Made by a program: the position numbers and the translations under genes
Virus record (IMG/VR): IMGVR_UViG_3300034108_000183
Coordinates: 1 to 31,334 of that record
Length of the DNA: 31,334 bases
Strand: one strand, 5' to 3'
Origin: a virus
Part shown: in pieces, positions 1-31,334 of the stretch
Numbering within the stretch: the first letter of the stretch is position 1
Layout of the letters: each line of letters opens with the position of its first letter
Notes under the pieces: model-generated
What the model saw: the letters and a program-made list of their open reading frames with translations, nothing else
The model's database searches: none
Told to the model about the DNA's origin: nothing

Positions 1-37
1 TATCAATTAATTCTTTTGCTTTTTCTTTTGCTTCCAT
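1..37 (-). CDS. Partial CDS, N-terminus only, runs off left edge
   Basis: An ATG on the minus strand at 37-35 opens a reading frame that stays open to the window edge and begins MEAKEKAKELID. It sits one base after the stop codon of the next gene upstream (39-455), so it looks like the last visible member of the leftward operon. Short lysine- and glutamate-rich N-termini of this kind are common in small phage proteins of unknown role. Only 12 codons are visible, so no function can be given. It could be a chance frame, but the tight spacing argues for a real gene. Confidence 0.55.
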   Translation of the reverse strand, partial: MEAKEKAKELID

Positions 38-38
38 T

Positions 39-455
39 TTAATCAATTTTTAAATTCATTATCTCAATATTTAAAGGCACTTCTATGCCCTCTACACCAT
101 CTTTCTCTGCGTAAGGCGACAATAAGTACCCAATCGGAAAAGAACACTTTGGTGCTACTCTAAAAGCATAGCCATCGTTAGCCTTGCATTCAATGTAATA
201 TCCCCAATGCAAACGAACTTTAACAAGGTCACCGATTTGGTATCTACCTAACCGTTGTATGATGCGCTGCCCTTTAATATAAGCATAAAAATACAACACG
301 CAATAGTTTTCCTCTTTGCGAATACCAAGCCTAATGCTATTGTAGTGATGCCAACCCCGTGAAAATCCTATAACTTTCTGCACCCCTTCGCTTTTCGCGA
401 AATCAGAAATTATGAATTCGCAGGATAGATTTGTTGGTTTGTAAAGCAGTTTCAT
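39..455 (-). CDS. Hypothetical protein, 138 aa
   Basis: This 138-residue protein is not one I recognise. It has no signal peptide or membrane segment and is rich in aromatic and basic residues (RGWHHYNSIRLG near residue 33, LHWGYYIEC near residue 82), with a beta-rich look in the middle. Its ATG overlaps the stop codon of the upstream gene (452-643) in an ATGA arrangement, so the two are probably translationally coupled. It belongs to the leftward operon read from the promoter near 842. That it is a real gene is well supported by length and tight packing; its function is unknown. Confidence 0.75.
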   Translation of the reverse strand: MKLLYKPTNLSCEFIISDFAKSEGVQKVIGFSRGWHHYNSIRLGIRKEENYCVLYFYAYIKGQRIIQRLGRYQIGDLVKVRLHWGYYIECKANDGYAFRVAPKCSFPIGYLLSPYAEKDGVEGIEVPLNIEIMNLKID

Positions 456-643
456 TTCTTAATCCATTGTTGCATAAATCCTGCACCGCACACCGCGCTT
501 GTTAGCGAGGCGCAAAAGGATAAAGTAAAGGTAAGTAACTCGGAATTTCCAAAGAAAACCCCAGTCATTGCGAATTTGATTGCCCAAAAGGACATAAATA
601 GGGCTGATATAGCCCATAAAATTAAGGATGGTTTTGTTTTCAT
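452..643 (-). CDS. Small two-helix membrane protein, 63 aa
   Basis: The 63-residue product has a basic N-terminus (MKTKPS), a hydrophobic stretch at about residues 8-27, a polar turn containing GNSE, and a second hydrophobic stretch at about residues 37-56 ending in QQWIKK. This predicts two membrane-spanning helices in a hairpin. It lies in the leftward operon, two bases after the stop of the gene at 646-813 and with an ATGA overlap to the gene at 39-455. A holin-like or superinfection-exclusion role is possible from size and topology alone, but nothing in the sequence proves either. Confidence 0.7.
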   Translation of the reverse strand: MKTKPSLILWAISALFMSFWAIKFAMTGVFFGNSELLTFTLSFCASLTSAVCGAGFMQQWIKK

Positions 644-645
644 AG

Positions 646-813
646 TTAAAAATTTTCTGGATTTAATTCTTCATTTATAAGTTCTTCAAGTTTTGCGCTT
701 AAATGCACTTGTTTGTTTCCATTGGTAGTGTCAATTAGCACCCAACCGCCTCTAATGTTGTTTTCTCTATCGGTTTCTTCGTACTCCCAATGCAATGTTA
801 ATGTTGTTTCCAT
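646..813 (-). CDS. Hypothetical protein, 55 aa, first gene of leftward operon
   Basis: I place the start at 813, giving a 55-residue acidic protein that begins METTLTLHWEYEETD and ends with a Glu- and Asn-rich tail. A longer frame from 861 exists, but the promoter -7 box (842-835) and the expected transcript start near 830 fall inside that extension. The ATG at 813 is also preceded by AAAACTAACATT, the same leader seen at other early starts. No family is recognised. It heads the leftward operon, with the next gene starting two bases after its stop. Confidence 0.65.
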   Translation of the reverse strand: METTLTLHWEYEETDRENNIRGGWVLIDTTNGNKQVHLSAKLEELINEELNPENF

Positions 814-834
814 AATGTTAGTTTTAAATTTCCG

Positions 835-864
835 CAAACATAAAACAAAAATAATTAACAAACA
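835..864 (-). promoter_or_regulatory. Leftward Bacteroidota-type promoter
   Basis: On the minus strand a TATGTTTG box at 842-835 matches the TAnnTTTG -7 consensus. A TTG at about 865-863 lies roughly 20 nt upstream as the -33 element. The predicted start is about 15 nt ahead of the ATG at 813. It drives the leftward small-gene operon and faces away from the promoter at 867-897. Confidence 0.6.
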
Positions 865-866
865 AT

Positions 867-897
867 TTTGTTTTAATAAAATATTGTTGTAGGTTTG
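867..897 (+). promoter_or_regulatory. Rightward Bacteroidota-type promoter for early genes
   Basis: TTTG at 867-870 and TAGGTTTG at 890-897 are separated by 19 nt, a full match to the Bacteroidota -33/-7 promoter. The transcript should begin near 901-904, leaving a leader of about 17-20 nt before the ATG at 921. It is back to back with the leftward promoter, so one small divergent control region could set both directions. Confidence 0.75.
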
Positions 898-920
898 TCG
901 AAACTTTTAAAACTAACATA

Positions 921-1169
921 ATGAAAGCAAGAAAATTTGAAAACGTAGAAATTAATCAAACAGTGACATTTCAAGAAAATGGAATAATTGAAACTGGTGT
1001 AGTATGTAATGTTCAAGACAATAAATTTATTGTGAGAGCATTAAGATGTTGGGATAGATGTGGAGTAATGGTTTATTATGACAAAAATTTTAGTTTTTTC
1101 AAAACTGGAACTAAAACACATTCACATTATAACTATGGGAATGCTATTGCAATAACTGGTAATATCTAA
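921..1169 (+). CDS. Hypothetical protein, 82 aa
   Basis: This is the first gene downstream of the rightward early promoter. The 82-residue product starts MKARKFENVEINQTVTFQEN and looks like a small beta-rich protein, with alternating hydrophobic and polar residues, two Cys near residues 43-47 (RCWDRC) and a His-rich patch near the C-terminus (THSHYN). No signal peptide or membrane segment is seen. No family is recognised. As a promoter-proximal small phage gene it may act on the host, but that is inference from position only. Confidence 0.7.
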   Translation: MKARKFENVEINQTVTFQENGIIETGVVCNVQDNKFIVRALRCWDRCGVMVYYDKNFSFFKTGTKTHSHYNYGNAIAITGNI

Positions 1170-1171
1170 TT

Positions 1172-1194
1172 TAACAACTAACAAAATGAAAGCA
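1172..1194 (+). repeat. Repeated start-leader, copy 1
   Basis: This 23-nt stretch, which spans the start codon of the gene at 1186, is identical to 1392-1414 around the start at 1406. It contains AACAACTAACAAAATGAAAG. Shorter versions precede the starts at 921, 2479 and 3157. It stands in the place where a Shine-Dalgarno sequence would be expected, and none is present. Confidence 0.8.
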
Positions 1195-1389
1195 GAAGTA
1201 GAGCGAGTATTAGTAGTTTACACCCAAGAATGTGATGAATCAAGCAATAATATTCAAGAATTAAAAATATTTATGGAAGATAATGGAGCAGGTAAATATA
1301 TTGTTTTTGAAACACAACGATGGGCTATTGACAACATTGATGAACTTGTAGAAATACTTAACGATTTTAAACTTAAAGCAGGAATATAA
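1186..1389 (+). CDS. Hypothetical acidic protein, 67 aa
   Basis: The 67-residue product starts MKAEVERVLVVYTQECDESS and is acidic, with alternating hydrophobic strands (RVLVVYT, KYIVFET) and a C-terminal amphipathic helix (DNIDELVEILNDFKLK). This suggests a small alpha-beta fold. Its start lies inside the repeated leader at 1172-1194, which fixes the ATG at 1186. No family is recognised; small acidic early phage proteins can be inhibitors of host enzymes, but there is no direct evidence here. Confidence 0.65.
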   Translation: MKAEVERVLVVYTQECDESSNNIQELKIFMEDNGAGKYIVFETQRWAIDNIDELVEILNDFKLKAGI

Positions 1390-1391
1390 AC

Positions 1392-1414
1392 TAACAACTA
1401 ACAAAATGAAAGCA
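1392..1414 (+). repeat. Repeated start-leader, copy 2
   Basis: This is the exact 23-nt second copy of the leader at 1172-1194, again spanning an ATGAAAGCA start (ATG at 1406). Because it includes coding bases as well as the leader, the two genes share their first three codons. Confidence 0.8.
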
Positions 1415-1567
1415 CTAATCCAACGCTTACTATTTGGGTATAGAATTAACCCAGCAGCCTACACCCCAAAAGGAGGCGCAAAACTTACGCATAAAGGTCA
1501 TAATGCAGAGGCTATTCATTCTGCACTTGTATTACTTAAATTCAATTTGGAAAATGCAAAAAACTAA
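1406..1567 (+). CDS. Small basic hypothetical protein, 53 aa
   Basis: The ATG at 1406 follows the repeated leader ACTAACAAA exactly as at 1186 and opens a 53-codon frame ending TAA at 1565-1567. The product starts MKALIQRLLFGYRINPAAYT and is basic, with HKGHNAEAIHSALVLLKF forming a probable amphipathic helix in the second half. The next gene starts inside its 3' end (1554), a 14-nt overlap. No family is recognised. The shared leader is the main reason to accept such a short frame. Confidence 0.6.
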   Translation: MKALIQRLLFGYRINPAAYTPKGGAKLTHKGHNAEAIHSALVLLKFNLENAKN

Positions 1568-1919
1568 AAAGAAACGCAAACTTGGCAGAGCAATATGTGA
1601 TAGTTATATTCACGTTCCAAAACCTGCTACAATAACGCAACAACATTGGGATGTATGGTTGAAATACAATAGTGGTCTTACATCAGTTGAATGTGCTATG
1701 GTTTTCGGAATTAAAGTACACCAAATAACCAGTATAATCTCTGGCATTGTTGAACGATTAAAGAACAAAAGCAAATTAGCAGAAGACTGGAGCGAAGATT
1801 TCGCAACTATAGAGGCTGCAATGGAATTCAAGCAACGAATTGCAAACAATGTTTATATGGCTATGCGAAAGGCAAAAAAAGAAAATACAAACGAAATATT
1901 AATAATGTCAGAACTATGA
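1554..1919 (+). CDS. Putative helix-turn-helix protein, 121 aa
   Basis: I start this gene at 1554 because the longer frame from 1434 lies entirely over the gene at 1406-1567. The 121-residue product has a very basic N-terminus (MQKTKKKRKLGR). It then has a segment at about residues 30-70 (QQHWDVWLKYNSGLTSVECA followed by MVFGIKVHQITSIISGIVER) that resembles a sigma-region-4 or LuxR-like helix-turn-helix, and a helical C-terminus rich in Lys. This could be a small phage regulator, but the HTH call is by eye only. Its stop overlaps the next start as ATGA at 1916. Confidence 0.6.
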   Translation: MQKTKKKRKLGRAICDSYIHVPKPATITQQHWDVWLKYNSGLTSVECAMVFGIKVHQITSIISGIVERLKNKSKLAEDWSEDFATIEAAMEFKQRIANNVYMAMRKAKKENTNEILIMSEL

Positions 1920-2155
1920 ATAAACCAACACCCGAACAACTACAAGAAATTTACGATGCTATCAAAGTCATCAACCTTGAAAGAGTGCAAACCTATGGCA
2001 GAAACGCTGGTAAAGGAGCATTCGTGACCATTGGTGAAAAGTGCTTTATGACACAAGAGCAGGTCAAAAATATATTGAGAAATCGTGTCGCTAACTGGAA
2101 ACCACAACATTTTAAGGTCTATAACCTTGCGAAGAGATTTGTTAAAATATGTTAA
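1916..2155 (+). CDS. Hypothetical basic protein, 79 aa
   Basis: The 79-residue product starts MNKPTPEQLQEIYDAIKVIN and is basic in its second half (NILRNRVANWKPQHFKVYNL then AKRFVKIC). Its helices have a possible DNA-binding look around TQEQVKNILRNRV. It is coupled to the upstream HTH-like gene through an ATGA overlap, so the pair may act together. It is the last gene before a new promoter at 2170-2200. No family is recognised. Confidence 0.6.
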   Translation: MNKPTPEQLQEIYDAIKVINLERVQTYGRNAGKGAFVTIGEKCFMTQEQVKNILRNRVANWKPQHFKVYNLAKRFVKIC

Positions 2156-2169
2156 AAGGTTAAAATAAA

Positions 2170-2200
2170 TTTGTAGGTTTAAAAAGTAGTTGTACATTTG
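2170..2200 (+). promoter_or_regulatory. Bacteroidota-type promoter
   Basis: TTTG at 2170-2173 and TACATTTG at 2193-2200 are spaced by 19 nt, a full match to the -33/-7 pattern. The predicted start near 2204-2207 lies downstream of the possible ATG at 2198, which rules that start out and supports the one at 2240. The leader of about 35 nt is almost free of G. Confidence 0.75.
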
Positions 2201-2239
2201 TCCCATCAAATAATAACAACAACTAAAAAACAAAACAAA

Positions 2240-2458
2240 ATGAACACATTTAGAAAAGTAACATTAGAAATCAGCAGAGGAAATGGTTATGGACAATACA
2301 TTGTATCTGCTACTTACAGAGGTAAACAAATTCAAGCGCACACAACCGATTCTGAAGCATTCGATTGGTTGAATGATGACAGTAATAAAGCAATGCACCA
2401 ACAAGCCAAAAAACATTGCTATAACAAAATAGTATCTGCATACCAAAATCAATATTAA
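2240..2458 (+). CDS. Hypothetical protein, 72 aa
   Basis: The start is set at 2240, giving 72 residues from MNTFRKVTLEISRGNGYGQY, because the promoter at 2170-2200 begins transcription downstream of the alternative ATG at 2198. The first half looks like a beta hairpin (KVTLEISRGNGYGQYIVSAT, then YRGKQIQAHT). The second half is helical with a DxxAFDWLNDD-like acidic segment and a His/Lys region. It resembles small single-domain phage proteins in general form only. It is the first gene of the recombination operon. Confidence 0.65.
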   Translation: MNTFRKVTLEISRGNGYGQYIVSATYRGKQIQAHTTDSEAFDWLNDDSNKAMHQQAKKHCYNKIVSAYQNQY

Positions 2459-2478
2459 TCTTAAAAAACAAACTAACA

Positions 2479-2799
2479 ATGCAATCAATTTACATCACAA
2501 AATCAATTACCACAGTTACAACGTGGGAAAACAAACAACAAAATCAAAGAATTGAACACGAATCAGATTCCCAACACTTTTACTTTTGGGCTGATGGTAA
2601 AATAGCAGCCTCATTCGAGGAAGTAGATGCAACCGACATACTTAAAAAATGTGATGCGCTAATTAGTGCTGGCTTCAACGAAATGGATTTAGCAGGGCAA
2701 GATTACATCCCTAACAATGCTTTTCTCTCAATAGTGTTGTCACAATACTTGCACGTTCCAAAAGTAGATACAATTCACAATAATAGTAATCATAATTAA
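2479..2799 (+). CDS. Hypothetical protein, 106 aa
   Basis: This 106-residue protein starts MQSIYITKSITTVTTWENKQ after the leader AAACAAACTAACA. It has beta-like N-terminal strands followed by an acidic helical region (FEEVDATDILKKCDALISAG) and an Asn/His-rich tail. No membrane or secretion signal is present. It is co-directional with the SSB-like gene downstream, with a 12-nt gap. No family is recognised. Confidence 0.65.
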   Translation: MQSIYITKSITTVTTWENKQQNQRIEHESDSQHFYFWADGKIAASFEEVDATDILKKCDALISAGFNEMDLAGQDYIPNNAFLSIVLSQYLHVPKVDTIHNNSNHN

Positions 2800-2811
2800 T
2801 ACAATAAACAA

Positions 2812-3132
2812 ATGACAATCAAAGGCACAATCAAGCGCATAGGCGCAACGCAAACAGTTAGTGATGGTAAATTCTCAAAGAGAGAACTAATCCTAACCAC
2901 CGCAGACCAGTATCCACAAATCGTATCAGTTGAACTACAACAGAAAGCCTGCTCAATAGCAGATTCGCTTTCAGTAGGTCAAGACATTGAGGCGCACATT
3001 AACATCAGAGGTCGTGAGTGGACAAGCCCACAAGGTGAGGTTAAGGTTTTTAACACGATAGTATGCTGGAAAGTGGATGGTAATCCATTCACCGAAGCAG
3101 CACCAAGTGATAATCAAGAAGTACCATTTTAA
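2812..3132 (+). CDS. DUF3127-type ssDNA-binding-like protein, 106 aa
   Basis: The product starts MTIKGTIKRIGATQTVSDGK and follows the DUF3127 pattern: an OB-fold-like series of strands (KRELILTT, PQIVSVELQQKA, GQDIEAHINIRGREW, NTIVCWKVDG) about 95 residues long. It ends in the acidic tip DNQEVPF, which resembles the D-D-x-P-F tail that bacterial SSB uses to recruit partners. It likely coats single-stranded DNA during phage replication or recombination. The RecT-like and Gp157 genes follow directly, which supports that role. A classical SSB is the alternative; the length and fold pattern favour DUF3127. Confidence 0.7.
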   Translation: MTIKGTIKRIGATQTVSDGKFSKRELILTTADQYPQIVSVELQQKACSIADSLSVGQDIEAHINIRGREWTSPQGEVKVFNTIVCWKVDGNPFTEAAPSDNQEVPF

Positions 3133-3156
3133 TAACCCATAAAAACAACTAACAAA

Positions 3157-3837
3157 ATGAACACACAAGTTTCAATAGTACAACAATTGCCAATATCAGA
3201 ATTAATGAATTTGGCAAAAGCATTCGCAGAGAGTGGAATGTTTTCAGACACAAAATCAGCAGCCCAAGCAATAGTCAAAATACAAGCAGGGCAAGAAATT
3301 GGCATACCTCCATTTGCCTCAATGACTGGCATTCACATTATACAAGGCAAACCAACAATCGGAGCAGGTTTAATTGCATCAAGGTTAAAAGGTAGCGGTA
3401 AGTATGACTATCGTGTTGTAGAAGCATCTGAAAAGGTTTGCAGCATCGACTTTTATCAAGGTAACACAAAGATAGGTAATAGCACATTTACCATTGAAGA
3501 TGCAAGGAAAGCACTAACAAAGAATATTGATAAATTCCCAAAGAATATGCTATTTGCCAGAGCAATCAGTAATGGTGTGAAATGGTATTGCCCAGACATT
3601 TTTAGTGGGCCAGTTTATGTGCCAGAGGAAATGCAAGTAGTGACAACTGAAGAAGCTACCCACATTGAGGTTGACACAACTATTGATGAGATTATCAATG
3701 ACATTCAAGTGTGCGTTTCACTTGATGAAATCAAAGCAGTTTGGAAGAAATTAACCCTTAACCAAAAAACTGATTTAAGAGTATTAGCAGCAAAAGATGA
3801 AATGAAAACTAAATTAACACCTAAAACCGAAGCATAA
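3157..3837 (+). CDS. RecT-like single-strand annealing protein, 226 aa
   Basis: The protein begins MNTQVSIVQQLPISELMNLA. It carries the conserved pattern of phage RecT/Bet-like annealing proteins: AKAFAESGMFSDTKSAAQAI, VKIQAGQEIGIPPFASMTGI, a central GKPTIGAGLIASRLKGSGKY and a later KFPKNMLFARAISNGVKWYC. The last 60 residues are more variable and acidic. It would anneal complementary strands, working with the SSB-like protein upstream. The start at 3157 follows the repeated leader AACAACTAACAAA, and its stop overlaps the Gp157 start (TAATG). The exact subfamily (RecT, Bet or Erf) cannot be settled by eye. Confidence 0.6.
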   Translation: MNTQVSIVQQLPISELMNLAKAFAESGMFSDTKSAAQAIVKIQAGQEIGIPPFASMTGIHIIQGKPTIGAGLIASRLKGSGKYDYRVVEASEKVCSIDFYQGNTKIGNSTFTIEDARKALTKNIDKFPKNMLFARAISNGVKWYCPDIFSGPVYVPEEMQVVTTEEATHIEVDTTIDEIINDIQVCVSLDEIKAVWKKLTLNQKTDLRVLAAKDEMKTKLTPKTEA

Positions 3838-4331
3838 TGAAACTAACAATCTATCAAATTGAACAAAGCTATAATCAATTAGCAGAAGAATTAATCGAAA
3901 ATGGTGGGGAACTTACCCCATCATTAGAAGAAGCACTTGCCATTACTGAAGAGCAGCTACAGAATAAATCAGTTGCCTATTCATTTGTAATTAAGCAAAT
4001 GGATGCTGATGTTGACATTATTGATGCTGAAATTAAACGATTGCAGGCAGCGAAGAAACAACGTGAAAAGGCTTCAGAATATCTAAAGGAGCGAATTAAA
4101 CACGCAATGGATTTATTCCAGATTGAAGAAATCAAAACACCTTTGGTGAAGATTAACTTTAGAAAATCGGAAACAGTTGAGGTGCAAGATGTGAATGCTT
4201 TGCCATCACTTTACAAGGTGGTAAAGGTAACCGAACAAGCAGATAAGGCTGCAATTAAGGCAGCATTAAAGGATGGTGTTGAAGTTACTGGTTGCAGTAT
4301 AGCAACACATAGGAATTTGCAGATTAAGTAA
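3837..4331 (+). CDS. Siphovirus Gp157 family protein, 164 aa
   Basis: The product starts MKLTIYQIEQSYNQLAEELI and matches the Gp157 layout. A helical N-terminus is followed by a long coiled coil (about residues 60-100, with DAEIKRLQAAKKQREKASEY), then a C-terminal beta region (INFRKSETVEV, SLYKVVKVTEQADKAAIKAA, GVEVTGCSI). The family is named for a phage-encoded protein linked to phage resistance in streptococci and is found beside SSB and annealing genes. Its ATG shares a base with the upstream stop. A hairpin terminator follows at once, so it closes the early operon. Confidence 0.8.
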   Translation: MKLTIYQIEQSYNQLAEELIENGGELTPSLEEALAITEEQLQNKSVAYSFVIKQMDADVDIIDAEIKRLQAAKKQREKASEYLKERIKHAMDLFQIEEIKTPLVKINFRKSETVEVQDVNALPSLYKVVKVTEQADKAAIKAALKDGVEVTGCSIATHRNLQIK

Positions 4332-4339
4332 AAAACAAT

Positions 4340-4369
4340 TGCCCATAGCAACTAAAATAGCTATGGGCA
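4340..4369 (+). terminator. Hairpin terminator after Gp157 gene
   Basis: TGCCCATAGC at 4340-4349 and GCTATGGGCA at 4360-4369 form a perfect 10-bp stem around a 10-nt loop. It is followed by TTATTATTA, which is only moderately T-rich. It lies 9 nt after the Gp157 stop codon. It is likely to end the early transcript; the weak T tract may allow some read-through. Confidence 0.7.
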
Positions 4370-4383
4370 TTATTATTACTACT

Positions 4384-4547
4384 CCGCAACGTTGCAACAC
4401 ATTGAAAGGCAAATTATTTACAATATAGAATATAAAAAAATGGTAAAATATTATTTTTTAATTTTTTGGAGATTCAATGTGGTAAAGTGTTGCAATCTGC
4501 ATAGGAGTAAGCACACATTGAGCATTCAACTTGTTGCGGATTGTTGC
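4384..4547. other. Repeat-rich AT island, candidate replication origin
   Basis: The pentamer GTTGC or its complement occurs six times here (4386, 4391, 4394, 4489, 4533, 4543), including the palindrome GCAACGTTGC at 4386-4395. TTGCAACACATTGAA at 4392-4406 is matched in inverted orientation by TTCAATGTG (4473-4481) and GTGTTGCAA (4487-4495), and CACATTGA recurs at 4514-4521. The repeats flank a very AT-rich stretch at about 4407-4470. The position just ahead of the primase-helicase gene fits an origin with initiator-binding sites. An operator array is the alternative. Confidence 0.4.
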
Positions 4548-4558
4548 TATGTGTTTTA

Positions 4559-4590
4559 TTTGTTTATTACAATATTTATCTTTACATTTA
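4559..4590 (+). promoter_or_regulatory. Weak candidate promoter for the replication operon
   Basis: TTTG at 4559-4562 and TACATTTA at 4583-4590 are spaced by 20 nt. The -7 box departs from TAnnTTTG only in its last base. If used, the transcript would start near 4594 and carry a leader of about 125 nt before the primase ATG at 4719, covering the small ORF and the hairpins described below. Confidence 0.4.
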
Positions 4591-4615
4591 CAAACCGATT
4601 TTAAATAATAATAGA

Positions 4616-4714
4616 ATGATACAGATTCTAAATAATAATATTGGCAGAAATGCCAACAACAAACCATCTACTTACTTGGCTGTATCCCTTGTAAGAGATG
4701 GTTTTGTTTTCTAA
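4616..4714 (+). CDS. Small upstream ORF, 32 codons, possible leader peptide
   Basis: ATG at 4616 opens a 32-codon frame ending TAA at 4712-4714, four bases before the primase ATG at 4719. The product begins MIQILNNNIGRNANNKPSTY and ends VRDGFVF; six of its first 15 codons are Asn. The frame runs through two hairpins and a T-rich stretch (4641-4704 and after), which is the arrangement of a leader peptide over an attenuator. It might equally be a small protein coupled to the primase by its spacing, or a chance frame in AT-rich DNA. Confidence 0.4.
   Translation: MIQILNNNIGRNANNKPSTYLAVSLVRDGFVF
4641..4656 (+). promoter_or_regulatory. GNRA-type tetraloop hairpin in primase leader
   Basis: TTGGCA, GAAA, TGCCAA form a perfect 6-bp stem with a GAAA tetraloop, an unusually stable RNA hairpin type. 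The TTGGC at 4676-4680, in the loop of the next hairpin, could pair with GCCAA at 4652-4656 instead, so the two structures may compete or form a pseudoknot. Confidence 0.5.
4661..4710 (+). terminator. Terminator-like hairpin within primase leader
   Basis: AAACCATCT plus CTTAC (4661-4675) pairs with GTAAG (4691-4695) plus AGATGGTTT (4696-4704). This makes a 14-bp stem with one bulged A and a 15-nt loop, followed by TTTTGTTTT partly overlapping its 3' arm. It looks like an intrinsic terminator placed before the primase. An in-frame ATG at 4698 is buried in its 3' arm, which argues against that ATG being the primase start. Confidence 0.5.
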
Positions 4715-4718
4715 TATT

Positions 4719-7112
4719 ATGATAGTAACAATTTATAAATCTCTAAAAGAGGTTACCAATGGATTTCAACGTGATGTCAACTATGTTTTTGAGCGAATTC
4801 GGTCTGGTAAGTCACAAAAGTTAATTGAACAAATTCAAGCAGAAACTGATGAGGAAAAGCAGCAGGCATTAAAAAAAGAATTGCCAGCAATCAATTTTCA
4901 AGGTGTTTTTAAGGAAAGAAACGATAAGGGCATAAAGCAATTTAGCGGTTTGATGCCCCTTGATTTTGATAAGTTCAAAGATAAGGCAGAAATGATTGCT
5001 TTAATGGATTCTTTGCGTGATGATGAGTATGTGTTCGCAATGTTTATTTCGCCTCGTGGAAATGGCTTTAAATTGATAATTAAGATACCTTTAGATGGGG
5101 CATCAAATTACAAAGGTTATTTTGATTCTCTAAAGAACTATTTTGATTCTGATTATTTTGATGTTAGTAGTAGTAACATTTCAAGGTTATGCTATGAAAG
5201 CTATGACCCAAACATTTACATTAACCCAAACGCATTAATTTATAACGAAGTTGAAGAGCCAGAGTATAGTGATATAGGCACTATTACACCAATCTTTGCA
5301 ATCAATTCTGATAATAGAATAATTTCAAACCTTTTAACTTGGTGGAAGAAGAAGTATGGTAATACTAAAGGCAGCAGAAACACAAACCTTTTCAAGTTAG
5401 CAATGGCATTGAACTGCTTTGGGATAGATAAACACGAAGCATTGAATGTGCTTAACGAATTTCAAGAAAGTGATTTTACATTGTCTGAAATTGAAACCTT
5501 ATGCAAATCTGCCTATAAAAAGTCAGAGGTACACGGAACAAGATTCTTTGAGGATAATGCCATAAAGTTTAAGATTGAAAAGCAAGTTAGGCAGGGAAAA
5601 TCTGCAAAAGAAATAATTAAACTATTGCCAGATGTTGACCCTAAAAAAATTGAGGAAGCATCGGAAACTATAAGAGAAAATATTGATGTTGAAGATTACT
5701 GGTCATTTGATGACAAAGGCAAATTTAAATTGTCACCACATAAGTATAAGTTTTGGCTGGAGAACAACAACTTTTCTAAATTCTTCCCAACGGAAAGCAA
5801 AACATTTACGTTCATTCAGATTGACCAAAACCAAGTGGAAGAAACCAATGAAAAAAGAATAAAAGATTATGTGCTAAACAATTTAATGGAGCGCAAAGAT
5901 ATTGGGTATTCACCTTATGATTCAATGGCATCATCAACGAAAGCATTTAACATTGATTTTCTTGGTTTACTTGCATCTGCCAACATTAAGATTAAAGAGG
6001 ATACTCAAGATGAGATATTTCTTTACTACAAAAATTGTGTTGTTAAAATTACTAAAGATTCATTCGAAACTATTGACTACCTTGATGTTGATGGTTACGT
6101 TTGGAAGAATCAAATCATTGATAGAGATTTTGCAATTAAAGACCATCACAATAGTGAATATAGAAGTTTTATCTGGTATATTGCAGGGGAAAATAAACAA
6201 AAGTATAATACTTTTAAATCAGTTATAGGCTACCTTATGCATAGCTTCAAGACATCTGCCAATAATAAGGCAGTAATTTTGAACGATAGTGTAATAAGTG
6301 AAAACCCAAATGGTGGAAGCGGTAAAGGTTTGTTTTGCAATGCTTTAAGTCACTTGAAAAAGGTGAGCAGTATTGATGGTAAAACATTTGATTTTAACAA
6401 ATCATTTCCTTACCAGACAGTATCAACTGATTGTCAATTATTGGTCTTTGATGATGTTAAAAAGAACTTTGATTTTGAGAGGTTATTCTCACTTATTACT
6501 GAAGGTATTACCATCGAATATAAAGGGCAGGATGCAATTAAATTGCCAGTGCAAAAGTCACCAAAAATAATCATTACTACTAACTATACAGTAGGTGGTG
6601 TTGGTGGTTCATTTGAACGCAGAAAGTTTGAGGTTGAACTATCTGATTACTTTAACGCTGGAAACACTCCATTAATGAAGTTTGGCAAACTACTATTCGA
6701 TGAGTGGGATGATGATGAGTGGAGCAGGTTTGACAATTATATGATTCAATGCGCCCAATACTATTTGAACAAAGGTTTGGTAGTTGCGGAATTTGGAAAC
6801 ATTCACACACGCAAATTCATTAAGAATACATCATTTGAATTTTACGAATGGACAAAAACACACGAAGTATTTAGCTTTAACGATAGGCTTTCTAAACGTG
6901 ACAAATACAATGAGTTTCTTGAAGAGTATCAAGATTTTAAGAAGTGGTTATCCCAAAAGAAATTCAAACAATGGTTAGAAAACTATTGCACATTCTATGG
7001 CTACAATTATGCTGAAGGCAATTCCACACCAATAGGCAGATGGTTTACCATTGAGAATGAATCTCAAATGTGGGAAGATTTAAGAAACGAAGAAAAACCA
7101 AATTTTCAATGA
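4719..7112 (+). CDS. Primase-helicase, VirE_N/BT4734-type primase with SF3-like helicase, 797 aa
   Basis: I choose the start at 4719; an upstream in-frame ATG at 4698 lies within a hairpin. The N-terminal ~200 residues match the VirE_N/BT4734-type primase-polymerase domain, with the acidic LDFDKF motif at residues 81-86 and SPRGNGFK at about 111-118. A helical linker resembling a primase C-terminal domain follows (NTKGSRNTNLFKLAMALNCF). The C-terminal half is a helicase: Walker A GGSGKG at 532-537, Walker B LLVFDD ending at 579, and sensor IIITTN ending at 622. The protein would prime and unwind phage DNA, and it heads an operon with a second helicase and a nuclease. Confidence 0.85.
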   Translation: MIVTIYKSLKEVTNGFQRDVNYVFERIRSGKSQKLIEQIQAETDEEKQQALKKELPAINFQGVFKERNDKGIKQFSGLMPLDFDKFKDKAEMIALMDSLRDDEYVFAMFISPRGNGFKLIIKIPLDGASNYKGYFDSLKNYFDSDYFDVSSSNISRLCYESYDPNIYINPNALIYNEVEEPEYSDIGTITPIFAINSDNRIISNLLTWWKKKYGNTKGSRNTNLFKLAMALNCFGIDKHEALNVLNEFQESDFTLSEIETLCKSAYKKSEVHGTRFFEDNAIKFKIEKQVRQGKSAKEIIKLLPDVDPKKIEEASETIRENIDVEDYWSFDDKGKFKLSPHKYKFWLENNNFSKFFPTESKTFTFIQIDQNQVEETNEKRIKDYVLNNLMERKDIGYSPYDSMASSTKAFNIDFLGLLASANIKIKEDTQDEIFLYYKNCVVKITKDSFETIDYLDVDGYVWKNQIIDRDFAIKDHHNSEYRSFIWYIAGENKQKYNTFKSVIGYLMHSFKTSANNKAVILNDSVISENPNGGSGKGLFCNALSHLKKVSSIDGKTFDFNKSFPYQTVSTDCQLLVFDDVKKNFDFERLFSLITEGITIEYKGQDAIKLPVQKSPKIIITTNYTVGGVGGSFERRKFEVELSDYFNAGNTPLMKFGKLLFDEWDDDEWSRFDNYMIQCAQYYLNKGLVVAEFGNIHTRKFIKNTSFEFYEWTKTHEVFSFNDRLSKRDKYNEFLEEYQDFKKWLSQKKFKQWLENYCTFYGYNYAEGNSTPIGRWFTIENESQMWEDLRNEEKPNFQ

Positions 7113-8521
7113 TACAATTAAGAGATTACCAACAGACATTGGTTGCAAACATTAAGCAATCATTTACCAATGGCAAAAAAAGAGTAATACTTTGCGCCCC
7201 AACTGGCTCTGGCAAAACTGTGATGTTTACTTACATCGTTAAAAATGCAATCGAAAAAGGTGGCAGGGTGCTTATATTTACCCATCGAACAGAACTACTG
7301 AAGCAATCCTCAAAAACCTTTGCAAACTTTGGCTTAACACCAGAGTTAATTACTGCCAATTCAACACCAGACCTTTCACTATCTCTTCACGTTTCAATGG
7401 TTGAAACATTCAATAGAAGAATAGAAGACTACTTACTTTTTTTGCAGTCAAGAACATTGATTATTATTGATGAGGCGCACTTGGAAAGTTTCACTAAATT
7501 GCTACCTTATTTTTCGCCACAAACGTATGTCATAGGTGCTACTGCAACACCATATCGAAAAGGTAAGCAAAATAGTTTAAGTGATTTCTACACCGATATG
7601 ATTCAAAATGTAGATACACCAGACCTTATTCGTGATGGTTACCTTTCAGATTCAATAACCTATGGAGTTGAAATTGACCTAAAGAAATTAAAGCGAAGAG
7701 GTGATGATTATGATACTGAAAAGTACTATCAAGAAAACAAAATATACGAAGGTGTTGTTACTAATTATAAGAGGCTAACACCAAATAAAAAAGCTATACT
7801 TTTTGCATCAAATGTTAATTCTTCAAAGCAGGTTTGCTTGCAATTTAATATTAGTGGTATTAAAGCAAAGCATATTGATGGTACAACACCAGATGCTGAA
7901 AGGATTAGCATACTTGAATGGTTTGCAAACACACCTAACGCAGTAGTTTGCAATTGCGGAATCCTAAATGCAGGATATGACCAGCCAGACATCGAAGTAG
8001 TCATTCTTTACCGAGCAACAACATCACTACCATTATTTTTGCAAATGTGTGGAAGAGGTAGCAGAGTAACACCAACAAAAAATAAATTTACAATTCTTGA
8101 TTTTGGCAGCAATATTTCAAGGCACGGTTATTGGGAGCAAAATAGATACTGGAGTTTAGAAAAAAAGGAAAAAGAAAATAAGAAAGCAGAACCAATGAAG
8201 TCTTGCAAACAATGTGAGGCACTTATTCCTGCACGTTCAGTAGAATGTAAGTTTTGTGGTTTTATTTATAAACCGAAAACAAGAACGCAAAATGAAATGG
8301 CAGAATTAGTACTTTTGCCAAAGCCAAAATTAAATTCTTTGGCTATGAAAAGAAATAATATAGAGAGAGTAGCTATGTGCAAGGCTGGTCTTGTTAAGCC
8401 AGCATACATATTGCATCAAATGACTGATATTGATGATGCAATGGAATTTGTAGGTCTAATGGGATATAAAAAAGGTTGGTTACATTTTAACAGAGATAGA
8501 TTCAATGTGTTCAGAAGATAA
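7109..8521 (+). CDS. SF2 DEAD/DEAH-box helicase with C-terminal zinc ribbon, 470 aa
   Basis: The start at 7109 overlaps the primase stop as ATGA; an in-frame ATG at 7070 would overlap by 43 nt and is less likely. Motifs run in order: a Q-motif-like LRDYQQTLV at the N-terminus, Walker A APTGSGKT at residues 30-37, DEAH at 121-124, GATATPYR at about 143-150, and the C-terminal helicase lobe with CGRGSRVTPTKNKFTILDFG. A zinc-ribbon CxxC-x12-CxxC follows near residues 366-387. This is an ATP-dependent DNA translocase of the type phages use in replication or recombination. The nuclease gene downstream overlaps its end. Confidence 0.85.
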   Translation: MIQLRDYQQTLVANIKQSFTNGKKRVILCAPTGSGKTVMFTYIVKNAIEKGGRVLIFTHRTELLKQSSKTFANFGLTPELITANSTPDLSLSLHVSMVETFNRRIEDYLLFLQSRTLIIIDEAHLESFTKLLPYFSPQTYVIGATATPYRKGKQNSLSDFYTDMIQNVDTPDLIRDGYLSDSITYGVEIDLKKLKRRGDDYDTEKYYQENKIYEGVVTNYKRLTPNKKAILFASNVNSSKQVCLQFNISGIKAKHIDGTTPDAERISILEWFANTPNAVVCNCGILNAGYDQPDIEVVILYRATTSLPLFLQMCGRGSRVTPTKNKFTILDFGSNISRHGYWEQNRYWSLEKKEKENKKAEPMKSCKQCEALIPARSVECKFCGFIYKPKTRTQNEMAELVLLPKPKLNSLAMKRNNIERVAMCKAGLVKPAYILHQMTDIDDAMEFVGLMGYKKGWLHFNRDRFNVFRR

Positions 8522-8837
8522 GTTACACCAAGATTGCTACGTTTGGTTTCATAACACCTACCCACAACATCGTGGCTTATTGTGTTATAACCTCAACAAT
8601 AGCAAAAATAAAATAGATGGTGCAAGAAACAAAGCTAAAGGTCTAATAGCTGGGCGAAGTGATATGGTGCTTTACTACGATGCCAAAGCGTTTATGATTG
8701 AATTCAAAACATCTGATGGTGTGCAATCAGCAGGGCAAAAAGATTGGCAATGGTTGATTACAAGCAATGGTTTTCAATATCACATCATTAGGTCACTTGA
8801 GGAGTTTCAATCACTAATTCTTATGTTATTAAAATAA
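8505..8837 (+). CDS. VRR-NUC domain nuclease, 110 aa
   Basis: The protein starts MCSEDKLHQDCYVWFHNTYP and is one complete VRR-NUC domain of the PD-(D/E)XK superfamily. It has a conserved Asn-rich stretch (YNLNNSKNKIDGARNKAKGL), GRSD with D53, then IEFKTSDGVQSAGQKDWQW with E66 and K68 as the catalytic E-x-K and Gln residues at 74 and 78. It is a stand-alone phage nuclease, thought in this family to act on branched or structured DNA. It overlaps the SF2 helicase gene by 17 nt, so the two are probably produced together. Confidence 0.85.
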   Translation: MCSEDKLHQDCYVWFHNTYPQHRGLLCYNLNNSKNKIDGARNKAKGLIAGRSDMVLYYDAKAFMIEFKTSDGVQSAGQKDWQWLITSNGFQYHIIRSLEEFQSLILMLLK

Positions 8838-8841
8838 TACT

Positions 8842-8849
8842 TATCTTTG
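8842..8849 (+). promoter_or_regulatory. Apparent leaderless late promoter for packaging genes
   Basis: TATCTTTG matches the Bacteroidota -7 box, and the terminase small-subunit ATG follows four bases later at 8854. The expected transcript start falls on or next to the ATG, so the mRNA should be leaderless. The -33 element is poor (TTCTTA around 8818-8823), which may mean a phage activator is needed. The same layout recurs at 16551. Confidence 0.6.
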
Positions 8850-8853
8850 TGCT

Positions 8854-9360
8854 ATGATATCATCAGCAAAACCGACCTATATCACCTTTATAGTTGATAA
8901 GTTAAACAATGGAATAGTTGACCCTAAACATATTGTTTCAGAATTTTGCATTAAATTTCAGAAAACAGAAAGAACATTTTGGAATCAATGGAAAATTGCC
9001 AAATTAAAGTGGGAAACATTGCACGAGGCGAAAGAAAAACTAAAAGAGGATGCTATACTCCAAAATGATTTAAACCTCTTTAAAAGTGGCTTAAAATCAA
9101 AAGAGGAAAGGCAACTACAATTGCAAAATAAAATCAATGAACTTGATGAGATATTATTAAAGGGTACTACACCAGATACTATTTTTGATAACAAAGCAAT
9201 GATTTCAGTTGATGTTATAAGGAATTTGACTGCCATTGAACGTGCTAATCTTATGAAAGTGCAGCGTGAAATTACTGCTGAACTAAACAAGATGGGCGGT
9301 GATTATGCACCTGCGAAAAGTGAAGTTAAGTTGGTAGGTGAGCAACCATTGTTCAATTAA
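8854..9360 (+). CDS. Terminase small subunit, putative, 168 aa
   Basis: The protein starts MISSAKPTYITFIVDKLNNG. It has an N-terminal helical region at about residues 5-60 that could be the DNA-recognition helix-turn-helix (HIVSEFCIKFQKTERTFWNQ). A long charged coiled-coil-like stretch lies at about 60-105, and a C-terminal segment ends GEQPLFN. The size and the position two bases before the large terminase gene are as expected for a small subunit that binds the packaging site. Sequence divergence is high in this family, so the call leans on context. Confidence 0.7.
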   Translation: MISSAKPTYITFIVDKLNNGIVDPKHIVSEFCIKFQKTERTFWNQWKIAKLKWETLHEAKEKLKEDAILQNDLNLFKSGLKSKEERQLQLQNKINELDEILLKGTTPDTIFDNKAMISVDVIRNLTAIERANLMKVQREITAELNKMGGDYAPAKSEVKLVGEQPLFN

Positions 9361-9362
9361 CT

Positions 9363-10562
9363 ATGTTTCAAAGGACAACTGCCATAAATAAGTTATTGGC
9401 AATGAAAGCCAGAAAGCGTGTCATTCAAGGTGGCACAAGTGCGGGCAAGACCTATGGCATAATCCCAGTAGCAGCCATTGATTATGCTACTAAAAACCCA
9501 AGACACCTCATCACAGTTGTTGCTGAATCTATTCCAGCAGTAAGGAATGGAGCAGTAAAGATATTCCAAGACACGATGTTTGACACGAATAGGTGGATTG
9601 AAGAGCATTGGCGCAGTAATCCTATGGAGTATAAGTTCTCAAATGGTGCAATAGTTCAGTTTACTGCATTCGATTCAGTAGGTAAAGCAAAAGCAGCAGG
9701 GAAGAGGGATGTGTTATTCTTGAATGAAGCAAACCACATTGACTACGATATTGCTGATGCGTTAATAACCAGAAGTAACACTATTTGGATAGATTACAAC
9801 CCAGACCGACAATTTTGGGTTCACGATGAGATATTGACTGAAACGGATTCAGAGTTTCTTTTGCTTACCTACAAAGACAATGAGGCTTGTCCTCCAGAAA
9901 TCCTTTCGGAGTTGAATATTAAGTTGGGCAAGGCTTATCATAATCCTTTAGGTGATAAAACAGACCCAAAAAACATAAAGAATGAATATTGGCATAATTG
10001 GTGCAGGGTATACATTGATGGTGAAGTTGGCACATTGCAGGGTGCAATCTTTCAAAATTGGGATATTGGTACATTCGATGATAGTTTACCTCACGTTTAT
10101 GGTTTGGATTTTGGATTCAGTAATGACCCAGACTCATTGATAAAAATAGCAGTTGATAAGAAGCGAAGAATAATATACTTGCAGGAGTGTATGTATAAGA
10201 CTGGCAATAGCACCGAGCAATTAAGTGAATCGTTGAGGTTAAGAGTAAATCCCATCAATAGCATCATCGTTGCGGATTCTGCTGACCCAAGAACAATCAA
10301 TGATTTAAGGCAAAGAAACTTTAACGTAATGCCAGCGCAAAAGGGTAAGGATAGTGTGAGAAATGGAATAAAGCGAATGCAAGACTACCAGATAGTTGTT
10401 ACATCAGATAGTTTAAACCTCATCAAGGAATTACGCAATTATATCTGGCACGATAAGAAATCAGAAACACCTATTGATGCTTACAACCATCAAATTGACC
10501 CTGCACGATATGGATTTGATTACCTTGTACCAGTATCCACGTTAGCCATTGGTGGTGCTTAA
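9363..10562 (+). CDS. Terminase large subunit, 399 aa
   Basis: This is the ATP-driven DNA packaging motor and headful or end-cutting nuclease. Walker A is GGTSAGKT at residues 23-30 and Walker B is DVLFLNE at 116-122 with E122 as the likely catalytic carboxylate. The C-terminal RNase-H-like nuclease has D249 in YGLDFGFSNDPDS and D305 in VADSADP, with a third acidic site probably in the DAYNHQIDPARYG region near the end. The length fits PBSX-type phage large terminases. It follows the small subunit by two bases. Confidence 0.92.
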   Translation: MFQRTTAINKLLAMKARKRVIQGGTSAGKTYGIIPVAAIDYATKNPRHLITVVAESIPAVRNGAVKIFQDTMFDTNRWIEEHWRSNPMEYKFSNGAIVQFTAFDSVGKAKAAGKRDVLFLNEANHIDYDIADALITRSNTIWIDYNPDRQFWVHDEILTETDSEFLLLTYKDNEACPPEILSELNIKLGKAYHNPLGDKTDPKNIKNEYWHNWCRVYIDGEVGTLQGAIFQNWDIGTFDDSLPHVYGLDFGFSNDPDSLIKIAVDKKRRIIYLQECMYKTGNSTEQLSESLRLRVNPINSIIVADSADPRTINDLRQRNFNVMPAQKGKDSVRNGIKRMQDYQIVVTSDSLNLIKELRNYIWHDKKSETPIDAYNHQIDPARYGFDYLVPVSTLAIGGA

Positions 10563-10582
10563 AATGAATTATTTTAACGAAA

Positions 10583-10616
10583 TTTGCGAATATCAAAAGA
10601 ATTATTAATACATTTG
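10583..10616 (+). promoter_or_regulatory. Bacteroidota-type promoter before portal gene
   Basis: TTTG at 10583-10586 and TACATTTG at 10609-10616 are separated by 22 nt, slightly more than the usual 19-21. The predicted start near 10620 leaves a leader of about 16 nt before the portal ATG at 10636. It would give the head genes a boost independent of the terminase promoter. Confidence 0.6.
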
Positions 10617-10635
10617 TCAAATATTTATTCAATAA

Positions 10636-11934
10636 ATGAATTTCATTCAGAAAGTAGTTGGGAAAATAGCAAACAAAGCGTTAAGCTATGCCAATACTAT
10701 ATCGTTGACCGAGCAAAACAGAGAAACAATCTGGCGAGAGTTTGGTGGTCTAATGCCATTGAATTGGGGCAATAGGGCTGATTTAATGATTAGGGAAGGC
10801 TATTCAGAGAATGTTGATGTTTATGCCATAGTTAAGAAGATAGTTGATGTAAGCAAATCTATACCTTGGATAGTTGAAAGGAAAAGAGTTGATGGTACTT
10901 GGGAGAAGATTTACAATACATCTCTTCACGAATTAATGGATGAGCCAAATAACTATAAAGGATACACTTGGAATGACATTGAAGAGCAAACCTTACTTTA
11001 CTTATTGGTTACTGGCAATGTTTATTTAGTGGGTAATACTCAATTTAATTCAAGACTAATCCAAGAATTAGATATTCTACCAAGTTCTGCCATTAACATC
11101 TATAACCGCAACTTAAATTTCTTTATGCCACAACTTGAATATCAATTCAACTTTGGTGGCACATCAAGGGTATACACGCAAAATGAGTTAAAGCACATTA
11201 AGTTCTACAATCCAAACTTACAAACATTTGATTATGGATTAAGTCCTATTCAAGTTGCTGCATACGTTGTTAAGGTAGGCAATGAGCGTTGGATTGCTGA
11301 TGCAAGTATATTATCAAACAAAGGTGTTGCAGGATTAATTTCAGATAGTTCACAACTGCCAATGACACCAGATGAGGCAACAAGGGTAGATGCTGAATTG
11401 AGAAATCGTGTTGGAGGAGCGCATAACTTTGGTAAGATTATTACCACAAACAAAGACTTAAAATACATTCAAATCGGAATGTCACCGAGTGATATGCAGT
11501 TACTTGAGAAAGGAATAGTAAATACCAGAGCATTGTGTAATGTGTTCGGTATTGATGCTAAATTATTCAACGATACTGCTGCAAGTACATTCAACAATAG
11601 TTTGGAAGCGCAGAAGAATATGTACACGAATTGCATCATTCCTCTATCTGATAAAATGGCAGAGGCATACACGCAATATTTATGCGCTAATCACTTTCCA
11701 AGTCAACAAGTGAGAATGCGACAAGACTTTAGCGGTGTTGAATGTTTGCAGGAAAACAAAATGCAGTTAGCAGACTTTAAAATGAAAGGCATATTTACTG
11801 CAAACGAAGTTAGAGTTGCAATGGGCAAACCTCCGATTACTGATGACCCAAATGCAGACAAATTAATTATATCAACAACATTACAATCTACCATAGGCAA
11901 TGAGCAAAACCAAAGCACAACTGGAAGCAATTAA
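10636..11934 (+). CDS. Portal protein, HK97-like, 432 aa
   Basis: The protein starts MNFIQKVVGKIANKALSYAN and shows the portal pattern: VYAIVKKIVDVSKSIPWIV near the start, LLYLLVTGNVYLV (about residues 125-137), a wing region ending with HIKFYNPNLQTFDYGLSPIQ, and a C-terminal helical part with NVFGIDAKLFND and MRQDFSGVECLQENKMQLAD. It ends in a low-complexity Gln/Ser/Thr tail. It would form the dodecameric ring at one capsid vertex. It sits between the terminase and the protease as expected. Confidence 0.88.
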   Translation: MNFIQKVVGKIANKALSYANTISLTEQNRETIWREFGGLMPLNWGNRADLMIREGYSENVDVYAIVKKIVDVSKSIPWIVERKRVDGTWEKIYNTSLHELMDEPNNYKGYTWNDIEEQTLLYLLVTGNVYLVGNTQFNSRLIQELDILPSSAINIYNRNLNFFMPQLEYQFNFGGTSRVYTQNELKHIKFYNPNLQTFDYGLSPIQVAAYVVKVGNERWIADASILSNKGVAGLISDSSQLPMTPDEATRVDAELRNRVGGAHNFGKIITTNKDLKYIQIGMSPSDMQLLEKGIVNTRALCNVFGIDAKLFNDTAASTFNNSLEAQKNMYTNCIIPLSDKMAEAYTQYLCANHFPSQQVRMRQDFSGVECLQENKMQLADFKMKGIFTANEVRVAMGKPPITDDPNADKLIISTTLQSTIGNEQNQSTTGSN

Positions 11935-11971
11935 GATTAAGAAATTAGCAACTAAAATCGTAAAGAAATGA
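11900..11971 (+). CDS. Tiny ORF bridging portal and protease, 23 aa
   Basis: ATG at 11900, inside the end of the portal gene in another frame, opens a 23-codon frame ending TGA at 11969-11971. The stop overlaps the protease ATG at 11968 as ATGA. The peptide begins MSKTKAQLEAIKIKKLATKI and is very basic. It may carry ribosomes across the 33-nt gap between portal stop and protease start. It is too short to be sure it is real. Confidence 0.3.
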   Translation: MSKTKAQLEAIKIKKLATKIVKK

Positions 11972-12816
11972 AGTTACCAAAGTTCAATAATAAGAGTGAG
12001 AAATGGGCATTCTTGAAAAAGAATAAAGACCTCATCATTGCTGAAAAAAAGGCAGCTACAAAGTATGCTGATTGTATTGCTTATTCTATGCCAACTGAAT
12101 ATAAAAAAGATGGTGTAACGAAAGCAATGATAGATGATATTGATATGCCAGATGAGGTTGAGGTTATTACTGCGAAAGTAGTAATCAACACAACTAACAT
12201 CGTTGATAGTCACGATGACTGTCATATACAAGGCATCTGGAAGAAGTCACTTAATGAAACCAAATCATTCTACCTATTGCAGGAACACAGAATGGCATTT
12301 GATAAAGTGATAAGTGATACCATCATTGCAAGCACAAAGAAAATGACTTGGGATAAGTTAGGCTTTCCCAACTTACAAGGTGATACTGAAGCATTGATAT
12401 TTGAGGCTGAAATAAGCAAGGATAGGAACGAATTTATGTTTAACCAGTATATTAATGGTTGGGTAAAAGAACATTCAGTAGGGATGAGATATATCAATCT
12501 TTATCTTTGCATAAATTCCACATCAAAACAATTTGCAGAAGAGAAAGCAAATTGGGATAAGTATTACCCAATGGTAGCTAACAAAGATTACTTAAAAGAA
12601 GATGAATATTTTTGGGCAGTTACAGAAGCTAAAATCATTGAGGGTAGTGCAGTATTAAAGGGCAGCAACTACGCAACACCTACAATGAGTGTAACTATAC
12701 CAAAAGAAAATATTGAGCCGTTGAATGACACTCAACAATCCGTAGCCGAGCAATCACTACAAAAACAAAAACAAAAACAAAAACAATTTTTTATTAATCT
12801 CACAAAAAACATTTAA
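11968..12816 (+). CDS. Prohead protease, HK97-like, 282 aa
   Basis: The order of motifs matches the HK97-type prohead protease: VVINTTNIVDSHDDCHIQGI (about residues 71-90), FYLLQEH with H107, and WVKEHSVGMRYI with S170. H107 and S170 are the likely catalytic pair. The protein would cut the scaffold part of the major capsid protein and itself during maturation. The C-terminal ~60 residues are less conserved and end in a (Gln-Lys)4 run. It lies directly before the capsid gene, two bases apart. Confidence 0.8.
   Translation: MKLPKFNNKSEKWAFLKKNKDLIIAEKKAATKYADCIAYSMPTEYKKDGVTKAMIDDIDMPDEVEVITAKVVINTTNIVDSHDDCHIQGIWKKSLNETKSFYLLQEHRMAFDKVISDTIIASTKKMTWDKLGFPNLQGDTEALIFEAEISKDRNEFMFNQYINGWVKEHSVGMRYINLYLCINSTSKQFAEEKANWDKYYPMVANKDYLKEDEYFWAVTEAKIIEGSAVLKGSNYATPTMSVTIPKENIEPLNDTQQSVAEQSLQKQKQKQKQFFINLTKNI
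12760..12783 (+). repeat. Tandem CAAAAA hexamer, four copies
   Basis: Four perfect CAAAAA units encode Gln-Lys four times at the C-terminus of the protease. They are followed by CAA and a run of six T at 12787-12792. Because the unit is six bases, gain or loss of copies would keep the frame and only change the tail length. Confidence 0.85.
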
Positions 12817-12817
12817 A

Positions 12818-14113
12818 ATGAAAAGTAAATTTGAATTATTCCTTGAAACAAAAGGATTAAACACCATATCTTTCGCAAATCAAGAAGCAGAAGAAATGGC
12901 AAAGTTATACAACGAGTATAACGAAGAAGCAAGAAAAGCATTAGAAGATGCGGTTGCTAAAAGTGCAAGCAAAGAAGATATCGAATCTTTGAAATCAGAA
13001 CTTGCTACTGCTCAAAAAGAGCAAATGGTTCAATTGAACAAAACATTGAAAGAATATGGTTTGGCAATTGAAAAGTTAAACAAAGATAACCAAGCAAATT
13101 CTTTAACTGCTCAAGCATCTGATATCAGAAAAGCATTAGAGGAAAACAAAGCAAACTTGACAAAGTTGAAAGACCTTGATAAATCTGCTGCTCACGGTGC
13201 TGGTTTCTCTTTCAAGGCTGCTGGTGATATGTTAGAATCAACTAACATTAGCGGTGGTAATGTGCCAGTTGAACAACGTATTGCAGGCTTAAACTTAATT
13301 GCTACACGCAGACCAAGATTAATTGATTTATTCGCTAAAGGTCAAGCAGCAAGTAACATTATTTCTTGGGTTTACCAAGCAAACAGAGATGGTGCTGCTG
13401 GTGGAACTGCTGAAGGCGCAACAAAGAATCAAATTGATTTTGATTTGGTAGTTGCAAGCCAAGCAGTTGTTAAGCGTACTGCATTCATAAAGGTATCTAC
13501 AGAAATGTTAGATGATATTGATTTCATCGAAAGCGAAATCAGAAATGAGTTGATGCGTTTATTAATGTTAGATGTTGAAAACACATCTTACTCTGGTAAC
13601 GGAACTGCTCCTAACTTAAATGGTATCAGAACAGTTGCAACTGCATTCTCTGCTGGAACTTTCGCAGCTACAGTTGACAATGCTAATAGTGCCGATGTAC
13701 TTGTTGTAGCTATGAATCAAATTGCAATTGCTAACCAAGAAGCACCTAACGCAATATTGATGCATCCTTCAGACATTGCAGCATTGAAGTTAATGAAAGT
13801 TTCTGCAACTGATAAGCGTTATGTTGATAGATTACTTTACATTGGTATGGACTTAACACTTGATGGTGTTCCGATGATAGGAAGCACATTAGTGACTGCT
13901 GGTACATACCTTGTAGGTAACTTTAATTTGTCTGTATTGTACCAAAAGCAAGGTATAATGATTAACATCGGATTAGATGGTAATGACTGGACAAAGAATA
14001 TGCGTACAATCATTGCAGAATGGAGAGGTGCATTAGTAACCAAGAACAACGACAGAACTGCGTTTGTGAAAGGTACATTTGCAACTGATATTGCTGCATT
14101 AGAAACTGCTTAA
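12818..14113 (+). CDS. Major capsid protein, HK97-fold, 431 aa
   Basis: The first ~125 residues are charged and helical (EMAKLYNEYNEEARKALEDA and more), as in the HK97 delta or scaffold domain. After them comes the capsid fold, with VKRTAFIKVSTEMLDDIDFI near residue 217, then NELMRLLMLDVENTSYSGNG and NLNGI, and a C-terminal part with GIMINIGLDGNDWTKNMRTI. The scaffold part is likely removed by the protease upstream. The start two bases after the protease stop, with AAAACATTTAAA as leader, is the only reasonable one. Confidence 0.9.
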   Translation: MKSKFELFLETKGLNTISFANQEAEEMAKLYNEYNEEARKALEDAVAKSASKEDIESLKSELATAQKEQMVQLNKTLKEYGLAIEKLNKDNQANSLTAQASDIRKALEENKANLTKLKDLDKSAAHGAGFSFKAAGDMLESTNISGGNVPVEQRIAGLNLIATRRPRLIDLFAKGQAASNIISWVYQANRDGAAGGTAEGATKNQIDFDLVVASQAVVKRTAFIKVSTEMLDDIDFIESEIRNELMRLLMLDVENTSYSGNGTAPNLNGIRTVATAFSAGTFAATVDNANSADVLVVAMNQIAIANQEAPNAILMHPSDIAALKLMKVSATDKRYVDRLLYIGMDLTLDGVPMIGSTLVTAGTYLVGNFNLSVLYQKQGIMINIGLDGNDWTKNMRTIIAEWRGALVTKNNDRTAFVKGTFATDIAALETA

Positions 14114-14117
14114 TTAA

Positions 14118-14333
14118 ATGAGCAAAGTAAAATCTAAAGAAGTAGTAGCGGAGGCACAAACCTCTGCTGCTGCTCCTTCTGAAAATAAATCAGAAGCGAA
14201 ATTGGCAACGCAATCGACTAAAGAAGTTGAGGTTGTTATTGTCAAAGATTTTAATGGCTTAAAGGCAGGAGAAAAAGTAGTTGTATCTGAAAACATTGCT
14301 GAATTATTAACTAATAAAGGACTTGTAAAATAA
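14118..14333 (+). CDS. Small protein downstream of capsid gene, 71 aa
   Basis: The N-terminal ~35 residues are Ala-, Ser-, Glu- and Lys-rich and probably unstructured. The rest (VEVVIVKDFNGLKAGEKVVV, then SENIAELLTNKGLVK) is a compact beta-alpha unit of a type often found just after capsid genes in phages. The role may be in head completion or decoration, inferred from position. The start lies 4 nt after the capsid stop. Confidence 0.65.
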   Translation: MSKVKSKEVVAEAQTSAAAPSENKSEAKLATQSTKEVEVVIVKDFNGLKAGEKVVVSENIAELLTNKGLVK

Positions 14334-14334
14334 T

Positions 14335-14841
14335 ATGGGAATTCTAATATCAGCCTCCGATTTCATAGGCGAAAATAAAATAGCAACGGATGTGTTTACG
14401 GATGCTGAATTAGATAATTTCATTACGCTATACGAGTCAAAATTACTTTATGAGTTATTAGGCATTGAGTTGTATATTTTATTCATTGCAGACCTAATCG
14501 GAGGTGTGCCACAAACTGCGAAGTATGTGACCATTTACGATGCGTTTGTAAAGGAAATAGATGATGAGATGATTACAAGTGATGGTATGAAAGTTATGTT
14601 GGTTAAATGGGTATTTTTCCACTACGTTAGAACGCAGCCACAGACCAATACCATTCAAGGTAACACACAAGCAGAGGGCACTATTAATATGCCCAGCGCA
14701 ATGAGTTACACATCATTAGTTATTGATTACAACAAAATGATTCTAACATTCAAAGCAATTCAAACCTATATTGAGTCGGTAAAAGATGCCGATTATCCTA
14801 CATTCAAAGGTGTTTATAAAAATTATATGTCGTGGGCTTAA
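14335..14841 (+). CDS. Head-tail adaptor, DUF6712-like, 168 aa
   Basis: The protein starts MGILISASDFIGENKIATDV. A short N-terminal strand leads into a helical bundle (TDAELDNFITLYESKLLYEL; MLVKWVFFHYVRTQPQTN; LVIDYNKMILTFKAIQTYIE) with a C-terminal FKGVYKNYMSWA. This is the general form of the neck proteins that attach to the portal (gp6- or gp15-like adaptors) and resembles the DUF6712 family in Bacteroidota phages. The position after the capsid fits. The family name is from memory of the pattern, not a search. Confidence 0.6.
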   Translation: MGILISASDFIGENKIATDVFTDAELDNFITLYESKLLYELLGIELYILFIADLIGGVPQTAKYVTIYDAFVKEIDDEMITSDGMKVMLVKWVFFHYVRTQPQTNTIQGNTQAEGTINMPSAMSYTSLVIDYNKMILTFKAIQTYIESVKDADYPTFKGVYKNYMSWA

Positions 14842-15515
14842 TAACTACTAAAGACCATATTAAAAATGTTGTTGATGCAATAGATAAAACTATTGTAGTT
14901 AATTCCGTTGTTGCCGATGGTAGCAACTGGAAATTGATGACAACAAATACGAAGTGGGCAACCTATGGTAAAATATTAAGTGGTAAAGTGATTAAGGAAG
15001 TTGTATTCAATGAATCAATTACCATCGCATCACCAACCCAGCCAACTACTGGCATCTATAATTTAGCATCACCATTCTTTTATTTTGGTACATTTTTAGA
15101 AACCAATTCAGAACTAATCAAGGTATCAAGTAGCAACAATAAATTGCCATTGATATACCTGCATATGAATGCTCCAGAAAGATTTGCTGATGAGGAATCT
15201 ACTATTGATTTTGAAAGTGATTGCGCAATCTATTTTCTTGTTGATGCCGACCCTAAAAACTGGTTGAGGTCAACACATTTAGAGCAGGCAATTAAGCCAA
15301 TGAAATCACTATGTTCCGAGTTTATTCGTTCTTTATTTGCGTATAGTAGAACTAACGCAAGCAACAAGATTACATACGTTGAAAATGATTATGCTAATTT
15401 TGGTAAGGTGCAATGGGAGGGAGTGAAGAGTCAAATCTTTGCGGACAATACCTCTGGTACTGAACTGCTAATTAAAATACCATTTAACAAATGTTTTTCC
15501 TGCTGCGAAAATTAA
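14832..15515 (+). CDS. Putative head-tail or tail-terminator protein, 227 aa
   Basis: The frame begins with GTG at 14832, inside the previous gene's end (10-nt overlap); no ATG lies near the N-terminus, so GTG is the best start. The 227-residue product has mixed strands and helices (FFYFGTFLETNSELIKVSSS; STIDFESDCAIYFLVDADPK) and ends with a Cys pair (FNKCFSCCEN). It occupies the slot between adaptor and tail tube, where stoppers and tail terminators are found. No family is recognised with confidence. Confidence 0.6.
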   Translation: MGLITTKDHIKNVVDAIDKTIVVNSVVADGSNWKLMTTNTKWATYGKILSGKVIKEVVFNESITIASPTQPTTGIYNLASPFFYFGTFLETNSELIKVSSSNNKLPLIYLHMNAPERFADEESTIDFESDCAIYFLVDADPKNWLRSTHLEQAIKPMKSLCSEFIRSLFAYSRTNASNKITYVENDYANFGKVQWEGVKSQIFADNTSGTELLIKIPFNKCFSCCEN

Positions 15516-15548
15516 AACAAATTATTAATATTTAAAACAAAAAACAAT

Positions 15549-16499
15549 ATGTCATTATGTTCTTGCGATGTGTCGCTACAAAACACTGGTTCACCAAGTT
15601 GCTCACCAATTATGGGTGTTGCAGCAAATTTTATTTTAGTTCCGTTAATTGCCAACGATGGTACATTTAACTACATTGACCCAACTGCTACATTTAATGA
15701 TGCATACTTTACTGCATTGATTAATGAGGCAGATGATTCAAAGCGTTGGTATCCAACTGGCAAATTAAAGAATGTTACTACTGATAGAGCAGACCCTATC
15801 TTGGAAACATTTGAAGATGGTTCAAGTGTATTCATTCGTGATGGTATCAGAAACTTTACTGCTATGATTATCAAAGGTAGCTTTGAACTTGCAAAGCAGT
15901 TTAATGCAAACAGATGTTCAACATTTGGAATCTTTATCGTTGATTTGGATGGTAACATTTTAGGCACTACCAAAACTGGAAGTAACTACCTTTACCCTAT
16001 TGCGTGTGATGCTGCTACTTTCTATGCAAAGCCAGTATTCACAACTGATACAACTATCCAAAAGATAATGTTGATGGGTCAATGGGATGTGTTACAAAAG
16101 GATGATGATTTAAGAATGATTTCAGCATCTTCAATCTCTGCTGCTAACATCGTTAACTTAAAAGGTCTTATCAATGTTTATGCTACTATTATCAGCACAA
16201 GCACTACTACAATGGTAGTTGACCTTTATGCTAAAGTTGGTGATATGGCTAATAACTACAGAATTGAGGGTCTTGTTACTGCTGATTTCGTGTCAAGTGA
16301 TACTGGTACAACATCAAGTATGTATAACATTACTGATAATTCAGACTTAAGTGTTACTGCTGCTGAAAGCACAACTGTTGATGGTCGCTATACGTTGACT
16401 TATACTGCTCAAACTGTTGCAGATGTGTTGCAACCATTAATCAAGAAGAACGGATTAGATGCTGTAACTATGTTAGGCACAACTGGTACTGTAATTTAA
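15549..16499 (+). CDS. Probable major tail tube protein, 316 aa
   Basis: The protein starts MSLCSCDVSLQNTGSPSCSP, with three Cys in the first 18 residues. It continues as a beta-rich sequence (EDGSSVFIRDGIRNFTAMII; CSTFGIFIVDLDGNILGTTK) with a C-terminal Ig-like stretch rich in Thr and Ser (DLSVTAAESTTVDGRYTLTY). The position before the tape measure, the size and the beta content fit the tail tube. A terminator stands directly after it, as expected for a protein made in many copies. No catalytic motif is visible. Confidence 0.6.
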   Translation: MSLCSCDVSLQNTGSPSCSPIMGVAANFILVPLIANDGTFNYIDPTATFNDAYFTALINEADDSKRWYPTGKLKNVTTDRADPILETFEDGSSVFIRDGIRNFTAMIIKGSFELAKQFNANRCSTFGIFIVDLDGNILGTTKTGSNYLYPIACDAATFYAKPVFTTDTTIQKIMLMGQWDVLQKDDDLRMISASSISAANIVNLKGLINVYATIISTSTTTMVVDLYAKVGDMANNYRIEGLVTADFVSSDTGTTSSMYNITDNSDLSVTAAESTTVDGRYTLTYTAQTVADVLQPLIKKNGLDAVTMLGTTGTVI

Positions 16500-16516
16500 T
16501 TACAATTTAAAAACAG

Positions 16517-16548
16517 AAAAGCCTTTGCAGAGATGTAAGGGCTTTTTT
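16517..16548 (+). terminator. Intrinsic terminator after tail tube gene
   Basis: AAAAGCCTT and AAGGGCTTTT pair with one bulged G around a loop of about a dozen bases, and the 3' arm runs into a T7 tract ending at 16549. It lies 18 nt after the stop of the tail tube gene. It should end the head and tail-tube transcript, and it abuts the next promoter box at 16551. Confidence 0.75.
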
Positions 16549-16550
16549 TG

Positions 16551-16558
16551 TATATTTG
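16551..16558 (+). promoter_or_regulatory. Apparent leaderless late promoter for tail genes
   Basis: TATATTTG matches the -7 box and is followed by CACT and the ATG at 16563, the same spacing as at 8842-8854. A TTTG at 16524-16527 could serve as the -33 element, though its 23-nt spacing is long and it lies inside the terminator stem. Transcription should start at or beside the ATG. Confidence 0.65.
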
Positions 16559-16562
16559 CACT

Positions 16563-17021
16563 ATGTGGAATCTTGAAGTAATTGCACGAAATGTCAAGAA
16601 ATTAAACGAGGAAACTGCGTTTAAAAAGGTTATTAGCACTCCAGCCATACAAGTTGAGGCCATTAGGTTAAATCGTGATGAGCAGTTATTTAAAAGGGGT
16701 GTAGATGTGTTTGGTGTTTCGATGAGGTCACAATATGCCAGAGGAAGCAATGTTTATGCTGATTACACCATAGCAATTAAGAATGAGAAAAATCAGCCAA
16801 CAAATAGAGTGACTTTGCGTGATACTGGAGCAATGTATCAAACATTTAAGACTAAAATAGTTGGTGATGAGTTGATGCTGGATGTTGATTCAATTAAGGA
16901 GGGTAAAGACCTGCAAAAAACTTGGGGACAATTCATAGGTCTTGATGAGTTTAGTAAGGAAATATTAATAGAGAAATCAAAACCAATAGTTTTAAACTAT
17001 GTTAAGAACACAATTTTATAA
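16563..17021 (+). CDS. Putative virion morphogenesis / tail completion protein, 152 aa
   Basis: The start is set at 16563 (MWNLEVIARNVKKLNEETAF), four bases after the -7 box; an in-frame ATG at 16548 lies upstream of any plausible transcript start. The core VTLRDTGAMYQTFKTKIVGD and the C-terminal WGQFIGLDEFSKEILIEKS resemble the pattern of phage virion morphogenesis proteins (Mu gpG- or HK97 gp10-like), which complete the tail end that joins the head. It overlaps a possible start of the next gene. The family assignment is by pattern only. Confidence 0.5.
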   Translation: MWNLEVIARNVKKLNEETAFKKVISTPAIQVEAIRLNRDEQLFKRGVDVFGVSMRSQYARGSNVYADYTIAIKNEKNQPTNRVTLRDTGAMYQTFKTKIVGDELMLDVDSIKEGKDLQKTWGQFIGLDEFSKEILIEKSKPIVLNYVKNTIL

Positions 17022-17034
17022 CAACATTGACACA

Positions 17035-17451
17035 ATGCCCATCTACAACTACTTACAAGTTGTGGAGCAGGGCAACAAGAAAGCATTGATACGCAAATGG
17101 GGATTATTTAAGCGAAATTTTACCATTGCATTTGAAGAAATCCAGCGACAATTAGTCAATAGATTTGGCATTGCGGAAAGTTATATGGATGTGCTTGAAA
17201 AAAGGCGAGAAATAGCGTGTTTGCAGATAGATTTGCACGTTACTGATGATAGGTTCAACAAAACACTAATTGGCATTGCAGAGAGCGAATTAAAGGAGTT
17301 AACAGACCGCAAAAGTTCAACTACTGATGAGATAAAAGATTATTTAGAAAAATATAAAGGATTTCACTTATCTTTGCATACAATTACAGTTGCAGAGTGG
17401 TTTGGTTACGTTAAGAATTATTCAAAGCAGCAAAAACAAATAAAAGCATAG
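17035..17451 (+). CDS. Hypothetical protein in the tail chaperone slot, 138 aa
   Basis: I favour the start at 17035 (MPIYNYLQVVEQGNKKALIR); an in-frame ATG at 16999 would overlap the previous gene by 23 nt. The product is mostly helical and charged, with KRNFTIAFEEIQRQLVNRFG and ELTDRKSSTTDEIKDYLEKY, and ends with Lys- and Gln-rich residues. It stands directly before the tape measure gene, where tail assembly chaperones are encoded, but no frameshifted extension is visible. No family is recognised. Confidence 0.6.
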   Translation: MPIYNYLQVVEQGNKKALIRKWGLFKRNFTIAFEEIQRQLVNRFGIAESYMDVLEKRREIACLQIDLHVTDDRFNKTLIGIAESELKELTDRKSSTTDEIKDYLEKYKGFHLSLHTITVAEWFGYVKNYSKQQKQIKA

Positions 17452-17455
17452 TAAA

Positions 17456-20212
17456 ATGGCAGAAGGTAAAGCGTTAGGCAAAAATGATTTATTCGAGAGT
17501 GATGCATTTAGTGATGCCATAAAAGGTGCTGATGCGTTACTTGCAATTATTCGTGAAACCAATAAGGAAATTAAGTTAAGTTTAGCTGCTCAAAAAGAAT
17601 TTGTTTCCGCTTTTAAACCGAAATCATTCGATGATGTAAAGAAATTAAATAATGAGTTAAGGCAGACCTCTGACCTCATCAAAATGAAGCAGCAGTTGGA
17701 AGTTGCTGAATTAAAAGTATTGCAGCAACAACAAACATTAGAGCAGGCAGCAATAAGAACTGCAATTGAGAAGAATAAGTTAACCAGAGAGCAGTTAAGA
17801 GCAGAAAATGATTTGGCAAAAGCAATTGATGCAGAAACCAAAGCAAATCAAAGGGCGCAACAACAATTAAAACAAACCAACGGAGAATACAAAAAAGGTG
17901 TTCAAGCATTAGCAGCAGTTAAGCAGCAGTTAAAAGAACTTGAATTTACTGGCAGAACAAATGGTAAATTATTTAAGGCACTATCTCAAGAATTTACCGA
18001 GTTAGATAGGAGAGTAAGAGGTGCAGAAACAAGCGTTGGAGAATTTCAACGCAATGTAGGAAACTATGCAGGTGCTTGGAATGGATTGGGCAATAGTATT
18101 AATCAATTAAGCCGAGAGATGCCAGCGTTTGCCAATAGCATAAGCACTGGATTTATGGCAATATCAAACAACTTACCTCAACTGTTTGATGAGATAAATA
18201 AGATTAAGAAAGCAAATGTTGAACTTGCAAAAAGTGGACAACCAACAACATCAGCATTTAAGCAAGTTTTAAGCGGAATATTTAGTTGGCAAACTGCATT
18301 GTCGGTTGGTGTAACATTACTTACATTGTATGGTGCTAAAATGATTGATTTTATTGGCAATTTGTTTAGTGCTGAAGCAGCATTTGAGGATGGTGCTGCT
18401 GCTATTGATGCCAACACAAAATCAATTGAAAGAAATAAGGAGGCATTAATAGATTTGCAAAAGCAAGTTGATGCTATGATTGTGAAAGAATTAGAAATGG
18501 ATGGGGTGTTAAATAAATTAGATTTGGCGAGAGATGCAGCATACAACGAATATCAAAAGAATTTAGATGATATTCAGAAGTTAAGAAAGCAGGCTGCTGA
18601 TGACCAGATAAAGGCAGCAGCAGAATCTATTAGTGATGAGGAAGACAAAGTTGAATTTTTGGCAAAGTTAGGTAGAGAAGAAGTTGCTGGAGTGGTTGCT
18701 ATTACAATGAAAAAAGGAATTACAAGAAGAGATTTTTCAGATGAGGAATTGAAGTTGTTGCAGGCTACAAATGCAAAACTATTGGGATTAAGAGTACAAT
18801 ATGACAGAGCAGAAGAAAAGGCAGCAGAATTGTTGAATGAAACATTGGCAATGTCTAAAAAAGAGTTTGATAAGGATGCAGCAGATGCAGCAAAAAAAGC
18901 AGCAGCTAAAGCAGCAAAAGTAAATGAAGATTTATACAAAGATGAGGCTAAAATAATAGCGTTGACCAACAAGTTAAAAGCCGATGCAGTAGAAGATGAT
19001 TATCAAAGGTCATTGGCAGCATTAGAAGCCGACAACCTAAATGAAATAAAAGCAATAAAAGCATCAAAATCAAGGGCAGAAACAAAGCACAAAGCATTAT
19101 TGGCATTAGAATTAGACTTTTACCGCAAACGTGCTGAATTGCAAATGAAAATGATTATGGAATTGCAGGCAGAGCAAGACAAATATCAAGATGAGGCAAC
19201 TGCTAAAATAGAAAAGGAATTGACTGAAAGATTGGCAAAAGAGGCTAAAATTAGGCACGATGCCCAACTTGTAAGAATCTATCAAAATGATAAGGATGCA
19301 AAAAAAGAACTTGAAGCCAAAATAGCAGCCATTAAAGAGGAAAGAGATATATTATTGAAAAATGCACACCTTACTAAAGATGAGGATTACATCATTAGAT
19401 ATGAGGCACAAAAGAAAATTGATGAACTTGAAAGCCAGTATTCAAAAAAGAGAATAGATACTGCTATTGATGAGGCAAACAAGTTAGTTGCAATAACTGA
19501 TAAGTGGATGAAAGCAAGATTTGAAAAGCGCAAAGATTATTTAGATAGAGAAATTGACTTAAACAAATCAGCCATTGAGGCACAACAAAGGCTTGCAGAA
19601 CGTGGGCTTACAAACACATTAGCATTTGAGCAAAGCAAAGCAGCAAAGTTACAACTTGAACGTAAAAGATTGCAGGAGCAAGAAATTAAGCAGCAAAAGC
19701 GTGTTGCATTCTATAACTTGTTAAGCGGTTACGCAAAAACAGAACCAGCAACTGCATTGCAAAAAGCAATTTTAGAAACTACATTGGCTGAAATAGTAGC
19801 AGGGAGTTTCATTGAGGGAACTGAAAATGTCCAACGTGATTTGAGTGGAAACAAAGTGCATAATGGTAAAGATGGTTATGTAATTGCAGTTGATGGTGAT
19901 GAACGTATATTTAACCCACAACAGAACGCTAAAATAGGTGATATAAGCAACGATGAGGCTGCACAGATACTATCGGACTACCAGAGTGGAAAACTATTCA
20001 ACTATGGTGATGTAACGCAGCCAATTATTAATGTGCCAAATCAACACATTGATTTAAGAAGCACTAACAATTTATTGTTAGAGGTAAAAAAAGCCATTGA
20101 AAACAAGCCAGTAAACCACACCAATTTAAGCAATTTAGGTGATGTGATAGAAACGCAAATAACTGCTGGTGTGAAAAGGGTATTAATCCATAAAAGACAA
20201 CGTAGAATCTAA
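17456..20212 (+). CDS. Tape measure protein, 918 aa
   Basis: The long, mostly helical sequence sets the tail length. Residues ~1-170 are coiled coil rich in Gln, Lys and Ala. A motif RRVRGAETSVGEFQRNVGNY (near residue 184) common to Bacteroidota tape measures is followed by hydrophobic segments around 215-240 and 276-302 (WQTALSVGVTLLTLYG). A second long coiled coil spans ~310-770, and the C-terminal globular part carries GYVIAVDGDERIFNPQQNAK. At about 0.15 nm per residue it predicts a tail near 140 nm. It ends one base into the next gene's ATG. Confidence 0.88.
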   Translation: MAEGKALGKNDLFESDAFSDAIKGADALLAIIRETNKEIKLSLAAQKEFVSAFKPKSFDDVKKLNNELRQTSDLIKMKQQLEVAELKVLQQQQTLEQAAIRTAIEKNKLTREQLRAENDLAKAIDAETKANQRAQQQLKQTNGEYKKGVQALAAVKQQLKELEFTGRTNGKLFKALSQEFTELDRRVRGAETSVGEFQRNVGNYAGAWNGLGNSINQLSREMPAFANSISTGFMAISNNLPQLFDEINKIKKANVELAKSGQPTTSAFKQVLSGIFSWQTALSVGVTLLTLYGAKMIDFIGNLFSAEAAFEDGAAAIDANTKSIERNKEALIDLQKQVDAMIVKELEMDGVLNKLDLARDAAYNEYQKNLDDIQKLRKQAADDQIKAAAESISDEEDKVEFLAKLGREEVAGVVAITMKKGITRRDFSDEELKLLQATNAKLLGLRVQYDRAEEKAAELLNETLAMSKKEFDKDAADAAKKAAAKAAKVNEDLYKDEAKIIALTNKLKADAVEDDYQRSLAALEADNLNEIKAIKASKSRAETKHKALLALELDFYRKRAELQMKMIMELQAEQDKYQDEATAKIEKELTERLAKEAKIRHDAQLVRIYQNDKDAKKELEAKIAAIKEERDILLKNAHLTKDEDYIIRYEAQKKIDELESQYSKKRIDTAIDEANKLVAITDKWMKARFEKRKDYLDREIDLNKSAIEAQQRLAERGLTNTLAFEQSKAAKLQLERKRLQEQEIKQQKRVAFYNLLSGYAKTEPATALQKAILETTLAEIVAGSFIEGTENVQRDLSGNKVHNGKDGYVIAVDGDERIFNPQQNAKIGDISNDEAAQILSDYQSGKLFNYGDVTQPIINVPNQHIDLRSTNNLLLEVKKAIENKPVNHTNLSNLGDVIETQITAGVKRVLIHKRQRRI

Positions 20213-22035
20213 TGGTAAATTTGAAATTGTATCTTAACAATGTGCTGATTAATCCTCCAAAGAATTTAAGAGAATTATCAGTTGAGGTTAACTTTCAAGA
20301 CGGGGAATTTGCGAATCAGCAATTGACCATAAATGATTTTGAATTTGTGCGTGAAAACATTGATGCAATTAACGCTTGGATAACTGCTGGATTTATCTTT
20401 GAGGGTATGCCATTGCGTATAGAGGAAACAGACTTAAATGGTGTTATAACTACGTTTTTTGATGGGTATATTGACCTATCCGACCAAACGCAATTTGATG
20501 AGTATGGCATCATAGCGAAAAGCAAACCAAAGTATTCGATTGATTGGCTTAATGATGTTGCAACTGGCTTTAGTTTTGATTTTTTGTATACTGAAGCAGG
20601 CATAATTACGCAGGCTGATTTCGTTGACATTCCTTATGTTATTTCTTCAATACCAGACTATGAAAAGTTAGCTATAACTGTAATCGGTTTGACACTTATT
20701 GTTGATGGGCTTGTAGCATCTGCCAATAGTTTAAGTGGCGCAATTGCTTCGGTTATTACTGCATCTCCAGATTGGGGAAATTACTTTTTGTTGATTGGTG
20801 AAATCCTTAAATTCATTGGCTTAATGATTGCTGCATTTGCTTTAATTAAGCGAATGTTTGCGGTAATAATTCAGAGAGTAAAGTATCACAAAGCAATTCC
20901 GATAAGAACACTATTCATAAGAGGTTGCCAATATTTAGGTTTATCATTTCAAAGCAGCATTATTGTTGCAAATGATGTAATATTGCCAAAGAAATATTAT
21001 GTGCCTAAAAACCCATCTAACCCATTTAATTTAGATTTATTAGGTGCATTTACACCTAATGAATTTGTGCAATTTGGTTTTCCAGATGGGACATTTGCGG
21101 ATTTCATTATTAAAATGAAAGACTTGTACAATGGCAAAGTTTTGTTTAATGGCAATCAGTTATTGTTTGAGCGCAAAGATTTTCAAATTGCTACACCACA
21201 ATACACTATTCCGAGTGTTATCAATACAAAGTATCAGTTAAACACCGATGAGTTTACCAGCAATTTCGTTTGTACTTTTCAAACGGATGTTACCGAAAGT
21301 AACACTATCACAGATTATATAGGCACTAACTATCAAGTAACTTTAAGACCAATAAATATTGTGAATTCTCAATTCGTATTAATGAAAGGTTTAAACCAAG
21401 TTGAATTTGCTTATGCACTTGGGAAGCGCAAACTTGAATTGACTGCAATAGAGCGTTTTTTTGATGAGATAAATGAGCAGATTGATAACATTGTAGGCGG
21501 TTCGGTAAACCTACTTAATACTATCATTTATGTCATTAACGATGTCATAGATGGTATTAACGATATAGTTGATTTCTTTGAAGATTTGGGTGGTCTTGTT
21601 GGATTCAACATTACCATTCCAGATATCCCACAGATACCAGAGATACCCTATTCACCATTAGGCGAATTGTTGGACAATAGAATAGGAATGTTGCTGCTTG
21701 AAAAAGATAGTTTTATGGTTGATAAAATATTGCGAATAGAGAGTGATGGGAAGCTAACAACAACGCAGCCAACTGCAAGGGAGCAGTTTGATTTGTTCTA
21801 CACAATTGACTACTTTACGCAATACAAATATCAAGATTGGGCAGGTTTGCCATTCAATACTGTTAGCTTTAATCAAATCAGATTAAATCCATTGGTATTT
21901 AATGGTTCAGCAGTTGGATTGATTGAATCAGCAAAATATAACATTTGGAATAAAATTTGTGACATTAAAACAAAAACTCCGTATATTTACACCACTAATT
22001 TAATCAAGACTACAATTGAGCCAACTGGAGAATAA
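20212..22035 (+). CDS. Tail-tip protein with hydrophobic helices, 607 aa
   Basis: It follows the tape measure with a TAATG overlap, where distal tail and tail hub genes lie. The first ~150 residues are beta-rich, starting MVNLKLYLNNVLINPPKNLR, like a distal-tail or hub domain. Two strongly hydrophobic helices follow at about residues 153-183 and 191-220 (YFLLIGEILKFIGLMIAAFA), then a basic stretch. A mixed region comes next, and a third hydrophobic region near 430-465 (LLNTIIYVINDVIDGINDIV) ends in Pro-rich turns (IPDIPQIPEIP). The helices could insert into the host membrane during DNA entry; this is inference. Confidence 0.65.
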   Translation: MVNLKLYLNNVLINPPKNLRELSVEVNFQDGEFANQQLTINDFEFVRENIDAINAWITAGFIFEGMPLRIEETDLNGVITTFFDGYIDLSDQTQFDEYGIIAKSKPKYSIDWLNDVATGFSFDFLYTEAGIITQADFVDIPYVISSIPDYEKLAITVIGLTLIVDGLVASANSLSGAIASVITASPDWGNYFLLIGEILKFIGLMIAAFALIKRMFAVIIQRVKYHKAIPIRTLFIRGCQYLGLSFQSSIIVANDVILPKKYYVPKNPSNPFNLDLLGAFTPNEFVQFGFPDGTFADFIIKMKDLYNGKVLFNGNQLLFERKDFQIATPQYTIPSVINTKYQLNTDEFTSNFVCTFQTDVTESNTITDYIGTNYQVTLRPINIVNSQFVLMKGLNQVEFAYALGKRKLELTAIERFFDEINEQIDNIVGGSVNLLNTIIYVINDVIDGINDIVDFFEDLGGLVGFNITIPDIPQIPEIPYSPLGELLDNRIGMLLLEKDSFMVDKILRIESDGKLTTTQPTAREQFDLFYTIDYFTQYKYQDWAGLPFNTVSFNQIRLNPLVFNGSAVGLIESAKYNIWNKICDIKTKTPYIYTTNLIKTTIEPTGE

Positions 22036-22219
22036 CGCAAAAATAGCATTAAGTGGGTTAGCAGGGATGTTTAGCGAGGTGGAAACCTTAATTAGCAAGG
22101 CAAAGCAAGGAATTCAAACGAATGAAGAAAAGGCTATGTTTGCACACAAATTAGAGCAAAGTGGCATTTTAAAAGAATTTGAAATAGTAAGAGAAAAACT
22201 TAAAGACTTGCACAAGTAA
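22016..22219 (+). CDS. Hypothetical helical protein, 67 aa
   Basis: The frame opens with TTG at 22016, overlapping the previous gene by 20 nt, and its TAA shares a base with the next ATG (22219). The 67-residue product is entirely helical and charged (AKIALSGLAGMFSEVETLIS; FEIVREKLKDLHK). An internal ATG at residue 18 would leave only 50 residues. It may be a small tail-assembly helper, from position only. No family is recognised. Confidence 0.55.
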   Translation: MSQLENNAKIALSGLAGMFSEVETLISKAKQGIQTNEEKAMFAHKLEQSGILKEFEIVREKLKDLHK

Positions 22220-24693
22220 TGGCAGTAAATATTATTGGTCAAACATTTTACGATGTAATTACTACTGGTAGTAGTGGAAGCAAATTTCCATTATTCAATA
22301 TTGGTGAATCATTATTGGTTTGGACAGATGTTGAATTTTTTACTGAAGTAAACTTTACTCCTGCAGTTCCATTAGTTACTGGTAGTGTTGTCAATCAAAA
22401 CCATTTATATGGCAGCAATAGATTTGCAAATGTAAGTGTAGGTGATACCATAAGAATCATTTGTGGTGCAGGCTTTTTTGCTGTTGCTAACAATCAAAAT
22501 GTTACTGTTTTAGTTAAGTATAGCAACAATGAAATATTAGTTTCTAATGCTATTGTGAGCGGTTTGGCAGTAACGAATAACGAGAGCAATGCTGATGCTA
22601 TTCTTTACAATTTAACTGAAATTCAATCATTAGATTTTCAATATAATTTCATTGAGAATGGTCAGCCAAATCAATTCAATTCCTTAACCACAAATCAACT
22701 GCAATGGTTCAAGGCAGATAACATCGATGCATCAAGTTTTGGCACACCATCAACACTTGTTCCTCAAGGAGGTTTGGAATGGCAAATTAGGTCTAATTTT
22801 GTTGGAACATCAGATGCATATCGTGTAAGCTATGATACAACTAATGGTAGGCAAGTATTTAGAGTAAGACATTATGTTGTTGCTACACCATTGTTTTTGG
22901 CATCACAATTAATAGATGCAGTAAACAACATTGCACCTACTTATTACTTGAATGGAAATTGCCTAAAATACATTGTAAAGATATCTGGATTACGCAGCAT
23001 TAATGACCCAAATTCTTTGCAAGTTGTTGAAACAAATAGCAGCATATTAGGCAATAGTGGTTGGTTTGATGAGTCATTTAATCAAGGGGCGCAAGATTAC
23101 TTTATTCAGAACATTCAATACTTTAATAATGCAATTCCTACAACCGAAATAAGCAGTTTTATTGGGTATGACCAAACGATTGAATTTGATATCACAAGCG
23201 CAACTGGAGATTTTGCAGCAGGGCAAAGAATTTCCATTGGCGGTATGAAATTGCCTAACAATCAAATTGAATACCAAAACAATGGTAGGTCACTTGGAGA
23301 AAACTTTTTGTTTGCTGATTTGTACCCATATGTTGATGGTTTGGTTTACACAAATCCATATGGAAATGATGGTAATTTTATCGATAGTGTAAAGGCAGAT
23401 TTTATAAATGCAAACACTATTCACGTTACTATTTATTTGGTTTTAGTTGCTGATACAATTTCAGTATTAAATGAAAGTTTAACACCACGATTCTGCTTCT
23501 TTTCTAACATTGCAAATCCAGCATTTACGCAGGTTGTCAATTCAAATAAACAAGTAATTTGGAGTGGTGTTAAGAACTTTAATAATGTTGTAAGACCAGC
23601 AGACCTCAACTGCCTGCAAACATTTAAAAGGCATTATGAAGATGCAAGTGATGCTGGGATAACAGATGACATCACTACATTCAAGAATGATGAGTGTGTT
23701 ATGGAAAGCCTTATCTATGGCACTTGGGAGGAATTCCCATCTACTGTAGATTCAGTTTATCTTACTAAAATATATCAACAAGTAGTTGCGAAAAGAATAA
23801 GTGATGGTGCTGAATTCTTGTTGGAGGATTTTCAGTTGAATGTGCCAGTTATTTTTCAAGGAGGTGCGCCATTTATCAACTATTCAAACAACACAGTCTT
23901 CAACATACCAACAACTGAAATCAGAAAGCCGATAACAGTTACAATTGTTGATGCAGTCCCAACACCATCAAGCGCAAAGTTTAAAATCAGTTACCCATTT
24001 ATGATTCGTTGGGAAGCGTGGGTAGCATTGCTTGGGGTGAATTCAGATTTCTTCAACCCATCGCAACAAAACAATGGACAAAATCAAGATTGGTATCATT
24101 ACTTAACTGCGAATTGGGAGATATATTTTAGAACTGGTTACGATGTAGTTTCAAGCGTGAATCCTTACCATTTTGATGAGGATATTTTGATACCAATCAA
24201 TGATTATGCAAGTAACCCAGCCTATTCGGTAAAGAAAGTTGAAACATTTACAAGCGGTGGCACACCATTAACTGCTGGAGGTATCAATTACATTCAAGCA
24301 GGCAGCAACACAATTGTAAGGGCAACATTCACAAAGCCAACTGGTTTATTGATTAGTGAAAGTAAAGTAGTATTTGGCATTGAAATACACGAACAAGGTG
24401 GTATAGGTGGGCGAGTGAGGTTTTCAAGTGTATGGGAAACAACATTCCCATTAACTTGGTTTGTTCCCATTTCGGGAATAGATGACAAGGTTGTTTTAAC
24501 GCAAATAAATTCAACTACGATAAAGGCAGAAGCGGTGCTTGACCACAATGCATTGCCAGTTGGCAACATTACTTATGACATCGTTGCGAGAATTTATGAG
24601 GTTGAAAAAACACCAGACCCAGAATTTGACAAAACAATGACAGATGGTACATTTAAGACAACAACCGATGGTAACATTAAATCTATAGCATAA
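22219..24693 (+). CDS. Large tail structural protein, 824 aa
   Basis: The protein starts MAVNIIGQTFYDVITTGSSG and is almost wholly beta-rich, with many Asn, Thr, Ser and aromatic residues and no membrane segment, as expected of a tail-tip or baseplate component. The last residues form two similar repeats (MTDGTFKT, TTDGNIKS) seen at the ends of other Bacteroidota phage tail proteins. It is joined to both neighbours by TAATG overlaps. No enzymatic motif is visible. A role in the tail tip or as the base for the fibres is likely from order; the exact role is unknown. Confidence 0.65.
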   Translation: MAVNIIGQTFYDVITTGSSGSKFPLFNIGESLLVWTDVEFFTEVNFTPAVPLVTGSVVNQNHLYGSNRFANVSVGDTIRIICGAGFFAVANNQNVTVLVKYSNNEILVSNAIVSGLAVTNNESNADAILYNLTEIQSLDFQYNFIENGQPNQFNSLTTNQLQWFKADNIDASSFGTPSTLVPQGGLEWQIRSNFVGTSDAYRVSYDTTNGRQVFRVRHYVVATPLFLASQLIDAVNNIAPTYYLNGNCLKYIVKISGLRSINDPNSLQVVETNSSILGNSGWFDESFNQGAQDYFIQNIQYFNNAIPTTEISSFIGYDQTIEFDITSATGDFAAGQRISIGGMKLPNNQIEYQNNGRSLGENFLFADLYPYVDGLVYTNPYGNDGNFIDSVKADFINANTIHVTIYLVLVADTISVLNESLTPRFCFFSNIANPAFTQVVNSNKQVIWSGVKNFNNVVRPADLNCLQTFKRHYEDASDAGITDDITTFKNDECVMESLIYGTWEEFPSTVDSVYLTKIYQQVVAKRISDGAEFLLEDFQLNVPVIFQGGAPFINYSNNTVFNIPTTEIRKPITVTIVDAVPTPSSAKFKISYPFMIRWEAWVALLGVNSDFFNPSQQNNGQNQDWYHYLTANWEIYFRTGYDVVSSVNPYHFDEDILIPINDYASNPAYSVKKVETFTSGGTPLTAGGINYIQAGSNTIVRATFTKPTGLLISESKVVFGIEIHEQGGIGGRVRFSSVWETTFPLTWFVPISGIDDKVVLTQINSTTIKAEAVLDHNALPVGNITYDIVARIYEVEKTPDPEFDKTMTDGTFKTTTDGNIKSIA

Positions 24694-25619
24694 TGCCAAC
24701 ATTCGACGGAGAAGCAGCAACACAAATATTCTACACACTACCAGCAGCAAGTGCAGTAGTGCCTACGTTACTATTGCCTAACACAGATTTGTGGGATTGT
24801 TGCGCTGATTTCAAACTATTGCAGTTAGCGTATGGTGATGGTAGTGATGCAATGAAGAATGATTTCTTTACATTTATGGACATCTGTTCACCAACTGCTA
24901 CTAATGCAGTTTATAAGTTGTATAAAGACAATGTTTTGTTAGCTACAATGAGTGGTGGAACTACTTATGGGGTAAACTATGCTTTTGGCTTTCAAACTGT
25001 GAATAATCAAAAATATGTAGGTTATAAGATAGAATGGCATAAGGTTTTGGCATTGCACGGAGGTGGGATTTACAAGGTTGAATTAGCAGTTACTGATGGT
25101 GTTTTGGGCAATGTATCAATATTCTCATTTGATTTTAAACTATGCGAATACAGAGCAGATAGAGCAGAGATGACCATTAGATTACAATGGTATCAGAATG
25201 GTTTAATTGGTAGCTTAAGTGATGATAAATTGACTGTGAATTACTTGAATTTAAATTGGGTAAATCAGATAAGATTGTCTGGCTATTTTGGCTATCCAAC
25301 TGCTGATTACACGAAAGAAGAAATACAATATCAAAATGGTGTGCGTGAGTGGACATTTGATGAGCAAGAACCGATTTACATTTTAGAAACAAAAAGAATT
25401 CCTGCACAACTGCACAATCTATTTCGCATTTCAATTATGCAATCTGATAGATGCACTATAACGGATTATAATTCAAGAAATGCTGAAAAGTATGTTGATA
25501 AAGAAATAATGTTTCAGACCGAATATAAACCAGTTTGGAAGCCTTTAATCAGTAAATTAGCACCAGTAAAATTAGAGGTTAGACAAAGATATAATAATTA
25601 TAAAAAACATAGAAACTAA
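24693..25619 (+). CDS. Tail structural protein, 308 aa
   Basis: The 308-residue product starts MPTFDGEAATQIFYTLPAAS and is beta-rich, with a central PKD- or Ig-like region (YKLYKDNVLLATMSGGTTYG; YKVELAVTDGVLGNVSIFSF) and a basic C-terminal tail (LEVRQRYNNYKKHRN). It contains a WDCCAD motif and several further Cys. It lies between the large tail protein and the fibre gene, coupled by TAATG overlaps at both ends. It may connect the fibre to the tail tip. No family is recognised. Confidence 0.6.
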   Translation: MPTFDGEAATQIFYTLPAASAVVPTLLLPNTDLWDCCADFKLLQLAYGDGSDAMKNDFFTFMDICSPTATNAVYKLYKDNVLLATMSGGTTYGVNYAFGFQTVNNQKYVGYKIEWHKVLALHGGGIYKVELAVTDGVLGNVSIFSFDFKLCEYRADRAEMTIRLQWYQNGLIGSLSDDKLTVNYLNLNWVNQIRLSGYFGYPTADYTKEEIQYQNGVREWTFDEQEPIYILETKRIPAQLHNLFRISIMQSDRCTITDYNSRNAEKYVDKEIMFQTEYKPVWKPLISKLAPVKLEVRQRYNNYKKHRN

Positions 25620-27976
25620 TGGAAATTAACCAATATGCAGTAACCGCTTCAGAAATGAAGGATTTGTCCTTTTTGGACATTGACCAATATGTAAGTGCTG
25701 GTGTATACCAATCACAAAAAGTGCCAGTAAGTTTAGTAAAGGCATATATGTTATCAGAAAACATTGAGCAGATTTTGTTAGCTGATATGCAAGCATTAGC
25801 ATTGGCTGGTGATTTGGTATCATTAAAGAATTATCTTATTGATGATGGTAGTTCATTATATCTTACAATGGCTGCTGGTGGTGTTGGTAATCAAATCTAC
25901 CAATATGCTATTGATGTAACAAGTGGTTTGTTTGGAACATTTGACTTGGTTACTGGTGTGTTTACTGCTATAGGTGGTGTATACATTAAAGATGGAGGTA
26001 ATAACGTTTTTTATAGTGCTGCTGAACAAGGTACAACTTCTTTAACTGGGGCTTGCAAGAATAATACATTTCACCAAAATGCAGAAAATAATATTTTAGT
26101 TCTTGATAATGAAAATAATGTATTTTATCAATCAGCACAAAATAATGAACTTGGAGATACATCTAATTCTAATGTTTTTGGAATAGGCTCAAGTTTAAAT
26201 ATACTTGCAGATGGGTGTTCAAATAATATTTTTGAACAAGGTACAGAAAATAATGAACTTGGCATTAATTGTATAGGTAATACATTTAAGCAATATGCTA
26301 ACGGATTTAAATTTAATGGTGGTTTGCAAAATGTAACTATTGAAGCAGGCACAATTGGTGGTAATTATTTAGGAGTTGATTATAATTTTATGTATGGTCA
26401 AGATTATCCAGCAACAATCTTTAGTGATGGTAGCGCTAACTACCATCGTTATTACGATGTTGCAAATGATAGGATAGTAGTAACATTATTAACTGCACCT
26501 TATACAGTTAGCTACATTGGTGGTGGTGCTGGTGCTACACCTAACATCCAACAAGTGTTAGATACTGGCAACACCTCAACAACTGCTATAAAAATTGACA
26601 ATGGCACTGGCAATTATGTGCAAGTTAATTCTTCAAATATTTTAATGGAAGATAGTTCTGGGAATGCATTAAGTGTTTATCCAGATTCTATGACAATTCA
26701 AAACCCATCATTTGGTGCTGGTACAATTAAGGCAACTGCATTAGCTAACAATGTTACATTTGAATTGCCAAACAAAGCAGCAGGGACACAAACCTTTGCA
26801 ATGTTAAGTGATATTGGTGCTGGTAGTGGTACAGTTACAAGTGTAGGTTTATCAATGCCATCAGCATTCAGCGTTGCAAGTAGTCCGATAACAACAAGTG
26901 GAACAATAGCGGTAACTGGTGCAGGATTATCAAGCCAATATGTGAGAGGTGATGGTTCATTAGCTAATTTCCCATCAAGTAATGGCGGTGGTGCATCAGT
27001 TAATTACTACTTAAATGGTTCAGTTTCTCAAGGCACATTTGGAGGTGTGGCAATGCGTGAGGTTAATAGAACACCTATTATTGGCACTGGTACTGATTTT
27101 ACTATTGCAACAAATGGTTACATTCAATCATTTATTACTGATGCAAATGACCCAAATCAGTTAGTAATTCCAGCAGGCAACTGGAACTTTGAAACATATT
27201 TCAGCGCATCAAGTGGCGGTGGTTCACCATCATTTTATATTGAATTACATAAGTGGGATGGGGCAACATTAACTTTGATTGCATCGAATTCAGCAACACC
27301 AGAAGCAATAACTGGAGGCACTACTATTGACTTGTATTTTACTGCAATAGCAGTACCGCAAACAACACTTGCATTGACCGATAGATTAGCAATAAGAATT
27401 TATGTTACTCATAGTGGCAGAACAATAACATTGCACACGGAAAATAGTCATCTATGCCAAGTAATAACAACATTCACAACTGGCTTAACTGCATTGAATG
27501 GGCTTACTGAACAAGTGCAAACATTTGCAGTTGGAACAAGTGGAACTGACTTTGCAATAAGTTCAGCATCTGGAATTCATAACTTCAATTTACCTACTGC
27601 TTCAGCATCTAACAGAGGCGCATTGTCATCTGCTGACTGGAGTGCTTTTAATGCGTTAAAAGTTGAAAACCTATCTCTTCAAGATGGTGGTTCAAGCATA
27701 GCAGCAACAACCTATACATTAGAACTTTATGCCCAATATGCATACACTATTAATCAACTAAAAATTATCTCTGCTTCTGGCACTTGCACAGTAGCGGTAA
27801 AGATAAATGGAGTAGATGTAACTGGCATAAGCGCAGTATCGGTAAGTAGCACCATAGCAACTGCTAATGCAAGTGCAGCAAACACAGTTGCAGTTGGTGA
27901 TAAGATAACATTGGTAACCACATCGAATAGTGCATTAACTAATCTACAAGCATCTTTAAAAACAACCAGAATATAA
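25619..27976 (+). CDS. Tail fibre with beta-helix-like repeats, 785 aa
   Basis: Domains run as follows. An N-terminal attachment part spans about residues 1-100. A set of NN-x-F ladder repeats spans about 122-245 with a period near 18 residues (NNTFHQNAENNILVLDNE; NNVFYQSAQNNELGDTSNS), as in a right-handed beta-helix. A spacer follows, then GTVTSVGLSMPSAFSVASSP and YVRGDGSLANFP, a motif common in Bacteroidota phage fibres. The C-terminal domain (SLQDGGSSIAATTYTLELYA onward, ending ASLKTTRI) resembles a widespread fibre-tip domain that likely binds the receptor. No intramolecular chaperone or peptidase is seen. Confidence 0.75.
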   Translation: MEINQYAVTASEMKDLSFLDIDQYVSAGVYQSQKVPVSLVKAYMLSENIEQILLADMQALALAGDLVSLKNYLIDDGSSLYLTMAAGGVGNQIYQYAIDVTSGLFGTFDLVTGVFTAIGGVYIKDGGNNVFYSAAEQGTTSLTGACKNNTFHQNAENNILVLDNENNVFYQSAQNNELGDTSNSNVFGIGSSLNILADGCSNNIFEQGTENNELGINCIGNTFKQYANGFKFNGGLQNVTIEAGTIGGNYLGVDYNFMYGQDYPATIFSDGSANYHRYYDVANDRIVVTLLTAPYTVSYIGGGAGATPNIQQVLDTGNTSTTAIKIDNGTGNYVQVNSSNILMEDSSGNALSVYPDSMTIQNPSFGAGTIKATALANNVTFELPNKAAGTQTFAMLSDIGAGSGTVTSVGLSMPSAFSVASSPITTSGTIAVTGAGLSSQYVRGDGSLANFPSSNGGGASVNYYLNGSVSQGTFGGVAMREVNRTPIIGTGTDFTIATNGYIQSFITDANDPNQLVIPAGNWNFETYFSASSGGGSPSFYIELHKWDGATLTLIASNSATPEAITGGTTIDLYFTAIAVPQTTLALTDRLAIRIYVTHSGRTITLHTENSHLCQVITTFTTGLTALNGLTEQVQTFAVGTSGTDFAISSASGIHNFNLPTASASNRGALSSADWSAFNALKVENLSLQDGGSSIAATTYTLELYAQYAYTINQLKIISASGTCTVAVKINGVDVTGISAVSVSSTIATANASAANTVAVGDKITLVTTSNSALTNLQASLKTTRI

Positions 27977-28761
27977 TGGGTAGAAGATTAATATACATAA
28001 GACCACAAGGCTATCTACCTCTAACAACTGCTTGGATAGCAGCAACTGGCGAAACCGATACAACTATTTTAAATGCTTTGAATACATTTGAAGCAGGATT
28101 GGATGCGAATAGTTTAACTGGTAAATTCAATGCTATCTATCCTATGGTTGGTGGTACATCAGCAAAGCACAGATATAACTTTATGAATACATCGTTGTAT
28201 ACACTATCATTTAACGGATTTTGGACTCATTCAGCAAATGGGGCATTACCTAACGGAACTAATGCTTTTGCCAATACTGGTTACAATATAAATTTACTAT
28301 CGCAAAACGACACCCATATATCTTACTATTCAAGAACGAGCAACACAACAAATGCCATTGATATGGGTGCAAATGGTGGTGCAGGTCAAGATTTTACATA
28401 TTTATCTCTTAGGTCTGCATCGGTCGCGATAGCAGTTGTTAATGCACTACCAACAGATTTCTTAGCCGAAGCTACATTTACTAATACACTTGCTCTTGGA
28501 ATAGCAACAAGAACGACTTCAAACAATACAAAATTATTTAGAAGAACCACTAAAACAGAATCAATATTATTAAATTCGGTAAATAATTTTCCATCACAAA
28601 ATATATATATTGGAGCAAGAAATGCAAATGGAACTGCTGCTGGTTATACAAATAGACAATGCGCTTTTGCAAGTATTGGAACTGGATTTAGCGATGCAGA
28701 GGCAAATACATTTTATACATTAGTACAAGCATTTCAAACAAGTTTAAGTAGACAAGTATGA
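27976..28761 (+). CDS. Putative receptor-binding protein, lectin-like, 261 aa
   Basis: The protein starts MGRRLIYIRPQGYLPLTTAW. The N-terminal ~50 residues may attach it to the fibre. The remaining ~200 residues look like a LamG/concanavalin-type beta sandwich (SLYTLSFNGFWTHSANGALP; SQNIYIGARNANGTAAGYTN). It ends with a helix that is recurrent in Bacteroidota phage adhesins (GFSDAEANTFYTLVQAFQTS). It would bind surface glycans. The gene overlaps the fibre stop (TAATG) and the next start (ATGA). Confidence 0.6.
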   Translation: MGRRLIYIRPQGYLPLTTAWIAATGETDTTILNALNTFEAGLDANSLTGKFNAIYPMVGGTSAKHRYNFMNTSLYTLSFNGFWTHSANGALPNGTNAFANTGYNINLLSQNDTHISYYSRTSNTTNAIDMGANGGAGQDFTYLSLRSASVAIAVVNALPTDFLAEATFTNTLALGIATRTTSNNTKLFRRTTKTESILLNSVNNFPSQNIYIGARNANGTAAGYTNRQCAFASIGTGFSDAEANTFYTLVQAFQTSLSRQV

Positions 28762-29003
28762 AACTAACAGAACTAACACAAGAAGAAAAACTACTTTATG
28801 TAGGCTTACTTACTGAATTACAAAAAGATGAATTAGTCGGGCAGTTATATGCGCCATATTCATATTATAATCCTATCCAAGATTTTTACGATAATTGGAT
28901 AATTTCGGTTGGAGAAATTGAATGCGCAAAAGAAGAATTTATGTGGTTAAAAGATGTACCTTTGATACCTTATACTCCTAAACAATACGAAAACTTATTA
29001 TGA
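28758..29003 (+). CDS. Hypothetical acidic protein, 81 aa
   Basis: The product starts MKLTELTQEEKLLYVGLLTE and is acidic, with a helical first half and an aromatic-rich middle (YAPYSYYNPIQDFYDNWIIS). It is tied to the receptor-binding gene upstream and the membrane protein gene downstream by ATGA overlaps. Its place after the adhesin would suit a fibre-assembly chaperone, but nothing in the sequence confirms that. Confidence 0.55.
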   Translation: MKLTELTQEEKLLYVGLLTELQKDELVGQLYAPYSYYNPIQDFYDNWIISVGEIECAKEEFMWLKDVPLIPYTPKQYENLL

Positions 29004-29206
29004 TACATTCCCAACATCCCGACAATAGCATTTTAGTCATCATTACATCGGTCATCATTCAAGCAGGTGTATGGACATCAGATTGGTTTGGCAATATGAA
29101 TTTAGTCGGCATCTACGATACCATATATGACTTTGCCAAGTTAGGTGCATTAGTAGTTTCAATGTGGGCTTCTTATCGTGTTGCCAAGAAAAATAAGAAT
29201 GAGTAA
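29000..29206 (+). CDS. Small membrane protein, holin-like, 68 aa
   Basis: The product starts MIHSQHPDNSILVIITSVII and has hydrophobic segments at about residues 9-24 and 44-60 (DFAKLGALVVSMWASYRVAK), with a basic C-terminal tail (KKNKNE). Two membrane helices, small size and position at the end of the tail operon fit a holin. No endolysin gene is next to it, so the lysis role is unproven. It overlaps the next gene by 8 nt. Confidence 0.5.
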   Translation: MIHSQHPDNSILVIITSVIIQAGVWTSDWFGNMNLVGIYDTIYDFAKLGALVVSMWASYRVAKKNKNE

Positions 29207-29378
29207 TCAAGAAATTGTAGCATTAAAGCCTTTGATATTAGTTTTATTCGTTTTGTTTTTTTACCTTGTTTCAATGCTCTATCAATACAGAGCAATAGTC
29301 AAGAATGTAGGCAGATTCTTTAAAGGCGGTGTTGTTGCTTTGTTGGTAATGCTGGGTATCATAGATGAACAAAAATAG
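29199..29378 (+). CDS. Small membrane protein, 59 aa
   Basis: The start is placed at 29199 (MSNQEIVALKPLILVLFVLF), whose ATG overlaps the previous stop region; an in-frame ATG at 29178 would overlap it more deeply. A strong hydrophobic segment spans about residues 9-28, and a weaker one lies near 43-54 (GGVVALLVMLGI). Two basic residues lie between them. It may pair with the gene at 29000 in lysis, as a holin/antiholin or spanin-like partner, but the sequence does not decide this. Confidence 0.5.
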   Translation: MSNQEIVALKPLILVLFVLFFYLVSMLYQYRAIVKNVGRFFKGGVVALLVMLGIIDEQK

Positions 29379-29379
29379 T

Positions 29380-29598
29380 TTACTTATACAACCTAACACT
29401 ATACTTTATAGCCTTTATAATGTCGCAATGATACCATATTGTTTCATTGTCTATCAACATACAAGTATGCCCCATCATAGATAGATTAAATCTATCCATA
29501 TCAATAGGATATTCTTTTAATAAAGTTTCTATTTCTGATTTAATAAAACCATATTCATACTTGGTTTTGTAGTTGTTTACTCTTTCTGTTATGCTCAT
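29380..29598 (-). CDS. Hypothetical protein, 72 aa
   Basis: The product starts MSITERVNNYKTKYEYGFIK and is a small charged protein with a helical first half and a HTCMLIDNETIWYHC stretch bearing two Cys and two His that could bind metal, though spacing is not that of a known finger. It ends one base from the rightward operon in convergent orientation. It is preceded by a gene on the same strand two bases away. No family is recognised. Confidence 0.55.
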   Translation of the reverse strand: MSITERVNNYKTKYEYGFIKSEIETLLKEYPIDMDRFNLSMMGHTCMLIDNETIWYHCDIIKAIKYSVRLYK

Positions 29599-29600
29599 AA

Positions 29601-29924
29601 TTAGTCTTTTATTTCTGGAAAATATTGCTTCAACTTTTCAGCGTAATCCTTAAAAAATATAAAAATAAATTCGGTTATTTCTAATTTACTTAACAACTCG
29701 TTGTCATCGGTAAGCACAATAACAGTAGTGTCTGTCATCCTTTCTTTTATTAGCGTTTTTGTACTATAAAAATACTTTATCCTCACTTCTTTAACATCAA
29801 ACACAAACACCTCATCGTTATATTCGTTGGTAGGTATGTCAATGTATTCCAACAAATCTTTGTCAAATTCTTTATCAAAAATAGGGTGTATGCAATCCAT
29901 TATAATGAATGATGTATTATCCAT
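29601..29924 (-). CDS. Hypothetical acidic protein, 107 aa
   Basis: The 107-residue product starts MDNTSFIIMDCIHPIFDKEF and is strongly acidic, with alternating hydrophobic strands (DEVFVFDVKEVRIKYFYSTK; DTTVIVLTDDNELLSKLEIT) and an aromatic-rich end (FIFIFFKDYAEKLKQYFPEI). It is in an operon with the genes at 29380 and 29961. Very acidic small phage proteins sometimes mimic DNA, but the pattern here is not specific enough to claim that. No family is recognised. Confidence 0.55.
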   Translation of the reverse strand: MDNTSFIIMDCIHPIFDKEFDKDLLEYIDIPTNEYNDEVFVFDVKEVRIKYFYSTKTLIKERMTDTTVIVLTDDNELLSKLEITEFIFIFFKDYAEKLKQYFPEIKD

Positions 29925-29960
29925 TATCGTTAGAATTAGAGGTTAGTGAGTGATTTCTCA

Positions 29961-31142
29961 TTAAAAATAATGTGTTAAATGGCTTACTCTACCATATTCT
30001 TTTGAATGTATAAAACCCTCTACTGCTACCATATTTAAGAATCCATTGTCGCTATGCCAAATATCGGCTGAACTTGGACTACGAAGATATGTAATATTTA
30101 CTCCTACATAATCTTTACTTGACTGAAATTGCTTTTTGTCTTGGTGGTGTACGTGGTGCAGGTAGCCATATCTAAATTTAGTTTCATACCACATTTTAGG
30201 ATTTGATTGAGCATAAATAAGTGGCAAGTCTAATGCTTTACCTTTATCTCCGTGTTCCAAATTAATCATATTATTATAGTATCTATAACACTTTCTATAT
30301 GATGGACTAATATCAAATGTAATATTTTTGCAGTCTTTAAAATATGTGCTAATAACTTGTGCTAAAAAACAACCACTCATAAAATCGTGGTTTGATGGGC
30401 AATGGACTACATCTACATCTGCAACTGATAAACATAATTCAATACATTCTACATAACATTTTTTAGCTATCATAAAGGCTTCATACCAACTTACATCTGT
30501 GTCTTGTGGTGTTTGCTTTGTTGTTGAATGGGTTAGATTGTCGGTGTTTAATACATCGTTACCAATTACAAAAATTATTTTATCAATATTAAATCCGCTT
30601 GATTTTTGCAGCAACCCTTTTGTTCCTAATATTGCCCTTTCAACTGCTAATTTACTATTGTACTCTGCGCCAGTTAAATCTGATGTTGCATATTTATTAA
30701 TGTGTAAATCGGCAATATCTATTACTAATAAATGTCCATCTTCTTGAAATTTTCTTTCTATTTGTGGGAATTTAGGAACATACTCTTTAATATCTTTTAG
30801 TAATGCTTCTTTAAAATCTTCTTGTCCTTTTGCCTCTGGCTTTTTATAGTTAGGATTAACAACGAATAGTGATGCTTCTTTATTCTTTATCCACATATTC
30901 TTCGTGGAGGTATTTGGGACATCTAAATTGTTGGTGGCTTGGTAGATTCCTTCGTGTTGGTCAAGTATTCTTTTTTTGTGCCTAAAAATATACTTTCTAA
31001 ATGAATTTACCTTTGCATCTTGCTTCCTTGTTGCAGTTGTGTTTAATATTTTAGCAACAATTTCGGAGCAAGCCAAGCCTTGTTGGAGCATCTCAGCTAC
31101 AACAGAATCATACTTGTAAAATTCTAATGTAACTTGTGGCAT
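29961..31142 (-). CDS. Calcineurin-like metallophosphoesterase, 393 aa
   Basis: The N-terminal ~60 residues resemble a helix-turn-helix DNA-binding region (VAEMLQQGLACSEIVAKILN) followed by basic helices. The remainder is a metallophosphoesterase: D145-x-H147 in DIADLHIN, G-N-D at 194-196, N251-H252-D253 in CPSNHDF, H297-x-D299 in EHGDKGK, and H330-x-H332 in YLHHVHH. These are the expected two-metal ligands, with GND in place of the usual GD and SNHD in place of GNHD. It could be a Mre11/SbcD-like nuclease, supported by its DNA-binding N-terminus, or a nucleotide phosphatase. Confidence 0.75.
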   Translation of the reverse strand: MPQVTLEFYKYDSVVAEMLQQGLACSEIVAKILNTTATRKQDAKVNSFRKYIFRHKKRILDQHEGIYQATNNLDVPNTSTKNMWIKNKEASLFVVNPNYKKPEAKGQEDFKEALLKDIKEYVPKFPQIERKFQEDGHLLVIDIADLHINKYATSDLTGAEYNSKLAVERAILGTKGLLQKSSGFNIDKIIFVIGNDVLNTDNLTHSTTKQTPQDTDVSWYEAFMIAKKCYVECIELCLSVADVDVVHCPSNHDFMSGCFLAQVISTYFKDCKNITFDISPSYRKCYRYYNNMINLEHGDKGKALDLPLIYAQSNPKMWYETKFRYGYLHHVHHQDKKQFQSSKDYVGVNITYLRSPSSADIWHSDNGFLNMVAVEGFIHSKEYGRVSHLTHYF

Positions 31143-31154
31143 ATGTTATAGATG

Positions 31155-31334
31155 TTAATCTAACGAAATAGCGTTGTCCTGCAAAATCTCAAAGAATTTT
31201 TCTTGGAATCGTTCTGCGAGTTCATATTCCTTGTCAGTAAGGTTGCCATTGTATTTGATTTCATCACGCATAAATTGTTTGAAATCCCACAAAACACAGT
31301 ACATAGCACTTGCTTTGACTGCCAGTTCAAAGTC
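31155..31334 (-). CDS. Partial CDS, C-terminal 59 residues, runs off right edge
   Basis: On the minus strand an open frame enters at the right edge and ends TAA at 31157-31155, 13 nt before the phosphoesterase ATG. The visible part (SAMYCVLWDFKQFMRDEIKY then DKEYELAERFQEKFFEILQD and NAISLD) matches a small phage protein family of unknown function with a conserved Leu-Trp, Arg, Lys-Tyr pattern. Its start is outside the window, and so is the promoter of this leftward operon. Confidence 0.7.
   Translation of the reverse strand, partial: DFELAVKASAMYCVLWDFKQFMRDEIKYNGNLTDKEYELAERFQEKFFEILQDNAISLD

Follow-up and report, generated by a model that had tools for sequence, protein, structure and literature searches.

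We analyzed a viral contig of 31,334 nt (hereafter the window), focusing on the leader of a primase gene that is the first gene of its transcript (Table 1). Genes for a RecT-like annealing protein and Gp157 lie upstream of this leader (3157-4331), and a minus-strand exonuclease gene (phrog_704) is found at the other contig end (29961-31142). The mechanical list of open reading frames started the primase at an in-frame ATG at 4698; its homologues start at 4719. A first-pass annotation had described the promoter as weak, but this is not a weak sigma-70 site: it has the Bacteroidota-type layout TTTG-20 nt-TACATTTA, and the -7 box of the window's close relatives is TATATTTG rather than TACATTTA. 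Two interleaved inverted repeats, of the TTCAATGTG..CACATTGAG and GCAATCTGC..GCGGATTGT type, occupy positions 4473-4555 just 5' of the promoter; the related contigs L002, L005, and L006 retain them, whereas L003, L004, and L018 have different sequence there. In L003 and L018 the stretch from the Gp157 gene to the leader has been exchanged and promoter, leader, and primase remain joined, as though the three travelled as a single module.

Table 1. Features of the primase leader, in window coordinates
Feature	Position	Strand	Details
Bacteroidota-type promoter	4559-4590	+	-33 TTTG 4559-4562; 20-nt spacer; -7 TACATTTA 4583-4590
Hairpin 1 (H1), stem TAGAAT/ATTCTA	4612-4630	+	stem 4612-4617/4625-4630; MFE fold; near transcript 5' end
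32-codon ORF, MIQILNNNIGRNANNKPSTYLAVSLVRDGFVF	4616-4714	+	judged non-functional as a gene
Kissing loop K5, GATACAG	4618-4624	+	entire H1 loop; exact reverse complement of 4680-4686
Linker hairpin TTGGCA-GAAA-TGCCAA, optional	4641-4656	+	MFE fold, alignments
Terminator-like hairpin (hairpin 2 of the element; third in the first-pass annotation)	4661-4704	+	MFE fold
Kissing loop K3, CTGTATC	4680-4686	+	entire apical loop of the terminator-like hairpin
U-tract TTTTGTTT, after the lower stem	4702-4709	+	U-tail score 2.89
BT4734-like/PriCT-1 primase, phrog_28855	4719-7112	+	first gene of the transcript

Fold of the leader and the 32-codon ORF

The MFE fold of positions 4594-4709 (-31.1 kcal/mol) contained all three hairpins that the first-pass annotation had placed before the primase ATG. 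None of 200 dinucleotide shuffles folded equally well (z = -5.3), and the longer fragment 4594-4730 gave z = -4.3. The MFE fold of this longer fragment included an alternative pairing of 4605-4616 with 4709-4720 across the ATG, which was set aside because, by eye, it was not kept in the L007 relatives. The terminator-like hairpin consists of a 9-bp lower stem (4661-4669/4696-4704) and two inner stems (4671-4675/4691-4695 and 4678-4679/4687-4688), and it is followed immediately by UUUUGUUUU / TTTTGTTTT. The U-tail score of the window may be compared with a median of 2.81 for leaders and 0.89 for random positions. The linker hairpin was family specific; elsewhere its place is taken either by another hairpin or by an A-rich linker that is unstructured.

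The central feature of this leader was absent from the first-pass annotation. The loops of H1 and of the terminator-like hairpin, K5 (GAUACAG) and K3 (CUGUAUC), are perfect 7-nt complements, and both were left open by the unconstrained MFE fold. With equal base frequencies assumed, a perfect Watson-Crick match of two given 7-nt loops is expected by chance once in 16,384 cases. This exact complementarity points to a cis kissing loop which, expressed as helices, is a crossing pseudoknot. The element lies directly 3' of the promoter and ends 15 nt before the primase ATG. When the window was scanned blindly for complementary loops, with neither promoter nor U-tract criteria, many chance matches appeared in coding DNA; for this reason promoter, U-tail, and H1 were made mandatory in the search. 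The leader in the window is genuine and beyond chance.

The same region had been proposed to encode a leader peptide or a translationally coupled small gene. The 32-codon ORF is present as described, with 6 Asn among its first 15 codons and its end four bases short of the 4719 ATG. Sampled members of the window's own family keep it open as far as the start of the primase gene, some of them having a TATGA overlap, which would suit a leader-peptide attenuator or a coupled micro-ORF. Against such a role, the changes read in the first part of the ORF were mostly non-synonymous, the frame shifts between clades (64 versus 62 nt from start to loop, 1 versus 2 modulo 3), and an ATG-initiated ORF of at least 15 codons occurred in 5 of 104 diverse leaders, the other 99 having nothing comparable. 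The switch envisaged for this attenuator, a pairing of TTGGC in the loop of the third hairpin with the GCCAA arm of the second, has disappeared from L007 and L009 (GCGGC in both) and is thus not conserved. From these alignments the ORF is evidently not conserved as a protein, and we rejected the peptide reading as very improbable. The other half of that proposal, a structured, terminator-like leader before a replication gene, has held up, as its structure is kept with compensatory changes.

Conservation and covariation of the two loops

We retrieved 80 viral contigs with homologous primases by protein similarity. The window's own family comprised 12 sequences (10 distinct), chosen by primase homology only. 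Comparison with relatives, the check suggested alongside the first-pass annotation, bore out the stems: over 35 base pairs, 95.7% of cells were kept, with 34 double-change cells versus 11.7 ± 2.7 after shuffling. In the terminator-like hairpin, 8 of 16 pairs had changes on both sides. In the L010 clade, one kissing pair has turned from A-U to G-C, giving GATGCAG with the partner CTGCATC, and the outermost pair of H1 from U-A to A-U.

Leaders of distant primases had no obvious sequence similarity to that of the window and the same architecture: promoter, H1, A-rich linker, hairpin 2 with a loop complementing loop 1, U-tract, and ATG. The H1 loop, 6 to 8 nt long across leaders, and the apical loop of the terminator-like hairpin are perfect complements, and H1 mostly starts 2 to 6 nt 3' of TAnnTTTG. 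A loop-paired leader (kissing loop or pseudoknot) was found within 600 nt upstream at 19 of 24 non-redundant primase loci, compared with 2 of 240 shuffled upstream regions. Searching 5,332 TAnnTTTG sites in 273 loci yielded 309 candidate leaders, versus 44 when the downstream DNA was shuffled; the kissing loop of these candidates clustered 9 to 14 nt after TTTG.

The kiss was tested without bias by running a pattern for H1 alone against 2.9 million viral contigs; it returned 116 stretches, corresponding to 75 unique leaders. The fixed letters of the partner loop (the K3 motif) were present in 70 of the 75. Both free positions were complementary in 67 of these 70 leaders, whereas 2000 permutations of the partners gave a mean of 29.9 and a maximum of 39. 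Of the five leaders lacking the motif, L254 shows a G-U wobble at a single position; the other four resemble chance matches within coding sequence.

In a wider alignment of 40 leaders we counted 129 double-change cells versus 34.5 ± 4.6, a figure that is partly circular because these leaders had been picked using the kiss. Compensatory changes affected the lower stem, the inner stem, and H1 alike; the inner stem AAAG/CUUU, for example, is swapped for AGAG/CUCU, ACAG/CUGU, or UCAG/CUGA. At least 54 distinct kissing pairs occurred among the 104 diverse leaders. The H1-only search, the window family, the primase loci, and the homing-endonuclease homologues described below are all free of kiss-based selection. 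Judged by their complementarity and covariation, the two loops are predicted to form a cis kissing-loop RNA, and the comparative sequence data show the leader to be a cis-acting structured RNA element of Bacteroidota phages.

A second type of pseudoknot occupies the same gene position upstream of the primase in L042, L044, L045, L056, L063-L067, and L079 (the sister clade). The loop on its G-rich/C-rich stem (e.g., TTCACTGTT) pairs with AACAGTGAA beyond the U-tract, and the pseudoknot comes in several co-varying versions, some of them repeated again beside the ATG. Its covariation is clean, and it ends 13 to 17 nt before the ATG. Separately, L202, L233, L237, and L247 (GTGAGACG and similar loop classes) have an additional inverted repeat (e.g., CGGTAATCTTTAAACCG) between leader and gene.

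Downstream genes, phages, and hosts

A phage usually carries one to five copies of the element, each with its own loop pair. Among 100 downstream genes we counted matches to HNH_3 (26), NUMOD4 (25), AP2 (7), and GIY-YIG (6), which mark free-standing homing endonucleases, as well as the BT4734-like primase (10) and helicases (5), along with methylases and others; the share of homing endonucleases is inflated, since some loci were fetched through a loop class associated with them. The kissing-loop fold is not specific to primase genes. When loci were fetched by homology to one homing endonuclease, the leader preceded 11 of 12 homologues, the remaining one (L320) being near a contig end. The loop pairs of these leaders differ yet match: GTCGTCG/CGACGAC, GTGGTCG/CGACCAC, GTGGACG/CGTCCAC, GTCGCAG/CTGCGAC, and GTCGTAG/CTACGAC. 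With a GIY-YIG protein as the query instead, most matches were partial or C-terminal and 2 of 12 had a leader, so the association is not universal for this class.

The abundance of HNH proteins downstream (HNH_3 and NUMOD4) raises the idea that the RNA is the guide of an RNA-guided nuclease, like HEARO or omega RNA. We give this hardly any credence: primase, helicase, and methylase genes are preceded by this RNA too, it had no Rfam match, and its partners are NUMOD4-HNH, GIY-YIG, primase, and other proteins instead of the expected IscB. NUMOD4-HNH and GIY-YIG proteins are classical homing endonucleases. A type III toxin-antitoxin system does not fit either: each leader has one copy of the fold and no tandem repeats of the ToxI pseudoknot RNA kind, and the list of 25 Pfam families for proteins encoded downstream has no ToxN endoRNase.

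Within one phage, no pair of loops out of 78 shared 6 nt, compared with a permuted mean of 6; this is no more than suggestive, since the loci had been fetched with one loop class.

The element is also present in cultured phages, namely the hemulen and mumin groups and the elemo group of Flavobacterium phages. Matches to a leader were obtained in 34 phage records from the hosts Flavobacterium sp. LMO6/LMO9; among the matches listed, the leader stands at a gene annotated as endonuclease. In hemulen6-1 one leader lies at about position 13726, before the endonuclease gp037, and a second at about 14761, upstream of the primase region. In the elemo phages of Flavobacterium sp. BAL314 the leader precedes the replication operon, with loops that are different yet matched, as computed for elemoE and seen by eye for elemoA. 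One of the contigs with a kissing-loop leader also carries 18 clustered tRNA genes on both strands (L203:7896-9829).

The element is essentially absent from host genomes. Seven pattern matches were obtained in 84,980 species genomes, one of them real and located on a Bacteroidetes MAG contig, and a covariance model spanning the core subfamily only had a match in 1 of 395 Bacteroidota genomes. No leader matched Rfam 15 at or above the gathering threshold, and lax searches gave chance-level matches only. A nucleotide search of a named phage collection with the window region itself returned no match. Our search of the open-licence literature turned up no phage leader described as a repeated cis kissing loop, and a literature search found no Flavobacterium phage transcriptomes.

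Possible mode of action and known systems

In the leader alignments the base of the lower stem has a near-invariant C-G pair and an A-rich 5' side. The fraction of T was 0.7 to 0.9 over most of the 10 nt after the stem in 104 leaders, compared with 0.16 to 0.55 before other genes on the same contigs. With the U-tract directly adjoining a stem that has a GC base, the arrangement is that of an intrinsic terminator. The distance from the end of the stem to the ATG is 10 to 20 nt in most leaders and about 12 nt in most leaders of homing-endonuclease genes.

We propose the following model. The element begins near the transcription start expected from the promoter, and H1 would form first as the RNA exits RNA polymerase. 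Once the loop of hairpin 2 emerged, it could kiss the H1 loop, and this contact would set the speed and firmness with which the GC-based stem closes beside the U-tract. The leader would then be a promoter-proximal conditional terminator, that is, an attenuator without a leader peptide, and would set the timing or amount of expression of the downstream replication or homing-endonuclease gene. Our tentative preference, at slightly less than even probability, is for such a cis-acting, promoter-proximal gate, a conditional terminator in which the kiss would either promote or prevent termination. Several observations fit it poorly: the loop region enclosed by the hairpin exceeds that of classic terminators, the partner of the terminator-like hairpin's loop in the sister clade lies beyond the U-tract and could not influence termination of the same transcript, and the near-fixed distance between stem and ATG would also suit a role in translation or RNA stability.

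Control of translation or mRNA stability is a close rival. Here a compact 5' fold would gate translation initiation, much as in T4 gene 32 or the mobE leader, or shield the mRNA 5' end against decay, and the U-rich stretch before the ATG would be a landing site for the ribosome (S1). The fold begins a few nucleotides after the -7 box and, as noted above, stops shortly before the ATG; the sister-clade pseudoknot likewise ends close to the ATG; and RNA structure represses translation in the leaders of T4-like homing-endonuclease genes (PMC3014915). The sister-clade pairing beyond the U-tract and the near-fixed distance to the ATG add weight to this reading, but a U-tract that is far richer in T than the upstream regions of other genes on these contigs, and that abuts a GC base as in intrinsic terminators, does not favor it. 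We regard it as a real possibility, though a somewhat doubtful one. The promoter and the terminator-like end could also delimit a free-standing gene for a trans-acting small RNA of about 90 nt, with the neighboring gene incidental. This is improbable, because a gene almost always follows within 10 to 20 nt, the occurrence of the element goes with particular gene families, and the loops vary freely provided that the internal partner matches, which is unexpected of an RNA that binds another RNA.

Returning to the conditional terminator, the element looks like a new type of on/off control. In a broader version that we consider possible but unlikely, Bacteroidota phages would run a multi-gene RNA regulon, in which kissing leaders with private loops on each early or replication gene and homing-endonuclease gene respond to altered conditions inside the infected cell, or to a phage factor, by switching transcription on or off without a DNA-binding protein or leader peptide. 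Little seems to be known about the timing of genes in Bacteroidota phages, and the element offers a compact, repeated, and testable control unit in cultured phages. The shared leader connects replication genes with selfish homing endonucleases, its natural compensatory pairs are a resource for the study of cis kissing-loop RNA, and it is a candidate for a small, portable regulatory part for Bacteroidota.

Among known systems, the leader of T4 gene 32 contains a pseudoknot that is bound by the gene's own product (PMC3014915). The leaders of gene 32 in T4, T2, and RB69 resemble the present element in having a pseudoknot-type RNA toward the 5' side of the message, in belonging to a phage replication protein, and in pairing loop bases over a distance. 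The gene 32 leader, however, is one H-type pseudoknot serving one gene, with gp32 as the ligand (PMC3014915), whereas in the phage element two hairpins kiss, at a promoter, before many unrelated genes, and a U-tract is present. Given the diversity of the downstream products, one common ligand made by the gene itself is unlikely. RNA hairpins are also thought to limit expression in the leaders of the T4-like homing endonucleases I-TevI, Aeh1 mobE, and T4 segB (PMC3014915). Like the present element, these are structured RNAs directly before free-standing or intron-borne homing-endonuclease genes, but they are simple hairpins masking the ribosome-binding site, whereas here a kissing cassette with its own promoter is found, also before replication genes. 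With the trp and his peptide attenuators the element shares leader hairpins and a final terminator-like hairpin near the gene; unlike them, it has neither a conserved peptide nor a conserved, mutually exclusive antiterminator. Fully complementary loops of about 7 nt kiss between two RNAs in pT181 and in ColE1 RNAI/RNAII, and in pT181 this is coupled to a leader terminator. There the loops are on two RNAs, while here both are on one leader and no antisense RNA is evident. A structured leader of the attenuator type is thus of a known kind; its architecture and distribution appear to be new.
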